From: an uncultured Coriobacteriaceae bacterium
GTDB lineage: Bacteria > Actinomycetota > Coriobacteriia > Coriobacteriales > Coriobacteriaceae
Direction: 5' to 3'
DNA length: 64,000 bases
Assembly: GCA_944320725.1 (NCBI GenBank)
Contig: CALUIM010000003.1
Span: 1 to 64,000 of the forward strand
The position numbers and the translations under genes were made by a program. Shown here one piece after another: positions 1 through 64,000 of the stretch (position 1 is its first letter; each line of letters opens with the position of its first letter). Under the pieces are notes generated by a model. The model was not told the DNA's origin. It did no database searches and was given only the letters and a program-made list of their open reading frames with translations.

Positions 1-2
1 TC

Positions 3-1850
3 GACATCGATGTGGACAAGATCCCCTTCGACGACCCCAAGATCTTCGAGCTGATGCAGGCCGGCCACACGGCGGGCGTGTTCCAGATCGAGTCCGCCGG
101 CATGACGGCGACCATCAAGAACATGAAACCCACCGAGTACAAGCACGTCGTCGCATTGATCGCCCTGTACCGCCCGGGCCCGCTGGGCGCGGGCATGGTG
201 TCTTCCTACATCAATCGCATGAACGGCAAGGAGCCCGCCGTCTCCTACGACCCGCGTCTGGACGACATCCTCGGCGAAACCTACGGCACCATGGTCTACC
301 AGGAACAGGTTATGAACATCTCGGTCGAGATGTGCGGCTTCTCCAAGGGCGAGTCGGACAGCCGTATCCGCAAGCCCGTGGCCAAAAAGAAGATCAAGAT
401 GCTCACCGAGCAGGTCTTCACCTGGGAGGACGGCCACGAGGAGACCATCTACGACCACTGGATGAACGGTGCGGAGCGCAACGACTACAAGCGCGAGACC
501 GCCCAGCGCATCTGGGACGACGTGCTCGAGTTCGCCTCCTACGCCTTCAACAAGTCGCACTCGGCCGGCTACGCCATCCTCGTTATGCAGACCGCGTGGC
601 TGAAGGCGCATTACCCCAACGAGTTCATGGCGGCCGTGCTCACCTCCTACACGGGCAAGACCGACAAGATCGTGCACTACGTCTCTGCCTGCCGTCACGA
701 CGGCATCCAGGTGCTGCCGCCTGACGTCAACGAGTCGGGCCGCGAGTTCACCGCGGTCAAGGAGGGCATCCGCTTCGGTCTCGCGGGCATCCGCGGCGTG
801 GGCGAGGGCGTGGCAGACGCCATCATCGCCGAGCGCGAGCGCGGCGGTGCCTTCAAGAACCTGCACGACTTCGTGGACCGCGTGGATTCGAGCCAGGCTA
901 ACCGCCGCGTGGTCGAGGCGCTCATCAAGGCAGGTGCGTTCGATGCGAGCGGCTATCCGCGCCGTCAGCTCATGAGCTTTGTTGATAAGGCGAACCCCGA
1001 GAACATCATCGACGCCGCCACGCGCCGCCAGAAGGACCGCGCGAGCGGCCAGACCTCGTTCTTCGATATGTTCGGCGATATCGAGGGGTCTGGTTTCGAG
1101 GTCTCCGTACCCGAGCCCGACGGTCAGGAATGGGACCGCCACACCAAGCTCTCCGCCGAGCGCGAGGTGCTGGGCATCTACGTCTCCGACCACCCGCTGC
1201 GTCCCTTCGAGTACGCGCTCGGCAAGGCGCGCGAGTACACGCTCTCGCAGATCGACACCGGCTTCGAGGTTGCCGCGCCCGGCGGCGGCACCGTGAACAA
1301 GGCCATCCCCGAGGGCAAGCCGTATTGGTTTGCCGGCATGGTGGCCGAGGTCTCGAAGCGCGTCACCAAGAAGGGCGACCCCATGGCGATCGTGCGGCTC
1401 GAGGACATGGAAGGGGAGGCCACGGTGGTGATCTTCCCCAAGGCCTACGCCGAATGCGAGAGCTTCCTCTACGGCGAGACCGATCCCGAGACGGGCGCCG
1501 TGCTCTCGGACGCGTTCATCCGCGTGCGCGGCAAGCTTGAACGCTCCGACCGCGGCGACCAGATCATCGCGCAGGAGGTGTTGCCGCTCGAGCTCAACGA
1601 GGAGTCGAACCGCCCGCGCGTGTTCGAGGTCATGGTTCCCAGCTCGCGCTTCTCGCAGGGCAACATGGTGCGCTTGGCCACGCTCTTCTCGACCAACCCC
1701 GGCGGTGACCGCGTTGAGCTCTTCATCGAGCAGGGCGATGGGCAGACCATGCGCGCGGAGATTCCTACGCGCGTGAATGCGCGCTCGGTTCCGCTCATTG
1801 CCGAGGCAAAGGTGATTGTGGGCAACAAGGGCCGCGTGACGGTGATATAG
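3..1850 (+). CDS. dnaE: DNA polymerase III alpha subunit, 3' part
   Basis: This is the C-terminal 615 residues of the replicative DNA polymerase catalytic subunit; the frame is open through the left edge, so the start lies outside the window. The visible part begins in the polymerase region (VFQIES, LYRPGPLGAGM), runs through the fingers (FNKSHSAGYA), a helix-hairpin-helix region near residue 300 (ANRRVVEALIKAGAF), a QTSFFDMF sequence near residue 355 that fits a sliding-clamp binding motif, and an OB-fold around residues 435-485 (YWFAGMVAEVSKR). This order is that of bacterial DnaE, not PolC. No oddity is visible in the part present. Confidence 0.96.
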   Translation, partial: DIDVDKIPFDDPKIFELMQAGHTAGVFQIESAGMTATIKNMKPTEYKHVVALIALYRPGPLGAGMVSSYINRMNGKEPAVSYDPRLDDILGETYGTMVYQEQVMNISVEMCGFSKGESDSRIRKPVAKKKIKMLTEQVFTWEDGHEETIYDHWMNGAERNDYKRETAQRIWDDVLEFASYAFNKSHSAGYAILVMQTAWLKAHYPNEFMAAVLTSYTGKTDKIVHYVSACRHDGIQVLPPDVNESGREFTAVKEGIRFGLAGIRGVGEGVADAIIAERERGGAFKNLHDFVDRVDSSQANRRVVEALIKAGAFDASGYPRRQLMSFVDKANPENIIDAATRRQKDRASGQTSFFDMFGDIEGSGFEVSVPEPDGQEWDRHTKLSAEREVLGIYVSDHPLRPFEYALGKAREYTLSQIDTGFEVAAPGGGTVNKAIPEGKPYWFAGMVAEVSKRVTKKGDPMAIVRLEDMEGEATVVIFPKAYAECESFLYGETDPETGAVLSDAFIRVRGKLERSDRGDQIIAQEVLPLELNEESNRPRVFEVMVPSSRFSQGNMVRLATLFSTNPGGDRVELFIEQGDGQTMRAEIPTRVNARSVPLIAEAKVIVGNKGRVTVI

Positions 1851-1872
1851 GCGCGCTCGTCGTTCTGGGGGT

Positions 1873-1901
1873 CGCATTTTTCGGCGGCATCCAGCTATAA
1901 T
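1873..1901 (+). promoter_or_regulatory. promoter of pckA
   Basis: A perfect TATAAT lies at 1896-1901, with only a poor -35 candidate about 17 bases upstream. An ATG at 1900 that could be read as the start of pckA overlaps this -10 box, so it would not be in the mRNA; the second ATG at 1945 has a GAGGAG ribosome binding site. Confidence 0.55.
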
Positions 1902-1944
1902 GAACAACGGTGTGACGTTTGTTGGCAATGTTGAGGAGTTGACC

Positions 1945-3540
1945 ATGATCGAATCTATCCTGATGGGTATGGGAATCGACATCGATCAGGACCGCGTCCA
2001 TGTAGATTGGAGCGCGGCGAAGCTGATCGAGCACTCGATCTCGCACCACGAGGCATATCTCACCTCGAAAGGCTCCCTCTCGGTGAGCACGGGCGCCTTC
2101 ACCGGCCGCAGCCCCGAGCTCCGCTACATCGTTGATGTGGCAGACGCCGAGAAGAACGTCAACTGGAACAGCTCGACCAACAAGCCCATCGACGAGGCAA
2201 CCTACAAGCACGTGCGCAAGAACGTGGCTCGCTACATGTCGCAGCGCCGTCATCTGTTCGTGGTCCGCGGCTTCGCCGGCGCCGACCGCAAGTACGCGCG
2301 CAAGGTCATGGTGGTCTGCGAGCGCGCGCATCAGGCGCTGTTCATCAAGCAGATGCTCGTGCATCCCACCGAGGACGAGCTCGAGAACTTCGGTCGCCCC
2401 GACATCAGCGTCTACGCGGCGCCCACCTACGTGTGCTCACGCGACCGCGACGGCGTTGAGCCCGCGACGGTCATCCTCGACATGAACCACAAGAAGATCG
2501 TGGTCGCCGGCACCGGCTATTGCGGTGAGATCAAGAAGGCGATCTTCACGATGATGAACTACATCCTGCCGCTTGAGGATGGCGTGCTGCCGATGCACTG
2601 CTCGGCCAACGTCGACCCCAAGACCGGCAAGACCGCCATCCTCTTCGGTCTTTCCGGCACGGGCAAGACGACGCTCTCCGCCGACCCCGAGCGCCTGCTC
2701 ATCGGCGACGACGAGCACGGTTGGAGCCCGCGCGGCATCTTCAACATCGAGGGCGGCTGCTACGCTAAGACCATCGACCTCACCCGCGAGCGCGAACCGG
2801 ATATCTTCGATGCCATCCGCTTTGGTAGCGTGTCCGAGAACGTGAAGCTCGACCGCAAGACCCGCGAGCCCATCTACTCCGATAGCTCCATCACCGAGAA
2901 CGGCCGCGCCGCCTACCCCCTCGCGCATATCGAGCGCGTGGTGGACGCCGGCGTGGGCCAGTCGCCTTCCGTGGTGCTGTTCCTTACCGCCGACGCCTAT
3001 GGCGTGCTGCCTCCCATCTCGCGTCTGTCGCGCGAGGAGGCCATGTTCCACTTCCTCACCGGCTACACCGCCAAGGTCGCCGGCACCGAGGTGGGCATCG
3101 TGGAGCCGCAGCCCACGTTCTCCGCGCTCTTCGGCGAGCCCTTCATGCCGCTCGACCATATGGTCTACGCGTATCTCTTGGGCGAGAAGATCACCCGTCA
3201 CAACACCCGCGTGTACCTCGTGAACACCGGTTGGACCGGCGGCCCCTATGGTATCGGCCACCGCATCGCGCTCTCGCACACCCGCGCGCTCGTGCGTGCC
3301 GCCATGGACGGCTCGATCGACGAGGCCGGCTATCGCCACGACGAGATCTTCGGTGTCGACGTGCCGCGCGAGTGCATGGGCGTGCCCTCGCAGCTCCTCG
3401 ACCCGCGTCAGACCTGGGACGACAAGGATGCCTACGACAAGCAGGCTAAGCACCTGGCGCAGCTCTTCCAGGAGAACTTCGAGAAGCGCTATCCCGGTGT
3501 CTCGCTCGAGGACCTCGCCCGTCCGCGCGACGACAAGTAG
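1945..3540 (+). CDS. pckA: phosphoenolpyruvate carboxykinase (ATP)
   Basis: ATP-type PEP carboxykinase, 531 residues, interconverting oxaloacetate plus ATP with PEP, CO2 and ADP in the cytosol. Visible motifs are the substrate-binding FTGRSP near residue 52, the P-loop GLSGTGKTTLSAD near 235, and the metal-binding LIGDDEHGW near 252, all diagnostic of the ATP form. I chose the ATG at 1945 because it has GAGGAG eight bases upstream, while the in-frame ATG at 1900 sits inside a perfect -10 box. A terminator follows, so the gene is monocistronic. In fermenters using the neighbouring Na+ decarboxylase, the enzyme often works towards oxaloacetate to gain ATP; that direction is inference. Confidence 0.97.
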   Translation: MIESILMGMGIDIDQDRVHVDWSAAKLIEHSISHHEAYLTSKGSLSVSTGAFTGRSPELRYIVDVADAEKNVNWNSSTNKPIDEATYKHVRKNVARYMSQRRHLFVVRGFAGADRKYARKVMVVCERAHQALFIKQMLVHPTEDELENFGRPDISVYAAPTYVCSRDRDGVEPATVILDMNHKKIVVAGTGYCGEIKKAIFTMMNYILPLEDGVLPMHCSANVDPKTGKTAILFGLSGTGKTTLSADPERLLIGDDEHGWSPRGIFNIEGGCYAKTIDLTREREPDIFDAIRFGSVSENVKLDRKTREPIYSDSSITENGRAAYPLAHIERVVDAGVGQSPSVVLFLTADAYGVLPPISRLSREEAMFHFLTGYTAKVAGTEVGIVEPQPTFSALFGEPFMPLDHMVYAYLLGEKITRHNTRVYLVNTGWTGGPYGIGHRIALSHTRALVRAAMDGSIDEAGYRHDEIFGVDVPRECMGVPSQLLDPRQTWDDKDAYDKQAKHLAQLFQENFEKRYPGVSLEDLARPRDDK

Positions 3541-3595
3541 GCAGCGCACCCGTTGCCCTCGACTCGCTGAAGGGCATGACAGAGCGTTCACAACG

Positions 3596-3624
3596 AAGGC
3601 CGCCGAGCAATCGGCGGCCTTTTT
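3596..3624 (+). terminator. rho-independent terminator of pckA
   Basis: A nine-base stem (GGCCGCCGA / TCGGCGGCC) with a four-base loop is followed by TTTTT. It separates pckA from the convergent ABC transporter operon. Confidence 0.85.
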
Positions 3625-3625
3625 G

Positions 3626-4396
3626 CTACTCGGCGATCTTGGAGAGAAATGCGCGCGTGCGTTCCTCGCGCGGGTGATCGATAACCTGCTCGGCGGTGCC
3701 CTCCTCGACGATCATGCCGCCGTCGAGAAAGACCACGCGATCGGCAACCTCGCGTGCAAATCCCATCTCGTGCGTCACGATGACCATGGTCATGCGCTCG
3801 GCGGCGAGCGTCTTGATCACGCGGAGCACCTCGGCGGTGAGCTCGGGATCGAGCGCCGAGGTGGGCTCGTCGAAGAAGAGGATTTCGGGATGAAGCGCGA
3901 GTGCGCGCGCGATGCTCACACGTTGCTGCTGGCCTCCCGAGAGCTGGCAGGGCACCTTATCCTCGCAGCCGGCGAGCCCCATTTTCTGGATAAGCTCGCG
4001 CGCTTCGTGCTCGGCTTCGGCGCGCGGGCGCTTCTGCACGCGCACGGGGGCATCGGCGATGTTGTGCATCACGGTGCGGTGGGGGAAGAGGTTGTAGTTC
4101 TGAAAGACGAGGCCAAAGCGGCTACGGGCGCGCTTGAGCTCATCGCCCGCAGCGTAGACGGTGCGTCCGCGCTCGTCGCGCGCGGCGGTGATGTCGCCGA
4201 ATGCGAGCGAGCCGTCATCGAGCTTCTCGAGGAGCGTGGCACAGCGCAGAAGCGTCGACTTGCCGCCGCCCGAGGGACCGATGATCGCGACGACCTCGCC
4301 GCGTGCAACCTCGAGCGAAACGCCGCGCAGCACCTCGTGCTCGCCGAATGCCTTGCGTGCGCCTCTGAGCGCCATGATGGGTTGGGTGGATGTCAT
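3626..4396 (-). CDS. polar amino acid ABC transporter, ATPase
   Basis: ATP-binding subunit of a GlnQ/HisP-type importer, 256 residues. Walker A is GPSGGGKST at residues 40-48, the ABC signature LSGGQQQR starts at 151, and Walker B ILFFDEP is at 172-178, followed by TSALDPE. The start is ATG 4396, six bases from AGGAG; a TTG at 4402 directly abuts that ribosome binding site and is too close. It is the last gene of a three-gene operon (binding protein, permease, ATPase) and ends two bases from the pckA terminator. Substrate cannot be read from sequence; a polar amino acid is the family expectation. Confidence 0.94.
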
Positions 4397-4417
4397 GTTC
4401 AACTCCTGCGTGGGTTC

Positions 4418-5071
4418 TTAATCGTGATAGTAGGAGAGCTTCTTCTCGGCTGCTGCGAGCACGAGCTCTACCAGGAAGTTGAACACCCAGTAGAAGACCG
4501 CGGCGATTGCGAACGGCACCATGCTCACCTGTGAGGCAACGAGCGCCTTGGCGGTCGAGAACATCTCGGCAACACCAATTGAGAAGGCTAGCGACGTATC
4601 TTTGACGAGCGTGATGATCTCGTTGCCCATGGCGGGCAGGATGCGCTTCACAACTTGCGGCAGCACGATGTAGCAAAAGGTCTGCGCACGCGAGTAGCCC
4701 AGCACCTCGGCGGCCTCGTATTGTCCGCGCGGGATGGATTGCAGGCCCGAGCGGTAGATCTCGGCGAAGTACGCGGCGTAGTTCACAATGAAGGCGGTGA
4801 TGGTTGCCTGCCACTTGGAGTCGGGCGTGAGCTGGATACCAAAGAGGTAATAGGGCGCGAAGTAGATGGCGAACATCTGCAGCATGAGCGGGGTGCCGCG
4901 CATGATCGAGATATAGATGCGCACGATCCAGCGAAGCGGTGCCACGCGGCTCATGCGTCCCAGCGCAACGACAACGCCCAAGGGCACCGCGCCGGCAATG
5001 GTGAAGAAAAAGATCTGCAAGCTTACGAGAAACCCTTCGGTAAGCATGCCGAGCATGACGGAAAAGGACAT
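4418..5071 (-). CDS. polar amino acid ABC transporter, permease
   Basis: Inner-membrane permease of the HisM/GlnP type, 217 residues with about five hydrophobic segments. The cytoplasmic EAA loop that docks the ATPase is clear around residues 139-155 (EAAEVLGYSRAQTF, LPQ). Only one permease gene is present, so the transporter is probably a homodimer in the membrane. It lies between the binding-protein gene and the ATPase gene, 21 bases from the latter. Confidence 0.94.
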   Translation of the reverse strand: MSFSVMLGMLTEGFLVSLQIFFFTIAGAVPLGVVVALGRMSRVAPLRWIVRIYISIMRGTPLMLQMFAIYFAPYYLFGIQLTPDSKWQATITAFIVNYAAYFAEIYRSGLQSIPRGQYEAAEVLGYSRAQTFCYIVLPQVVKRILPAMGNEIITLVKDTSLAFSIGVAEMFSTAKALVASQVSMVPFAIAAVFYWVFNFLVELVLAAAEKKLSYYHD

Positions 5072-5113
5072 AGCGGACCTTTCGAAACGACGAGCACCTT
5101 ATACACGCACGAT

Positions 5114-5150
5114 GCCCGGCGGCGTGCTCGGATGCGCAGCACCGCCGGGC
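5114..5150 (-). other. intercistronic hairpin between binding protein and permease genes
   Basis: A strong GC-rich stem (GCCCGGCGG and its complement, extended by GTGCT/AGCAC) lies in the 106-base gap. It has no T-run. Such hairpins often protect the upstream mRNA and give an excess of binding protein; that role is inference. Confidence 0.5.
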
Positions 5151-5177
5151 GCATGGTGGGGGTGTAATCGGGCAGCG

Positions 5178-6068
5178 TTACTCGAGCACCCAGTTTTCAA
5201 ACGAGAGGCCGTACTCGGCATATGTGTCGCAGAGCTCCTGTACCGTGCCGTCTTCAACAAGCGCGCGCAACGCGTCGTTCACGGCTTCAGCGGTGGCGGT
5301 GTCGCCCTTCTTGAAGCCCACGGCATAGTGCTCCTCGGAGAGCATGTCGGGGAGCTGGGTGTAGGCATCGGGGTTTGCCGACATCTGGTATTCAGCGATC
5401 GAAAGGTCGCAGGCAACGGCGTCGACGGCGCCGCTTTCGAGCTGCATGAACGCGGTGTTGTACTCGCCGATGGTATCGAGCGAGGCAAAGGTTGCGGCGA
5501 GCTCGGCCTGGTCGCCCTTGAGCACGTCGAGTGCGGCGGAGTCAACCTGGGTGATGACGGTCTTGCCGGCGAGGTCGTCGAGGGAGGCAATGCCGCTGTC
5601 GGCACGCACAACTACCACCTGGCCGTTCAGCATATAGGGCTCGGAGAAGGTGTAGTCGTCCTCACGACCCTCCATGGTGAAGCCGTTCCAGATGCAGTTG
5701 ATGGCGCCCGAGTCGAGCAGCGCGTCCTTGGCATCCCAGTCGATGGCCTCGAGCTGGACATCCCAGTCCTCGATTTCGGCAACGGCCTGCGCAAGATCGA
5801 GGTCGAAGCCGGTGAACTCGCCATCATCGCCTACGAAGCCGTACGGTGGATACGATTGGTCGAAACCAACGATAAGCGTGCCGGTGGCGCTGGCACTCGT
5901 GTCGCTCGCATCTGCGGCAGCGGACCCGGCAGCGCCCGCGCCGCCCGCTGCAGAGCCGGCAGTGCCGGGGTTGCCGCTGCAGCCAGCGAGCAGGGCCAGG
6001 GTGGAGGCGGCGAGGCCGAGGCCCACGAACGAGCGGCGGTTCATGGTGGTGGAGGCGAGGTTCATCAT
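5178..6068 (-). CDS. amino acid ABC transporter substrate-binding lipoprotein
   Basis: Extracellular solute-binding protein family 3, 296 residues. The N-terminus has a twin-arginine pair (NRRSFVGLGL) and a lipobox LLAGC with the modified cysteine at residue 30, so it is probably Tat-exported and lipid-anchored. A Ser/Ala/Gly-rich linker follows, then a mature domain starting LIVGFDQSYPPYGF, typical of glutamine/arginine/cystine binders. First gene of the operon; AAAGGA lies seven bases before the ATG. Its promoter carries two palindromic operators (see 6110-6171). Confidence 0.93.
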   Translation of the reverse strand: MMNLASTTMNRRSFVGLGLAASTLALLAGCSGNPGTAGSAAGGAGAAGSAAADASDTSASATGTLIVGFDQSYPPYGFVGDDGEFTGFDLDLAQAVAEIEDWDVQLEAIDWDAKDALLDSGAINCIWNGFTMEGREDDYTFSEPYMLNGQVVVVRADSGIASLDDLAGKTVITQVDSAALDVLKGDQAELAATFASLDTIGEYNTAFMQLESGAVDAVACDLSIAEYQMSANPDAYTQLPDMLSEEHYAVGFKKGDTATAEAVNDALRALVEDGTVQELCDTYAEYGLSFENWVLE

Positions 6069-6109
6069 GGTGAGATCCTTTCTTGAGCAGGTCGCGATGC
6101 AGCCAAGGC

Positions 6110-6171
6110 ACTTTACCTAACTAAAGTACCGCATGAACAGATAGGATACTCTTTAGTTAACTAAAGTGCAA
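6110..6171 (-). promoter_or_regulatory. promoter with two palindromic operators, amino acid ABC operon
   Basis: Reading the minus strand, TTGCAC (6166-6171) and TATCCT (6143-6148) are exactly 17 bases apart. The spacer is filled by a perfect 16-base palindrome CTTTAGTTAACTAAAG (6151-6166). A second, imperfect copy ACTTTACCTAACTAAAGT lies at 6110-6127, just downstream of the expected transcription start. This is the arrangement of a dimeric repressor with two sites. The core TAGTTAACTA also occurs in trp operators, and MarR-type sites look similar; the regulator is not identifiable here. Confidence 0.7.
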
Positions 6172-6180
6172 GCTGCAAAG

Positions 6181-6212
6181 AAAAAAGGGTCGCATCCCGC
6201 GATGCGACCCTT
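6181..6212 (-). terminator. rho-independent terminator of the decarboxylase operon
   Basis: On the minus strand AAGGGTCGCAT pairs with ATGCGACCCTT around a six-base loop and is followed by a T-run. It lies 22 bases after the last decarboxylase gene. Confidence 0.85.
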
Positions 6213-6234
6213 GTAGCCATGCGGTGCGGCGCAG

Positions 6235-7629
6235 CTACGCCACGTCGATCGATACCTCGACCTCTTGCACGGGGACGTCGTAGAACGGGTCCTCGCGACG
6301 CCCGAGGAAATCGCGCGCCTGCTCGGGGAAGAGCGCGTAGGAGAGCACGTCCTCCTCAGAGCGGGCATAGCAGGCGATCTCTTTGCGCAGCTCGCCCAGC
6401 TGCGGCAGGATGAGGTCGGCGGGGCGGCAGGTGATGGGCTTCTCCTCGCCAATGATGAGCTCTTGGATCTCATGGCGAATCTTCACCGGCGGACGGCCGT
6501 ACATACCGCGCACGTAGTCCTTGATTTCCTTAGGTACCACGCTGTAGCGCTCACCGGAGAGCACGTTCATGAGTGCCTGCGTGCCCACCATCTGCGACAG
6601 CGGCGTCACGAGCGGCGGATAGCCCAGGTCGGCGCGGACGCGCGGAACCTCGGCAAGGACCTCGTTGTAGCGGTCGCTCGCACCGAGCTCCTCGAGGTTG
6701 CTGATGAGGTTGGAGAGCATGCCGCCGGGCACCTTGTACAGCAGCGCCTTGGGCTCCACCTCGAGCACCTTGGGATTCAGGCCGCCCTCGGCGATAAAGC
6801 GGTCGCGCACGTGGGCGAAATGCTCGGCAATGTGGTCGAGCTTGTCCACATCGAGGTCGATCTCATAGCCCATGCGGGAAAGCGAGATCGCCATCGACTC
6901 GGTGGCCGGCTGGCTCGTGCCCTCGGCGAAGGGGGAGAGGCAGGTGTCGATGATGTCCGCACCCGCCTCGATGGCCTTGAGGTAGGTCATCTGGGCGATG
7001 CCGGCGGTACCGTGCGTGTGCAGCTGGATGGGCAGATCGCACGCCTGCTTGATCTCGCGCACGAGGTCATAGGCCACATCGGGCGTGAGCACGCCCGCCA
7101 TGTCCTTGATGGCGATCGAGTCGGCGCCGGCGCGCTCCATCTCGGTGGCGAGCGAGACGAAGTAGCGGATGGTGTGCACGTCGCTCGTGGTATAGCAAAT
7201 CGCCGCCTGCACCTCGCCACCGGCGTCTTTGGCCGCCTTGATGGAGGTGGTGAGGTTGCGGGTGTCGTTCAGGGCATCGAAGATGCGCAGCACGTCGATG
7301 CCGTTCTCGATGGATTTCTTCACGAACGCACGCACGATGTCGTCGGCGTAGTTGCGGTATCCCAGGAGGTTCTGCCCGCGCAGCAGCATCTGCAGCTTGG
7401 TGTTCTTGACGTGCGCGCGGATGGTGCGCAGCCGCTCCCAGGGATCCTCGTTAAGATAGCGCAGGCAGGAGTCGAAGGTGGCTCCGCCCCATACCTCGAG
7501 GGCATAGTAGCCTGCAGCATCGAGGTCCTCAAGCATGGGCAGCATGTCGTCGATGGGCATGCGCGTGGCAATTTGGCTCTGCTGCCCGTCGCGCAGGATG
7601 GTTTCCATGAATTGAATCTTGTTGGCCAT
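6235..7629 (-). CDS. oadA: oxaloacetate decarboxylase/transcarboxylase-type carboxyltransferase subunit
   Basis: Biotin-dependent carboxyltransferase of the OadA / transcarboxylase 5S / pyruvate carboxylase B family, 464 residues. It moves a carboxyl group from a 2-oxoacid, most likely oxaloacetate, to biotin. Family motifs are ETILRDGQQSQ and EVWGGATFD in the TIM barrel, RGQNLLGYRNYADD, the carboxylated lysine context IKDMAGVLTP, and the metal-binding HTHGTAG. The protein ends without a biotinyl domain; that domain is the separate gene at 9015. Last gene of a five-gene operon and followed by a terminator. The 5S-like sequence favours oxaloacetate over methylmalonyl-CoA, but substrate is inferred. 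Confidence 0.93.
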   Translation of the reverse strand: MANKIQFMETILRDGQQSQIATRMPIDDMLPMLEDLDAAGYYALEVWGGATFDSCLRYLNEDPWERLRTIRAHVKNTKLQMLLRGQNLLGYRNYADDIVRAFVKKSIENGIDVLRIFDALNDTRNLTTSIKAAKDAGGEVQAAICYTTSDVHTIRYFVSLATEMERAGADSIAIKDMAGVLTPDVAYDLVREIKQACDLPIQLHTHGTAGIAQMTYLKAIEAGADIIDTCLSPFAEGTSQPATESMAISLSRMGYEIDLDVDKLDHIAEHFAHVRDRFIAEGGLNPKVLEVEPKALLYKVPGGMLSNLISNLEELGASDRYNEVLAEVPRVRADLGYPPLVTPLSQMVGTQALMNVLSGERYSVVPKEIKDYVRGMYGRPPVKIRHEIQELIIGEEKPITCRPADLILPQLGELRKEIACYARSEEDVLSYALFPEQARDFLGRREDPFYDVPVQEVEVSIDVA

Positions 7630-7676
7630 AGCGGATTTTCACCCCTTTCGGGTGGAACGTGTGGGTTCTCGGGGCA

Positions 7677-7811
7677 TTACTCCCCGGCTTGCTCGGGCGG
7701 GAAGATGCGCGCCAGACCGAGCGAAACCAGGTAGATGATGAACATCACCAAGAAGATGCCGCCCCAGCCAAGACCGAGGATCTGCAGGGCGAGCATGAGG
7801 TTTTCAGTCAT
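7677..7811 (-). CDS. small membrane subunit, OadG N-terminal-like
   Basis: A 44-residue ORF (MTENLMLALQILGLG at the start, RIFPPEQAGE at the end) with one membrane helix and the N-terminal look of OadG/MmdD gamma-delta subunits. The ribosome binding site TTAGGAG is six bases from the ATG, and the gene sits between oadB and oadA, 15 bases after oadB. The hydrophilic tail of a normal gamma subunit is missing; a separate protein encoded at 9412-9804 may supply it. It presumably bridges the carboxyltransferase to the membrane pump. Confidence 0.8.
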   Translation of the reverse strand: MTENLMLALQILGLGWGGIFLVMFIIYLVSLGLARIFPPEQAGE

Positions 7812-7826
7812 CGCAATCTCCTAACC

Positions 7827-8942
7827 TTACAGCAGCAAGCCGAGCACCAAACCGCCGGCAACCACCGAGGCGATCTGGCCGGCTACGTTAGCGCCTGCCG
7901 CCTGCATGAGGATGAAGTTCTGGGGATCCTCCTCCGTGGCGAGCTTCTGGATGACGCGCGAGCTCATGGGGAAGGCCGAGATGCCGGCCGCGCCCACCAT
8001 GGGGTTGATCTTCTCCTTGCGGAAGAGGTTCAGAAGCTTCGCGAACATCACGCCGCCCACGGAGTCCATCACAAAGCCCAGAAGACCGAGACCCATGATG
8101 ATGAGCGTGTCGATCTGCAGGAAGTCGTGGTACTCCATCTTCACCGAGACGCAAAGGCCCAACAGGATGGAGATGAGGTTCACGAGCTCGTTCTGGGCGG
8201 AGTTGGACAGGTTGTCGAGCACGCCGCACTCGCGCAGCAGGTTACCGAACATAAGGAAGCCCACGAGCGGCAGCGAGGCCGGCGCCACGAGGCCCGCGAT
8301 GATGCAGATGGTGACGGGGAAGAGGATCTTGGCCGTCTTGGACACCGCGCGCGGGTTGTAGCTCATGTGGATGGCGCGCTCCTTCTTGGTGGTGACCGCC
8401 TTCACCGCGATGGGCTGGATGATGGGCACGAGCGCCATGTAGGAGTACGCGGCGACCATGATGGCGCCCATGTACTTCGAGCCGAGCGAGTTGGCCACGA
8501 AGATCGACGTGGGGCCATCGGCAGCGGCGATGATGCCGGCCGAGGCGGCGTCGTTGATGTCGAAGCCAAGAAGGCTCGCGACGATGATCACGAAGAAGAT
8601 GCCAAACTGCGCGGCGGCGCCAAACAGCAGCAAGAACGGATTCGAGAGCAAGGGGCCGAAGTCGATCATCGCGCCAATGCCAATGAACAGCAAGAGCGGG
8701 AAGAGCTCGGTCTCGATGCCCATATCGAACAGCACCTGGAAGGGGCCGGGCTGGCCGCCGGTCTCGAGCACGCCGGTGAACGGGATGTTCACGAGGATGG
8801 TGCCCAGGCCCATGGGGACGAGCAGTGTGGGCTCGTATTCCTTCTTGATGCCCAAATACATCAGCACGCAGCCGATGGCGATCATGGCGATGCGTCCCGG
8901 CTCGGCGATGAGCGCAAGGACGCCTTCAAGCAATATCTCCAA
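7827..8942 (-). CDS. oadB: Na+-translocating decarboxylase beta subunit
   Basis: Integral membrane subunit of the OadB/MmdB/GcdB family, 371 residues with many hydrophobic helices. It decarboxylates carboxybiotin and couples this to Na+ export. The conserved region GFDINDAASAGIIAAADGPT contains the functionally important aspartate (ADGPT), and the C-terminal stretch GAAGISAFPMSSR matches the second conserved Na+-site region. It lies between the biotin carrier gene and the small gamma-like gene. Typical length and intact. Confidence 0.95.
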   Translation of the reverse strand: MEILLEGVLALIAEPGRIAMIAIGCVLMYLGIKKEYEPTLLVPMGLGTILVNIPFTGVLETGGQPGPFQVLFDMGIETELFPLLLFIGIGAMIDFGPLLSNPFLLLFGAAAQFGIFFVIIVASLLGFDINDAASAGIIAAADGPTSIFVANSLGSKYMGAIMVAAYSYMALVPIIQPIAVKAVTTKKERAIHMSYNPRAVSKTAKILFPVTICIIAGLVAPASLPLVGFLMFGNLLRECGVLDNLSNSAQNELVNLISILLGLCVSVKMEYHDFLQIDTLIIMGLGLLGFVMDSVGGVMFAKLLNLFRKEKINPMVGAAGISAFPMSSRVIQKLATEEDPQNFILMQAAGANVAGQIASVVAGGLVLGLLL

Positions 8943-9014
8943 CAGGGGACCTCATATCTGTGTCGGGGAACGGGGCGTGCGGGCGGATGCCCGCGCGAGG
9001 TGCGCCAAGCGGCG

Positions 9015-9422
9015 CTACGCGATCGAGAACAGCGTGTCGCCGGGGTTCACCATATCGCCCTTGGCAACGTTGATCGAGGCGATGGTGCCGTCCTGCTCGG
9101 CAACGATCTCGTTCTCCATCTTCATGGCCTCGAGCACCATGACGCACTGGTTGGCGCTTACCGCGGCGCCCTCGGCAATGCGGATGTCGACGATCTTGCC
9201 GGGCATGGGCGCCGTCTGGACATGCGCGCCAGCGGGTGCGGCGGCAGCAGGGGCTGCAGCAGGTGCCGGCGTAGGCGCGGGGGCCGCGGCGGGTGCAGCT
9301 GCGGGTGCCGGTGCGGCGGGCGCGGGCGTCGCGTCCTGGGGCGTGGGCTGGGGCGCGCCAACCTCTTCCATCTCCACGAGATACTGGGTCCCGTCGATCG
9401 AGATCTTGAACTTACGCAGCAT
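9015..9422 (-). CDS. biotin carboxyl carrier protein of the decarboxylase
   Basis: A 135-residue biotin carrier: short N-terminal segment (MLRKFKISIDG), a long Ala/Pro-rich flexible linker at about residues 25-65, and a C-terminal biotinyl domain with EAMKMEN, biotinylated at Lys101. It carries CO2 from the carboxyltransferase to the membrane subunit. Its start overlaps the end of the upstream gene by 11 bases, which points to translational coupling. The linker matches those in OadA, MmdC and transcarboxylase 1.3S. Confidence 0.94.
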   Translation of the reverse strand: MLRKFKISIDGTQYLVEMEEVGAPQPTPQDATPAPAAPAPAAAPAAAPAPTPAPAAAPAAAAPAGAHVQTAPMPGKIVDIRIAEGAAVSANQCVMVLEAMKMENEIVAEQDGTIASINVAKGDMVNPGDTLFSIA

Positions 9423-9804
9423 GTGTTTCCTCCGTAGTCTTTTTGCGGTAGATGCGTTTCACCGTGAAGGAGCTCTTCTCCAAAGCCCCTGCTCCGAGCG
9501 CCGTGGCGATGCATGCCACGCGGCGATACTCGGGATTAGCCATCGAGATGCGCTTGACCTGTACGCTGCTTTCCGGATGGTCGCCGGCAGCGATGGCGGA
9601 GGCGATGATGACCGCCTCGCGGTGCTCGCGCGGATCGACCGGTAGATAGGGCGGCAGCTCTTCCCAGTCGGGACCGGGGTCGTCGAAGGCGCTCGAGGGT
9701 GCGGCTGCTTGGCCAGACGTGGTGATGAGCGTCGATGCCCGCCGTGCAGCCCGTTTGCGGGGCTGCCGGACAAGGATGCCGCGCAGCCATGAGCGAAGGC
9801 CCAT
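9412..9804 (-). CDS. putative soluble gamma/epsilon-like subunit of the decarboxylase
   Basis: A 130-residue protein heading the decarboxylase operon. The start is ATG 9804, seven bases from AAAGGA; the upstream in-frame ATG at 9873 has no such site. The N-terminus is basic (RQPRKRAARRAS) with no membrane helix. The C-terminal half (EAVIIASAIAAGDH, FTVKRIYRKK) has the pattern of the hydrophilic C-terminal tail of OadG/MmdD, and Veillonella MmdE is known to resemble that tail alone. I therefore suggest it supplies the missing half of the 44-residue membrane subunit. Similarity is weak and by eye only. Confidence 0.5.
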   Translation of the reverse strand: MGLRSWLRGILVRQPRKRAARRASTLITTSGQAAAPSSAFDDPGPDWEELPPYLPVDPREHREAVIIASAIAAGDHPESSVQVKRISMANPEYRRVACIATALGAGALEKSSFTVKRIYRKKTTEETHAA

Positions 9805-10020
9805 GTATCCGTCCTTTCCCATACGGTTGTCATATGCAGATATTGTATAGGGCGCGCATGCATTTGTGGACAACGAAATGGAAAGTTACGCGGTTTACCT
9901 GCCCGTGCTGTGCCACAGGCGCCGCCTAGCCCTGACAGGATGTCTATTGCGCGGCAGGCTGGGCATAATACCCACGTTGTAAGAAACGCGACGGTTCTTG
10001 TTTTAGACAGGGAGAGCATC

Positions 10021-10383
10021 ATGGCAGTATTTTTCAAAGACGCACAGGGCACGTTTTTCACCGCGGTCAAGCCGGGCGCGGCGGTACCTGAAGGCTTCGA
10101 GGTTGTCGAGGCGAATTCCGTCGATGCTGCTGTCGAGAAGCACGTGCCGTCGGTTGCGCTCGAGCGCGACGGCCATATCATCCACGTGGTGGTGGGCGAG
10201 GTCGAGCATCCTATGACCGAGGAACACTATATCGAGTGGATTGCGCTCGAGGCAGACGGCCGCCTGGAGATCCACGCGCTGAAGCCCGGCCAGACGCCGG
10301 CAACCTTCTTCTCGGGCGGCGTGAAGGGCGGTAAGGTATATGCTTATTGCAACCTGCACGGCCTGTGGGTGAAGGAGTTCTAA
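10021..10383 (+). CDS. superoxide reductase (desulfoferrodoxin family)
   Basis: A 120-residue superoxide reductase, reducing superoxide to peroxide in the anaerobe's cytosol. The C-terminal catalytic domain has the Fe ligands in EKHVPSV, VEHPMTEEHYIEW and YCNLHGLW. The N-terminal part lacks the four cysteines of the desulforedoxin iron centre, so only the catalytic iron is expected, as in Treponema-type enzymes. The start is ATG 10021 after GGGAGAGCATC; the longer upstream frame has no support. The 216-base gap before it (9805-10020) holds only weak promoter-like elements for both flanking genes. Confidence 0.94.
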   Translation: MAVFFKDAQGTFFTAVKPGAAVPEGFEVVEANSVDAAVEKHVPSVALERDGHIIHVVVGEVEHPMTEEHYIEWIALEADGRLEIHALKPGQTPATFFSGGVKGGKVYAYCNLHGLWVKEF

Positions 10384-10418
10384 GCGGCGTCACGCCAATC
10401 TATGCGCGGATGATGCTG

Positions 10419-10444
10419 AGGGCCGCCTACGCGCGGCCCTTTTT
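10419..10444 (+). terminator. terminator of the superoxide reductase gene
   Basis: AGGGCCGC pairs with GCGGCCCT around a six-base loop and is followed by TTTT. Confidence 0.85.
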
Positions 10445-10467
10445 CTCATGGGAGGGGAGGGTGCGCC

Positions 10468-12453
10468 ATGCTGGTCGCGCTCGCACAGATTGATATGCAG
10501 CTCGGTGATATCGAGGGCATCTGCGCGCGCATCGCCAACCAGGCGGAGCTTGCGCACGAGCAGGGTGCTCGCGTGCTGTGCACACCTGCCCCGCTCTTTA
10601 CCGGGGTGCTTCCCGGCACGATTATCGACAACGCCAACTTCGAACACGATCTTATTGAGGGCCTCAAGGAGCTGGCGGAGGCGTTTGCGCGCATGGATAT
10701 GGTAGGGCTGGTGCCTGCCGTGGTGTCGTGCGAGGGCGCGCCGCTCTTTGAGGTGTTCATGCTCAAAGAGGGCCGTGTGATACCGGTGCGTTCGCTGCTG
10801 GCGCGCCGCCGCCAGATGACCGACGAGCTGTGGGCGCCGCCGGTGTTCGATGTCGACGGGACGCGCGTTGCGGTGAGCTTCGACGTGCTGCGCGATATCG
10901 AGCTGCTTCCCGCGGGCTGCGACCTCATCATCTTCTTCCAGGCCAACGCCTTCGACGCCACGAACGAGGCGTCCTGCGCGGTCGCGGCGGTTGCAGACGG
11001 CTACTTCACGCGGGAGGTTGCCGCCAAGAGCGTGTGGCTCGCCTGCATGGCGCCGGTTGGCGCCTTCGACGAGGCGGTGTTCACCGGCGGCTCGTTTTTC
11101 ATGGACGATTGCGGGCGCGTGGTCTCGGCGGCGCCGTGTTTCGAAGACGCCCTCATTGTGCAAGACATCAGGCGCGGGGTGGCCATGCCGGCGCACGAGT
11201 TGCCGCCGCGGCCGCACTTCCAGCGCGAGGAGTGGCTGTGGGAGGCGCTGCGCCTGTATGTGCGCGACAGCGTTGCGGCCCGTGGCGCAACGCGTGCGGT
11301 GCTTGCGCTCACGGGCGACCTTCCCAGCTCGCTTGCGGCAGCGCTGTGTGTGGATGCACTGGGCCCGCGCCGCGTGCTCGGGCTCTTCGTCGAGCGCGAG
11401 CGCGTGTTTACCCCGGCACAGGAAGAAGCGGAGCGAACGCGCGCCGAGCTCGTGCGCACGCTCTGTCGCAATCTGGGTATTCGCCTTATCGAACGCGCGG
11501 CGACCGATCCGGTACGTTGGATGGAGCGCGATGTTGCCGCCGCCGACGCAGCGCGGCTCGAGGCGCGGCTTGAGGGCGTGTATCTCGACGATGTGGCCCG
11601 CGAGCTGGGCGCAGTTGCGGTGAGCTCGCTCACCAAGACCGATGCCGCACTCGCCGCACCCGCTATGACCGGCGGCTTCGCAGGCCAGATTGCACCGTTG
11701 GGCGATGTGTATCTCACCGAGACCGAGTTTCTCGCCCGCATGCGCTGCCGCGCGGGAGCGGCGCTGCCAGCATCGCTCGTGACGCTCAACGCGGTTGAGG
11801 ATCGCATGCAGGCGGTGATCGCGGCATCGATTGCCCATGTGCGCACGCAGGAGGGCTATGCCGAGCGCATCGCCAAGCTGTTGCTGGCGCTCGAGCCCAG
11901 CCAGATCGATGGCGTGCTCGAGGCGTATGTCGATCGCGGCGCGGTGTTCGAAGACATTCCGCTTGCGTCAACCAACCCAGAGGCAGTTGCGCTCATCATG
12001 ATGCTTGCGCGGCGTGCCGAGGCCGACCGCCGCATGCTGCCGCCCGCACCCGTGGTTTCGGGTGGGTCGTTCATGGAGCGCGCTTGGCCGGCGATGCTCG
12101 CCTGGTCCGATATGGGCCGGCATGGTGCGGAGCGCAACACCTGCTCGGCGCTGGTGCAAACAGAGCTCGAGCGTTTTGCTGTCGAGGGCGCCGAGCACAG
12201 CGAGCTCGTGCGCAACGAGGTGATGGGGCTTATCGGCAATCTGCTGGGCATTACGCCCGAGCAGATGGAGGAGCTGAGAAGCGAGGAGGGGCAGCGTCGG
12301 CTGCGCGAGAACTTCGAGCACTTCGAGAACCAGGTGCAAGAGGCGATCAGCGGCATGCTCGAGGCGGGCGCCTCCGAAGGCAGTGTTCCGGGCGAGCGCC
12401 CGCATCGGCCTGGCACGCCGCATCATGGATTCCCCTTCTTTTCACCAAACTGA
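10468..12453 (+). CDS. degenerate glutamine-dependent NAD synthetase homologue
   Basis: A 661-residue protein with the domain order of glutamine-dependent NAD+ synthetase: a nitrilase-like domain (about 1-235) then an ATP-pyrophosphatase domain (about 255-430). The fold markers remain (GGSFFMDDCGRVV in the first; GGFAGQIAPLGDVY in the second), but both active sites are lost. The nitrilase glutamate position reads TPAPLFTG, the cysteine position reads VSFDVL, and no lysine is found in the expected place. The SGGxDS pyrophosphate loop is TGDLPSS at 281-287. About 230 further residues with a charged, coiled C-terminus follow. The frame is long, intact and codon-biased like its neighbours, so it is an expressed pseudoenzyme rather than a pseudogene; its role is unknown. 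Confidence 0.75.
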   Translation: MLVALAQIDMQLGDIEGICARIANQAELAHEQGARVLCTPAPLFTGVLPGTIIDNANFEHDLIEGLKELAEAFARMDMVGLVPAVVSCEGAPLFEVFMLKEGRVIPVRSLLARRRQMTDELWAPPVFDVDGTRVAVSFDVLRDIELLPAGCDLIIFFQANAFDATNEASCAVAAVADGYFTREVAAKSVWLACMAPVGAFDEAVFTGGSFFMDDCGRVVSAAPCFEDALIVQDIRRGVAMPAHELPPRPHFQREEWLWEALRLYVRDSVAARGATRAVLALTGDLPSSLAAALCVDALGPRRVLGLFVERERVFTPAQEEAERTRAELVRTLCRNLGIRLIERAATDPVRWMERDVAAADAARLEARLEGVYLDDVARELGAVAVSSLTKTDAALAAPAMTGGFAGQIAPLGDVYLTETEFLARMRCRAGAALPASLVTLNAVEDRMQAVIAASIAHVRTQEGYAERIAKLLLALEPSQIDGVLEAYVDRGAVFEDIPLASTNPEAVALIMMLARRAEADRRMLPPAPVVSGGSFMERAWPAMLAWSDMGRHGAERNTCSALVQTELERFAVEGAEHSELVRNEVMGLIGNLLGITPEQMEELRSEEGQRRLRENFEHFENQVQEAISGMLEAGASEGSVPGERPHRPGTPHHGFPFFSPN

Positions 12454-12481
12454 TTCCATGGTATAGTAGAACACGTGTTCG
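12439..12481 (+). promoter_or_regulatory. ruvCAB promoter with LexA (SOS) box
   Basis: TTTTCA (12439-12444) and TATAGT (12462-12467) are 17 bases apart. Immediately after the -10 lies a perfect GAACACGTGTTC (12469-12480), which fits the Gram-positive/actinobacterial LexA box GAAC-N4-GTTC. Repression by LexA and induction by DNA damage are expected for ruv genes. Confidence 0.82.
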
Positions 12482-12517
12482 AAGTCATGGGGCGCGTTGC
12501 GCGCTAAAGGAGGCGGC

Positions 12518-13054
12518 ATGGTCATCCTGGGTATCGATCCCGGTTTGGCGAATACCGGATGGGGCGTGATCGAGGAGCGGCGCGGCGAATGCCGTTGCCG
12601 TGCCTACGGGTGCATCCATACCGCCGCAGACGAAGCGCTCAGCCATCGGTTGCGCGCCATCGTGGACGATCTCGCCCGTGTGGTCGAGCGCTACCGGCCG
12701 GCGTGTGCGGCTATCGAGGGCATCTACTTCGGCGCCAACGTGCGCTCGGCCATTCCTACGGCGCATGCGCGCGGCGCGGCGTTGGTGGCGTGCTCGCTTG
12801 TGGGCATCGAGGTGGGCGAGTACACGCCCATGCAGATCAAGCAGGCGGTGGTGGGCACCGGCGCGGCCGATAAGCATCAGGTGGCCTATATGGTGCGCAG
12901 CCTGCTGCACCTCGATCACGATCCGCGCCCCGACCACGCGGCGGATGCGCTGGCGTGCGCTATCTGTCATGCAAATCTCAGCCGCACGGCCGCGCTCACC
13001 GGCGGCGTCTATATTCGATATCAAAGCAATCCGTATGAGAAAGGCGGGCGATAG
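12518..13054 (+). CDS. ruvC: Holliday junction resolvase RuvC
   Basis: Crossover junction endodeoxyribonuclease, 178 residues, cleaving Holliday junctions with RuvAB. The four acidic catalytic positions are visible: Asp7 (GIDPGLANTGWG), Glu67 (IEGIYFGAN), and Asp139 and Asp143 (PDHAADALACA). The start is ATG 12518 after AAAGGAGGCGGC; an in-frame ATG at 12497 precedes this ribosome binding site. First gene of ruvCAB, under the SOS-type promoter. Confidence 0.96.
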   Translation: MVILGIDPGLANTGWGVIEERRGECRCRAYGCIHTAADEALSHRLRAIVDDLARVVERYRPACAAIEGIYFGANVRSAIPTAHARGAALVACSLVGIEVGEYTPMQIKQAVVGTGAADKHQVAYMVRSLLHLDHDPRPDHAADALACAICHANLSRTAALTGGVYIRYQSNPYEKGGR

Positions 13055-13056
13055 GC

Positions 13057-13677
13057 ATGATCGCCATGGTGCACGGCGTTTTGGTAGAAGCCACGATGTC
13101 GCAGGCCATCGTTGATGTTTCGGGCGTGGGGTTCGAGCTCGGCATCTCCGGGACCACGGCAGCGAGCCTGCCTGCCCCGGGCGAAGAGGTCCGGCTCTTC
13201 ACGCGCTTTAGGGCGGCAAATGATGCCATGGCGCTCTTTGGATTCGCCACCACCGAGGAACGCACGATGTTCGACCGGCTCATAACCGTGTCGGGCGTGG
13301 GTCCGCGTCTTGCGTTGGCGGTGCTCTCCAAGTTCGATGTTGCGCAGCTGTATTCGGTGGTTATGGCAGAGGACACCAAGGGCATGGCAACCGTGCCCGG
13401 CGTGGGCAAGAAGACCGCGCAGCGCCTCATCCTCGAGCTCAAGAGCACGCTCGCGCGCGATCGCGGCCTGGCACAGGCGGTGACGCTCGCATCAGGCCAG
13501 CTGCCGCTGGCAGCCCCGGCTGCCTCCACGCCGCTCGACGACGCAACGCAGGCGCTGCTCTCCATGGGCTTCAGCCCTCAGGAGGTCGAGCTGGCGCTCA
13601 ACGGGTATGATGGACGTGATATGCGGGTCGAGGATCTGCTCGCCGCCGCCTTGAAGCGACTTGGAATGGATGCATGA
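13057..13677 (+). CDS. ruvA: Holliday junction DNA helicase subunit RuvA
   Basis: Junction-binding RuvA, 206 residues. It has an N-terminal OB-fold (about 1-60), tandem helix-hairpin-helix motifs ([15 protein letters not shown]-like and [16 protein letters not shown]), a flexible Ala/Pro-rich linker, and a C-terminal UBA-like domain III ([16 protein letters not shown]) that contacts RuvB. It starts two bases after ruvC and overlaps ruvB by four bases. Confidence 0.96.
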
Positions 13678-14744
13678 TGTGGGAAGCCGATGAATCGCAG
13701 GACCTGTGGGCCGATGTGCCTGCCGCGCATGCCTCTCATGCCGCTTCAGACCGCTTCGTCACCGGCAATCTCACCTCGGATGATCTGGATGTCGAGCGCT
13801 CACTGCGTCCCCAGCGTCTGGATGATTATTGCGGGCAAGACCATATCAAGCAGTCGCTGCGCATCCTCATCGAGGCGGCGCAAAGCCGCGGCGAGTGCCT
13901 CGATCACGTGATTTTCTCGGGTCCTCCGGGCTTGGGCAAGACAACGCTTGCCGCCGTGGTTGCCAACGAGCTCGGTGCCCAGATTAAAACGACCTCGGGT
14001 CCTGCGATCGAGCGGACGGGCGATCTTGCGGCCATCCTCACCAACCTCCAGCCCGGTGATGTGCTGTTCATCGACGAGATCCATCGTCTCAACCGCTCGG
14101 TTGAGGAGATTCTTTATCCCGCGATGGAAGATTTCGCGCTCGATATCGTTATTGGCAAGGGGCCGGCGGCGCGCTCCATTCGCTTGGATATCCCCAAGTT
14201 CACGCTTATCGGCGCCACCACGCGCTCGGGTATGCTTACCGGGCCGCTGCGTGATCGCTTTGGCATTTCGTTCAGGCTCGATTACTACGGTATCGAGGAC
14301 CTGGCACAGATCGTGCTGCGCTCTGCGTCGATTCTCGGTGTGGAGGTCGACCATGAATCGGCGGTCGAGGTTGCCTCGCGCTCGCGTGGCACGCCGCGTC
14401 TGGCAAACCGCATCTTGAAGCGCGTGCGCGACTATGCCCAGGTGCGCGGCACCGGCTCGGTGGATCTTGCCATCGCGCGCGAGGCGCTCTCCTTCTTCGA
14501 GATCGACGAGCTCGGGCTCGACTGGATGGATATCCGCATCTTAGAGACGCTCGCCAAGACGTACCGCGGCCGCGCGGTGGGACTTTCCACCTTGGCAAGC
14601 GCCGTTGGCGAGGACCCCGCCACACTCGAAGACGTGTACGAGCCGTATCTTTTGCAGCGCGGGCTTATCGTTCGCACGCCACAAGGTCGCCAGGCAACGT
14701 TTGCCGCCTTCGAACATCTCGGCATGGAGCCGCCTGCGCATTAG
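13674..14744 (+). CDS. ruvB: Holliday junction branch migration ATPase RuvB
   Basis: AAA+ motor of branch migration, 356 residues. Walker A is GPPGLGKTT, Walker B is [11 protein letters not shown], the sensor region reads [12 protein letters not shown], and the arginine finger lies in GPLRDRFG. The C-terminal winged-helix DNA-binding domain ([12 protein letters not shown]) is complete. Its ATG overlaps the ruvA stop, so translation is coupled. Confidence 0.97.
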
Positions 14745-14754
14745 CCGCCGTAGG

Positions 14755-14833
14755 CCTTGGCGATGAGATCCGGCGCTCGGGCAGGTCCTCGCGCTTCGCG
14801 CTGCGGAACTCGCGGCGGATCTCATCGCCAAGG
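14755..14833 (-). repeat. palindromic repeat, copy A
   Basis: A 79-base element with perfect 18-base ends (CCTTGGCGATGAGATCCG and its complement). The centre, read on the minus strand, contains GAGTTCCGCAGCGCGAAGC followed by GCGAGGAC. It is an almost exact inverted copy of the element at 15209-15286 and shares its core with the element at 39768-39849. It starts 10 bases after ruvB. Confidence 0.8.
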
Positions 14834-15208
14834 CAACCAATAGGTTAGCTACATTGACCGTATCGATGGCGTTTCAGAAGGGCAATCGGGAAAAGAAGGG
14901 AAAGAAAGCAAAAGAAGGGAAACGCCATTTGCTTCCTTGAATGAGCTATGCCCCGATGGTTTTCCCCGCATGACGCAGACCGCGCTCGAAGTGCGGCTAA
15001 ATTCCCAGCGAGGAGAAGAGTTCCTCGGCCGTTGCGAAGTGCTGCTTTCAGGCACGCTATGCGCTGCGTACAAGGCTGTGGCGGGTAAAGGTGCGTATTT
15101 TGCAATGAAGTACTGCGGAGTGTAGATTGGAGTTGCAGGAGATTCCTGTAGGGTCCGCCACGAGCTTTAGCGACAAAACGATTTGCGAAGTGTAGACTTG
15201 CGAAAGGA
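14834..15208. other. spacer between two inverted palindromic repeats
   Basis: This 375-base stretch has no convincing gene. It holds a hairpin with arms ATGGCGTTTC and its near-complement at about 14867-14927 around an A/G-rich loop, and two direct repeats of the form GCGRAGTGTAGAYT (near 15114 and 15186). Short frames on both strands lack ribosome binding sites and family resemblance. It may be the body of a small mobile or structured element delimited by copies A and B. Confidence 0.45.
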
Positions 15209-15286
15209 CCTTGGCGATGAGATTCGCCGCGAGTTCCGCAGCGCGAAGCGCGAGGACTGTCCGAGCGCCGGATCTCATCACCATGG
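15209..15286 (+). repeat. palindromic repeat, copy B
   Basis: Inverted copy of the 14755-14833 element. Its outer arms are imperfect (CCTTGGCGATGAGATTCG against CGGATCTCATCACCATGG): one difference keeps a G-U pair in RNA, the others are mismatches. The core again reads GAGTTCCGCAGCGCGAAGC then GAGGACTGTCCGAGC. It ends 23 bases before the ribosome binding site of the dipeptidase gene, so it may lie in that gene's leader. Confidence 0.8.
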
Positions 15287-15317
15287 TCATACGTGCCACG
15301 GCTATCAAGGAGGACCC

Positions 15318-16856
15318 ATGGGGTGCACCACGATTCTCATCGGCAAAGCAGCGAGCTATGACGGCTCGACCATCATTGCGCGCAACGAGGACTCGCCGGG
15401 CGGCGTGTTCGAACCGAAGAAGATGCACGTTGTTATGCCCACCGAGCAGCCGCGCACCTACACGGCAACAGCCTCGCATCTCACCATCGAGTTGCCTGAG
15501 GAGCCCATGCGCTACACCTCGGTGCCCGATGCGCTTGCCGGCCATGGCATCTGGGCCGCGGCGGGCATCAACGCCGCTAACGTTGCCATGACAGCGACCG
15601 AGACCATCACCTCGAACGAACGCGTACTCGGGGCCGATCCGCTCGTGGTCTATCGACCTGCACGTGGTGTGCAGGGCGAGGAGGGCTATGAGCCCGAGCG
15701 GCCCGGCGGCATCGGCGAGGAGGACATGGTCACGCTCGTGCTGCCCTACATCCGCTCTGCCCGCGAGGGCGTAAAGCGCCTCGGCGCGCTGCTCGAGCGC
15801 TATGGCACCTACGAAATGAACGGCATCGCCTTTTCCGATGTCGACGAGATTTGGTGGCTCGAGACCGTGGGCGGGCATCACTGGATTGCCAAGCGCGTGC
15901 CCGACGACGTCTACGTCACGATGCCCAACCAGCTTGGCATCGACTCATTTGATCTGACGGATGCCGAAGGGGCGCAGCGCGAGCACATGGCCAGCGCGGA
16001 TCTGCGCACCTGGATGGCCGAGCGCCATCTCGACCTTACCTTGGCAACCTCGGCCGTGGGCTTCTCGCGCGCCGAGCGCACCGATGTTGCGGATGTGTTC
16101 AATCCACGGCACGCCTTCGGTTCGCACTCCGATAGTGATCATGTGTACAATACGCCGCGCGCCTGGTACATGCAGCGCTGCCTGAACCCAAGCGACCGCT
16201 GGGACGGGCCGGGTGCCACCTATGGTCCCGAATCGGATGACATCCCCTGGTCGCGCGTGCCCGAGCGCAAGCTCACCATCGAGGACGTGAAGTACGTACT
16301 CTCGGCACACTACCAGGGCACGCCCTATGACCCGTACGGCAAGGCCGGCACCACCGCGACGCGCGGGATGTACCGGCCCATCGGCATCAACCGCAACGGT
16401 CAGCTCGCCGTGCTGCAGATTCGCCCCTCCTGCCCTGAGAGCTCGCGTTCGGTGCAGTGGATGGCGTTTGGCTCCAATGTGTTCAACGCGCTCGTGCCGC
16501 TCTACACCAACGTCGAGGCGGCGCCGGCGTATCTCGAGAACACGACGGAGCGCGTGACCAGCGAGAGCTTCTATTGGGCCAACCGCATCATCGCGGCGCT
16601 CGCCGACGCCCGCTTCAACGACAACGCAACGCACATCGAGCAGTATGCCGAGAAGATCGGTTGGATGGGCCATGCGATGCTGCATGCTACGGACGCGTGT
16701 GTGGCTGAGCTGCCCGATAAGGACGTGCCTGCGGTGCTCGAGCAGGCAAACGAGCAGATGGCCGAGGATCTCAAGCGCGAGACCGAGACGCTGCTGGGGC
16801 AGGTGCTCCGCACCACGAGCCTCGCGATGCGCAATGCGTTCGCGCTCTCTGATTAG
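15318..16856 (+). CDS. C69 family dipeptidase
   Basis: Ntn-fold dipeptidase of family C69, 512 residues. The start is ATG 15318 after AAGGAGGACCC; the N-terminus MGCTTILIG places the expected nucleophile cysteine at residue 3, which would be exposed by loss of the first residues. IIARNEDSPGG around residue 19 is the conserved family motif, and the C-terminal half has the expected FYWANRIIAALAD helix region. No signal peptide is seen, so it probably acts in the cytosol on imported peptides. It follows palindromic repeat B. Confidence 0.93.
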   Translation: MGCTTILIGKAASYDGSTIIARNEDSPGGVFEPKKMHVVMPTEQPRTYTATASHLTIELPEEPMRYTSVPDALAGHGIWAAAGINAANVAMTATETITSNERVLGADPLVVYRPARGVQGEEGYEPERPGGIGEEDMVTLVLPYIRSAREGVKRLGALLERYGTYEMNGIAFSDVDEIWWLETVGGHHWIAKRVPDDVYVTMPNQLGIDSFDLTDAEGAQREHMASADLRTWMAERHLDLTLATSAVGFSRAERTDVADVFNPRHAFGSHSDSDHVYNTPRAWYMQRCLNPSDRWDGPGATYGPESDDIPWSRVPERKLTIEDVKYVLSAHYQGTPYDPYGKAGTTATRGMYRPIGINRNGQLAVLQIRPSCPESSRSVQWMAFGSNVFNALVPLYTNVEAAPAYLENTTERVTSESFYWANRIIAALADARFNDNATHIEQYAEKIGWMGHAMLHATDACVAELPDKDVPAVLEQANEQMAEDLKRETETLLGQVLRTTSLAMRNAFALSD

Positions 16857-16975
16857 CGAGGATCAGGCGCACGATGGGGGCGGGCTTTTGTCGCGCGCAT
16901 GCGTGAGCGCCATCACGGGTAGAAGAGGGACATCGTCAGTGCGGCCGCATGCCGCCCGCGAGATAAGGAGACATC

Positions 16976-17437
16976 ATGGCACCTAAGTTCGAGGACCTGA
17001 TCAACGATATGGTCAACATTGGGTTCGGCGTCGCGGCGACCGCTGCCGAGAAGGGCAAGGAAGTGCTCGACGATCTGAGCGCAAAGGGCGCCGATGCCCG
17101 TGCCGAGGTGCGCGACCAGGCGGCGAAGACCGACTTCTCCCGCTCGATGGCCGATATCTTCCAGCAGGCGGGCGGTGTCTTCTCCGATGTCACCGAACGC
17201 CTGTCGAGCTCGGGCGCTTCGGTTGCCGAGCGCATTTTAGATGAGCTGATCTTGGCGCGGGTGCGCGGTTTGACCTCGACCGAGCGCATCGAGTTTCTCG
17301 CGCACGTGCGTGACCTGGTTGACTCGGCCGATGAAGGCACCGTGCATATCGAGGTCGAGACCGTCGAGGCTGAGGCTGCCGAGGAGGCGGACGCCGAGGA
17401 CGCTCCTGTCGAGGCCGATGAGGAGCAGGGCGCCTAG
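16976..17437 (+). CDS. phasin-like acidic hypothetical protein
   Basis: A 153-residue soluble protein: an amphipathic N-terminal half (FEDLINDMVNIGFGVAATAA, then AEKGKEVLDDLSAKG) and a very acidic C-terminal tail rich in Glu, Ala and Asp. The first half has the heptad and 'EKGKE' look of phasin/PhaI-type helical proteins often found beside UbiB-family genes. GGAGACATC precedes the ATG. The next gene, a UbiB-like kinase, begins 14 bases downstream, so the two are probably co-transcribed and may work together. Function unknown. Confidence 0.7.
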   Translation: MAPKFEDLINDMVNIGFGVAATAAEKGKEVLDDLSAKGADARAEVRDQAAKTDFSRSMADIFQQAGGVFSDVTERLSSSGASVAERILDELILARVRGLTSTERIEFLAHVRDLVDSADEGTVHIEVETVEAEAAEEADAEDAPVEADEEQGA

Positions 17438-17451
17438 GCCCGCGTACGCAT

Positions 17452-19233
17452 ATGGCGCACAAGGCGAACGACAACACATCGCACGACGCGCTCGAGCGCG
17501 AGGACGTTGAGGCGCAGGAGCCCACCTATGAGCCGGAGGTGCCCGAGGTTCCGTCGCGCACGGCGCGTCGCCGCCGCGCGGTCGATGCGGTGCCCGAGGA
17601 ACCGGAGGTCATGGCCGATACCGAGAAGTATCAGCTGAGCTTCACCGGTCGCCGCCGGCGCATCGCCGAGATTTTCGCCCTGGTGCGCAAGTATGAGATC
17701 TGGAACAACATCACGCCAGTCAAGCTGCGCTGCCTGCTCGAGGAACTGGGCCCCATGTTCGTCAAGATGGGCCAGATTCTCGCCAATCGCTCGGAGATTC
17801 TGCCACAGCGTTTCTGCGACGAGCTGCGTCGCCTGCGTACCGAGGTCGATCCGGTGCCGTATCCGGTGGTGCTCGACTGCCTCGAGGCGGAGTACGGCAA
17901 GAAGCTCGGCGACCTGTTCGACGCCATCGACCCCAACCCGCTCGGCAGCGCTTCACTTGCACAGGTGCACCGCGCGCGTCTCATCACAGGAGAAGACGTT
18001 GCCGTCAAAGTGCAGCGCCCCGGCGCCCAGCAGGTCATGGCGCAGGACATCGACATCATGCGCTCGCTTGCGCGGCACATCTCGCGCTTTATCAAGACCG
18101 ATCAGTTCGTCGATATCCGCGACGTGGTCGAGGAGCTGTGGCAGTCGTTCCGCGAGGAGACGAACTTCCTCATGGAGGCGCGCAACCTCGACGAGTTCTA
18201 CCATAACCACGAACACGTGCCGGGCATCTCCTGCCCGCGGTCGTACCTCGAGCTGTGCACCGAGCACATCGTGGTGATGGACTATATCGAGGGCACCTCG
18301 GTGGCAGAGCCGGCTGAGCTTTTGCGCCAGGGCTGCTCGCTCGAGAAGGTGGGCGAGGAGATTGTCGAAGACTACGCCACCCAGGTGCTCGACGACGGCT
18401 TCTTCCATGCCGACCCGCATGCCGGCAACATCATCTATTCCGAGGGCGTCATCTACTTCATCGACCTCGGCATGGTGGGGCGCATGTCGAGCCACGACCG
18501 CGGCGTGCTCAAAGACATGATTTTCGCCGTTGCCGAAAACGACGTGCCCAAGCTCAAAGACGCGCTCATGCGCTTCGCGGTTTCGCGCGGCGATACGGCG
18601 GCGATCGACCATACGGCGTTTCTCACCGATCTCGACTACATCGTCGACGATTTTGCCGGACTTGACCTGCGCGATCTTGATATCGGTCGCTTCCTTACCT
18701 CGCTGGTGAACCTCGCGCGCAAAAACGATGTCGAGCTGCCGAGCGTCATCACGATGTTCGCACGCGGCATGGTGACGCTCGAGGGGCTGCTCTCGGAGTA
18801 CATGCCCAACGTGAACATGATCGAGATCATCTCGCTGCACATCCAGCACGAGAAGAGCGGCTTCGAGCGGGCGCAGGAGGCGCTGGGCGATCTGGCGTCG
18901 TCGACGCAGCGCGCTATCAAGGGGCAGCTGCAGGCAGCCGAGTACATGGGACTTGCGTCGCGCATGCTCACGCGCGGCCAGCTCAAGATCAACGCCGAGC
19001 TGCTTGGGTCCGAGCAGGTGCTTTCGCGCATCGGTGGTATCGTGGACCGTCTTTCCATGGCCATCGTGATCGCGGGCCTCTTCATTGGTTCCTCGGTGGT
19101 CTACTACGCCAAGATTGAGCCGGTTATCTTCGGCATCCCGGTTATTGGCTTCTTGGGTTATTTCTTCGCGCTCGTGCTTGCGCTCATGTTGGGACGCGAG
19201 ATTTGGCGCAACTCCCACGGCAAGCGCCGGTAG
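17452..19233 (+). CDS. ABC1/UbiB-family protein kinase-like membrane protein
   Basis: A 593-residue member of the ABC1/ADCK/UbiB atypical kinase family. The family signature KMGQILANRSEILP lies near residue 105, the alanine-rich loop equivalent is PLGSASLAQVH, followed by the lysine strand VAVKVQRPG, and the catalytic/metal region is FFHADPHAGN with FIDLGMVG. Two C-terminal hydrophobic segments (about residues 520-585) anchor it in the membrane. The N-terminal 60 residues are acidic and disordered-looking. UbiB proteins support isoprenoid lipid or quinone metabolism; no quinone genes are nearby, so the partner lipid is unknown. Confidence 0.92.
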   Translation: MAHKANDNTSHDALEREDVEAQEPTYEPEVPEVPSRTARRRRAVDAVPEEPEVMADTEKYQLSFTGRRRRIAEIFALVRKYEIWNNITPVKLRCLLEELGPMFVKMGQILANRSEILPQRFCDELRRLRTEVDPVPYPVVLDCLEAEYGKKLGDLFDAIDPNPLGSASLAQVHRARLITGEDVAVKVQRPGAQQVMAQDIDIMRSLARHISRFIKTDQFVDIRDVVEELWQSFREETNFLMEARNLDEFYHNHEHVPGISCPRSYLELCTEHIVVMDYIEGTSVAEPAELLRQGCSLEKVGEEIVEDYATQVLDDGFFHADPHAGNIIYSEGVIYFIDLGMVGRMSSHDRGVLKDMIFAVAENDVPKLKDALMRFAVSRGDTAAIDHTAFLTDLDYIVDDFAGLDLRDLDIGRFLTSLVNLARKNDVELPSVITMFARGMVTLEGLLSEYMPNVNMIEIISLHIQHEKSGFERAQEALGDLASSTQRAIKGQLQAAEYMGLASRMLTRGQLKINAELLGSEQVLSRIGGIVDRLSMAIVIAGLFIGSSVVYYAKIEPVIFGIPVIGFLGYFFALVLALMLGREIWRNSHGKRR

Positions 19234-19257
19234 CCGCTGCGCTCGCCACCGCGCGGT

Positions 19258-19881
19258 CTACTCCTGCTTGTCGAATGCCGTGGGCTGGGCAATGTTGACG
19301 ATGGCGGTGTTGGCGAAGGTGCCGGCGGCTTCGTCGTAATCGAACACGAGGATGCAGCAATTGGCAAGCTGAACGTCTTGGTCGCAGCGCGCGTGCGCGG
19401 CCATGGTGCGTTTGAACAGGTTGATGATCGAGCCATGGGCAACTGCGAGCACATCGCCGCCTGCCGCGCGCGCCATGAGGTGCGTGAGCGCGGCAACCGA
19501 GCGCTCGCGGGCGCTTGCTTCGGAGTCGCCGCCGCATGCCACGAGCGCATCACCGGGGTTCCACGGGTTGACGGGAAACTCGCTCATGGGCTTGCCCTCG
19601 AAGCTGCCGTAGCACCGCTCGATGAGTCCATCCTCATCGCTGCGAGGGAGCAGCTCGAACCCCGGGTTTTCCTCGATCACGATATCGAGCGTGCGCTTCG
19701 CACGCGCAAGGGGCGACGAGGCGAGCAGCGCGGGCCGAATACCGTGCTCGCGATACCACGCAGATGCCTGGCGCGCCTGCGCGATGCCGAGCGCGGTAAG
19801 CGGGGAATCGCAGCGCCCCTGCACGAGCTGCTGCACGTTGAATTCCGTTTGCCCATGGCGCATGAGGTACAGGCGAGGCAT
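19258..19881 (-). CDS. histidine phosphatase family protein
   Basis: Phosphoglycerate-mutase-like phosphatase, 207 residues. The catalytic histidine lies in LYLMRHGQTEFN at the N-terminus, the second histidine in LAVAHGSIINLF near residue 160, and an acid in the EDGLIERCYGSFEG region. Substrate cannot be told from sequence; small phosphoesters such as sugar phosphates or alpha-ribazole phosphate are family possibilities. It follows the acetyltransferase gene by 36 bases with AAGGAG upstream, and is the last gene of the metG transcript. Confidence 0.9.
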   Translation of the reverse strand: MPRLYLMRHGQTEFNVQQLVQGRCDSPLTALGIAQARQASAWYREHGIRPALLASSPLARAKRTLDIVIEENPGFELLPRSDEDGLIERCYGSFEGKPMSEFPVNPWNPGDALVACGGDSEASARERSVAALTHLMARAAGGDVLAVAHGSIINLFKRTMAAHARCDQDVQLANCCILVFDYDEAAGTFANTAIVNIAQPTAFDKQE

Positions 19882-19917
19882 GGCGGTGGTGACTCCTTCG
19901 TGGACGAGATGGCGCAG

Positions 19918-20457
19918 CTACACGAGCTTCTCGTAGGCGATGCGCTCCGGTTCGGGATCGTCTTTGGCGAGGTAGATGGTGCCGCACGCGGTAAAGCCGC
20001 AGCGCTCGAGCAATGCGCGCATCGGCGTGTTGCCCGGGTGCGTATCGATGCGCAGGCTCTCGGCACCTTGCTCCCGCGCGATGCACGCCGCCTCATCCAT
20101 GAGGGCGCGCATGACGCCGCGGCGCCGCGCGGCACGGGCCACGGCGGTGCGGTGGAGCGTGGCGTAGCGCGGGTGCGCGGTGGTCGAGGCTGTGAGCCAG
20201 GCGCCCTCGATGACATCGTAGGTGCTATCACCATCAAATGAGAGCGCCATGGTGCCCAGCACCGTGCCGTTGTCTTCGGCGAGATACGAGATACCTTGCT
20301 CGATATCGCGTACCACATCCCGGTAGCTGGGGTAGGGGCCGTTTTGCCATTGCGAGATGCCCAACTTGGCAAGGGCAGCTTTGCCATCGGCGAGCACCGC
20401 GGCAACGGCGGCGGCATCTGCCATGCGTGTGGGACGAATATGGATCGCGTGCGCCAT
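19918..20457 (-). CDS. GNAT family N-acetyltransferase
   Basis: A 179-residue acetyltransferase. The N-terminus reads IHIRPTRMADAAAVAA, and the acetyl-CoA loop is ARAARRRGVMRALMDEA near residue 105, the Q/RxxGxG/A signature in slightly altered form. The C-terminal FERCGF-like LLERCGFTACG is typical of GNAT strand 6-7. The start is ATG 20457, whose AGGATCTCC ribosome binding site overlaps the metG stop codon; the longer upstream frame lies inside metG. Substrate unknown. Confidence 0.9.
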   Translation of the reverse strand: MAHAIHIRPTRMADAAAVAAVLADGKAALAKLGISQWQNGPYPSYRDVVRDIEQGISYLAEDNGTVLGTMALSFDGDSTYDVIEGAWLTASTTAHPRYATLHRTAVARAARRRGVMRALMDEAACIAREQGAESLRIDTHPGNTPMRALLERCGFTACGTIYLAKDDPEPERIAYEKLV

Positions 20458-20464
20458 GGAGATC

Positions 20465-22531
20465 CTAGTACGAGAAGAAGTCGAAACGCGGCGGCAGCGC
20501 CAGGACGCGGTGCGCGCCCGGCTTTTCACCGAGCATCTCGACAAGCTCGTCGTTCGTCTTGAAGATGTGGTCCCACGAGAAGAAGACCTCGGGCGCTATC
20601 GCAAAGTGCTCGCAGATGGTCTCGCAGCCCTCGGGCACGATGCCATGCATGAGCACGGTTGCCACACGCAGCTCGTGGAAGGCATCGATGAGCGCCTGGC
20701 GCATGAGTTCGTCGCCCGCAGCCAGGTCGTCCTTCTGCGCCGCCTTGGCAGCCTTGCTCGCGTCGCTCCAGCGCTTGTTGGCGGCGCGGAGATACGCATC
20801 GCAGATGCCAAGCGCATGGTGGAACTCGAAGCGGTACATGGCCTGCTCGAACGAGCAGATCGCCTCGCGGGAGGCGGCGAGCACATGCTCGTGCGGCGTG
20901 CCGGCGGGGATGCAACCGGTGCGCACGGAGCTGGGGTCGCCTTCCTTTTCGGCGACGCCATAGAAGCACGAGCGTGCCAGGCGGTTGAACACACCCGTGA
21001 GCAGCGTCCCCTCCTTCAGGACGGGGTCGATCACGCGCTTGTCGTCGCGCGCCAGAAGCGGCGTGCCATCGGGGTTCTTGCCCGTCTCGCGCAGGTCGTA
21101 GGCCTTCGGGGAGAAGCTCACTGGCTTCTCGCCCAGGCCAAGCGACAAAAAGTGCGCGCGCAGCTGCTCGGGCTTGTAGTGATCGAGCAGCTCGCTTGCC
21201 GGCGGGGGCGGCGTCTTGGAGCTCGAGCTGGCCTTCTTGCCCATGTAGAGCACGTGGTAGTTTGCCACGAGCGTCGACTGCTGCATGTTGCAGCCGAGCG
21301 CTTCCCACAGCGCCGTCTGCGCGATGCCGTAGAAGTAGATGTTGTCCTGGCCAATGAACTGGTAGGCATGCGCATCCTCGCTGCACCACCAGTCGTGCCA
21401 GTCGAGGCTTGCGTAGCGCGCGGCGTGCCCGGTGCGCTCGGCCTCGGCAAGTGCGGTGCGCGTGAAGCTGATGGGCGCCCAGAGGCTCTCGGGCCACACC
21501 CAGCAGGTGAGCCCAGAGCAGCCGCAGGAATCGGGCACCGGCACGCCCCAGTCGATGTTGCCGGAGATGCGGAACGGCACGAGCGCCTTGCCGGAGCGGA
21601 AGCGCACGCCGCCGCGGTTGAGCACCTCGTGCGCGGCGTCGCGCTCACGCCACGAGGGGAACTGGACGGTGAAAGAGCTCTTGTTGCCCTCGGGCTCGAT
21701 CACGGTGTGCGCGGGCAGCTCGGCCTCGATGGCTTCGAACGCCTCGCGGAACTTGTTCTGGATGAAGAGCACCGGCTCGCCGAGCCACTCCTCCATGGTC
21801 TTCACAACGACCGAGCGCGTGATGCCGTCTTCGGCGAGCGCGGCGGTGTGCTGCTTGAGGTAGTCGAGATAGGCGGGCAGGTCGAAGTAGATGTTATCGA
21901 CCGGGCGCAGCTCGGGGCGCTCGCCGGTGAGCGCCGAGACAGGCGCGATGAGCTCCTCGGGTTCGAACTGATGGCCCAGATCGCATTCATCGGCATAGGC
22001 CTTCTCAGACTTGCAGCCCTGGATGGGGCAGCGGCCAATCACCTGGCGGCCGTTCAAGAACTGGCCGGCTGTGGCATCGTAAAACTGCAGGGTCGAGCGC
22101 TTCTCAAGCACGCCGGCCTCGCGCAGCCGGTCGATAATCTCGGCAGTGGTCTGCGCGTGCACGTGTGCGGCGGGCTCAAGCGCGCTGCCGCCAAAGAAGT
22201 CGCACGCCACGTCGTAGGCGTCAAGCGTTGCCGCCTGCTTGTCGTGATTTTTTTGCACGTAGTCGAGGATGCTCAGATCGCACCCCGCCTCGTCGCGCAG
22301 CTTGCGGTAGCTCTCCATGATGGGCGAGCCATAGCAGTCGGTGCCCGAGACGAAGAGCACGTTCTCGCGGCCCAGCACATCGCGCAGGAACCGGGCAAAG
22401 AAGTCGGCGGGGATGAATACGCCGCCCACATGCCCAAAGTGCAGGTTCTTGTTGCCATAGGGCATGCCGGCCGTAACAACGGCGCGGCGGGGCCATGCGG
22501 GGCGGTGTGCGGGGGTGGGCTGTGATGCCAT
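20465..22531 (-). CDS. metG: methionyl-tRNA synthetase-like class I ligase
   Basis: A 688-residue class I aminoacyl-tRNA synthetase of the MetRS type, charging tRNA(Met). The Rossmann motifs are present: AGMPYGNKNLHFGHVGG (HFGH for HIGH), SGTDCYGSP, and a Cys-rich metal knuckle CPIQGCKSEKAYADEC near residue 165. The KMSKS loop is aberrant: where KMSKS is expected the sequence is KKASSSSKTPPPPASELL. There is no C-terminal EMAP-II tRNA-binding domain. The start is ATG 22531, which has GGGAG six bases upstream. I read it as a divergent MetRS clade with an alternative loop; a non-canonical role is possible if a second metG exists elsewhere. Confidence 0.82.
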   Translation of the reverse strand: MASQPTPAHRPAWPRRAVVTAGMPYGNKNLHFGHVGGVFIPADFFARFLRDVLGRENVLFVSGTDCYGSPIMESYRKLRDEAGCDLSILDYVQKNHDKQAATLDAYDVACDFFGGSALEPAAHVHAQTTAEIIDRLREAGVLEKRSTLQFYDATAGQFLNGRQVIGRCPIQGCKSEKAYADECDLGHQFEPEELIAPVSALTGERPELRPVDNIYFDLPAYLDYLKQHTAALAEDGITRSVVVKTMEEWLGEPVLFIQNKFREAFEAIEAELPAHTVIEPEGNKSSFTVQFPSWRERDAAHEVLNRGGVRFRSGKALVPFRISGNIDWGVPVPDSCGCSGLTCWVWPESLWAPISFTRTALAEAERTGHAARYASLDWHDWWCSEDAHAYQFIGQDNIYFYGIAQTALWEALGCNMQQSTLVANYHVLYMGKKASSSSKTPPPPASELLDHYKPEQLRAHFLSLGLGEKPVSFSPKAYDLRETGKNPDGTPLLARDDKRVIDPVLKEGTLLTGVFNRLARSCFYGVAEKEGDPSSVRTGCIPAGTPHEHVLAASREAICSFEQAMYRFEFHHALGICDAYLRAANKRWSDASKAAKAAQKDDLAAGDELMRQALIDAFHELRVATVLMHGIVPEGCETICEHFAIAPEVFFSWDHIFKTNDELVEMLGEKPGAHRVLALPPRFDFFSY

Positions 22532-22638
22532 GGTCATCTCCCTGGTGAGAGGTTGCTTGCTTCGGCGCGCGCAGCATAGCGGCACGCGGATAAACCATTA
22601 TCGCACACCTGGCTGCAAAAGCAGGTATGCTTAGGTGC

Positions 22639-23334
22639 ATGAGTCGAATCGGCGGCATACACACATTTGAGGACAAGCGCTTTCTTTTGCGTACGGCCCG
22701 CATGTCGGGCGTGGTGTTCGCAGGAGGTGCCGTGCTTGTTGTGGCGCTGTTTGTAGCGCTAGGGATGCTGGCACCCACCGCGCTCGACCCGGCGTTTCGG
22801 GGTTTATGGATACCAGGTAGCAGCACCGATGCGTCTGAGGTGCTATGGCTTTTAGGCATAGGCGCGGCCTCGCTTGCGTCACTTGTGCCGCACGAGGCGG
22901 TGCACGCCATCTTCTTCAAGGCGTTTGCGCCGCGCGGCGCGCGCGTGACGTTTGGCGCCAACTGGAAGCTCGGCATGCTCTACGCATGTGCCGAGGGCAT
23001 CGTGTATCCGCGCCGGCGCTACATTGCTATCGCGGTCGCGCCCAGCATCGCGGTGAGTGTGGTGGCGCTTGCGGTGGGTTGGGCAAGCGGGAATCCGGTG
23101 GGTGGGTGCTCGGTCGCGGTGATCCATCTTACGGGCTGTACGGGCGACTGGGAGTATCTGCGTGCCATCCATGCCAACCCACGCATCGCCTTTTGCGAGG
23201 ATACTTCGTGGGGTGTTGCATTTTACGATGAGAATGGCCCGTCGAGGGTGGAAGATGAAGAGGTTTCCGCTGCGCGTGAGGATGCGCCTGCGTCCTGCGC
23301 GGCGGATATGGATGCAAACCATCGCACCGAATAG
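22639..23334 (+). CDS. DUF3267-type membrane zinc metalloprotease-like protein
   Basis: A membrane protein of about 231 residues with three to four hydrophobic segments. An HExxH motif is visible in LVPHEAVHAIFFKAF, and the topology with a motif at the start of a helix followed by YVPPRRYI-like text (GIVYPRRRYIAIAVAP) matches the DUF3267 family of putative zinc proteases. The start at 22639 (MSRIGGIHTF) is preferred over ATG 22627, though neither has a strong ribosome binding site. It lies divergently from metG and just upstream of queH. Substrate unknown. Confidence 0.75.
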   Translation: MSRIGGIHTFEDKRFLLRTARMSGVVFAGGAVLVVALFVALGMLAPTALDPAFRGLWIPGSSTDASEVLWLLGIGAASLASLVPHEAVHAIFFKAFAPRGARVTFGANWKLGMLYACAEGIVYPRRRYIAIAVAPSIAVSVVALAVGWASGNPVGGCSVAVIHLTGCTGDWEYLRAIHANPRIAFCEDTSWGVAFYDENGPSRVEDEEVSAAREDAPASCAADMDANHRTE

Positions 23335-23346
23335 GGAGGCATGCCC

Positions 23347-23979
23347 ATGACCCGCTTGCTGCTCCACGCATGCTGCGCGCCCTGCTCGCTCGAGCCCGTG
23401 CGTCTGCTCGAGCAGGAGGGGTTCGAGCCTACCATCTGCTGGACGAACCCCAACATCCAGCCGCGCGATGAGCACCGGCGGCGCTTCGAGGAGCTCGAGT
23501 GCTGGACGGAGGCGGCGGGCATCCCACTTATCGAGGCGGAGGAAGACTGGGATCGCTGGGAGGCAACCGTTGCCCCCATCGGTGCGCTCAGACGCGAGAA
23601 CCGCTGTCGCGCCTGCTATGCACTGCGTCTCGAGGAGGCGTGCCGCGTTGCCGTGCGCGAGGAGTTCACCTATATCGCCACAACGCTCGCCGTCTCACCC
23701 TATCAGCTGTTCGACATCTGCAACGACGTGCTGGGCAAGCTCGCCCGCGCCCACGGGCTTACCCCGGTGGTGCGCGATTTTCGCCCGTGGTATCCCGAGG
23801 CCACGCGCCGCTCGCGCGAGCTGGGCATGTACCGGCAGAACTACTGCGGCTGCCGTTTCTCGGCGGCCGAGGCAGCCCTCGACCGCGCCCGCCTGCGCGA
23901 TGAACGTAAAGCGGCAAAGTTCGCCGCGCGTGGTGAGCAGGGCGTGCCGGCAGGCGATGGCGCATGCCCTGTGGCATAA
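23347..23979 (+). CDS. queH: epoxyqueuosine reductase QueH
   Basis: Non-cobalamin epoxyqueuosine reductase (former DUF208), about 210 residues, making the last reduction to queuosine in tRNA. Signature cysteines are in HACCAPCS near the N-terminus, RCRACYALRLEEA in the middle, and YCGCRFS near the C-terminus, consistent with metal and iron-sulfur ligands. The start at 23347 sits five bases from GGGAGG; ATG 23341 is too close. queA follows 45 bases downstream, making a queuosine pair. Confidence 0.95.
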   Translation: MTRLLLHACCAPCSLEPVRLLEQEGFEPTICWTNPNIQPRDEHRRRFEELECWTEAAGIPLIEAEEDWDRWEATVAPIGALRRENRCRACYALRLEEACRVAVREEFTYIATTLAVSPYQLFDICNDVLGKLARAHGLTPVVRDFRPWYPEATRRSRELGMYRQNYCGCRFSAAEAALDRARLRDERKAAKFAARGEQGVPAGDGACPVA

Positions 23980-24024
23980 TGCCCCGCGAACAACTTGACA
24001 TCAGCAACACCAAGGGAGCAATTC

Positions 24025-25248
<1,224 letters not shown>

Positions 25249-25418
25249 GCTGCTGTGCCGCGCGGCACGGTGCCGTGCGGGCATCTCGGCATATAGCTCG
25301 CATAAATCTCGGCAAAAAAATATGTTGTTGCGGGAATAAAACCCCTGCGTGCAGGGAACATACAGCTATGAACAGAGAAGTCGCTTCCAGGGAGCGACCG
25401 GAGAAGGAGGTGAGTCCA

Positions 25419-25472
25419 ATGGGCACAGAAGACATAGTGGAAACCTTTGGATTCGCCAGGGGCGCGGCGTAG
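25419..25472 (+). CDS. possible 17-residue leader or toxin-like peptide
   Basis: ATG 25419 follows AAGGAGGTGAGTCCA, the strongest ribosome binding site in the window, and encodes MGTEDIVETFGFARGAA before TAG. The peptide has no membrane segment, so it does not fit the usual holin-like toxins, whose leader hairpin plus strong ribosome binding site it otherwise recalls. It could be a regulatory leader peptide, a decayed toxin or chance. No neighbouring gene on this strand is obviously controlled by it: the next plus-strand gene, tgt, is 2.5 kb away. Confidence 0.3.
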   Translation: MGTEDIVETFGFARGAA

Positions 25473-25627
25473 GTTCGATGAGTTTTAGGGCAAGCGGCAG
25501 CCCGATGTAGACCGAGCAGGCATCGGAGAGGACCGTTAGAAGCCACGCGGAGACGAGCCAAAGGGAAATAGCTTCTATCCACGACGATATGTGAGATGGG
25601 GCGAGTCCACCATAATAGCTCATTAGA

Positions 25628-25664
25628 GGGCGGCATCTTAGATTCGACTCGAGATGCCGCCCTT
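25628..25664 (+). terminator. terminator-like hairpin
   Basis: A perfect 11-base stem (GGGCGGCATCT / AGATGCCGCCC) with a 13-base loop, followed by the weak T-run TTCGTTGT. It probably ends plus-strand transcription coming from queA or from the 25.4 kb locus. Confidence 0.6.
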
Positions 25665-25678
25665 CGTTGTGCCGGTAC

Positions 25679-25714
25679 AAAAAACATGCCCGGGCTCTGG
25701 AGCAGAACCCGGGC
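25679..25714 (-). terminator. terminator of the coiled-coil protein gene
   Basis: On the minus strand GCCCGGGTTCT pairs with AGAGCCCGGGC (one wobble), followed by ATG and a run of six T. It lies nine bases after the coiled-coil gene stop. Confidence 0.82.
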
Positions 25715-25722
25715 ACGATGCG

Positions 25723-27117
25723 TTAGCTCAGCACAAACCAGAGCACTGCGATGATGAGGATGACGGCGATGATGCCAGCGATGGCAACGCCGAAGCGCAG
25801 GCGCGAGCTGCGCGTGCGGTCGCGTACCGTGCGTTCGGTGGCGGCGAGCTGCTCCACCTCGTGCAGCTGCTCGGTGCGCTCGGCGCGATCTGCCTCGAGC
25901 CGCGCGGCAATGGTCTCGGTGACCTCGGGGTGGGCGTGGATGTCTTCCGCTTCGGCAATGAGCGCGCTCGCGGCGCGGGCATCTTCGTCTGCCTGCTCCT
26001 CGGCATCTGCCTGCGCACGTTTGGCTTTCTCCTGCTCAGAGATCTGCTCTTTGAGGGCGCGCTGACGGCTCGCGGCATCGTCTTTTGCACGTTGATGGGC
26101 ATCGCGGGCGGCATCGGCCGCATCCGATATCTCCTTGAAGCTCTGCTTCGCGGCATCGATGGGCTCCTGTGCGGCGGCGACGGCCTGCTCGGCGCGCGTG
26201 ACCGCGTCTTCAACCTCGGCAGTGATGCGTGGGAGATCTTCCTGCGCACGGCGTGCGTCGTCTGCGGCGTTCGAGATCTCGCCGCCCAGCTCGTCGGCGC
26301 GGATGCTGTAGGCGGCAGAATTTGCCGAAGGATTGCGCTGAATCTCGGCATATTCCTCACGCAGCGCCTCGAGGTGTGCCTGCGTGCTCTCGATGGCCTC
26401 ACGCGCGGCAGCGATACCATCGTCGCGGTCTTTGTGTGCCTGCTCAAGCGCTGCCGTTGCATCGTCGAGACGGCGCTGGAGTCGCGCGCCCGATTCGCGT
26501 GCCGACGCCTCCTGCGCCTCGGCGGCCTCAAGCGCCGACTTGAGCCGTTTTTCCGTTTGGGCGTCGGCGTCTTTCATCTGCTGGAGCTGCTCTTTCAGGG
26601 CATCGATGTGCTGCTGAATCTGGGTCTGCTGCTCTTGCGCGGCGCTCTTGGCCTCGTTTGCCGCACTGAGCAGTGCCTGCTGCTCGGTGATGATCTCGGT
26701 GTAGCGCGATGCGATGTCCTGCCGGTGTGCGAGCTCGTTCTCCTGCTCTGAGATGGTCTTCTCGAGCAGCTTGAGGTGGTCGCGCGCCTCGGCATGGGCC
26801 TTGCGGGCAGCGCTCATCTCGCGCACGGCCGCCGCGCCCTCGGAAAAGAAGGCGCCAACCGCGTTCGCCGCTTCCTGAGCGGTTTCCGCCACGCTGTGCT
26901 CGACATGCTCTACGTCTTCTGCCGGCATGACGGGGGCTGTCTCGTCGTCGGCGATGGGCTCGTTGAGTGCGGTATTGGCGGCGTTGGCAAGAAACGCCGG
27001 CAGGACGCCGGATGACTCCGGCGCGGGTGTTGCGGCGGGCGCGGGCGTCGCCTCGGCGGCGGGCTGGGTGTTCTCGTTGATATCGTCTGCATGCTGCATA
27101 GGCTGCTTGCTATCCAT
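25723..27117 (-). CDS. tail-anchored coiled-coil protein, function unknown
   Basis: A 464-residue protein not assigned to a family. The N-terminal 100 residues are Pro/Ala/Glu-rich and low in complexity. Residues about 100-430 are almost continuous coiled coil (for example QQQTQIQQHIDALKEQLQ and REAIESTQAHLEALREEYAE). A single C-terminal membrane helix (FGVAIAGIIAVILIIAVLWF) ends the chain with almost nothing after it, so the coil projects into the cytosol from a C-tail anchor. The start is ATG 27117 with GGGAG upstream, not ATG 27129. Possible roles are membrane-linked scaffolding or envelope organisation, as inference only. Monocistronic with its own terminator. Confidence 0.85.
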   Translation of the reverse strand: MDSKQPMQHADDINENTQPAAEATPAPAATPAPESSGVLPAFLANAANTALNEPIADDETAPVMPAEDVEHVEHSVAETAQEAANAVGAFFSEGAAAVREMSAARKAHAEARDHLKLLEKTISEQENELAHRQDIASRYTEIITEQQALLSAANEAKSAAQEQQTQIQQHIDALKEQLQQMKDADAQTEKRLKSALEAAEAQEASARESGARLQRRLDDATAALEQAHKDRDDGIAAAREAIESTQAHLEALREEYAEIQRNPSANSAAYSIRADELGGEISNAADDARRAQEDLPRITAEVEDAVTRAEQAVAAAQEPIDAAKQSFKEISDAADAARDAHQRAKDDAASRQRALKEQISEQEKAKRAQADAEEQADEDARAASALIAEAEDIHAHPEVTETIAARLEADRAERTEQLHEVEQLAATERTVRDRTRSSRLRFGVAIAGIIAVILIIAVLWFVLS

Positions 27118-27204
27118 GTTCACTCCCATCGTACGTACGCGTGGTATGCGCGCGGCTAGATGTGCTCTGCACCATGATACGACCCAACGCGGACGAAGAC
27201 GCGC

Positions 27205-27855
27205 TTAGTATCCCAACTCCTCGCCGATGAGCACAACCTTGATGCGCCCGGCATGGCGGCTGTGGCGCGTGACGACGACGTTGCAGCACATGCACTTCGG
27301 CGCATGGCAGGCGGCGCAGACGCCCGTAAGCTCGCAGGGGGTCTCGGTGTGCAGGCGCTCGGCGTTGAGCGGGCACACGGTGGTGCGGATGCGCTTGATG
27401 CCTGCATCGACATCGGCTACGAGCTTGTTCATGCCGCAGAGCACAACCACGTGCTCGGGGCCATGAAGCAGAAGCGAGCAGCGGTCGGAGTTGCCGTCGA
27501 TGTTCACGAGCTCACCGTCGAGGGTGAGGGCGTTGGCGCTCATGAAGAACCAGGTTGCCGTGGTGCGGTCGCACCACATCTGGCGCTGCTCCTCGGGCGT
27601 GACAACACGGGTGCGGTCGAGCATGCGGTAGCAGCCGGCGTCCTCGAGCGCCGCCTTCATGCCGGTTTCTTTGAAGGTCTCGCTGCCGCCCCAGGTAACC
27701 GAGTCGCCGTCGCTCATCCACGAACGCACGAGCTCGACGGCATCTGCCGAGCTGGGAGCCCAGTACCCCTCGATATTGTGGCGCTCGAGCCTTTGGATGG
27801 TCGATGCGGCGGTTTTTGCCCAAGAGGCGAGGACGGTGTCTGCGCGCTGGGTCAT
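27205..27855 (-). CDS. LUD domain (LutC/LutB-related) protein
   Basis: A 216-residue protein of the LUD family (DUF162), which includes lactate utilisation proteins. The family regions VTWGGSETFKETGM and ALTLDGELVNIDGNSDRCS are clear, and a Cys-rich tail (TGVCAACHAPKCMCCNVV) could bind an Fe-S cluster or metal. The start is ATG 27855 after GGGAGG; the same frame stays open for another kilobase across tgt but that extension is antisense. No LutA or LutB partner lies nearby, so a lactate role is unproven. It is divergent from tgt. Confidence 0.88.
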   Translation of the reverse strand: MTQRADTVLASWAKTAASTIQRLERHNIEGYWAPSSADAVELVRSWMSDGDSVTWGGSETFKETGMKAALEDAGCYRMLDRTRVVTPEEQRQMWCDRTTATWFFMSANALTLDGELVNIDGNSDRCSLLLHGPEHVVVLCGMNKLVADVDAGIKRIRTTVCPLNAERLHTETPCELTGVCAACHAPKCMCCNVVVTRHSRHAGRIKVVLIGEELGY

Positions 27856-27888
27856 GGCGTGCCTCCCTGTGGTAAGTGTGCGTACGTA

Positions 27889-27917
27889 TTCGCTTATGGT
27901 ACCCACCTCGCTATACT
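27889..27917 (+). promoter_or_regulatory. probable tgt promoter
   Basis: TATACT at 27912-27917 is a good -10 box 68 bases before tgt; the -35 (TTCGCT region) is poor. It lies in the 129-base divergent gap between the LUD gene and tgt. Confidence 0.4.
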
Positions 27918-27984
27918 GGGATGCCGATAAACCTGCGGCGTCGGCGGGCGGATAGCCCCCAGCCGCTGCATTTGAGAGGACATC

Positions 27985-29124
27985 ATGGACCAGACGCTCT
28001 TTCGCTACGACATCATTGCCGAGGATCCCGAGACGCATGCGCGCGCGGGCGTGCTGCACACGCCGCACGGCGACATCGAAACGCCCATCTTCATGCCGGT
28101 GGGCACGAAGGCCACGGTCAAGGGCGTTCCGTGGGAGACGGTGCACGACCTGGGCGCGCAAATCGTGCTTTCCAACACGTATCATCTCGCGATGCGCCCC
28201 GGCGCCGACCTCATCGCCGAGGCGGGCGGGCTGCATACGTTCATGAACTGGCACCATCCCATCCTCACCGATTCCGGCGGCTTCCAGGTGTTTTCTCACG
28301 GCGACGCCGTGAAGCTCTCGAACGAGGGCGTGCGCTTCATCGCCACCGATTACGATGGGTCCCACGTGTTCTGGACGCCCGAGGACAACATGGCGATCGC
28401 CCAGAAGCTGGGAAGCGACATCTGCATGCAGCTCGACCAGTGCATCGGCTATCCCGCGGAGCGCCGCGATGTGGAGCGCGCGATGGATCTCTCGAGCCGC
28501 TGGGCCGAGCGCTGCTACAAGGCGCATACCCGCCCCGACCAGGCGCTTTTCGGTATCGTGCAGGGCGGCATGCATCTCGATTTGCGTCGTCGTTCGCTGG
28601 AGCGCTTGGAGGAGATGGGCGACTTCCCGGGCTACGGCATCGGTGGCTATTCGGTGGGCGAGGACCACGAGACCATGTTCGAGTCGCTCGAGCCGCTCGC
28701 GGCCGAGTACATGCCGCGCACCAAGCCCCGCTACCTCATGGGTGTGGGCAATCCCACCACGCTCGTGCGCGGTGTGGCCTGCGGCATCGACATGTTCGAC
28801 TGCGTGCTGCCCACGCGCACCGGGCGCATGGGCTCGGCGTTTAGCCACGAGGGGCGCCTGAACTTCCGCAACGCCCGCTTTGCGCGTGATCTCGGCCCCA
28901 TCGATGCGCATTGCACCTGCCCGGTTTGCACGGGCGGCTACACCCGTGCGCACATCCGTCACATGGTGACGCAGCACGAGATGCTCGGCGGCATCCTACT
29001 CTCGATGCACAACATCTACTTCCTGCTCAACCTCATGCATGAGGCGCGCGAGGCCATTATCGAGGGTCGCTACGGCGCGTTCGTGCGTGCGTGGATGGAC
29101 TCGCCCGCTGCGGCCGATTACTAG
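27985..29124 (+). CDS. tgt: tRNA-guanine transglycosylase
   Basis: Bacterial Tgt, 379 residues, exchanging G34 of GUN tRNAs for preQ1. The base-binding aspartate lies in LTDSGGFQVFSHG near residue 95, QCIGYPAERRD and VQGGMHLDLRRRSLE are family motifs, the nucleophile aspartate is in DMFDCVLPTRTGR near 275, and the zinc site is CTCPVCTGGYTRAH with a later His. Complete length. With queA and queH nearby it supplies the late half of queuosine synthesis; the preQ1-making genes are not in this window. Confidence 0.97.
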   Translation: MDQTLFRYDIIAEDPETHARAGVLHTPHGDIETPIFMPVGTKATVKGVPWETVHDLGAQIVLSNTYHLAMRPGADLIAEAGGLHTFMNWHHPILTDSGGFQVFSHGDAVKLSNEGVRFIATDYDGSHVFWTPEDNMAIAQKLGSDICMQLDQCIGYPAERRDVERAMDLSSRWAERCYKAHTRPDQALFGIVQGGMHLDLRRRSLERLEEMGDFPGYGIGGYSVGEDHETMFESLEPLAAEYMPRTKPRYLMGVGNPTTLVRGVACGIDMFDCVLPTRTGRMGSAFSHEGRLNFRNARFARDLGPIDAHCTCPVCTGGYTRAHIRHMVTQHEMLGGILLSMHNIYFLLNLMHEAREAIIEGRYGAFVRAWMDSPAAADY

Positions 29125-29138
29125 GGAAGGGCTCTAAG

Positions 29139-30608
29139 GTGGGAGTTCAAGCGCAGGTTCGGCCCAAGGTGTCGCCCGACCGTCGTGAGCGAGGCACGCG
29201 CGAGGAGCGTATGGCGCGCGGGCGCGAGGCGGCTGCGGCCTGTCCGGTAAAGACGCTCGCCGGCTGCACGCCTGCCGCCCGTCGAGCGGACGTGATCGCG
29301 CTGCTCACCGAGCAGTCTGCCTCGCGCGTGGCGGAGCTCATTCCCATACGATATGGCCGTATGAGTGCCTCTCCGTTCGCGTTCTTTCGCGGGTCGGCCA
29401 TCATCCAGGCGCACGATCTTGCCCGGCGTCCTGTGACAGGCATCGAGGTACAGGCCGTTGGCGATGCGCATATCGCAAATTTCGGTATGTTCTTGAGTCC
29501 TACGCGCCATTTGGTGTTCGACATCAACGATTTCGATGAGTGCGCGCCCGGGCCTTGGGAGTGGGACGTGTGCCGCCTTGCCGCAAGTGTGGAACTTTGC
29601 GGGCGCGAGCGCGGTTTTTCCCAGCATGACCGTCGTGCGGCCGTGCGCGCCTGTGCGAAGGCCTATGTTCGCACGATGGCCGAGTTCGCCGCGATGGGCG
29701 AGCTCGATGTGTGGCATGCGCATCTCGACCTCGATGAGGTGGTTTCGCGCTTCGAGGATGAGATGAGCGGCAAGGAGAGCCGGACGCTCCGCCGTGCGAT
29801 GAAGAAAGCGCGCGCGAAGGATTCCGGCCGCGCGGTCGAGAAGCTTGCACGTGTGGAAGACGGGCGTCTGCGCTTCGAGATGCGCCCGCCCGAGCTCGTG
29901 CCGCTTTCCGAGCACCACGGCTATCGCGACGCCGTCGAGCTCTCTCACGCGCTCATGGAGCTCATGCGGCGCTATTTCGACAGCCTGCCCTATGATCGGC
30001 GTTTCTTGCTGAACCGCTACCGGTATCAGGATGCCGCACAGAAGGTGGTGGGCGTGGGCAGCGTGGGCACCCGTGCGTGGGCGGTGCTGCTTGCGGGCAA
30101 AGACGCCAACGATCCGCTTGTGATGCAGGTCAAGGAGGCGCAGCAGTCGGTGGTGGAGCGCTACTGGCGGCCGAGTGGCTTCGATCATGCCGGTGAGCGC
30201 GTGGTGCAGGGCCAGCGCCTCATCCAGTCGACGAGCGATATCCTGCTGGGGTGGACGAGCGTGAGCAATCCGCTTGGCGAGCGACGCGACTACTACGTGC
30301 GGCAGCTGTGGAACGGGAAGGGCTCAATTGACCTCGAGGAGATTGGCGAGGAGGGCCTGCGTTCGACGGCGCGCCTGTGTGCCTGGTCGCTTGCTCATGC
30401 GCATGCTCGTACGGGCGATGGCATCGCGATTGCAGCGTATCTGGGTTACGGGCTGCCCAAGAAGGACGCGCATGACGCGGCCGACGCTTTTGCTGACGCG
30501 CTTGCCGATTACGCGAGCGCCTATGCCGTCCAAAACGAACTCGACTATCAGCTGTTCTGTGAAATGATTGCCACGGGCGAGCTGCCCTGCGTTCAGGAGG
30601 GCGCATAA
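29139..30608 (+). CDS. DUF2252 family protein
   Basis: A 489-residue DUF2252 protein with a kinase-like (aminoglycoside phosphotransferase-related) fold by family description. Characteristic regions are PFAFFRGSA near residue 80, VQAVGDAHIANFGMF, the FDINDFDE acid cluster, VGVGSVGTRAW, and CAWSLAHAHARTGD. I chose GTG 29139, with AAGGG upstream; an ATG at 29210 would be an alternative. It starts 14 bases after tgt and may be in its transcript. Function unknown. A partial copy of the 35.8 kb repeat lies just past its stop (30613-30633). Confidence 0.85.
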   Translation: MGVQAQVRPKVSPDRRERGTREERMARGREAAAACPVKTLAGCTPAARRADVIALLTEQSASRVAELIPIRYGRMSASPFAFFRGSAIIQAHDLARRPVTGIEVQAVGDAHIANFGMFLSPTRHLVFDINDFDECAPGPWEWDVCRLAASVELCGRERGFSQHDRRAAVRACAKAYVRTMAEFAAMGELDVWHAHLDLDEVVSRFEDEMSGKESRTLRRAMKKARAKDSGRAVEKLARVEDGRLRFEMRPPELVPLSEHHGYRDAVELSHALMELMRRYFDSLPYDRRFLLNRYRYQDAAQKVVGVGSVGTRAWAVLLAGKDANDPLVMQVKEAQQSVVERYWRPSGFDHAGERVVQGQRLIQSTSDILLGWTSVSNPLGERRDYYVRQLWNGKGSIDLEEIGEEGLRSTARLCAWSLAHAHARTGDGIAIAAYLGYGLPKKDAHDAADAFADALADYASAYAVQNELDYQLFCEMIATGELPCVQEGA

Positions 30609-30674
30609 TGCCGCGCACTGCCGCAAATCTTGCGAAAAAGGCGGTGAAGACGACGTCGAGACGCAGGCTGAAGC

Positions 30675-32072
30675 CTACTGGTCGAGGTCCGAGAGTTCTC
30701 CCAGATCGGTGAGGTCGAGTTCAGAGGCATCGACTAGGCTCTCAGGGCGCTCCGTCTGGCCGTCTAGGGTCGTGGGGATGGTTCCTGCGAGCTGGCCGCG
30801 AATGCTATCTGCGCGTAGCATGCAGAACTGCTCGATAGCCTCGATGCCCGCCAGGAATTCATCATAGGATACAAAGGCGGTGGGATCCTTTGTCACGTAC
30901 GGGGCAATGAGCTCGCGCGCCTGTGCGATTGTCTGTGCGAGCCGGCCGCTGTCCACGTAGCTCACAAGGAGCTCATCAAGGTAGCCGTGATACCGCTCCC
31001 GATACTCATCGACTCGCATGAGCTGCGAGAAGAGGGGCCGCTCTGCAATTACCTCGGACGCGGCAGGCTCATCGATGGGGAGGTTCACATAGGCCGCGGC
31101 GTCGTCTGGAAGTTCCTTTCGGCCCAGGGCGTACGTTCCGAAGGCGAGGTTGTAATCCCAGGGCACCATCTCCATGACGCCATGCTCCTCGTACAGCAGA
31201 TAGTTGTGGCCTGTCGAGCCGAGATAACTGTCGAGGTTCGCGCAGAAAACCTGCACGGCAAAGTAGCGAAGCACCTCGTCGACGTTGACCGCGCGTTCGA
31301 GGTCGACGCCCGATGCGAGCACTTCGAGCGAGCGCACGAGTCGCCGCTCGTCAACCCGCGTTGCGGGGAAGCGCGCGGTCTCGAAGATACCGGGATAGAG
31401 TCCAGGGTCATCACCGATGTAGCGCAGGGCGACATCGGCATTCTCGTCTTCGAGCGACCGATAATCCGGCTTGTAGAGCATGCCGTGCCCCTCACCCCAG
31501 ATGCGCTCGGCGAATGCATCCTCCGCCTCCTCAATGGCAAGAAAAAGACCCCAGGCCTCTCCGTTCACCGTTACAAATACAAAGCTCGTCGCGGGCGTCG
31601 GAACGCCCATGAAGCGCATCATGTCGAGAGCGAGATAGTTTTTGAGATAGCTGTTATCTTGGAACGCGGCATCGAGCGAGAGCTTGTCAAGCCCATGGTA
31701 GGACAGCGAGTCCTCATAATGGTCGAACTCGATTTTGAGGCTATAGCGGGCAAGGCCGCGCCGTGCTACATGTCCTAGCGAGTTATTGCCCTTGGCGCGT
31801 AAGCCCACCCCGGAGAAGCGCTCGCCGTCAATCGTTATATCGACGCGGATGTACTCCTCTTCGGGAGCGCGCGCGATGAAGCCGTTCCAATCGTCGTGCT
31901 CGATATCGATCGTGTGCACCGTGCCAGACTGAAAAAGCCTGCCGAGATAGGCGTCGTTGCGTGCAAGCGTCACGATGCCGGCGCGGCCGAGCGCGGACAA
32001 CGCGAAGGTGAGCGCGATTCCGAGCGCGAGGAGCAACAAGCACGCAATATCGAAGCATCGATTCCGGATCAT
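30675..32072 (-). CDS. CotH-family protein kinase-like protein
   Basis: A 465-residue CotH homologue. One N-terminal membrane or signal segment (about 8-30) is followed by an extracytoplasmic domain. CotH features include GVGLRAKGNNSLGH near residue 90, SLKIEFD, the YLKNYLALDMMRFMG region, and MVPWDYNLAFGTY near 285, where the metal-binding PWDxN is intact. Spore-coat CotH phosphorylates coat proteins; this non-sporulating context suggests an outer-surface kinase or adhesin role, by inference. Last gene of a four-gene operon, five bases after the DUF4956 gene. Confidence 0.88.
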   Translation of the reverse strand: MIRNRCFDIACLLLLALGIALTFALSALGRAGIVTLARNDAYLGRLFQSGTVHTIDIEHDDWNGFIARAPEEEYIRVDITIDGERFSGVGLRAKGNNSLGHVARRGLARYSLKIEFDHYEDSLSYHGLDKLSLDAAFQDNSYLKNYLALDMMRFMGVPTPATSFVFVTVNGEAWGLFLAIEEAEDAFAERIWGEGHGMLYKPDYRSLEDENADVALRYIGDDPGLYPGIFETARFPATRVDERRLVRSLEVLASGVDLERAVNVDEVLRYFAVQVFCANLDSYLGSTGHNYLLYEEHGVMEMVPWDYNLAFGTYALGRKELPDDAAAYVNLPIDEPAASEVIAERPLFSQLMRVDEYRERYHGYLDELLVSYVDSGRLAQTIAQARELIAPYVTKDPTAFVSYDEFLAGIEAIEQFCMLRADSIRGQLAGTIPTTLDGQTERPESLVDASELDLTDLGELSDLDQ

Positions 32073-32077
32073 CGACG

Positions 32078-32749
32078 CTAACCTTGGTAGTCACCGTTGT
32101 AGGAGACGAGTGCCGCGTGCTCGACGCCCTCGAGTGCGCAAAGCGTGCCCACGAAATCGGACGCGCCGTTACGGAGGCGAACCTCGTAGGTGAGCTCCGT
32201 TCCTTCACCGGTCACCGTTTTCGCCTTGAGGGCGCTTGCCTGTACCGCTGCCTCGAGTGTCTCTGCCATACGCTGCTCGGCGGCGTCGTTCTCAACGCGT
32301 ACAGCGAGCATGTAGGGTTGCTCACGATCTTTTTTCGACGAGAGCACCAGCATGATCAGTCCGATAAAGATGCAGCCGAGGATGGCGAGGACAATGAGGC
32401 CGGCTGCCAGCACGATGCCCGTTCCGATGCACCAAAAGAGGTATACGATGTCGAGCGGTTCTTTTACCGGCGTGCGGAAGCGAACTATCGAGAGCGCTCC
32501 CACCATGCCGAGCGACAGGAGCACGTTGCTCGATACCGCGAGGATTACGAGTGTGGTAATGAGCGTGATCGCCACGAGGCACACGCCAAAGCTTGCCGAG
32601 TACATAACGCCTGTGTAGGTGCGCTTGTAGATGAGTAGGATGAAGAGGCCCAGTACGCATGCGAGAACAAGGGCGAGAACGGCGTCCACCAAGGGGACGG
32701 CATCAAAGCGGTCGAGAAACGATGATTTGAAGATGTCGTTGAAGGTCAT
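32078..32749 (-). CDS. DUF4956 membrane protein
   Basis: A 223-residue protein with four hydrophobic segments in its first 140 residues (around VPLVDAVLALVLACVLGL, GVCLVAITLITTLVILAV, and IGTGIVLAAGLIVLAILG) and a soluble C-terminal domain (EVRLRNGASDFVGTL). The membrane loop GMVGALSIVRFRTPVKEP is the conserved DUF4956 motif. The start is ATG 32749 with AGGAAACACC upstream. Between the VTC gene and cotH; the family is repeatedly seen beside VTC domains, which suggests a joint membrane complex. Function unknown. Confidence 0.88.
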   Translation of the reverse strand: MTFNDIFKSSFLDRFDAVPLVDAVLALVLACVLGLFILLIYKRTYTGVMYSASFGVCLVAITLITTLVILAVSSNVLLSLGMVGALSIVRFRTPVKEPLDIVYLFWCIGTGIVLAAGLIVLAILGCIFIGLIMLVLSSKKDREQPYMLAVRVENDAAEQRMAETLEAAVQASALKAKTVTGEGTELTYEVRLRNGASDFVGTLCALEGVEHAALVSYNGDYQG

Positions 32750-32811
32750 GGTGTTTCCTGTCTGGCGATGTACCGGCGGTCTTGACGGTTGGACGAATGG
32801 GGGTTGAGTAG

Positions 32812-33507
32812 CTACTCGAGTCGTCTGGCAAGCGCGTATTTCGACCATGCGCAACGAACGGCTCCGGGTACCTGGATGGCGGCGCGTACGATATCAGGGA
32901 GGTAGGCGTCGTATTTCACTTCGAGTACCACCTCGCCGGGCTGGACGGGGACGAGCGGCATCGCGGAGTCCGTAAGGGCACGGGCACAAGGAGCCGACCT
33001 CATCCGAGAATCGATGGTGACGCGCACGTTGCCAGCTTCATAGCGAAACGGTTCTCGCTCATAAACGACGACGGTTACCGGGCGCATACGCATGGTTGCC
33101 GCGAGGTTCAGAAACTCGGCGAGCAGCGGCGGGTCGTTTCGGGCGGGCTTGCGGAAATGACCGGCCTCAAGCGTCTGCGCTTCGACTCGCGATATCCGGG
33201 CTGCGCGCTTGCGGCCAACGCCATCGGTTTTCGCCTTGCATTCAAGTTTGAAATAATCTCCCGAACCGTCACCGTAGGTGCGAATACGCCATTTGGCGCG
33301 CTTGCTGTAGCCCTCGGTCTTTTGGCGAAGGGCGTCGTCTGCGAGCGTGTCGAAGTAGAGGCTTCGTACGGTATAGCGGCCATCCGACCCGGCGTTGCCG
33401 TCGCGTGCGAGCAGCAGGCCGAGCCGGCGGGAGAGCGCGAGGGCATCACCATCCGAGACGAGGTACTTCAGCTCATGACGAAAGCGGGGTGCCGGTGATG
33501 CATGCAT
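32812..33507 (-). CDS. VTC domain protein (polyphosphate polymerase-like)
   Basis: A 231-residue VTC domain, the triphosphate-tunnel fold that makes polyphosphate from ATP in yeast vacuoles. Tunnel basic and acidic residues appear in FRHELKYLVSD, YTVRSLYFDT, AKWRIRTYGDG, FKLECKAKTDG, TVVVYEREPFRY, and VVLEVKYDAYLPD, in the family order. Its ATG overlaps the stop of the RsgI-like gene by one base. Whether it makes polyphosphate or binds a different polyanion or nucleotide is not known. Soluble on its own; it presumably sits at the membrane with the DUF4956 protein. Confidence 0.88.
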   Translation of the reverse strand: MHASPAPRFRHELKYLVSDGDALALSRRLGLLLARDGNAGSDGRYTVRSLYFDTLADDALRQKTEGYSKRAKWRIRTYGDGSGDYFKLECKAKTDGVGRKRAARISRVEAQTLEAGHFRKPARNDPPLLAEFLNLAATMRMRPVTVVVYEREPFRYEAGNVRVTIDSRMRSAPCARALTDSAMPLVPVQPGEVVLEVKYDAYLPDIVRAAIQVPGAVRCAWSKYALARRLE

Positions 33508-34454
33508 TAGTCGTCGTAGCCAGAATCGTCGTGACCGGAGTTACCTGAATCGTAGCCTGAGTTATAACCCGAGTTGCCCGAATCATGACCCGAGTCGTAA
33601 TCGCTGTTGCTCGGCGTGGGTGCCGGTGCCGGCGTGGGCTCGGGTGCCGGTGCCGGTGCGGGTGTCGATGCTGCGGAGCCGCTCGACGAGCCACCGCTTG
33701 ATGAGCCGGTGGATCCCGAGCCGCCGGAGCCTGCATGGTTGCTATAGCCCGAGTTGGAATTCGAGCTGGTTCCGTAATCGGTGTAGTTCGTAGAACCTGA
33801 ACTGCCGGTTGCTGCGGGTTGCTCGTAATCCGTAACGCCGTCGTTCAGCGGGCCATAGTCGGAGTCGTTGTAATCGGTGACGCCATCGTTGTCGGGGCCA
33901 TAGTCCGAATCGGCGTAGTCGGTCCAACCGTAATTGCTCGCGCCTACGACCTGCATGGAGGCAGACGCCTGCTGGCCTTTCATATACGTTTGAGTGTCGA
34001 GCACGATGTTGCGCAGGAAGTCGTTGGCGGGAAGCGAAGAGCCTTCCTCGACTTCGAGGTCAATAACGTTGCCTTCACCCTCGACCTCTTCAATCAGATA
34101 TCCCGCTTCGCGAATCTTTGCAACGAGGCCGGATATCGCGGCACGGCATTCCTGGCCTTCATATCCTGTGAGGTCGAGACCCATAGCGCGCGCGTCGTCG
34201 TTGCGCTCCTCAACGCCGACCACCATGCCCTGGGCATCGTAGTGAATGGCGAATTCCGGATTTACGCGCAAAATGAGCGTGCCCCCGCCCTCGGGATAGG
34301 GAAGTTCCGGCTCGGGGGCCGGCGTTGCCTGCTGTTCTTGCACCGTTTGCACGGGAGCTCCTGGGAAAACCTGTGCGAGTGCGTAGAGTGCACCGCCGCC
34401 CACGATCAAAGCGAGCAGCGTGGCGAGCACGATGGTCAGGTGTTTGTTCGTCAT
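33507..34454 (-). CDS. RsgI-like membrane protein with repeat-rich C-terminus
   Basis: A 315-residue single-pass protein. Residues about 6-28 are a membrane helix (TIVLATLLALIVGGGALYAL), then a domain beginning NPEFAIHYDAQGMVVGVEER that resembles the mid-domain of RsgI-type anti-sigma factors. The rest is outside the membrane and low in complexity: two copies of DSDYGPxNDGVTDY near residues 185-215, Ser/Gly- and Pro-rich spans, and a tail of Asp/Ser/Gly/Tyr repeats. No sigma factor gene lies adjacent, and the cytoplasmic anti-sigma helix is absent or very short. The start is ATG 34454 after AAGGGGTG. It heads the VTC operon. Confidence 0.72.
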   Translation of the reverse strand: MTNKHLTIVLATLLALIVGGGALYALAQVFPGAPVQTVQEQQATPAPEPELPYPEGGGTLILRVNPEFAIHYDAQGMVVGVEERNDDARAMGLDLTGYEGQECRAAISGLVAKIREAGYLIEEVEGEGNVIDLEVEEGSSLPANDFLRNIVLDTQTYMKGQQASASMQVVGASNYGWTDYADSDYGPDNDGVTDYNDSDYGPLNDGVTDYEQPAATGSSGSTNYTDYGTSSNSNSGYSNHAGSGGSGSTGSSSGGSSSGSAASTPAPAPAPEPTPAPAPTPSNSDYDSGHDSGNSGYNSGYDSGNSGHDDSGYDD

Positions 34455-34851
34455 GTTGTTCACCCCTTGGTCGCTTAGCGGGTCTCTTGCGCCGGAGCTT
34501 CGCCCCGATGATCGGCTCCCCTCGTTCAGGAGTCGGTCGCCCTGCCAAGGGGTAGCCAAGCAAGTATGTATCACGAATCGCGCGCCGGCCAGCTCCTCAC
34601 ATGTGTAAGCATTCTGTAAGGCCCGATCTTTGCTCCGCCTACCGACGCAACTTGACCGTTGACAGATTTTTCGATGACGAAAACTTTACCCCCTCGGATG
34701 CGTTTGTCCAGCTCATAGGGCTAAACTGATGAGGGTATAACTTACACCATGTCATTTTGATTCTCATTGTCTAGGACGTTTCGAATCCGTTTATCGGATC
34801 CCTGAAAAGCGTGCGTCGTCCTTCGGCACTGGGGCTGAGTGAGGAGAGGTC
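34455..34851. other. divergent promoter region between RsgI-like and LOG genes
   Basis: This 397-base gap has no gene. It contains TTGACA at 34659-34664, TATAAC at 34736-34741 and a short hairpin GAATCCG/CGGATcC near 34780-34798, all facing the LOG gene, but no well-spaced -35/-10 pair stands out on either strand. Confidence 0.4.
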
Positions 34852-35634
34852 ATGGCGAACGAGCGCAGCAACTCCGATGTCGACGAGAGGGCCCTTTCTG
34901 AGGAAGAAGGAGAGCGCACATACTATCGTGGGCCGGTGATGATGCGCGGGCGCATGATTCCCGCCGACAACACCTACGCCAACCTCCTTGCGCCAGAGAA
35001 GTCGACCGACTGGTTGCATATGGATCCGTGGCGCGTGCTTCGCATCCAAGCGGAGTTCGTAGACGGATTCGGCGCGCTCGCGGAGGTGGGCCCGGCGGTT
35101 GCCATCTTCGGTTCGGCGCGCACCAAGCGAACGGACCCCATGTATCGCGCCGCGCGCGAGGCGGGCCAGCTGATCGCCGAGCGCGGGATCGCGGTAATTA
35201 CAGGCGGCGGACCAGGGATTATGGAGGCGGCGAACCGCGGTGCAGCGGATCGCGACGGCACCTCGATCGGCCTTGGCATCGAGCTGCCGCATGAGCAAGA
35301 GCTGAATCGCTGGGTAAACCTCGGCATGACGTTCAGGTATTTCTTCGTGCGCAAGACCATGTTCGTGAAGTATTCGGACGGCGCCATCGTGTTTCCCGGC
35401 GGCTTTGGCACGCTCGATGAGCTGTTCGAGCTGCTTACGCTGGTGCAAACGCACAAGGTTGCTCGCACGCCCGTGGTGCTTATGGGTTGCGACTATTGGC
35501 GCGGGCTCTTTGAATGGATTGACGACGTGCTGCGAGGCGAGGGCATGATTTCGGATCTCGACCCCAAGCTCGTGCACATCACCGACGACGTGGAAGAGGC
35601 GGTGCGCCTCGCCACGAGCGCGATTTCACGATAG
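34852..35634 (+). CDS. LOG family protein (lysine decarboxylase-like)
   Basis: A 260-residue Rossmann-fold protein of the LOG / TIGR00730 family. The nucleotide-binding ITGGGPGIMEAANRGA and the signature PGGFGTLDELFELLT are intact. Members with this signature act as cytokinin-type nucleoside 5'-monophosphate phosphoribohydrolases, or related nucleotide N-glycosidases; the old 'lysine decarboxylase' name is not functional. About 70 extra residues precede the fold. The start is ATG 34852 after GAGGAGAGGTC. Exact substrate unknown. Confidence 0.9.
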   Translation: MANERSNSDVDERALSEEEGERTYYRGPVMMRGRMIPADNTYANLLAPEKSTDWLHMDPWRVLRIQAEFVDGFGALAEVGPAVAIFGSARTKRTDPMYRAAREAGQLIAERGIAVITGGGPGIMEAANRGAADRDGTSIGLGIELPHEQELNRWVNLGMTFRYFFVRKTMFVKYSDGAIVFPGGFGTLDELFELLTLVQTHKVARTPVVLMGCDYWRGLFEWIDDVLRGEGMISDLDPKLVHITDDVEEAVRLATSAISR

Positions 35635-35784
35635 GCCTGCTGATCGCCGACTCTCTCGGCGTTGCTAGCACGAGGGTCCTCCACGCCGGTTGCTACGCAG
35701 TGGGTGGAATGCACGCAAATATGCACAATGAAAGCTCGAATTAGGGCGCAGTTCGCCGTCAGTGCCACGTTTGTCCCGTCATAC

Positions 35785-35934
35785 TGTGCAAAATTTGCGG
35801 TAGTGCACGACCTGATGGACGAACATAGATTGCATAGGGCCTTCGAGCTGCTGAATCCAGGGGTTTTGTGTGTATAAATATAGGTTAAAAATGTATACCG
35901 TTTTTTAGGCGTGCACTACCGCAAATCTTGCACA
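35785..35934. repeat. 24-bp inverted repeat flanking an AT-rich core
   Basis: Arms at 35785-35808 and 35911-35934 are complementary at 23 of 24 positions (right arm begins GTGCACTACCGCAAATC). They enclose 102 bases that become very AT-rich near 35869-35909 (TATAAATATAGG, TTAAAAATG). A partial third copy lies at 30613-30633 (19 of 21 bases match). The gap 35635-35966 contains no gene. It may be a small mobile element or a dispersed regulatory or structural repeat. Confidence 0.65.
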
Positions 35935-35966
35935 TTTTTGAGCGTTGCGCGTGGCACTCCCTACCG

Positions 35967-37022
35967 CTAGATGGTGCCGGAGCGGACAAAGCGCTCCCAC
36001 AGCTCGAAACGAAGCATGTCGAGGCGGCGCGCCTTGAGCTTCGCGTCCTCGCTGCTGGATAGCCCGCGCACCTGCGGCCATGGCCTGAGGCCAAGCGCTT
36101 TGCGAGTTCGGTCACCAAGAAGCACCATATATTCGTAGTCTTGGGCGTCTTCTTTGCGTATGGCGTAGTGCGTTAGGCGCTCGACGGTTGCGAGCGCGTT
36201 GCGCCTGCGTGAATCCATGAGCACCTTCCAGCTGCTTTGATGCTCCGCGTGGCTATCGTAGTCAAATGTCGCCATGCGCTTTGACCCGTCGGGAAGCGTC
36301 GCCACCACGAGAACGTCGGGATAGCGCTCGGATGTCCGGTTGCTTCCATCGGGGTTTCTGCCATCAAAGACAGTGAGTTTGGGATTCATGCTCATCGCGC
36401 CAAGTGCCATGCCGCCCAGCCGTTGCGGAAGGCCGTAGAACATGGCGACGGCAGATTCTTTCGGCGAACGCGATCGCTCGAGGATATAGGGCAGTGCGCG
36501 CCGGGCGAGCTTGCTACCCGGCATCGGGGCTGCGGTGTTGAGATAGTGTTCGAGCCGTTGAACCGTCGTGAGCTGATGGTCGCTCCCTTCGCGATGGACA
36601 ACACCGCTTACGGCAACCGAATCGAGCCGATATTCGGAGCAGAGCGCCATGCCCCGAAAGATCGCATCGAGTATGTCTCCTTGCTGGCATAGTTCCAAAA
36701 AGCAGAGCTCGGGGCAGGAGCAATACAGATCGATGCCGTCTACGCCGCATGCAATGGGAATAAAGGAACGAGCGGGAAGCTGGAGCATGCAGAGATGCGG
36801 CCGCACAACGTGTGATTGCCGTCGCGCCGAGCGCGTGCCCACAAGAAAATCGAGCGGGATGTCTTCGAGATCGAGAAACCAGCGCATCTTGTGCACGTCG
36901 GCGTCGCAGGGGATGGCGGCATCGGAGCAATCGATGCGGCAGCGCGCCTGCGCGCCCAGCTCGGGGCACGCATGACGCATGAACCATACATAGGCGGCGG
37001 TATGTGAAAGAATGCACTTCAT
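35967..37022 (-). CDS. Coriobacteriia-type protein with nuclease-like C-terminal region
   Basis: About 351 residues, no confident family name. The start at 37022 (MKCILSHTAAYVWFMR) is a choice by content: no good ribosome binding site precedes it, and longer starts exist. The middle part (GIDLYCSCPELCFLELC, then SEYRLDSVAVSG) and ALPYILERSRSPKESAVAM match a pattern I recall from many-copy Coriobacteriia proteins. The C-terminal part, YPDVLVVATLPDGSKRMATF followed by DYDSHAEH and RRRNALATVERLTH, has the spacing of a DUF559/Vsr-like endonuclease fold, with Asp where the catalytic Glu would be expected. Function unknown; nuclease activity is a guess. Confidence 0.6.
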   Translation of the reverse strand: MKCILSHTAAYVWFMRHACPELGAQARCRIDCSDAAIPCDADVHKMRWFLDLEDIPLDFLVGTRSARRQSHVVRPHLCMLQLPARSFIPIACGVDGIDLYCSCPELCFLELCQQGDILDAIFRGMALCSEYRLDSVAVSGVVHREGSDHQLTTVQRLEHYLNTAAPMPGSKLARRALPYILERSRSPKESAVAMFYGLPQRLGGMALGAMSMNPKLTVFDGRNPDGSNRTSERYPDVLVVATLPDGSKRMATFDYDSHAEHQSSWKVLMDSRRRNALATVERLTHYAIRKEDAQDYEYMVLLGDRTRKALGLRPWPQVRGLSSSEDAKLKARRLDMLRFELWERFVRSGTI

Positions 37023-37195
37023 GACAGGATGATACGACAACTTTATAGGGGGAGGGCCATCTTTTCGGGTAAGCGCGGTGGTCGTCGGGCGCCGCATGTG
37101 GGGGAGGCGACGCTGTGCGAGCACGTCGTTCTGGGCATTTTTGGGTGAATGGGCTAGGATGAAGCCAACAGATAATTCACGCGGAAGGCGGCATC

Positions 37196-38146
37196 ATGGC
37201 AGAGCGAGCTCGTAGACAGGACGGTAAGCGAAATGACACCAGGCGGAGTAATCCGCGACGCGAGGCGCGGGCACGTGCCGCCGAGCAGCATACGAAAGAT
37301 GTTGAGCAGCGCCTGGCGAAAGATATCGAGCGCTCGCGCACGGCCCTGATGCGTCTCGAGGGCGCCCGTAACGTCGAGATGGCAGAACCGTGCGTGCCAG
37401 ACGTGACGGTTGCAGACATGGATTCCGTGGCGGCCGTGCTCGAGCACGGCCGCGGCTATGCGCAGTTCTGCGATCTAGCGCTGCTCGATTTCGCGAGCTT
37501 CGTAAACCCGGGTGGCGGCTACATTCGCGGTGCGTGGGCACAGGAGGAGGCGCTGTGCGCCGAGTCCTACCTCTATAACGTGTTGGCCGAGCAAAAGGAT
37601 TGGTACGGCGAGAATCGCCGTCACAACATTAACTGCGAGCTCTACCGCGATCGCGCGCTCGTGGTGCCCGCGGTGCGCTTCGAGCGGGGCAAGATGCACG
37701 CCTACGCCGATGTCATCGTGGCGGCGGCGCCCAACGCCCGCCGTGCTCGCGAAGACTACAAGGTCAACGACGAGACACTGGAAGCCGCCATGCGCAACCG
37801 CATTCGGTTCGTACTGGATATCATCGATGAGCTCGGTCGCGAGAAGGCGGTCCTTGGCGCATACGGATGCGGCGTCTTTGGGTGGGACACCACGCAGGTA
37901 GCTGAGCTATTCCGCCAGGAGCTCGCTGCTGGTACGCACGGGGTGAAGCTGGTTGTCTTTGCCATTCCGCGCACGCGCTACGATGAGAACCTCGCGAAGT
38001 TCGAGCACGCGTTCTCCGCGTTCCCCGAGGCCCCCGTGGCGACCTATGCAGAAGTTGCCGCGCGCCGCGCCCAGGCAGAGCAAGCCGAGCGCGATCGTGC
38101 GGCAACCGAGGATGAAGACGACGATGATTGGCGGAAGTACCTTTAG
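37196..38146 (+). CDS. TIGR02452 family poly(ADP-ribose) glycohydrolase-like protein
   Basis: A 316-residue macrodomain-type protein of the TIGR02452/DUF2263 family. The PARG signature GGG-x7-QEE is intact: NPGGGYIRGAWAQEEALCAE at about residues 104-123, and GAYGCGVFGWD near 220 provides the second phosphate loop. It should remove ADP-ribose from modified proteins or nucleic acids. A basic, helical N-terminal extension (about 1-60, rich in Arg) is unusual and could bind nucleic acid. No ribosome binding site of note; GGAAGGCGGCATC precedes the ATG. No ADP-ribosyltransferase gene is seen nearby. Confidence 0.9.
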   Translation: MAERARRQDGKRNDTRRSNPRREARARAAEQHTKDVEQRLAKDIERSRTALMRLEGARNVEMAEPCVPDVTVADMDSVAAVLEHGRGYAQFCDLALLDFASFVNPGGGYIRGAWAQEEALCAESYLYNVLAEQKDWYGENRRHNINCELYRDRALVVPAVRFERGKMHAYADVIVAAAPNARRAREDYKVNDETLEAAMRNRIRFVLDIIDELGREKAVLGAYGCGVFGWDTTQVAELFRQELAAGTHGVKLVVFAIPRTRYDENLAKFEHAFSAFPEAPVATYAEVAARRAQAEQAERDRAATEDEDDDDWRKYL

Positions 38147-38733
38147 CGTTCGATTTTCTTGATGGCGATGCCCTCGACCACAAGCGTGATGCCGCCCACG
38201 ATAAGGTATGCGCCCAGCAGGTAGCTCAGCACGAGGCTCGAGATGAGCGGCATGAAGAGAAACGCGATGCCCAAGATGATGTTGAGCACGCCGGTCGCGG
38301 TGCCCATCGATGAGGTGGGAATCTGATAGTAGCGCATCTGCCGTGCGAACGAGATGCGCTCGATGCCGGTCATGATGAGCAAAAACGAGAGCAAATACAC
38401 GATGGCGCCGGCCATGAACGACGCGGGCAGCATGAGCAGCAGCGCGCCGAGCAGGGCATTCAAGATGCCCGTGGCGAGCTGCACGCCGTTGCGGAAGAAC
38501 TCGGGCGTTTGGACATAGGTCGCAATCTGCCCGATGCCGTGCACGATGAGCAGCGCGGCGATGAGCGACTGGATGAACACATACGCCCCAAGCGGCGCGA
38601 CAAGCGCGGCGATGCCGGAGAGCGCAAGTACGATGCCCAACGCGATGAGGCCAACCTTGGCCTTGTGCGCGGTGCGATTCCATTGCTCGATGTATTCGTT
38701 GATGTAGTCGCGATTTGAGTCATACCACTGCAT
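38143..38733 (-). CDS. HdeD-like DUF308 membrane protein
   Basis: A 196-residue membrane protein with six hydrophobic segments and the duplicated DUF308 pattern of HdeD (IALGIVLALSGIAALVAP; ATGVLNIILGIAFLF). In enterobacteria HdeD is acid-stress linked; here function is unknown. The start is ATG 38733 with AAGGAG eight bases upstream. Convergent with the PARG-like gene, whose stop overlaps by four bases. A terminator for the thi operon lies just upstream (38750-38782). Confidence 0.88.
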   Translation of the reverse strand: MQWYDSNRDYINEYIEQWNRTAHKAKVGLIALGIVLALSGIAALVAPLGAYVFIQSLIAALLIVHGIGQIATYVQTPEFFRNGVQLATGILNALLGALLLMLPASFMAGAIVYLLSFLLIMTGIERISFARQMRYYQIPTSSMGTATGVLNIILGIAFLFMPLISSLVLSYLLGAYLIVGGITLVVEGIAIKKIER

Positions 38734-38749
38734 AGTGAAGCTCCTTGCT

Positions 38750-38782
38750 AAAAAGGCTCCCCAGCACACCGGCTGGGGAGCC
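38750..38782 (-). terminator. terminator of the thiCD operon
   Basis: On the minus strand GGCTCCCCAGC pairs with GCTGGGGAGCC (loop about eight bases) followed by TTTTT. It lies 114 bases after thiD and just before the HdeD-like gene. Confidence 0.85.
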
Positions 38783-38895
38783 AAGCTGTTGTTAGAGCTG
38801 TTCTACCCGCGCTCGCCGCACATAAGCCGGCATCGCCGCGAAGTCAAAAACATAAGCCATCCGTAAGGAATGGTGCCGAGGTATCCGGTCGCGGC

Positions 38896-39711
38896 CTAGT
38901 ACGCCCACATATGGTCAACGGGGCCGGAGCCCTGGCCCAGGTTGAGACCGGCGGCAAGTGCGCCCGTGAGATAGGACTTGGCCTGGTCGACCGCTTCGAC
39001 AAGCGTGCGCCCTTGCGCGAGTCCGCATGCGATGGCCGAGGAAAGCGTGCAGCCCGTGCCATGCGTGTTGTCGGTTGCAACACGGGTGTGGCGGAACCAC
39101 GTGGTGCGCGGCTCGTCATCGGGGTTCAAGGCGGGCTCGGCAAGTACGTCGTTGGCGTCGTTCAAGCTGTGGCCGCCTTTTACGAGCACGGCGCAGCCCA
39201 GTCGGCGCGCAAGCTCGCAGGCAACGCGCTGCTGATCGTGTGAGGTATGAATCTCGATGCCAGAGAGCGCTTCTGCCTCAGGGATGTTGGGGGTGATAAC
39301 GCGCGCAAGCGGCATGAGGGTTCCCGTGAGCGCTTCGATGGCGTCGTCTGAGATGAGCTTCGCGCCCGAGGTTGCCACCATGACCGGATCGAGCACGATG
39401 TTCTCGGCACCCCAGTGCGCGAGCCGCTCGGCGATCACCTCGATGATGGCCGCCTGCGACACCATGCCGATCTTCACCGCCGCGGGCGGGATATCCTCGA
39501 ACACAGCGTCGATTTCCGCCGCGACAAACTCCGGTGTGGCGTCGAGCACGGCGCGCACGCCTGTTGTGTTTTGCGCCGTGAGCGCGGTGATAGCGGTCTC
39601 GGCGAAGAGGCGGTGCGCTGCGATGGTCTTGATATCAGCCTGGATTCCCGCACCGCCCGACGAATCGGACCCAGCAATGGACAGCACGGCGGGTATGGTC
39701 TTACTCTGCAT
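38896..39711 (-). CDS. thiD: hydroxymethylpyrimidine/phosphomethylpyrimidine kinase
   Basis: ThiD, 271 residues, phosphorylating HMP and HMP-P for thiamine synthesis. Ribokinase-fold motifs: SIAGSDSSGGAGIQADIKT at the N-terminus, ALTAQNTTGV, DPVMVATSG near 115, VLVKGGH, and the catalytic GTGCTLSSAIACGLA near 230. The start is ATG 39711 with GAGGTCCACC upstream. It is separated from thiC by 151 bases that hold palindromic repeat C. Both genes should be controlled by the TPP riboswitch. Confidence 0.96.
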   Translation of the reverse strand: MQSKTIPAVLSIAGSDSSGGAGIQADIKTIAAHRLFAETAITALTAQNTTGVRAVLDATPEFVAAEIDAVFEDIPPAAVKIGMVSQAAIIEVIAERLAHWGAENIVLDPVMVATSGAKLISDDAIEALTGTLMPLARVITPNIPEAEALSGIEIHTSHDQQRVACELARRLGCAVLVKGGHSLNDANDVLAEPALNPDDEPRTTWFRHTRVATDNTHGTGCTLSSAIACGLAQGRTLVEAVDQAKSYLTGALAAGLNLGQGSGPVDHMWAY

Positions 39712-39767
39712 GGTGGACCTCATTTCTCTTCTCGCGTGCATCGACAAGGTGAAGTGTGCGGAGCGCA

Positions 39768-39849
39768 GGGCTGCCATTGCCGCGCGCGCAGTTCCGCAGG
39801 CAAGCGAAGCGCAGCCGAGGACTGTCTGAGCACGGGGCAATGGCAGCCC
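39768..39849 (+). repeat. palindromic repeat, copy C, inside thiCD
   Basis: An 82-base element with perfect 14-base ends GGGCTGCCATTGCC and its complement. Its core (CAGTTCCGCAG, GCGAAGCGCAG, GAGGACTGTCTGAGC) matches copies A and B at 14755 and 15209, but the ends are unrelated to theirs. It lies between thiC and thiD. Confidence 0.75.
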
Positions 39850-39862
39850 CGCGCTCATTGGG

Positions 39863-41233
39863 TTACTCGGCGTCCAGGTCGATCGTCGTGCCTTCAAACA
39901 CCTTGTTCACCGTACGCACGGCGCACATCTTGCCGCACATGGTGCAGGTGCCCTCGGTGGAGGCGGGCGAGGCCTCGTAGCGCGCCTTCGAGGTTACGGG
40001 GTCGAGGGCGTACTGCCACATCTCGTCCCAGGCAAGACGCCGGCGGGCATCGCCCATGCGATTGTCGGCATCCTGCGCGCCGGGCACGCCCTTGGCGATG
40101 TCGGCGGCGTGCGCGGCGATCTTCGTGGCGATGAGGCCGTCCAGCACGTCCTTCGCGTTGGGCAAGCACAGGTGCTCGGCGGGCGTCACGTAGCACAGGA
40201 AGTCTGCGCCCGAGCTCGCGGAGATGGCGCCGCCAATCGCGGCGGTAATGTGGTCGTAGCCCACGCCAATGTCGGTCACGAGCGGGCCCAGCACGTAGTA
40301 GGGCGCGCCGTGGCACAGACGCTTCTCGAGCGCCACGTTAGCGGCGATCTCGTTGATGGCCATATGGCCGGGGCCCTCGATCATGACCTGCACGCCGGCG
40401 TCCCACGCGCGCTTCGTGAGCTTGCCGAGCTCGATCATCTCGGCGGTCTCGGCAGCATCGTTGGAGTCGAAGAGGCAACCCGGACGGCAGGAGTCGCCGA
40501 GCGAGATGGTGACGTCGAACTCGTGGCAAATCTTCAAGACCTCGTCGTAGTACTCGAAGAACGGGTTCTCGTTGCCGGTGACCTCCATCCAGCCAAACAG
40601 GAGCGATCCGCCGCGGGAAACGATGTTCATAAGGCGGCCGGTCTCTTTGAAGGTTTTGATGACCGAGCGGTTGATGCCGCAGTGGATGGTGAGGAAGTCC
40701 ACGCCGTCTTCGGCATGCGCGCGCACGGTCTCGAGCAGATCCTCGGCGGTGAGCTTGACGAGCGGCTTCTCCATGTAGCCAATGGCGTCGTACATGGGCA
40801 CGGTGCCCACCATGAGCGGCGTTTTCTCCACGAGCTCCTGGCGGAAGAAGCGGGTCTTGCCGGAGTTGGAGAGGTCCATGATGGCATCGGCGCCAAACTG
40901 CTCGGCCGTGTGCACCTTCTCCCACTCGACGTCGGCGTCGGCGACGTCGCCCGAGATGCCCAGGTTCACGTTCACCTTGGTGGAGAGGCCCTCGCCCACG
41001 CCTGCGGGTTTGAGCGAGCCGGCGAGGTGGCGGATGTTCGCCGGGATGGCGATGCGCCCGGCAGCGACGCCCGCGCGGATGAACTCGGGATCGCGGTGCT
41101 CCTGCTCGGCCACGGCGCGCATGGCGGGCGTGATGACGCCGGCGCGCGCGAAATCGAGCTGGGTCACGCACGGCGTGCCATCGGGGCGCGTGGCCTGGGT
41201 GGTCTGGGTGGTTGGGTTCTGCGGTGCATCCAT
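39863..41233 (-). CDS. thiC: phosphomethylpyrimidine synthase ThiC
   Basis: Radical-SAM HMP-phosphate synthase, 456 residues, turning aminoimidazole ribotide into the pyrimidine of thiamine. Visible motifs: KVNVNLGISGD, DAIMDLSNSGKT, HCGINR, SLGDSCRPGC, EGPGHMAINEI, and the C-terminal cluster-binding CTMCGKMCAVR with the Cx2Cx4C spacing. The start is ATG 41233; its GAAGGGAG ribosome binding site is the 3' end of the TPP riboswitch. The class is the shorter ThiC without the long N-terminal domain. Confidence 0.97.
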   Translation of the reverse strand: MDAPQNPTTQTTQATRPDGTPCVTQLDFARAGVITPAMRAVAEQEHRDPEFIRAGVAAGRIAIPANIRHLAGSLKPAGVGEGLSTKVNVNLGISGDVADADVEWEKVHTAEQFGADAIMDLSNSGKTRFFRQELVEKTPLMVGTVPMYDAIGYMEKPLVKLTAEDLLETVRAHAEDGVDFLTIHCGINRSVIKTFKETGRLMNIVSRGGSLLFGWMEVTGNENPFFEYYDEVLKICHEFDVTISLGDSCRPGCLFDSNDAAETAEMIELGKLTKRAWDAGVQVMIEGPGHMAINEIAANVALEKRLCHGAPYYVLGPLVTDIGVGYDHITAAIGGAISASSGADFLCYVTPAEHLCLPNAKDVLDGLIATKIAAHAADIAKGVPGAQDADNRMGDARRRLAWDEMWQYALDPVTSKARYEASPASTEGTCTMCGKMCAVRTVNKVFEGTTIDLDAE

Positions 41234-41240
41234 GATGCGA

Positions 41241-41330
41241 CTCCCTTCGTTGGCATTACCCATGTCAGGTTCGACGGGTCGGGGCGGGCGCGCCCCCTCT
41301 CAGCCTGCCGCGGCCTGCAAGCTCCCCGTG
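41241..41330 (-). promoter_or_regulatory. TPP riboswitch (THI element)
   Basis: Read on the minus strand the element starts CACGGGGAGC, has the conserved GGCTGAGAGGG, and ends ACCTGACATGGGTAATGCCA followed by ACGAAGGGAG. These are the diagnostic pyrimidine-sensing and pyrophosphate-sensing cores. The thiC ribosome binding site GAAGGGAG is part of the aptamer's 3' strand and no T-run follows, so control is probably at translation start. Confidence 0.95.
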
Positions 41331-41352
41331 ATATGCGGTTCGAGTTGCCGCC

Positions 41353-41358
41353 ATTATA
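41353..41358 (-). promoter_or_regulatory. -10 box of thiC
   Basis: A perfect TATAAT on the minus strand, about 12 bases before the expected transcription start and the riboswitch. The -35 is not clear. Confidence 0.55.
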
Positions 41359-41387
41359 CCCCGCGCTGCCAACAACGTGGCGGCGGG

Positions 41388-42206
41388 TCAGATCTTGTTG
41401 TTTGCCATGAATACGAGCGTCTCGCGCGTGGCGCCCTGTGTTGAGAGCTCGGGGCTGTAACGATAGCCCACGTCGAAGCGGATAAGGTCCGCGGCGTCCT
41501 CGATGCCGCGCTCAGCCATCCAACGGACCATCGATCCGCGGGCGATCTTGCTCGCCGTGGCGCGCTGCACCGGCTTGCCTGCGCGCAGCTCCTCGCCAAA
41601 GATGCAGGTGACGACAGCTGAGGCGGCAGGCATGTGTGGCAGGACGGCCTTGGCGTACTCCACGCTCGCGAGATTCACCAACGTGGTTGGCTGGCCGTTG
41701 CAGATTGTGCAAGCGATGTCGGGCCCCCAGAACGCGTACAGATCGCGTGCACCGTCTACGGCGAGCTTCGCGCCCATCTCGAGCCGGTAGGGCTCCACGG
41801 CGTCAAAGGGGCGCACGCACCCGTAGAGACCCGAGACCACCCATAGGTGTTCCTGCAGCCATTCGAGCTCTTCAAAGCCCATGACTTCAGGCGCCATGCT
41901 GCGGTACTGGATGCCCACGTAGGAAAAGACGGCGGGGGAAATAAGGAGTGCTTTTGCAGGGTCGTCCAGTTGGCGCTCATCGGAAACCACGCAAAAGTCG
42001 TGCAGCCGTTCGATATTCTCGGCAAGGAGCTTATCGTTCACACGCCAGAGCGCCTTGAGGCCCGCGGCGCCCTGCTCGCGCTCGATGGCGCGCAGCGCAT
42101 CATAGAGGCGGCGCGTTTTCTCAAGGTGGGGCGGAACTCCGCGCGGCTCAAACGCATCGCGTGCCACGCGCATCTGCTTAGCGGGTGAAATGATGACCTG
42201 GAGCAC
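41388..42206 (-). CDS. yaaA: YaaA family peroxide stress protein
   Basis: UPF0246/YaaA, 272 residues. The N-terminal MQVIISPAKQM-like start (VLQVIISPAKQMRV), the motif GLYGCVRPFDAVEPYRLEMG near 130, and FWGPDIACTI are characteristic. In E. coli YaaA limits Fenton damage after peroxide stress. Start is GTG 42206, directly after AAGGAGGAGGC; the TTG at 42230 would put that site inside the gene. It is followed by the thiC promoter. Confidence 0.93.
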   Translation of the reverse strand: MLQVIISPAKQMRVARDAFEPRGVPPHLEKTRRLYDALRAIEREQGAAGLKALWRVNDKLLAENIERLHDFCVVSDERQLDDPAKALLISPAVFSYVGIQYRSMAPEVMGFEELEWLQEHLWVVSGLYGCVRPFDAVEPYRLEMGAKLAVDGARDLYAFWGPDIACTICNGQPTTLVNLASVEYAKAVLPHMPAASAVVTCIFGEELRAGKPVQRATASKIARGSMVRWMAERGIEDAADLIRFDVGYRYSPELSTQGATRETLVFMANNKI

Positions 42207-42281
42207 GCCTCCTCCTTGGTGAAGCTGCAAGACGCCAAAACCGTGTACTCATTTATAGCATCCGAGCACGTTCTACAGCAA

Positions 42282-42348
42282 AGGGCCCGTCCGCTTTCAT
42301 AAAGGCGAATCCGCGAAGCGCTTCGCCTGTTGAAAGCGGACGGGCCCT
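42282..42348 (-). terminator. long hairpin after the M18 aminopeptidase gene
   Basis: A perfect 18-base stem (AGGGCCCGTCCGCTTTCA and its complement) with an inner 7-base stem (AGGCGAA/TTCGCCT). The minus-strand tail is only TTT. It is a terminator-like or stabilising structure between the aminopeptidase and yaaA. Confidence 0.6.
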
Positions 42349-42372
42349 CATGTTCGTAGGGCGTGTGGCTCC

Positions 42373-43764
42373 TTACGCGCGCTCGATGAACGCCTTGTAG
42401 CCCTTATAGGCCTCGTAGACGTCGGCCTTGTTCGAGATCTCCCACAGCGAGTGCATGGAGAGCACGGCTACGCCGGCGTCGATCACGTCCATGCCGTACT
42501 CGGCGAGGATATAGGCGATCGTGCCGCCGCCGCCCGCGCCAATGCGGCCAAGCTCGCAGGTCTGGAAGGCAACGCCCGCCTCGTCCATGATGTCGCGCAC
42601 CAGCGCCATGTACTCGGCGTCGGCGTCGTTCGAGCCGCCCTTGCCGCGGGAGCCCGTGTACTTGTTGAAGCACAGGCCGTGGCCCATGAAGGCGGCGTTC
42701 TTCTTCTCGAAGCGATCGGCGTAGAGCGTATCGAAGCCGGCGGAGACATCGGAGCTGAGCATGCGCGAGTTGGCGAGTGCGCGGCGGAGCGCCAGCGAGC
42801 TGCCCTCACCGGCGAGCGCCATGATCTCGGCCACGGTGTTCTCGAAGAAACGGCTCGTCATGCCGGATGCGCCCACCGAACCGATCTCCTCCTTGTCGAC
42901 GAGCAAACACACGCTCGTGCGCTCGACTTCGGTCACAGCGAGCTGCGCGGCGAGCGAGGTGTAGGCGCACACGCGGTCGTCCTGGCCATAGCCCAGGATC
43001 ATCGAGCGGTCGAGGCCCATCTCGCGGGCAGCGCCGGCGGGCACGACCTCGAGCTCGGCGGAGAGGAAGTCCTCCTCGTCGATGCCGTATTTCTCGGTAA
43101 GGAGGTCGAGGAAGAAACGCTTCACAGGCTCCTTCTCTTCCTCGTCGCCCTCGATGACAACCGGGCGGCCACCCACGATCACGTCGAGGTTTTCGTGGTC
43201 AACGGCCTCAGCGGCGGGCTTCTTTAGCTGGTCGGAGGCAAGGTGGATGAGCAGGTCGGAGATGCAGAAGACCGGATCGTTCGCGTCTTCGCCCACGCGG
43301 ACCTCGACGGTGGTGCCGTCCTTCTTGCACACCACGCCGTGGAGCGCCAGCGGGGTGGCGACCCAGTGGTAGGCCTTCACGCCGCCGTAGTAGTGCGTGT
43401 CGAGGTAGGCCATATCGCCGGCCTCGTAGAGCGGGTTTTGCTTGAGGTCGAGGCGCGGGGAGTCGATATGCGCGCCGAGGATGTTCATACCCTGCTCGAT
43501 GGGCTGGGTGCCCAGATTCACGAGCATGATGGTCTTGTTGTGGCAGGTGGCATAGATCTTATCGCCGGCGGTGAGCTCGCGGCCGAGGGCGGCGGCCTCG
43601 TCGAGCGACATGTAGCCCGCCTCGCGCGCGGCGGCGACGCTGGCGGTTACGCACTCGCGCTCGGTCTTGTTCTCGGAGATGAAGGCGCGGTAGTCGCCGC
43701 AGAGCTCCTCGAGCTCGGCGATGGCAGCCGCGTCGTAAGCTTTCCAGGCGTTCGGACGCTCCAT
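42373..43764 (-). CDS. M18 family aminopeptidase
   Basis: A 463-residue dinuclear-metal aminopeptidase of family M18, cytosolic, probably oligomeric. Metal and catalytic regions: ILGAHIDSPRLDLKQNPLYE near 95, THYYGGVKAYHW, LVDKEEIGSVGASGM near 300, and the C-terminal GAGGGGTIAYILAEYG with VLSMHSLWEISNKAD. The start is ATG 43764 with AAAGGA upstream; the longer frame to 43902 lacks a site. Takes part in peptide use with the dipeptidases at 15318 and 62230. Confidence 0.94.
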   Translation of the reverse strand: MERPNAWKAYDAAAIAELEELCGDYRAFISENKTERECVTASVAAAREAGYMSLDEAAALGRELTAGDKIYATCHNKTIMLVNLGTQPIEQGMNILGAHIDSPRLDLKQNPLYEAGDMAYLDTHYYGGVKAYHWVATPLALHGVVCKKDGTTVEVRVGEDANDPVFCISDLLIHLASDQLKKPAAEAVDHENLDVIVGGRPVVIEGDEEEKEPVKRFFLDLLTEKYGIDEEDFLSAELEVVPAGAAREMGLDRSMILGYGQDDRVCAYTSLAAQLAVTEVERTSVCLLVDKEEIGSVGASGMTSRFFENTVAEIMALAGEGSSLALRRALANSRMLSSDVSAGFDTLYADRFEKKNAAFMGHGLCFNKYTGSRGKGGSNDADAEYMALVRDIMDEAGVAFQTCELGRIGAGGGGTIAYILAEYGMDVIDAGVAVLSMHSLWEISNKADVYEAYKGYKAFIERA

Positions 43765-43858
43765 AGGTGAGTCCTTTCTTGCGTGCGAATAGTTCCATCC
43801 GGCATGGTAGCACGGCGGGGCGCAAGGCGGCTCGTGGCGCGCATGTATCCACATGAGC

Positions 43859-46800
43859 CTAGCGTGCGCGCCGCCACGTTTTGAGGGCGAGCGCGATGCC
43901 ACCGCCGAGGAGCGCTAGGCCGATGGAGCCTACTGTCGCTGCGAGGGCGTCAATCTCGATGTCGCTGGTTGCGGCGAGCGTGCCCGCATCGGGGCGTTGT
44001 GCGGGTGTGTTCGAGGTGTTTGCATGGGGAGCACTGTTCTCGTTGTCTGCCGCACTGGATTCGTTGTCGTCGGGCTGGTTGGCTGGGGGCGTGGGATTGG
44101 TGGCGTTGCCGGTATCGGATGAGCTGTCGCCTCCGGGCTCATCGCCGCCTTGGTCGGGCTGGTTGGTGCCGCCGTCTTCACCGTGGTCCGGCTCTTCGCT
44201 GGCGCGGGTAAACACGAAGGCGCCGTTGTTGCCCAGTCGCGCTGCCAGCGCGACGCCGTTATCGGAGGCCGACACCGAGAAGGTCCGCGCATACGGTGCT
44301 GTTTGCGTGGCATTTTCCTGCTTGGCAACCACGCTCGAAGATGCGCTCGGTGCAAGGGGCGTGCCTGCATTCAGCTCGTATTGCCCACGTTCGCCCACGT
44401 GCCATGAGGCGCCGCCGTCGGTTGGGGTGGTGTATGCCCTAACGATTTGCACCTGCTCTGCCACCGCGGGCTCATCGATAGACGAGAAGCGCACCTCGTA
44501 GGCATCCTGCACGTAGTAATAGGTTGCTCCGGCGACGGGTTCGCTCGTGAGGGGCGCGAGCTGATTGGGGGCGGGAAGCTCGCCGTCGCCACGTGAGGTG
44601 CCCGGCGCGAACTCGAACAGCGGCGTATCGGCGGTAAGCGTGTATGCGCTGCCCGTGGTAGCTGCGCGTCCGTTTGCGGCTGCTCGTGCGTTCAGGACAC
44701 CGCCCGATCCCTCAACCGCGCCTGCGGGCACGATGGGGCTGCCATCGGCGCCCGCGACCAGTGCGCCGCCAAGCTCCTGCTCGAGCGCGTTGAAATCGAG
44801 CTCCTCGCCCGCGCGGATCCGGTCGAGCACCGCTCGCACTTCAGGGCGCGGCGCGACTTCGTACATCAGCCGCACAGGAGCAAGGTTCTCGGTAGCGTCG
44901 AGCGCCATGCTCGCCGATCCGTCGCGCGCGATGGTCACGCTCGCGCGAAGCGCCGGCACGGCATCGGCGGGAATGGAGAGCAGCACGGTTTGCTGCGCGG
45001 TGGCAAGATCGGTTTCGACCATGACGTAGAAGTCGTAGAGTGCCACATCGCCGCCGGTATAGGGGTTGGGCAGGTTGCCAATGTAGAAATATGTGTCGCA
45101 GATCGCCGTGGCACCGCGGTCGCGCGCCGCCTGGATGTTCTCGGCCTCCTCGCCCGATGCGGCACCGGCAACCGCCGCGTCGAGCTCTGCCTGCGAGGCG
45201 AAGCTGTAGGGCGTGCTCCCGTCGGGCACCATCTGGTGGTCGCTATCAACGTAGTAGGCCACGCGGTTGGAGTACGAGGAGGAATTCTCGTATGCCATTT
45301 GACCATCGAGTTTTGCCTGATAAAAGAGGTCATATGCCGCATAACCCAAGTTGTAGCGCGCGTTGATGCTGCGCACGAGGTAGTCGAACTCGTGGGTGGC
45401 GCCGGAGAGGTCGCTGGGATCGTCGAGGCTCATGGTGACCGCGGCCGCCGCAAGCGAGCCGTCGAGCATCGTGGTGCCGTAGCGAATGCCGCGCACGCTT
45501 TCCACCGACATGCCCGCGCCAATCACATCGCTCGCCTCGATGCGGGTTCCGCCGGCAAGCGTTGCCTGCGCGTTGACCGGCGAGATGTAGGAGATGCCGA
45601 GCATCGCGTCGGTTGCGGCGGCAAACGCCCAGTTGATGGCCGAGGCGCTGCGGGCGGGGTAGTAACGGTCGACGCAGCTTATCGCGGTGGGGTCTTGGCT
45701 GTCGAGCAGTCCATCGACGACGGGCAAGGTGACGTTTTTTGACTCGAGGCCGCGCTTGCCGGATCCGTAGAGCGCGAGCTCGACGCTGTGCTCGCCGTTC
45801 GCCTCAGCCGCTGCGTACCCCTCGGCAGCATCCGAGATGTTCTGGCTTAGATCGACGGTGCTCCCGCCCACGTTGGCTGTGAGCTGATGCGCCGCTTGCT
45901 GCTCGGCGGTCTCGAGCAGATAGGCGCCGGCATCGGTAGTGTCGATGCCGGTAGTGTAGATTGTGAGCGGATGCTCGGCACCATACGCAGCTTCGATGCG
46001 CTGCTCAACACTGCGCATGGTCAACATGGTCGCAAACAACGCGTCGGTTCCATAGCCTGTGTCGTGGCTATTGGGAAGCGGGCCCATGAAGTTGGTTGCT
46101 TCGCCGGTGTAGGCGGGCGGCGCGGCGATAGCGGTGTTTGCCATGGGCGGGGTCTCGATGCCCATGATAACGAGGCTGGGCGTGCGGTTGTCTGTCCCTT
46201 TCGCGGAGCCCTGCACAAGTTGCTCGCCGGCGAGATAGAGTGCGCGCTGCAGGTACGAGCCACCGCCGAGTTGGCCGTCCTGCGTGGTCGCGCCGCCCGC
46301 GCCGTCGTCGCGCGCCGTGGCCGTGACGCGCATCGTTGCTGCATCCGGATCATAGGCAAGATACGTCCCGTCGCTGGCGGGATCGTATGAGGCAAGCGGC
46401 ATGAGCACCGTGGCGTTAGCCGTGTATCCCACGACCGCAACACGTGCCTCGCTTGCGCCGCCGCCCTGGGTGAGCACGCGCCCAATCGCCTCATTGAGCG
46501 CGGAGACCAGGTAGGCGGCATGCGCCTGGTCGGCGTAGCGCATGTCGGCGAGCATGCGGTTGAGGCTCACGACGAAGACCACATCGTGAGCGGTGTCGCT
46601 CTCCTGACGTATCGAGGCGGCAGATGCGATCGCCGAGATGCCCACCATGAAGTCGTTTTCGGGGTCGTTGAGTGCAAGGTCGCCCATCCCGGCTTGCGCG
46701 AGCTCGTCGTCCGTTGCCCAGACCGATTTATCAACCCAGATGCGCCCCGCTTGATCGGTGCTATAGGTGTCTGAGTTTCCGCCGCTGGCAAGAGCGCTGC

Positions 46801-46987
46801 GCCAGCTTCCAGAGGTATCGGGGTCGGCCATCTTTTCAACGCCGGTTATAGCTTGCGTGTCTGATTGCGTTGCGGCCTGCGCGGGCGCTGCATGGGGGAA
46901 CGCAAGCGCGCATAAGGTGAGCGCGAGCGCGAGTAGGGCAAGTGCGGGGGTGCGGAAGCGCAGGAAAGAACGGTTGGAATGCGACAT
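43859..46987 (-). CDS. large surface-anchored VWA-like protein
   Basis: A 1042-residue extracytoplasmic protein. A signal peptide (LALLALALTLCALAFPHA) ends near APAQA-ATQ at about residue 39. A von Willebrand A-like region starts at HDVVFVVSLNRMLADMRYA near 130, but the DxSxS metal site is replaced by VSLNRM. The C-terminal ~120 residues are an Asp/Glu/Asn/Pro-rich stalk, a membrane helix (TVGSIGLALLGGGIALAL) and a basic KTWRRAR tail. No LPxTG precedes the helix; the text there is RPDAGTLAATSD. It resembles pilus-tip or surface adhesins in layout; function is inference. Monocistronic. Confidence 0.82.
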   Translation of the reverse strand: MSHSNRSFLRFRTPALALLALALTLCALAFPHAAPAQAATQSDTQAITGVEKMADPDTSGSWRSALASGGNSDTYSTDQAGRIWVDKSVWATDDELAQAGMGDLALNDPENDFMVGISAIASAASIRQESDTAHDVVFVVSLNRMLADMRYADQAHAAYLVSALNEAIGRVLTQGGGASEARVAVVGYTANATVLMPLASYDPASDGTYLAYDPDAATMRVTATARDDGAGGATTQDGQLGGGSYLQRALYLAGEQLVQGSAKGTDNRTPSLVIMGIETPPMANTAIAAPPAYTGEATNFMGPLPNSHDTGYGTDALFATMLTMRSVEQRIEAAYGAEHPLTIYTTGIDTTDAGAYLLETAEQQAAHQLTANVGGSTVDLSQNISDAAEGYAAAEANGEHSVELALYGSGKRGLESKNVTLPVVDGLLDSQDPTAISCVDRYYPARSASAINWAFAAATDAMLGISYISPVNAQATLAGGTRIEASDVIGAGMSVESVRGIRYGTTMLDGSLAAAAVTMSLDDPSDLSGATHEFDYLVRSINARYNLGYAAYDLFYQAKLDGQMAYENSSSYSNRVAYYVDSDHQMVPDGSTPYSFASQAELDAAVAGAASGEEAENIQAARDRGATAICDTYFYIGNLPNPYTGGDVALYDFYVMVETDLATAQQTVLLSIPADAVPALRASVTIARDGSASMALDATENLAPVRLMYEVAPRPEVRAVLDRIRAGEELDFNALEQELGGALVAGADGSPIVPAGAVEGSGGVLNARAAANGRAATTGSAYTLTADTPLFEFAPGTSRGDGELPAPNQLAPLTSEPVAGATYYYVQDAYEVRFSSIDEPAVAEQVQIVRAYTTPTDGGASWHVGERGQYELNAGTPLAPSASSSVVAKQENATQTAPYARTFSVSASDNGVALAARLGNNGAFVFTRASEEPDHGEDGGTNQPDQGGDEPGGDSSSDTGNATNPTPPANQPDDNESSAADNENSAPHANTSNTPAQRPDAGTLAATSDIEIDALAATVGSIGLALLGGGIALALKTWRRAR

Positions 46988-47703
46988 GTCGCCTCGATTC
47001 TGCCCGCGCCGGCGGACTGCTGCCAGCGCGGGCCTGGAAAGGGGATGTAGCCCTCAATACCCCGGCATTGCGAAAGACAGGCTCAAGAAACGCTTACGAA
47101 TTGCAAAATGTGGAGCACTTTTTTCGTGGGTTGCTGAGTAGAAAACGATTATGGGATTCGCGAAAGCGCTGGTAGATTCGCTGCGCATGGCGTCTGTCCA
47201 CTTGGCTGAGGGCGAAAAAAGTGCTCCATGTTTAAATAGGGATCCGTGAAGGGTGCGAATGGGCTCTCGCGAGTGTATGAATTGATGTCCAGCCGTTCGT
47301 TCAGGGGAGTTAGCGTCATGATCGAACGCTTTTTCTGCCTTTTTGGAGCGTCAGAAAAGATTGGGTAAGGTTCAGAGCGCCAGCGCTGAGTATACGCAAC
47401 TTTGGTTGCAAAGAAATCGCAGGTAGAAAGGTTGCCATTTAAATGGCTACTTTGCTGGACCCCTGTTGAATAGAACAAATCTTCAACGGGGCGATTTTGC
47501 GCCATTAATTTGCTTCTACATCGTGGCAATTGTTGCTTCCAAGGAGGCAATTTGTTTCTTAAGTCTGCGAACCCTTGACCGCTGGGAGAGAAAACAGGGA
47601 GTGACGATAGCGTCGCATCATCGAGACCAGACGACTTCTTGCCGCCCGGTCTCTTGGGCATTTTGGCATCTGTTGCTACGTGTAGTGACTGTCGGAGGTT
47701 TTG
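46988..47703. other. AT-richer spacer without a convincing gene
   Basis: This 716-base gap is lower in GC than the rest of the window. It holds the inverted repeat at 47111-47228 and a perfect 14-base palindrome GCCATTTAAATGGC at 47434-47447. A 170-codon frame on the minus strand (47149-47661) has no ribosome binding site, no recognisable family and unusual composition. It borders the toxin-antitoxin module and may be acquired DNA. Confidence 0.5.
47111..47228. repeat. 16-bp inverted repeat
   Basis: TGGAGCACTTTTTTCG (47111-47126) and its exact complement (47213-47228) enclose 86 bases. The layout is like the 35.8 kb repeat (arms around about 100 bases, GTGC at the outer part), though the arm sequences differ. 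Confidence 0.6.
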
Positions 47704-48129
47704 CTATTTCTCATTCGAGAGCGTTGCCAAAGCTTCCAAGGCAGTTTGTTTGGGAATGTGGGAATGTCGAAACGCCATTTTGTCGTACGTTATGATCGCG
47801 TCGACTTCGAGTGCTTCAGCTGCGGCCCGAACAAGACCGTCTTCATAATCGGGCTCGTCTGATGCAAGCGCACTTGTAATAAGGCCGTCTGTGAGATCAA
47901 CCAATTCAAAGACTTCGGCGGCAGTTGCGATACAGGATCGCGCGGTCTTCTCGTCCATATAGTGCACGTGCAGCGCGTAATACACCTCATTAAGGCATGA
48001 AGAAAGAATAAACACGCTGTAGTCGCATTCGAATACTGTTTGTAAAAAGGTGCTGACCTCGGCGTTTTTGGGCGAGTTTGGATGAAGCCAGTAGACAAGG
48101 GCGTTGGAATCAAGCAGAAAGGATTTCAT
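47704..48129 (-). CDS. PIN domain toxin (VapC type)
   Basis: A 141-residue PIN-domain ribonuclease. The four acidic metal ligands are in place: Asp7 (FLLDSNALVYWL), Glu48 (SCLNEVYYAL), Asp97 (DYEDGLVRAAAE) and Asp116 (IITYDKMAF). It overlaps the upstream antitoxin gene by 20 bases, the usual coupling of toxin-antitoxin pairs. Base composition is lower in GC than the flanks, consistent with acquisition. RNA target unknown. Confidence 0.9.
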   Translation of the reverse strand: MKSFLLDSNALVYWLHPNSPKNAEVSTFLQTVFECDYSVFILSSCLNEVYYALHVHYMDEKTARSCIATAAEVFELVDLTDGLITSALASDEPDYEDGLVRAAAEALEVDAIITYDKMAFRHSHIPKQTALEALATLSNEK

Positions 48130-48412
48130 GGCTGCGTGCTTCCTTTCCTGCTTGGATTAGATCGTCTGCCGTAGTGTCCTGCTGCCAGGCGGGTAGGGAG
48201 GACTTCAGGGCTTGGATGTTGGCTTGCGCGCGCAGCCATGTTTCAAGTTTTGAGTGTGTGTACGGTTTTTTGAAACGAATGACGATAACGCCTTCGCGCG
48301 GCGAGTCCATATCGTAGGCATCTCCCACGTTCGCACTGGCCTTTTTGCGCAGGACACTGGGGATGAACGCTGCGGCGCTGTTCCCTACTTTCGTAAGTGA
48401 TGCGGTTACCAT
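48110..48412 (-). CDS. AbrB/MazE-type antitoxin (VapB type)
   Basis: A 100-residue antitoxin. The first half is a swapped-hairpin DNA-binding domain (SLTKVGNSAAAFIPSVLRKK, VGDAYDMDSP), the second half a flexible helix that should wrap the PIN toxin. AAGGAAGG lies six bases before ATG 48412. Fourteen bases further upstream is a 28-base perfect palindrome, the likely binding site for autoregulation by the complex. Confidence 0.88.
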   Translation of the reverse strand: MVTASLTKVGNSAAAFIPSVLRKKASANVGDAYDMDSPREGVIVIRFKKPYTHSKLETWLRAQANIQALKSSLPAWQQDTTADDLIQAGKEARSHEILSA

Positions 48413-48425
48413 CGCAAGCCTTCCT

Positions 48426-48453
48426 TTATATGTTTAACGCGTTAAACATATAA
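48426..48453 (-). promoter_or_regulatory. 28-bp palindromic operator of the toxin-antitoxin module
   Basis: A perfect palindrome whose half is TTATATGTTTAACG. On the minus strand TATTAT (48449-48454) overlaps its upstream end and could be the -10 box, so binding would block transcription. Confidence 0.75.
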
Positions 48454-48582
48454 TACCCCGTCCGCGTGCCTTCATGCGGATGGTGCCGATTGAGGTGTTT
48501 GGGCGAGCTTCGCAGCGCGTGTGGCGCGTGTCCACATGGGCGGGTAGACTGAGGGGAGTGAATTCGAGAGAGGAAACCTCCT

Positions 48583-51351
48583 ATGTCAGATAGCCCCGCA
48601 GTCGCGCCCCGCCGCATCTTTGCCGTCGTCGATGGCAACTCGCTCATGCACCGTGCTTTCCATGCCGTGCCGCCCACCATGAACGCGCCGGATGGCCGGC
48701 CCACCAACGCCGTCTTCGGCTTTCTGAACATGTTCCTCAAGATGGTCGACGCCTTTCATCCGGACGGCGTGGCCGTGGCGTTCGACAAGGGCCGTCCGCG
48801 CGTGCGCATGGAGATGCTGCCGCAATACAAGGCCCAGCGTCCGCCCACCGATCCCGACCTGCGCCAGCAGTTTCCCATGATCAAGGAGCTGCTCGCCGGC
48901 CTCTCGATTCCCATTCTGGAGGCCGAGGGCTGGGAGGGCGACGACATTCTGGGCACGCTCGCCCGTATCGGCGAGGCGGCAGGTTGCGACATGTACCTCA
49001 TCACCGGTGACCGCGACATGTATCAGCTTTCCACCGAGCACGTGAAGATCGTGGGCACTAAAAAGGGTCTCTCCGACGTTCAGATCATGACGCCCGAGAC
49101 GGTGGAGGATCTCTACCACGGCATCACGCCCGCGCTCGTCCCCGATTTCTACGGCCTCAAGGGCGACAGCTCCGATAACATCCCCGGCGTCCCGGGCATT
49201 GGCCCCAAGAAGGCGAGCGCGCTCATTGCACAGTATGGCTCGCTCGACGAGGTCATCGCGCATGCCGACGAGGTGAAGGGCAAGATGGGCGAGAATCTGC
49301 GCGCACACATCGACGATGCGCTGCTCTCGCGCAAGGTCGCGACGATTCAGACGAATGCCCCGATCGAGCTTGATTTCGACACCGTGCAGTTCCCGGCGTT
49401 CGATGCCCAGGCGGTGGGCGAGGCGCTCGGCGCGCTGGGCATCATGTCGATGCAGAATCGCTTCCTGGCGCTTATCGACGCCGGCGAGGGCGCGGCTGCG
49501 CCGGCCGAGCTCGAGTTGCCCGAGGTCACCGTGGTGCGCGCAGAGGAAGCCGAAGCGCTTGAGGCCGCGCTCGCACAGGTGCGTGCCGCTGTTGAGGAGG
49601 GCGCTTGGATCGCCGCTGTGGTGGATGACGACAAAGAGCCCGACGCACTCTTTGGGCTTACCCGCACGCTGTGGCTCGCGCTGCCCGAGGTGCTCATTGC
49701 GATCGAAGAGCCCGAGGGTGCGCTGGCCCCGACGGCACAGCTGGCAGGTATCGATTGCTCTCACGGTGTGATCGCTGGGGTGCTCACGTACCTGCTTGCG
49801 TGCGGGCATGTTGCGTCGCCCGATAGCAAGGCGTTGCTGCACGAGCTCTCACCGGTCGATTCGAGCGAGCCCGAGCTGCTCGACCCGCTCGCGGTGGATG
49901 CGTCACGCATCTTCGATACCAGCATCGCTGCGTACCTGCTCGATTCCGTGCGTTCGAGCTTCGATGACGCGTATATTGCCGATACCTACTTGGGCGTTCC
50001 CGTGCCGCTGGTCCGCGGCGACGAAGGCGCGCCAGACGATGCTCCCGCGCCGGCGGCCCGCACCGCCACGGTGGCGCGCCGCGCGGTCGAGCCCTTGGCA
50101 GCGGCGCTTCAGCGCGACGGCGCTGTCGAGATCTTCGAGCAGATCGAGATGCCGCTCGTGTTGGTGCTTGCGGCGATGGAGCGCACCGGCATGCTTGTCG
50201 ACCCTGCGCGCCTCGCTGCGATGTCGGAGAAACTCTCCGGCGAGATCGACGAGCTGGCCGCCCGCATTCGCGAGCTGGCTGGCGATGGCGATTTCAACAT
50301 CGGCAGCCCCATGCAGCTCTCGCATGTCCTGTTCGACGTGCTGCGCCTGCCCACGCGCGGCCTCAAGAAGACGCAGCGCGGCTACTATTCAACAAACGCC
50401 CGCGTGCTCGAGGAGCTTGCTCGCGACCACGAGATCGTGCGCCTCATTCTCGATTGGCGCGAGAAAACCAAGATCAAGAGCACGTACCTCGATACGCTGG
50501 GGCCGCTGCGTCGCGGCGACGGCCGGGTGCACACCACCTACAACCAGACCATTACCGCCACGGGCCGTCTCTCGAGTTCGAACCCCAACCTCCAGAACAT
50601 CCCCACGCGCTCCGAGCTGGGCCACACCGTAAAGACGGCCTTCTCGGCGGGTGAGGGCAGCGTCTTTCTGGCGGTGGACTACAGCCAGATCGAGCTCAGG
50701 CTCCTGGCGCACCTTTCGGGCGACGAGCACCTGGTTGCTGCCTTCAACGAGGGCGAGGATTTCCATGCCGAGACCGCGGCCCGCGTCTTCGGCGTTCCCG
50801 TCGAGGAGGTTACGCCGGCGCTGCGCAGCCGTGCCAAGGCGGTGAACTTTGGCATCGTGTACGGCCAACAGGCATACGGCCTCTCGCAGTCGCTCGATAT
50901 CCCCATGGCCGAGGCGCGCGAGATGATCGAGGCGTATTTCGAGGCGTATCCCGGCGTGCGCCGCTATCTCGACCAGACGGTCGCCGACGCCAAGCGCACG
51001 GGCTATGCCGAGACCATGTACGGCCGGCGCCGTCCCATCCCGGAGCTCAAGATGCGCAATCCCGCGCAGCGCGCCTTCGGTGAGCGCACGGCCATGAACC
51101 ACCCCATGCAGGGCAGCGCCGCCGATATCATCAAGATCGCCATGGTGCGCGTCGCACGCCGCCTGCGCGAGGAGGGCTTTGCCGCCCGCATGATCTTGCA
51201 GGTGCACGACGAACTCGATTTTGAGTGCCCCGAGGCCGAGATCGAGTGGCTTTCGGCGATGGTGCGCGAGGAGATGGAGGGCGTCGCGGCGCTTCGCGTG
51301 CCGCTGGTGGCCGAGGTTTCCTATGGCGTCACGTGGGCCGAGGCGAAGTAG
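48583..51351 (+). CDS. polA: DNA polymerase I
   Basis: Pol I, 922 residues. The 5' nuclease domain (1-300) has its acid ligands in VVDGNSLMHRAF, WEGDDILGTLA and GDRDMYQL, and an HhH motif GVPGIGPKKA. The middle 3'-5' exonuclease domain is present but degenerate: no DxE site is seen, only VVDDDKEPDALFG. The polymerase domain is intact: DYSQIELRLLAHLSGD (motif A), RSRAKAVNFGIVYGQ (motif B), and QVHDELDFE (motif C). It should act in Okazaki fragment maturation and repair without proofreading. The start is ATG 48583; GAGAGAGGAAACCTCC precedes it. Confidence 0.96.
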   Translation: MSDSPAVAPRRIFAVVDGNSLMHRAFHAVPPTMNAPDGRPTNAVFGFLNMFLKMVDAFHPDGVAVAFDKGRPRVRMEMLPQYKAQRPPTDPDLRQQFPMIKELLAGLSIPILEAEGWEGDDILGTLARIGEAAGCDMYLITGDRDMYQLSTEHVKIVGTKKGLSDVQIMTPETVEDLYHGITPALVPDFYGLKGDSSDNIPGVPGIGPKKASALIAQYGSLDEVIAHADEVKGKMGENLRAHIDDALLSRKVATIQTNAPIELDFDTVQFPAFDAQAVGEALGALGIMSMQNRFLALIDAGEGAAAPAELELPEVTVVRAEEAEALEAALAQVRAAVEEGAWIAAVVDDDKEPDALFGLTRTLWLALPEVLIAIEEPEGALAPTAQLAGIDCSHGVIAGVLTYLLACGHVASPDSKALLHELSPVDSSEPELLDPLAVDASRIFDTSIAAYLLDSVRSSFDDAYIADTYLGVPVPLVRGDEGAPDDAPAPAARTATVARRAVEPLAAALQRDGAVEIFEQIEMPLVLVLAAMERTGMLVDPARLAAMSEKLSGEIDELAARIRELAGDGDFNIGSPMQLSHVLFDVLRLPTRGLKKTQRGYYSTNARVLEELARDHEIVRLILDWREKTKIKSTYLDTLGPLRRGDGRVHTTYNQTITATGRLSSSNPNLQNIPTRSELGHTVKTAFSAGEGSVFLAVDYSQIELRLLAHLSGDEHLVAAFNEGEDFHAETAARVFGVPVEEVTPALRSRAKAVNFGIVYGQQAYGLSQSLDIPMAEAREMIEAYFEAYPGVRRYLDQTVADAKRTGYAETMYGRRRPIPELKMRNPAQRAFGERTAMNHPMQGSAADIIKIAMVRVARRLREEGFAARMILQVHDELDFECPEAEIEWLSAMVREEMEGVAALRVPLVAEVSYGVTWAEAK

Positions 51352-51465
51352 CGCGCGGTGTCATGCGCCAGTGTCGCACATGACGTATAATTTCGAAGGC
51401 CCGCGTAAGCGGGGGGCATATGGATATATTGGGCTTTACCTGCGTAACCATGGAGGATACGATAC

Positions 51466-52323
51466 ATGATCACTCTTCCCACGTTGCATGACGACGACCT
51501 TTCTCGCGTGAAGGTTATCGCGAGCGATATGGATTGCACGCTGCTGGCCGACGATGGCTCGATGCCGCCGCATATGTTCGAGCGCATCGCCGCGCTCGAC
51601 GAGGTGGGCGTTATCTTCTGTGCGGCAAGCGGCCGGCCGAGCTATACCCTGCATGACATGTTCGAGCCCGTGCTCGACCATGCGGCCTACCTCTCCGACA
51701 ACGGCGCGGCGATCGCCTGCCGCGGCGAGCTCATCTTCAAGGACCTCATCGACGTGCCCACCTATCACGAGCTCATCGACTTCTCGCTCGCCGACGGCCG
51801 CGGGTTTCCCACGGTCTGCGGCATCGAGGCGTGCTATGTGGAGCGCAAGTATCGCGACCAGTGGGACACGACGCTGCACAAGTTCTATAAGCGCATCGAG
51901 TACGTTGACAGTTTCGACACGCTCACGGCCGAGGTGAACAAGTACACGGTGTTCTTCCCCAACAACGACGGCGAGGACATCTACGCCGAGACCTACCGGG
52001 ACCGCTGGGGCGCCGATTTCACGGTGACCAATGCCGGTAAGCAGTGGATCGACATCATGAACAAGCATGTCGACAAGGGCCAGGGCCTTGCGCATCTTTG
52101 CGAGTACCTGGGTGTGTCGATGGACGATGCGCTTGCGCTGGGTGACACCTACAACGACATCCCGATGCTCAAGGCGGCGGGGCATGGCTATATCGTGGCC
52201 AACTCCGAGGATCACATGCAGGCGCATGCGAACTTCCAGGCGCCGTCCAACAACGAGCGCGGCGTGGCACAGGTGATCGATGCCGTGCTCGCGGCGCACG
52301 GTGTGACGCCGAGCTGGGCATAA
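51466..52323 (+). CDS. Cof-type HAD family phosphatase
   Basis: A 285-residue HAD IIB phosphatase. The nucleophile motif is VIASDMDCTLLADDG near residue 22, motif II lies in FCAASGRPSYT, and motif IV is ALGDTYNDIPMLKAAG with the invariant GD-xx-ND. The cap domain is of the Cof type. It probably dephosphorylates sugar phosphates or nucleotides. GGAGGATACGATAC precedes the ATG; the MFS gene starts one base after its stop. Confidence 0.92.
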   Translation: MITLPTLHDDDLSRVKVIASDMDCTLLADDGSMPPHMFERIAALDEVGVIFCAASGRPSYTLHDMFEPVLDHAAYLSDNGAAIACRGELIFKDLIDVPTYHELIDFSLADGRGFPTVCGIEACYVERKYRDQWDTTLHKFYKRIEYVDSFDTLTAEVNKYTVFFPNNDGEDIYAETYRDRWGADFTVTNAGKQWIDIMNKHVDKGQGLAHLCEYLGVSMDDALALGDTYNDIPMLKAAGHGYIVANSEDHMQAHANFQAPSNNERGVAQVIDAVLAAHGVTPSWA

Positions 52324-52324
52324 C

Positions 52325-53614
52325 ATGGCGGGTGCGGGCGGCTGGATAGCGCGCGCCGAAGCGCACGCGGGGCTGCCCCGCGGCACGGTGGCGCTCATTG
52401 CCGTCCGCTTCTTGCTGTACCTGGGCGTTCAGGCGTCGTATTTCATTGGAATCATCGGCGCGCTTGCCTATCAGACCGATGCCACCACGGTCGATCTGGC
52501 GTGTGCGGTGGGCGTGTTCAACCTGTTTATCATTGCCGGCAACGCCGCGGGTGGCTCGCTGCTCGACGTGCGTGGCCCGCGCATGCATACCGTCGTTGCC
52601 CTGTTCGTGGCGTTTGCGTCGTGCCTTGCCTTTCAGTTGGTGGAGGTTGATGTGGGCGCGGTGCTCGTTATGGGGGCGGCCTTCGGATTTGCCACGGGTG
52701 TGGGCTTTGCCTATCTCAGTTCGTACCCTGCCTACCTTTCTGCCGATGCCGATGAGCTCAAACGTGTGAACGCGCTGCTCTCGGTGGTCTCGAACGGCGC
52801 GGTGGTGCTGGGCCCCGCCGTGGGCGGCATCATCGCTGCGGTGCTGTCCGCGCAGCGGGTGTTTCTCTTCTCGGCATGCTGCGCCGCCGCTGCGGTGATT
52901 CCTGCCATCCGTTTGCTTGCGCACGCGCGGGGGCGGCGCGGGCGCGCTGCTGCGGCAGACGAAGCCGCACCGGTAGCGCCGCGCGGCAGCTTTGCCGAGT
53001 CGGCACGCACGGTGCTGGCGCATCCTTCGCTTGCGCTCTTGTTCTGGGTGGGCGTGCTGGCCTATGCGGGCTACGGCGCGCTCGATCCGCTCGAGTCGCT
53101 CTACTACCGCGATGTGCTCGCCGTCGATATCTCCTGGATGGGATGGCTTTCGAGCGCTGCGGGCGTGGGCAGCGTAACGGGCGCCGTGATCGCGATGCGC
53201 CTGCCGCGCCGCGTGGTGAACGTGCGCACGCTGCTGATCCTCATCGCCTTCGAAGGGCTCGCATGCTGGCTGTATGTGGGAACGCCCTACGTTGCGTGCG
53301 CGCTCACGGGGCAGCTGTTGCTGGGTGCGGCGTTCGGTATGGTCACGCCCCTCACGAACACGCTCGTCCAGATGCATGCGCCGTTGCATGTCTTGGGGCG
53401 CGTCAACTCGGTGATGAACGCAGGTTTCAACGGGGCGGGCGTGCTGCCACTCCTGGCGGCGCCCGCGCTGGCGGCGATGTTTGGCGTGCAGCAGGTTATG
53501 GTGGGGGCGAGCATCGCGGTGTTCGTGGTCCCCGTGGCCTGCATGGTGCTGCGGCATGCGCAGATCGAGCGACTTGTTGCGGCGGAATGCGTGGGCGAGG
53601 CGCGGCGGGGATAG
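52325..53614 (+). CDS. MFS transporter
   Basis: A 429-residue major facilitator with twelve predicted hydrophobic segments. The loop 2-3 motif appears as AGGSLLDVRGPR, near residue 77, and a central cytoplasmic loop rich in Arg/Ala (residues about 195-225) links the halves. No substrate can be inferred. It starts one base after the HAD gene stop, so the two are translationally linked; a transporter and a phosphatase of one sugar pathway is a possibility. Confidence 0.88.
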   Translation: MAGAGGWIARAEAHAGLPRGTVALIAVRFLLYLGVQASYFIGIIGALAYQTDATTVDLACAVGVFNLFIIAGNAAGGSLLDVRGPRMHTVVALFVAFASCLAFQLVEVDVGAVLVMGAAFGFATGVGFAYLSSYPAYLSADADELKRVNALLSVVSNGAVVLGPAVGGIIAAVLSAQRVFLFSACCAAAAVIPAIRLLAHARGRRGRAAAADEAAPVAPRGSFAESARTVLAHPSLALLFWVGVLAYAGYGALDPLESLYYRDVLAVDISWMGWLSSAAGVGSVTGAVIAMRLPRRVVNVRTLLILIAFEGLACWLYVGTPYVACALTGQLLLGAAFGMVTPLTNTLVQMHAPLHVLGRVNSVMNAGFNGAGVLPLLAAPALAAMFGVQQVMVGASIAVFVVPVACMVLRHAQIERLVAAECVGEARRG

Positions 53615-54072
53615 CGGGGCGGGCGCGGCCCGTGCACTCGCCTCATTGCGTTTCGGCAGGATTAATTTCGTGCATGACCGGTTGGTTGCCGGCGCGCCCT
53701 GCCTATCTTTGGCGTATAGTTACATGCAACTTGCGCCAGCTTGCAAGCAGGCGCTTCGACGCGAACGATGGGAGTATTCGGTGGGTACCGATCAAGCTGC
53801 ACAGACGAGCGCTGCGCTCGCTGCCGCCATGCTCCCGCGCTGCTCGGATGCCGCACCGCGCATCTGCGCGCTTCCCCGACGACGATAGCCCGCTTCCCCG
53901 GCACCGGAGCGCTGTCCGGTGGGGTGTAGCTGCGGGCATGTTGTCTCGCGTCTGCGTGCGCGCCATCGCGGCGCAGGCGTACCCGATGCTTCGCGCGCGA
54001 TGCGGGCATCGGTTGCGGCGCCGATGCGGCGCTCGCCATCGCTGTAGACCAACCATGATGAAAGGATCTGTC
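53615..54072. other. spacer upstream of argG
   Basis: A 458-base gap with no gene. It contains a -10-like TATAGT near 53714 and several GC-rich hairpins, but no clear -35, no ARG box I can recognise and no T-box or riboswitch core. It probably holds the argGH promoter and a structured leader. Confidence 0.4.
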
Positions 54073-55296
54073 ATGAGCAGGGAAAAGGTAGTACTCGCAT
54101 ATTCCGGCGGCCTGGATACCTCGGTGTGCATCAAGTGGCTGCAGGTCGAGCGCAACCTCGACGTCATCGCCATCTGCGGCAACGTGGGCCAGGACGAGAA
54201 GGATCTCGAGTGGATCCGCCAGAAGGCGCTCGACATGGGCGCGATCGCTTCCGAGGCTGTGGACATGCGTGCCGAGTACGCGCGCGACTTCCTCTCCAAG
54301 GCCATCTGGGCCAACGGCAAGTACGAGGGCGTCTACCCGCTGCTTTCGGCGCTGTCCCGCCCGCTCATCTCCAAGCATCTCGTCGATATCGCGCACAAGT
54401 ACGGCGCCAAGTACGTGGCGCACGGCTGCACCGGCAAGGGCAACGACCAGGTGCGTTTCGAGACCTCGATCCGCTCGCTCGACCCCGATCTCGAGATCAT
54501 CGCGCCGGTGCGCGTGTGGGACCTCACCACGCGTGAGTCCGAGATGGAGTGGGCCGCGGCGCACGACGTGCCGGTGCCCACCACCAAGAAGAAGCCCTAC
54601 TCCATCGACGACAACCTGTGGGGTCGCGCGATCGAGTGCGGCGTGCTCGAGGACACCTGGAACACCCCGCCGGCGGACATCTGGACGATGACGGCCGATC
54701 CCAAGGATTGTCCGGCCGAGCCCGAGACCGTGGTCATCGGCTTCGAGGGCGGCATCCCCACCTCCATCAACGGTGAGCAGATGGAGCTTCTGGACCTCAT
54801 CATCAAGGCGAACGAGATCGCCGGCCGCAACGGCTACGGTCGTCTCGACATGATCGAGGACCGCGTGGTGGGCATCAAGAGCCGCGAGTGCTACGAGTGC
54901 CCGGGCGCGCTGCTGCTCATTGAGGCGCATCACAATCTCGAGACGCTCTGCCTGGATTACGAGACCTTGAAGGAGAAGGCGAAGCTCGACGTCGAGTGGG
55001 CGAGCGCGGTCTACCGCGGCCTGTGGTTCAGCCAGAACCGCTATGCGCTCGACGCGTACAACGCCTACACCCAGAAGTTCGTGACCGGCGAGGTGCGCAT
55101 CAACCTCTGCCGCGGCGGCCTGTTCGTCGACGGCGTGCGCAGCCCCTACAGCCTCTACGACAAGAACCTCGCCACCTATGACGAGGGCGACACCTTCCCG
55201 CATGAGGCGGCGCCGGGCTTCATCGAGCTGCACAGCCTGCAGCATCGCACCTGGTCGCGCATGCAGGGTCCGGGCTCGGGCCTCATGGAGGTCTAG
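54073..55296 (+). CDS. argG: argininosuccinate synthase
   Basis: ArgG, 407 residues, joining citrulline and aspartate with ATP. The ATP-binding loop AYSGGLDTSVCIKW is at the N-terminus; AHGCTGKGNDQVRFE near 115 and KKPYSIDDNLWGR near 175 are family motifs. The start is ATG 54073 with AAAGGATCTGTC upstream; the longer open frame crosses the spacer and is not used. A terminator follows, then argH has its own leader. Confidence 0.97.
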   Translation: MSREKVVLAYSGGLDTSVCIKWLQVERNLDVIAICGNVGQDEKDLEWIRQKALDMGAIASEAVDMRAEYARDFLSKAIWANGKYEGVYPLLSALSRPLISKHLVDIAHKYGAKYVAHGCTGKGNDQVRFETSIRSLDPDLEIIAPVRVWDLTTRESEMEWAAAHDVPVPTTKKKPYSIDDNLWGRAIECGVLEDTWNTPPADIWTMTADPKDCPAEPETVVIGFEGGIPTSINGEQMELLDLIIKANEIAGRNGYGRLDMIEDRVVGIKSRECYECPGALLLIEAHHNLETLCLDYETLKEKAKLDVEWASAVYRGLWFSQNRYALDAYNAYTQKFVTGEVRINLCRGGLFVDGVRSPYSLYDKNLATYDEGDTFPHEAAPGFIELHSLQHRTWSRMQGPGSGLMEV

Positions 55297-55325
55297 TGCC
55301 GGGCGCGGCATAGATGGCATGACGG

Positions 55326-55364
55326 CGCGGCCCGCAGGTCCAGGTGGTCTGCGGGCCGCGTTTT
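55326..55364 (+). terminator. terminator after argG
   Basis: GCGGCCCGCAG pairs with CTGCGGGCCGC around an 11-base loop and is followed by GTTTT. Confidence 0.75.
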
Positions 55365-55536
55365 GTGCGCACACCGCCCGGCGCGCCCGTTGCCGTGCGT
55401 GGCGGGTGCGCGGGCATGGTATCGTTGTGCGAGAGTCGGGAATGGTCGCTGCACAGGTTGTGCGGCGCCCGCTCGGCGCACGCGTGTGCAACAGGAGCTA
55501 TTCCGCGGTGTTTCCGCGTTATCGAGGAGGTTTGCC

Positions 55537-56964
55537 ATGGCGCTTTGGGGTGGCAGGTTCGAGGAGAACGTCGCCGAGGCGACGCAGGAGTTCGGGGCAT
55601 CGCTGCCGGTTGATAGAACGCTCTACAAGCAGGATATCGCCGGCTCCAAGGCGCATGCCGCCATGCTCGCCGCGCAGGGCATCATCTCGGCCGACGACGA
55701 GCAGGCGATCCGCGCCGGTCTCGAGGGCATCGAGGCCGATATCGATGCGGGCCGCTTCGTCTTCGACATCAACGACGAGGACATCCACATGGCGATCGAG
55801 AGCGAGCTTACGCGGCGTATCGGTGAGGCGGGCGCGCGCCTGCATACCGGCCGCTCGCGCAACGACCAGGTGGCAACCGATACGCGCCTTGCCGCGAAGG
55901 CGCTCGCGCGCGACCTCATGGAGGCCAATCTGCGCCTGCGTCGCACGATCGTGGATGCCGCGCGTGCGGCGGGCGACACGGTGCTGCCCGGCATGACGCA
56001 CCTGCAGCACGCGCAGCCGGTGCGTTTCGCGCACCATCTGCTTGCGTATGCATGGATGTTCGCGCGCGACTTCGACCGCGTGCACGCCGCCTTCGATGCG
56101 GCGGATGCCAACCCGCTCGGCGCGGCGGCGCTCGCCGGCACAAGCTATCCGCTCGACCGCCAGATGACGGCGCGCGCCTTAGGCTTCTCGCGCGTGATCG
56201 AGAACTCCCTGGATGCCGTGTCCGACCGCGACTTCTTGCTCGATCTGGAGTACGCCTGCGCGGTGATGGCGGTGCATCTTTCGCGCCTTGCCGAGGAGAT
56301 CGTGCTGTGGTCGAGCCAGGAGTTCGGGTTCATCACGCTTTCCGATGCGTTCTCGACTGGCTCGTCGATCATGCCGCAGAAGAAGAATCCCGATTTCGCC
56401 GAGCTCATCCGCGGCAAGACCGGCCGCGTGGAGGGCGATCTGGTGCAGCTGCTCACTACGTTGAAAGGGCTGCCGCTCGCGTACAACAAGGACATGCAAG
56501 AGGACAAGGAGGGCGCGCTCGATGCGGCGCATACGCTGCTGGCGAGCCTGGGTGTCATGACGGGCATGGTGGGCACCTGGACCGTGAACGCGCCCCGCAT
56601 GCGCGAGGTCATGCATCGCGGGCACCTCGCTGCCACCGATGTTGCGGATTACCTGGCCAAGCGCGGCATGCCGTTCCGCGAGGCCCATGCCGTGGTGGGG
56701 CGGCTGGTGCTCGAGGCCGAGAAGGCCGGCGTGGATATCGCGGAGCTGCCCTTCGAGGCGTTCCAGGCGGCGAGCGAGCTCTTTGAGCCCGATATCACCG
56801 CGGCGCTCGATATCGATGGCGTGGTGGCCGCGCGCACCACGCAAGGTGGTACCGCGCCCGAGGCGGTTGCGGCACAGCTGGCGCTCGTCGAGCAGGGGCT
56901 GCAAGAAAGCGCAGACCAGCTCGCCGCGCTCTCGCCAGTGGTCGCGATGGGGCAGGGAGCGTAA
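55537..56964 (+). CDS. argH: argininosuccinate lyase
   Basis: ArgH, 475 residues, splitting argininosuccinate into arginine and fumarate. The fumarase-superfamily signature GSSIMPQKKNPDFAE is near residue 280, THLQHAQPVRFAHH near 155, and TGRSRNDQVATD near 110 are family motifs. The start is ATG 55537 with GAGGAGGTTTGCC upstream. With argG it forms the last two steps of arginine synthesis, or the citrulline-aspartate recycling route; no argininosuccinate-upstream genes are here. Confidence 0.96.
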   Translation: MALWGGRFEENVAEATQEFGASLPVDRTLYKQDIAGSKAHAAMLAAQGIISADDEQAIRAGLEGIEADIDAGRFVFDINDEDIHMAIESELTRRIGEAGARLHTGRSRNDQVATDTRLAAKALARDLMEANLRLRRTIVDAARAAGDTVLPGMTHLQHAQPVRFAHHLLAYAWMFARDFDRVHAAFDAADANPLGAAALAGTSYPLDRQMTARALGFSRVIENSLDAVSDRDFLLDLEYACAVMAVHLSRLAEEIVLWSSQEFGFITLSDAFSTGSSIMPQKKNPDFAELIRGKTGRVEGDLVQLLTTLKGLPLAYNKDMQEDKEGALDAAHTLLASLGVMTGMVGTWTVNAPRMREVMHRGHLAATDVADYLAKRGMPFREAHAVVGRLVLEAEKAGVDIAELPFEAFQAASELFEPDITAALDIDGVVAARTTQGGTAPEAVAAQLALVEQGLQESADQLAALSPVVAMGQGA

Positions 56965-56968
56965 GGGT

Positions 56969-58291
56969 ATGGAACAGGCCGAACGCGATGAGCTGTTCTG
57001 CTCGATCTTGAACGACGAGCTCGTGTGCGCGCTTGGCTGCACCGAGCCCATTGCCGTGGCGTTCGCGGCGGCGCTTGCCCGCGAGACGCTCGAGCGCGAG
57101 CCGGAGCATATCGAGGTGGCGTGCTCGGGCAACATCATCAAGAACGTGAAGAGCGTCACCGTGCCCAATTCGGGCGGTATGGCCGGCATCGAGGCAGCCG
57201 CGACGCTCGGTGCGGTGGGCGGCGATGCCTCGAGCGCGCTCGAGGTGCTCGAGCATGTCGACGATGCCGACATCGCGCGCACCCGCGAGCTGCTCGCGCG
57301 CGACGGTTTCTGCACGGTGTCGCTTGCGCAGCACGTGCCCAACCTCTATATCAAGGTGTCCGCGCAGGCGGCGGGGCATGTGGCCGAGGTGGTCGTGGTG
57401 GATCACCATACCAACGTGGTGCTGTGCGCGCTCGATGGCGTGGCGCGTCACGGGTCGCTCTCGGCGGCGCGGGGCTGCATGGACGCCAGCGACGATGCGG
57501 ATGCCGCGCATGCCGGCGGCGCCGTGCGTGCGCTCACCCTCGATGCCATCATGGATTTCGCCCGCACGGGCTCGATCGATGCTGCGCGCGTGGCGCTCGA
57601 GCGCCAGATCGAGCTCAACAGCGCTATCTCGGATGAGGGGCTTACCAACCCCTGGGGTGCGCAGGTGGGCAAGACCCTGCTGGCCAGCAGGTACGACGAT
57701 GTGGCGTGCCGCGCGCGCGCCCGCGCGGCCGCCGGCAGCGATGCGCGCATGAATGGCTGCTCCATGCCGGTGGTGATTGTGTGCGGCTCGGGAAACCAGG
57801 GCATCACGGCCTGCATGCCGGTGGTGGAATACGCGCGCAAGCTGTGCATTCCGCACGAGGGGCTGCTCCGGGCGCTTGCGCTGTCCGATTTGGTGGCCGT
57901 GCACGTGAAGAGCTACATCGGTGCGCTTTCGGCGTTTTGCGGCGTGGTGTGTGCGGCGTGCGGCGCGGGCGCGGCGATCACGTGGATGGCAGGCGGTAGC
58001 CCTGAGCAGGTGGGGGAGACCATCGTCAACACGCTCGGCAACGTGGGCGGTATCGTGTGCGACGGCGCCAAGTCGAGCTGCGCTGCCAAGATCTCGGCGG
58101 CGGTTGACGCGGCGATTCTGGGCCACGATATGGCCATGGCCGGGCGCGGTTTCCGCGCGGGCGAGGGCCTGGTGCAGCGCACCGTCGAGGAGACCATCGC
58201 GAGTATGGGCTATGTGGGACGCGTTGGCATGCGACCTACCGACGAAGAGATCCTGAACATCATGATTGGCAAGACCGAGGTGGACTGCTAG
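56969..58291 (+). CDS. L-cysteine desulfidase / serine dehydratase alpha-like protein
   Basis: A 440-residue UPF0597/CyuA family protein. Motifs: ALGCTEPIAVAFAAA near residue 20, CSGNIIKNVKSVTVPNSGG near 52, GSGNQGITACMPV near 275, and DGAKSSCAAKISAAVDAA near 370, supplying the cysteines for an Fe-S cluster. Family members release sulfide and ammonia from L-cysteine to give pyruvate. It starts four bases after argH and is likely co-transcribed, linking it to amino acid turnover. It lacks a transporter partner (CyuP) in this window. Confidence 0.9.
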   Translation: MEQAERDELFCSILNDELVCALGCTEPIAVAFAAALARETLEREPEHIEVACSGNIIKNVKSVTVPNSGGMAGIEAAATLGAVGGDASSALEVLEHVDDADIARTRELLARDGFCTVSLAQHVPNLYIKVSAQAAGHVAEVVVVDHHTNVVLCALDGVARHGSLSAARGCMDASDDADAAHAGGAVRALTLDAIMDFARTGSIDAARVALERQIELNSAISDEGLTNPWGAQVGKTLLASRYDDVACRARARAAAGSDARMNGCSMPVVIVCGSGNQGITACMPVVEYARKLCIPHEGLLRALALSDLVAVHVKSYIGALSAFCGVVCAACGAGAAITWMAGGSPEQVGETIVNTLGNVGGIVCDGAKSSCAAKISAAVDAAILGHDMAMAGRGFRAGEGLVQRTVEETIASMGYVGRVGMRPTDEEILNIMIGKTEVDC

Positions 58292-59067
58292 CTGCGGACG
58301 TCTTGCACGAGCTCGAGCAGGTTGTGCTCCTGGCGCTCCAAGAAGCGCTCCTCGATCTCGTCGAAGCTGCGGGCAAATGCCGCCATGGAGCCCGCCCATG
58401 TGGCGCGCACCGGCTGCTTGCCGCCAATGAACGCGGTTTGGATGCCGCAGTCGGGTGTGGGGAAATCGCGCTTGGGATCGTTGCCCACCATGAGCACCTC
58501 GGAAGGCTCAAGCCTGAGCTTCTCGAGTGCCTCCAGGTAATAGGTGGGCGAGGGTTTGCAGCGCGTCGAGGTGTCGAGCGTTGTGATGAGCTCAAACGGC
58601 GCGTCGGCGATGTCGCCCCATGCCATACGGCAGCCAATACATTCGGGGCTAAAACACGGGTTGGTGAGCAAGGCGCAGCGCAGCCCGCGCGACGCGACCT
58701 CCTCGAGCGCCTCGCGTGCACCCTCCATGGGCCGTGCGGCGATGATGCCGTCGTTGCGGCGGGGGAGCACCTCGCGCTCGTAGTAGCGAAACACCTCGGC
58801 GATCACGGGGTCGTCGAGCGGCACGCCGCAGCGCTGCTCGATGAAGCTGTTGAAAAACGCGCGGTTGGTGCCGGTATCGGTATCCTCGCGCGCATTGTTG
58901 TTGAGATTGAGCACCGCCCCGGTGAACGTGGCAAAGGTCGCCAGCGGGTTTTTCCGTGCGACATCGGCCAGAAGCCCCGCCATGTCCTTGGCCCAGACCG
59001 CGATAAACGCGCTGAGGTTGATGTCGACAAGCGTATCGTCCATGTCGAAGAGAACGGCTTTGAGCAT
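58288..59067 (-). CDS. HAD family hydrolase
   Basis: A 259-residue HAD IA hydrolase. Motif I is LFDMDDTLVDIN at the N-terminus, motif II is CALLTNPCF, motif III KPSPTYYLEALEKL, and motif IV MVGNDPKRDFPTPDCG. A helical cap sits at about 20-100. Substrate unknown. It overlaps the end of the cysteine desulfidase gene by four bases and is convergent with it; its own promoter must lie in the 59068-59250 stretch. Confidence 0.9.
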   Translation of the reverse strand: MLKAVLFDMDDTLVDINLSAFIAVWAKDMAGLLADVARKNPLATFATFTGAVLNLNNNAREDTDTGTNRAFFNSFIEQRCGVPLDDPVIAEVFRYYEREVLPRRNDGIIAARPMEGAREALEEVASRGLRCALLTNPCFSPECIGCRMAWGDIADAPFELITTLDTSTRCKPSPTYYLEALEKLRLEPSEVLMVGNDPKRDFPTPDCGIQTAFIGGKQPVRATWAGSMAAFARSFDEIEERFLERQEHNLLELVQDVRS

Positions 59068-59251
59068 GCGGTGCCTCCTTTCCGGCTCGGGTGCGTTCGG
59101 TTCATCCTGTTGTACCCATTTTCACACGCACAAGCCGCCCGCGCACCTTACGCTTATGTCATCTGCCTCTCCGCTCGCCGTCTGCGTGCAACCGTACGGC
59201 GAGCGAAGGCCGCAGATTCCAGAAACGTGCCTGAAAAAACACAACTCTGCC

Positions 59252-59412
59252 TTGAAAACGGGGGCGAATCAACGTAACCTATTAGTTCGTGAACCTATAT
59301 GGCTCACGTACGTATCTGTCGGCCCCCGAGTGTTCCAGACGGTTCGCGCGGTTTTCCGTGCGTATCTTGAGGTCAAGCGATCGGGGCCCCGTACATCGAA
59401 AGGGGTCCACCT
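59252..59412 (+). promoter_or_regulatory. rpsA promoter and leader
   Basis: TTGAAA (59252-59257) and TAACCT (59275-59280) are 17 bases apart. A leader of about 125 bases follows, with two related blocks (GTACGTATCT and GTGCGTATCT) and GGGGCCCC at 59376-59383 that could pair with the AAAGGGGTCC ribosome binding site. Control of S1 through its leader is common in bacteria; here it is inference. Confidence 0.6.
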
Positions 59413-60576
59413 TTGAGTGAGATTCAAAACGCGTCCATCTTTTCTCTCGACGATGTAAACGAAGAGGAGATGAACAGCCTCATCGACGGTACGATTACCG
59501 ACTTTGATGAGGGGGATCTGGTCAACGGTTCCGTTGTCAAGATCGAGAAGGACGAGGTCCTCGTCGACATCGGCTTCAAGTCTGAGGGCGTCATTCCGGT
59601 TCGCGAGCTTTCCATCCGCAAGGATGCCAATCCTGCCGACATCGTCTCGCTGGGCGATCCCATCGAGGCGCTCGTGCTCCAGAAGGAGGACAAGGACGGT
59701 CGTCTGGTCCTCTCCAAGAAGCGTGCTGAGTATGAGCGCGCGTGGAACCGCATCGAGGAGAAGTTCCAGTCTGGCGAGAACGTCGAGGGCGAGGTTATCG
59801 AGGTCGTCAAGGGCGGTCTCATTCTCGACATCGGCCTGCGTGGCTTCCTGCCCGCCTCCTTGGTTGACCTCCGCCGCGTGAAGGACCTCAGCTCCTACCT
59901 CGGCACGCGCATCGAGGCCCGCGTCATCGAGATGGATCGCAACCGCAACAACGTCGTGCTGTCCCGCCGCGTGGTGCTCGAGGAGTCCCGCAAGGCCGAG
60001 CGCACCGAGATCCTCTCCAAGCTCAAGAGCGGCATGCGCCTCAAGGGCACCGTCTCCTCCATCGTCGACTTCGGCGCCTTCGTCGACCTCGGCGGCATCG
60101 ACGGCCTCGTGCACATCTCCGAGCTCTCTTGGAACCACGTCAACCATCCTTCCGAGGTTGTCAAGGTTGGCCAGGAGATCGAGGTCGAGGTGCTCGACGT
60201 CGACCTCAACCGCGAGCGCATCTCGCTCGGTCTCAAGCAGACCACCGAGGATCCGTGGCGTTCGCTCGTCAAGAAGTACCCCGTGGGCGCCATCGTCGAG
60301 GGCACCGTTACGAAGCTCGTCCCGTTCGGCGCGTTCGTCGACCTTGGTGACGGCATCGAGGGCCTCGTGCACATCTCCGAGATGGCCAACAAGCACGTCG
60401 ACCAGCCCATCCAGGTTACCCATGTGGGCGCCAAGGTGCAGGTCAAGGTCATGGAGATCGACCTCGACCGTCGTCGCATCAGCCTCTCGATGAAGTCTGC
60501 TGCCGAGACCCTGGGTGTCGAGATCGAGGTTACCCCGCTCGACAAGCCCGAGGAGAAGGCTGAGGACGCCGAGTAG
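59413..60576 (+). CDS. rpsA: 30S ribosomal protein S1 (four S1 domains)
   Basis: Ribosomal protein S1, 387 residues with four OB-fold S1 repeats starting near residues 35 (GDLVNGSVVKIEKDEVLVDIG), 120, 205 and 290; typical marks are VDFGAFVDLGGIDGLVHISE and VPFGAFVDLGDGIEGLVHIS. Four-domain S1 is the actinobacterial and Gram-positive form, shorter than the six-domain E. coli form. The start codon is TTG 59413 (SEIQNASIFSLDD follows), with AAAGGGG and a seven-base gap. A terminator follows. Confidence 0.95.
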   Translation: MSEIQNASIFSLDDVNEEEMNSLIDGTITDFDEGDLVNGSVVKIEKDEVLVDIGFKSEGVIPVRELSIRKDANPADIVSLGDPIEALVLQKEDKDGRLVLSKKRAEYERAWNRIEEKFQSGENVEGEVIEVVKGGLILDIGLRGFLPASLVDLRRVKDLSSYLGTRIEARVIEMDRNRNNVVLSRRVVLEESRKAERTEILSKLKSGMRLKGTVSSIVDFGAFVDLGGIDGLVHISELSWNHVNHPSEVVKVGQEIEVEVLDVDLNRERISLGLKQTTEDPWRSLVKKYPVGAIVEGTVTKLVPFGAFVDLGDGIEGLVHISEMANKHVDQPIQVTHVGAKVQVKVMEIDLDRRRISLSMKSAAETLGVEIEVTPLDKPEEKAEDAE

Positions 60577-60613
60577 CATCTGCTGCAAGTACCTCGCTTC
60601 AAGCGCATTGAAG

Positions 60614-60644
60614 GCGGCTCCGGTGTATGCCGGGGCCGCTTTTT
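60614..60644 (+). terminator. terminator of rpsA
   Basis: GCGGCTCCGG pairs with CCGGGGCCGC (one wobble) around a six-base loop, followed by TTTTT. Confidence 0.85.
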
Positions 60645-60787
60645 GCATATTGACGAATATCGCGAATTCGTCACCGTTCGCAGCGGGTTTATGACCGCTC
60701 GCCGTCTTGGTAAATGTGACAAGAAACGTAGCAATTTATGCGTGGTATACGGATGGTGTATGGTACGCGCGGATGAAGGAGTAGGAC

Positions 60788-61357
60788 ATGCGCTACATGC
60801 ACACGGATGCCCCACGGCTTCAGATGCTGAAGATTGGTGCCCTCGCACTTGCGATCGCGGCGATGCTGGCTGTTTCGGGCTGCTCGAACGATGCGGATGC
60901 CCAGCGTATCGCCGAGCTCGAGGCACAGGTGGCCGAGCTGCAGGGCCAAGCAGATGATGCGGCAGATACAGCTACCACGACCGACGACGATGCCGCCGCA
61001 GCTGCTCAGGCACCGACGTCGATCGCGCCCGAGGCCGATGCGAGCGTGCTCGAGGCCTATCCCGAGGTCGCCTCGTTTACCACACGTGTCGAAGAGCTTG
61101 AAGCATCGTGCGCCGCAGTAACCGCCGGCAGCGATGCCGCCGCGAACTATCAAACCTATCTCGAAATGAAGGCGCAGCTCGATTTGCTCGATGACGAGAT
61201 GGACCTGTATGATGATCAGCAGGAATATGCCGCGCGCACAGGTTCGATCGAGTACAACGATTACATCCAGATCGAAACCGCCCTCGACCGCCTGAGCGAC
61301 CGGCTCGACTATGCCGAGGATTCGATGGAGTTTACGCTTGGAATCTACGACGACTAA
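60788..61357 (+). CDS. lipoprotein with coiled-coil segment, function unknown
   Basis: A 189-residue lipoprotein. The signal sequence (LKIGALALAIAAMLAVSGC) has a clear lipobox with Cys at residue 32; mature residues 33-55 are a short coiled coil (RIAELEAQVAELQGQ), followed by an acidic Ala/Thr/Asp linker and a helical C-terminus rich in Asp, Tyr and Glu. No family is recognised. GAAGGAGTAGGAC precedes the ATG. It stands alone between rpsA and a HAD gene and is probably anchored on the outer face of the membrane. Confidence 0.82.
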   Translation: MRYMHTDAPRLQMLKIGALALAIAAMLAVSGCSNDADAQRIAELEAQVAELQGQADDAADTATTTDDDAAAAAQAPTSIAPEADASVLEAYPEVASFTTRVEELEASCAAVTAGSDAAANYQTYLEMKAQLDLLDDEMDLYDDQQEYAARTGSIEYNDYIQIETALDRLSDRLDYAEDSMEFTLGIYDD

Positions 61358-61433
61358 CGATGCTTCGTGCTCATATGACGCGCCTGCTGGCGCGCCGCGT
61401 CATGCCTCCGGTGTCCTTCGTGATGCTGGGGGC

Positions 61434-62123
61434 ATGACCCTTGCCAACCGCGATGTGCTGCTGTTCGATTTCGATGGCACACTTGCAAACACCACGGCCT
61501 GCGTGATGCGCACGGTGCGCCGCGTGCTTGCGCTGCGCGGGTTTACCCAGGAGGAGATGGGCGATCTTTCCCGGTTTGTGGGACCGCCGCTTGTGGCCGC
61601 GTTCCGGGATATCTACGGCTTTTCGCAAACCGAGGCACAACAGGTTACCGCTGAATATCGTGCGGCGTTCGACGAGTGCACCGCAAAAGATTACCCGGCC
61701 TTCGAGGGGCTCCATAGCATGCTCGACGAGCTGGTCGCACGCGGTAGGCGGCTCGCCGTGGCAACCTCGCGTCTTGAATCGCGCGCGAAGACCATGATGG
61801 AGGAGCTGGTGTTCACACAGTTCAATGTGGCATACGGCCTGAATCCGCCCGCGCGCATGACGAAGGCCGATGCCGTACGCGATACGCTCGCGGCGCTTGG
61901 CGGCGACGCGACGAACGCGCTCATGGTGGGGGATAGCCATTTCGATGTTGAGGGCGCAGCCGCATTTGGCATTCCCTGCATCGGGGTGACCTACGGTGGA
62001 ACCTCGACCGAAGATGAGCTCATGGCTGCGGGCGCCGTTGCGGTGGCGCATACGGTGGAGGAGCTGCGAGCCATGCTACTGGGGAGCACGGAGCATACGG
62101 GCATGTTGCGCTATCATGCTTGA
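61434..62123 (+). CDS. Gph-like HAD hydrolase
   Basis: A 229-residue HAD hydrolase of the phosphoglycolate phosphatase type. Motif I LLFDFDGTLANT is at the N-terminus, motif II AVATSR near 110, and motif IV MVGDSHFDVEGAAAFG near 165. The start is ATG 61434; the ribosome binding site (GGGGGC) is weak and close, so an earlier start cannot be excluded. A hairpin (ATGACGCG/CGCGTCAT) lies just upstream at about 61375-61403. Substrate unknown. Confidence 0.88.
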   Translation: MTLANRDVLLFDFDGTLANTTACVMRTVRRVLALRGFTQEEMGDLSRFVGPPLVAAFRDIYGFSQTEAQQVTAEYRAAFDECTAKDYPAFEGLHSMLDELVARGRRLAVATSRLESRAKTMMEELVFTQFNVAYGLNPPARMTKADAVRDTLAALGGDATNALMVGDSHFDVEGAAAFGIPCIGVTYGGTSTEDELMAAGAVAVAHTVEELRAMLLGSTEHTGMLRYHA

Positions 62124-62229
62124 GACAGCTAGCAAGACATGCTTCGGCCGATGGCTCGCATGGCGGGCGCGTGGCCGGCGGGCGGCTACATGCCGCGTGC
62201 ACAACGGATGAGATAACGAGGAGGATGGC

Positions 62230-63645
62230 ATGACGGTAGATGTGGAGCAGCGCGTCGATGCGTATATCGATGAGGTGTGGCCGCAGGTAATCGAGGATAT
62301 CAAGGCGCTTGTGGCGCACGCTTCGGTGGCCGATGAATCCAAGGCTGCCCCCGGTACACCGTTTGGCGCCGAGGTGCGTGCCGCGCTCGATTGCGGTCTT
62401 GCCATCGCCGATCGCCTGGGGTATCGCACAGGTGATGACGAGGGCTATCTGGGCTGGGCGGATATTCCCGGCGCCGATGAGCGCCAGGTCGCAACCATCG
62501 CGCACGTCGACGTGGTCCCGGCGGGTCCTGGCTGGACCGGAGACCCCTTCACGGTGCGCGAGCGCGACGGCTGGCTTTTGGGCCGCGGCGTCATCGACGA
62601 CAAGGGCCCTGCGGTGCTCTCGCTCTACGCCGGTGCCTTCCTCGTGCACGAGGGCATCACCCCGCGCTATACCTTCCGCGCGCTGTTGGGCTGCGATGAG
62701 GAGGTGGGCATGAGCGATGTCCACCATTATCTTGAGCGCCATGCGCAGCCGGCGTTTCTCTTCACGCCCGACGCGGAGTTCCCCGTATGCAATGCCGAGA
62801 AGGGCCTCTTTGGCGCGACGTTTGTGAGCGCGCCCATCGAGGACGGTCGCATCCTCTCGTGGAGCGGTGCCGAGGTCACCAATGCCATCCCGGGCGAGTC
62901 GATCTGCGAGCTTGCCGTCGACGTCGCCGAGCTTCCGGCACCTGCCGCGCATGCCGATCGCATCACCATCGAGGCGTTTGCACCGGGGCGCACCCGCATC
63001 ACGGCGCATGGCATCGGTGGGCACGCGTCGCTGCCCGCGGGCTCCATCAACGCGGTGGGCCTCATCGTGGCGTATCTCCGTCAGCTCGAGGGTGTGCTGG
63101 CGCCTGAGGAGGAGCGCTTCATTGCGCTGCTCGAGCGCGTCCATGCCGACACCGCCGGTGAGGCCATGGGCGTTGCAAGCGCCAACGAGGCGTTCGGCCC
63201 GCTCACCATCATCGCAAGCGTGATCGATATCGCCGATGGCCGCATTCGCCAGGCGGTCGATTCGCGCTATCCCAGCAGCATCACCGCCGATGAGATGGCC
63301 GATACACTGGGCGCACTCGCTGCCGCCTACGGTGCCACCCTCGAGGTCGACAGCACCAAGGTGCCGTTCTCGGTGGACGCGTCGCATCCGGCGGTGCAGG
63401 CGCTGCTCGACGTGTATACGCATGTTACCGGTAACGAGGCGAAGCCCTTCTCGATGGGCGGCGGCACCTATGCGCGCAACTTTGCCTGCGCGGTCTCGTT
63501 TGGACCGGAGGATGCGGCACTCGAGATGCCCGACTGGGTGGGGCCGATGCACGGTGCCGATGAGGGTGCGAGCGAGGCGCAGCTGCGCCAAGCGCTCAAG
63601 ATCTACATCCTGGCGCTGCTGCGCATCATGGAGCTTGATCTCTAG
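62230..63645 (+). CDS. M20 family dipeptidase (PepV/Sapep type)
   Basis: A 471-residue dizinc dipeptidase. Metal-ligand regions: TIAHVDVVPAGPGW near residue 90, GRGVIDDKGPAVLSLYA near 120 and GCDEEVGMSDVHHY near 155, with the late SMGGGTYARNF near 415. A long inserted lid domain distinguishes PepV-like enzymes from other M20 peptidases. The start is ATG 62230 after GAGGAGGATGGC. No signal peptide. It complements the C69 dipeptidase in cytosolic peptide use. Terminator follows. Confidence 0.94.
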   Translation: MTVDVEQRVDAYIDEVWPQVIEDIKALVAHASVADESKAAPGTPFGAEVRAALDCGLAIADRLGYRTGDDEGYLGWADIPGADERQVATIAHVDVVPAGPGWTGDPFTVRERDGWLLGRGVIDDKGPAVLSLYAGAFLVHEGITPRYTFRALLGCDEEVGMSDVHHYLERHAQPAFLFTPDAEFPVCNAEKGLFGATFVSAPIEDGRILSWSGAEVTNAIPGESICELAVDVAELPAPAAHADRITIEAFAPGRTRITAHGIGGHASLPAGSINAVGLIVAYLRQLEGVLAPEEERFIALLERVHADTAGEAMGVASANEAFGPLTIIASVIDIADGRIRQAVDSRYPSSITADEMADTLGALAAAYGATLEVDSTKVPFSVDASHPAVQALLDVYTHVTGNEAKPFSMGGGTYARNFACAVSFGPEDAALEMPDWVGPMHGADEGASEAQLRQALKIYILALLRIMELDL

Positions 63646-63674
63646 CGGGTAGCTCACAAACGATGAACCATTAC

Positions 63675-63709
63675 GGCCGGTGTCGCCTTTCGGGCGGCAC
63701 CGGCTTTTG
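63675..63709 (+). terminator. terminator of the M20 dipeptidase gene
   Basis: GCCGGTGTCGCC pairs with GGGCGGCACCGGC (one bulge) around a short loop and is followed by TTTTGC. Confidence 0.82.
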
Positions 63710-63916
63710 CATGGTTGCTTTACTGTGCCGAGGTCATTGTAAGCTGCCGGTAAGATGCATGCCATTGCTGCGTAATGCTTGATAAGAGCATCGTAATAAG
63801 AGGTGAACGAGCAAATTCGGTCGGTAGACGCACGATAGAGTACGTAGTCGAACCGCGGACGTCCTGTGCGGCGCCCGCACCGCTGTTGCGAATGGAATGT
63901 TCGCGAAAGGAGAACC

Positions 63917-64000
63917 ATGTTCGACTACGCTTGCTCTCGTCGTCAGTTCCTCGGTCTCGCCGGTGGCCTCGCGGCCTTCGCCGGCCTCGGTCTTGCTGGT
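63917..64000 (+). CDS. Tat-signal exported protein, 5' part
   Basis: Only the first 28 residues are visible, cut by the window edge. They form a twin-arginine signal: CSRRQFLGLAGG, then hydrophobic AAFAGLGLAG. AAAGGAGAACC lies just before ATG 63917. The start resembles the substrate-binding proteins of this strain's ABC transporters, but the mature domain is outside the window. The preceding 200 bases hold the likely promoter; no clear -35/-10 pair is visible. Confidence 0.75.
   Translation, partial: MFDYACSRRQFLGLAGGLAAFAGLGLAG

Follow-up and report, generated by a model that had tools for sequence, protein, structure and literature searches.

A VTC, DUF4956 and CotH gene set with a co-encoded RsgI_M surface protein: a candidate phosphate-regulated envelope module in a Coriobacteriaceae bacterium

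What might a polyphosphate-polymerase-like enzyme, a membrane protein of the DUF4956 family, a CotH-type kinase and an RsgI-like protein do together? The question is raised by a locus on contig CALUIM010000003.1 (assembly GCA_944320725.1) of an uncultured Coriobacteriaceae bacterium, from which we analyzed a stretch of 64,000 nucleotides, hereafter the window. The host is a gut-type bacterium. Four genes follow one another on the minus strand, and each of their products has a Pfam match that exceeds the cut-off: an RsgI_M-domain surface protein (33507-34454; 315 residues; PF23750, 7.5e-8), a VTC, or triphosphate-tunnel polyphosphate-polymerase-like, protein (32812-33507; 231 residues; PF09359, 3.5e-30), a DUF4956 membrane protein (32078-32749; 223 residues; PF16316, 2.3e-10) and a CotH-type kinase (30675-32072; 465 residues; PF08757, 1.4e-56). 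The open reading frame coordinates and these domains bear out the four-gene operon described in the first-pass annotation, with spacings of -1, 62 and 5 bases between RsgI_M and VTC, VTC and DUF4956, and DUF4956 and CotH, and the envelope setting it had assigned to the genes is supported as well.

The neighbourhood could have been conserved no further than close strains. Instead, the gene order repeats in other genera, families and phyla, which puts the grouping far beyond chance. Among 80 relatives, 79 have VTC next to DUF4956, and the remaining one is a contig end; VTC adjoins CotH in 33 of the 34 strongest CotH matches in the taxonomic order and is present in all 24 CotH-bearing genomes of the family. 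A search for viral copies of the set found none. The survey thus confirmed that the VTC-DUF4956-CotH association is recurrent, as had been suggested, but CotH turned out to be only one of two interchangeable outputs. Using kinase-domain-only and beta-helix-only queries, we found that the gene after VTC-DUF4956 encodes CotH at 52 of the 80 loci and a Cthe_2159 beta-helix protein at 28, with about nine swaps between the two on the VTC+DUF4956 tree. An assignment of CotH to nearly all loci, produced by an iterated CotH profile that had drifted, was discarded because these 28 read as Cthe_2159 proteins. The two ectodomains are unrelated and are preceded by a common N-terminal membrane anchor (31959-32072, minus strand, in the window's CotH), for which hhalign gave 99.4% (3.9e-21) between the CotH and Cthe_2159 versions and at most 17% for controls. 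The lone orphan CotH (L295) carries a lipoprotein signal in place of this anchor. With one anchor on unrelated ectodomains and about nine swaps, VTC and DUF4956 look like an engine whose outputs can be exchanged.

The same observations bear on whether the parts work together at all. VTC and DUF4956 might only buffer intracellular phosphate or polyphosphate, with CotH being a mechanistically unlinked, ATP-using secreted kinase that happens to be expressed from the same promoter; yeast VTC stores polyphosphate (PMC9911596), and VTC and DUF4956 are also found with a non-kinase partner. We consider such independence unlikely given the near-invariant order across phyla, the anchor common to otherwise unrelated partners, co-loss in the family and the separate PPK1 encoded in the genome, which makes VTC unneeded for bulk polyphosphate.

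Among known systems, a close counterpart is cotH-PPP-DUF4956(-DUF4832), the accessory set of Gram-positive Pel loci (PMC7112168; SIR_1592-1594, PMC12345266), in which the same three families are likewise adjacent and co-directional, with an outward-facing CotH, a cytosolic VTC and a multi-TM DUF4956 bearing an ACT-like domain. The set lies within Pel clusters of streptococci, clostridia and bifidobacteria (PMC7112168), and in a sister genus we find PelF and PelG beside CotH-VTC-DUF4956. A 2025 study, the only mutant study, reported the trio exclusively in Pel loci (PMC12345266). In it, deletion of two of the three genes changed the Pel level, and in Streptococcus intermedius deletion of the DUF4956 and CotH homologues gave an aggregation phenotype while deletion of the VTC homologue gave none (PMC12345266). 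In a second context the set is accompanied by GT2, HEAT and GH-like genes, an arrangement also known from C. perfringens NELoc-2 (PMC2879425). The trio could be an exopolysaccharide accessory module that adjusts how much of a surface polysaccharide is made or kept, here acting on another polymer, made elsewhere in the genome. To us this is a serious but still improbable explanation. The window's set is free-standing rather than contiguous with pelDEADAFG, in a genome in which we found no PelG; PelG is also absent from 35 of 43 carrier genomes (in the other eight, six matches pass the cut-off and two are weak), and across the 80 loci there is neither PelF or PelG within 10 kb nor a conserved glycosyltransferase neighbour. 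The set differs further from its Pel counterparts in having an additional RsgI_M surface protein, a module-specific CotH anchor, a phosphate-type box and a DUF4956 of a different clade, which shares 39% identity with the sister genus's Pel-type protein. NELoc-2 (PMC2879425; PMC11677781) resembles our locus in that a sigma factor and an anti-sigma-domain protein lie beside VTC, with CotH downstream, and CP4_0461 and CP4_0464 ('tubulin/FtsZ') are, by size and position, probably DUF4956 proteins; it differs in the HEAT and GT2 genes that follow, its two VTC copies and its resolvase, none of which occur here.

Is the VTC protein a polymerase? Phmmer with the single sequence found no match in the PDB, and an alignment profile was required to match Vtc4 structures (9.7e-10). 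Equivalents of Vtc4 K200, R264, R266, K281, K294, Y359, R361 and R373 are retained by HMM alignment, and those of E426 and K458 were assigned by motif to E196 and K223. The tunnel residues are conserved in 92-93 of 93 relatives, so that their loss on alignment, raised earlier as grounds for doubt, is not what we see: every Vtc4 tunnel residue tested is retained. No transmembrane segment was found in the protein. It could also be a tunnel phosphatase or NTP sensor, in a module that controls the outer protein according to its readout of phosphate status. The invariant acidic E12, which corresponds to one residue of the acidic patch in tunnel polyphosphatases (PMC4641920), and the S. intermedius VTC deletion would fit this. 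However, R10 and K198, with K93 probably a third by inference, put basic residues where hydrolases would have their acidic patch at the tunnel exit, and the equivalent of catalytic K458 is kept, making a non-polymerase role rather doubtful.

For DUF4956, which had been described as a four-helix membrane protein, the AlphaFold2 model (pLDDT 79.8, with modest confidence in the topology) instead has five hydrophobic helices and a C-terminal ACT-like domain. Foldseek matched the model to the MgtC C-terminal domain (2lqj) with a TMt of 0.68, at an E-value of only 5.9e-3. The A3 alignment contains an invariant SLGMVGALSIVR(F)R...K motif, and R90, R92 and K96 are retained in 95 of 95 sequences. In the yeast VTC complex a cytosolic tunnel enzyme feeds a basic membrane channel (PMC9911596), and the same logic may apply here. 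The two systems have in common a tunnel polymerase domain whose catalytic residues agree and, as proposed for our locus, its coupling to a basic path at the membrane. In contrast to yeast, separate proteins carry the polymerase and the membrane part here, an SPX domain is absent, the membrane protein is of the MgtC-like kind and an extracytoplasmic kinase has been added.

The kinase matches Bacillus CotH (5jd9; phmmer, 7.3e-18), and its D281 and D306 align with D228 and D251, positions at which D228Q and D251A are inactivating (PMC7821199). In the Bacillus spore coat, CotH phosphorylates Ser-rich repeats of CotB and CotG (PMC7821199). Here too, an atypical kinase with its catalytic aspartates is encoded together with a repetitive, Ser-rich protein. 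Unlike in the spore coat, our CotH is membrane-anchored, predicted to face outward and coupled to VTC-DUF4956; nothing points to a spore setting, and the tail of the candidate substrate is Ser/Tyr/Gly/Asp rather than Ser/Lys/Arg. From kinase domain to C-terminus there are at most 54 residues in 17 of 17 RsgI-linked CotH proteins, whereas for the unlinked proteins that were scored the median is 131.

A likely surface substrate is the tail of the RsgI_M protein. Its central ectodomain (~33972-34265, minus strand) is preceded by an N-terminal signal anchor or signal peptide and followed by a disordered-type tail (33510-33947, minus strand, approximate limits), delineated by sequence, repeat search and composition. 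The tail has DSDYGPxNDGVTDY repeats, and the C-terminus, rich in Ser/Gly/Tyr/Asn/Asp, finishes in SGYDD. Orthologues occur at loci L028-L035, L277-L281, L082 and L116. Homologues linked to the operon share the Ser/Tyr/Gly/Asp tail; in most unlinked relatives the tail is poly-Asp, and S/T/Y residues make up a median of 35% of the last 60 positions in the former versus 3% in the latter. However, in the genus to which the window belongs, unlinked relatives too end in SGYDD, and genome G121 has CotH yet carries poly-Asp tails on its separate SigI-RsgI proteins; tail type thus tracks lineage as well as CotH. G121, and G043 with an SGY-type tail and no CotH, weaken the idea that CotH is the cause of Ser/Tyr tails on SigI-RsgI proteins, and we retain it for the operon-linked protein only. 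A C-terminal YDD-stop was considered as a genome-wide substrate tag and dropped; one of its extra matches resembles a PTS EIIA-type protein and is attributed to chance.

The RsgI_M ectodomain also recalls SigI-RsgI systems, and the protein could act as sensor for a SigI system in control of the operon. At L082 the same genes follow a SigI-like factor and a full RsgI, and the genome's own SigI-RsgI-lipoprotein operon, elsewhere on contig C19, has the same upstream box as ours. We nevertheless regard a sigma/anti-sigma circuit as very unlikely: the window's protein has about five cytosolic residues ahead of its membrane helix and no Pfam match to the RsgI_N anti-sigma domain (PF12791), no sigma gene adjoins the operon, and carrier genomes G050, G060, G063 and G064 lack a separate SigI-RsgI pair. 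No SigI-type promoter was found ahead of the operon. The earlier label of an RsgI-like membrane protein is narrowed accordingly: by sequence the protein has only RsgI's central ectodomain behind its signal and is not an anti-sigma factor.

The box itself, CTTACAGAATGCTTAC, is a PhoP/OmpR-type direct repeat that lies some 150 bp ahead of the operon (34605-34620, minus strand) and is conserved upstream of orthologous operons. Neither this box nor the tie it makes to the SigI-RsgI operon figured in the first-pass annotation. A second copy (63739-63754, minus strand) lies about 160 bp upstream of pstS, which starts near 63917 and runs off the window, in a pstSCAB operon whose PstS, PstC, PstA and PstB were identified by NCBIfam above the cut-off; the aligned position of this box is conserved in three relatives. 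The pattern YTTAC-N6-YTTAC has two sites in the window and none in shuffles, and in a ~719 kb sample (35% of the genome) to which the box counts apply it also precedes the SigI-RsgI operon, pst and pit, although its orientation at pst and pit is opposite to that at the operon. Among clostridial modules, 17 of 73 have a PhoP-like TTHAC-N6-TTHAC box upstream, compared with 6 of 622 other genes. Because the box is common to all these operons, ours appears to be under phosphate control.

We tentatively favour, as the likeliest reading though at clearly below even probability, a phosphate-regulated envelope module for phosphorylation and polyphosphate with a dedicated substrate. The tunnel residues, synteny, CotH/VTC co-occurrence, common anchor, swaps, Ser/Tyr tails and box, all of them sequence results, point to it; the S. 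intermedius VTC deletion (PMC12345266), acidic E12, lineage-tracking tails and opposite box orientation at pst and pit speak against it. In such a module, which phosphate starvation would switch either on or off, cytosolic VTC would build a polyphosphate-like chain from the gamma-phosphate of ATP, and the MgtC-like DUF4956, with its basic R-x-R-x3-K segment and cytosolic ACT-like sensor domain, would couple or gate this activity at the membrane and probably pass the polymer outward. The third protein would dock on VTC-DUF4956 through its conserved N-terminal membrane helix, facing outward, and CotH would phosphorylate the Ser/Tyr-rich tail of the co-encoded RsgI_M protein. A more speculative version, which we think distinctly improbable, is that VTC and DUF4956 form a split bacterial VTC that exports polyphosphate and that the outward-docked CotH phosphorylates the Ser/Tyr tails with this polymer, not ATP, as donor or links the polymer itself to them; in other bacteria the engine would serve again with a carbohydrate-binding beta-helix partner.

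These results take the trio beyond the Pel locus and place it in an envelope system that is widespread and probably regulated by phosphate. They provide four testable handles, namely the polymerase activity, the candidate substrate of the kinase, the putative docking anchor common to both outputs and the DNA box, and they bear on how kinases on the outer side of bacterial cells, where ATP is scarce, obtain their phosphate.

The four-gene grouping proposed in the first-pass annotation (30675-34454; an RsgI_M-domain surface protein, VTC, DUF4956 and CotH) was borne out exactly, on the minus strand, each gene scoring above its own Pfam cut-off. The genome (2.07 Mb, 99.5% complete) encodes one VTC and one CotH. 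A DUF2252 gene (29211-30608, plus strand, E 6e-137) lies outside the operon, tail-to-tail with CotH and 66 bases from it. Among 67 genomes of the family, VTC was present in all 24 with CotH, and its sole further match was a remnant in genome G040; among 249 genomes of the order, VTC adjoined 33 of the 34 strongest CotH matches (E<1e-50). The identical four-gene order is kept in three genera (loci L028-L035), and the RsgI-VTC-DUF4956-CotH order recurs in two more families of the order. The Pel cluster of a sister genus encloses CotH-VTC-DUF4956 along with PelF and PelG, and genomes G020 and G065 show yet another layout, marked by GT2, HEAT and GH-like genes and resembling C. perfringens NELoc-2 (PMC2879425). 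Decaying copies (L042 5116-7894, L040 8747-9854 and L041), with CotH interrupted (G020), VTC carrying an internal stop (G026) or VTC reduced to a remnant (G040), show that the module is still being lost.

The trio's genes have been deleted singly in the S. intermedius Pel locus, and the authors found no such three-gene arrangement outside Pel loci (mBio 2025; PMC12345266), which is why its recurrence without Pel matters. We scanned named genomes for DUF4956 relatives and obtained 80 loci, which fall in Bacillota, Actinomycetota and Chloroflexota; none of them had PelF or PelG within 10 kb. PelG was not found in the window's genome, and of 43 carrier genomes searched whole it was above cut-off in six, with a weak match in two more. 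VTC preceded DUF4956 at 79 of the 80 loci, the remaining one being a contig end, and the gene that followed was CotH in 52 and Cthe_2159 (PF14262) in 28. The ectodomains of these two proteins are unrelated, yet within the module both start with the same membrane anchor of ~38 residues (hhalign probability 99.4%, E 3.9e-21; five control membrane segments, <=17%), which is absent from Pel-type CotH, GT2-type CotH and the single orphan CotH (L295), a protein with a lipoprotein signal. The VTC+DUF4956 tree implies about nine switches of the third gene, a count made inexact by some long branches, and at least two of them are forced by strongly supported branches. VTC-DUF4956 thus looks like an engine with exchangeable outputs. 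In one Coriobacteriaceae genome, a module of the Cthe_2159 type is closely preceded by the gene for a 1509-residue predicted surface protein with six ChW repeats (L112 4138-8667). The RsgI-linked modules form a single supported clade on the same tree (SH-aLRT 100), which also includes one Carnobacteriaceae locus whose contig starts too close to VTC to judge linkage.

The window's RsgI-like protein has the RsgI central ectodomain and no SigI-binding domain. The true SigI operon of this genome sits on contig C19 (L127 9535-12210) and encodes RsgI and a lipoprotein of the RsgI_M/PepSY type alongside a SigI-like sigma factor. Its tails are of the SGYDD kind; in the many genomes of the order that keep this operon they are poly-Asp, and the box described below for the module again lies upstream. 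Operon-linked RsgI_M proteins of taxon groups f1, f2 and f5 and of Bacillota (L082, L106, L116) carry Ser/Tyr/Gly/Asn/Asp tails, most ending in SGYDD or nearly so, and S/T/Y make up a median 35% of their last 60 residues compared with 3% in unlinked relatives, whose tails are mostly poly-Asp. As exceptions, SGYDD tails also occur on unlinked proteins in the window's genus, and G121 has CotH yet its unlinked proteins lack them. All 17 RsgI_M-linked CotH proteins end 36-54 residues past the kinase domain, whereas the tails of the 42 unlinked CotH proteins scored reach a median of 131 residues, and 27 of these proteins have a membrane helix at the C-terminus; this difference suggests that a flexible substrate-like region comes either in trans or in cis. 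Repeats of DTDYGPNNDGVTDYN (two copies in the window, 33510-33947; seven in L082, 8071-9288) look similar to the acidic repeats of the thrombospondin type 3 class, which bind calcium.

The VTC profile matched Vtc4 structures (9.7e-10), and the protein keeps equivalents of Vtc4 K200, R264, R266, K281, K294, Y359, R361 and R373, with those of E426 and K458 assigned by motif; these key residues are kept in 92-93 of 93 relatives. At one position, E12, VTC is like the tunnel hydrolases (compared with PMC4641920). CotH D281 and D306 align with Bacillus CotH D228 and D251, loss of either of which inactivates that protein. DUF4956 R90, R92 and K96 are kept in 95 of 95 relatives, and an AlphaFold2 model (pLDDT 79.8) shows hydrophobic helices together with an ACT-like domain that weakly matches the MgtC C-terminal domain; the positive-inside rule would place the basic segment on the cytosolic side, beside VTC.

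A direct repeat, CTTAC-N6-CTTAC (34605-34620), precedes the operon by ~150 bp and resembles the Bacillus PhoP box. Within the window it occurs only upstream of the operon and of pstSCAB (PstS, PstC, PstA and PstB by NCBIfam), with none in shuffled sequences, and elsewhere in ~719 kb of sampled genome only at the SigI operon and Pit, a PF01384 phosphate transporter whose intergenic box region is shared with a nitroreductase gene. A triple CTTAC repeat lies between Pit and the nitroreductase gene at L311 6376-6402. The pst box is kept in three relatives with C/T variation, and boxes also precede orthologous module operons and the SigI operons of f1 and f5. TTHAC-N6-TTHAC precedes 17 of 73 clostridial modules versus 6 of 622 other genes (Fisher p ~2e-13). 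About a third of clostridial loci have a nearby histidine kinase/OmpR-type regulator pair, often directly adjoining VTC, as called by clustering with domains checked at one locus. Pairs divergent from the VTC module, called by gene length and cluster with domains confirmed at L052, were seen at L052, L057, L058, L066, L075, L083 and L100. Together, the sites point to probable phosphate control; because the box is oriented oppositely at pst/pit and at the module, they do not tell activation from repression.

Because the genome also encodes PPK1, VTC is not kept for bulk storage of polyphosphate. The reading we judge most likely is a phosphate-controlled envelope module in which VTC would make a polyphosphate-like chain, DUF4956 would couple it to the membrane, and CotH would dock through its anchor and phosphorylate the surface protein from the same operon on its tail. 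That the chain is exported and serves outside as phosphate donor is an attractive but unproven idea. The gene families and their association were already known; what is new, to our knowledge, is that an RsgI-linked form stands on its own, that the anchored output is exchangeable, that control by phosphate is probable, and that there is a candidate substrate.
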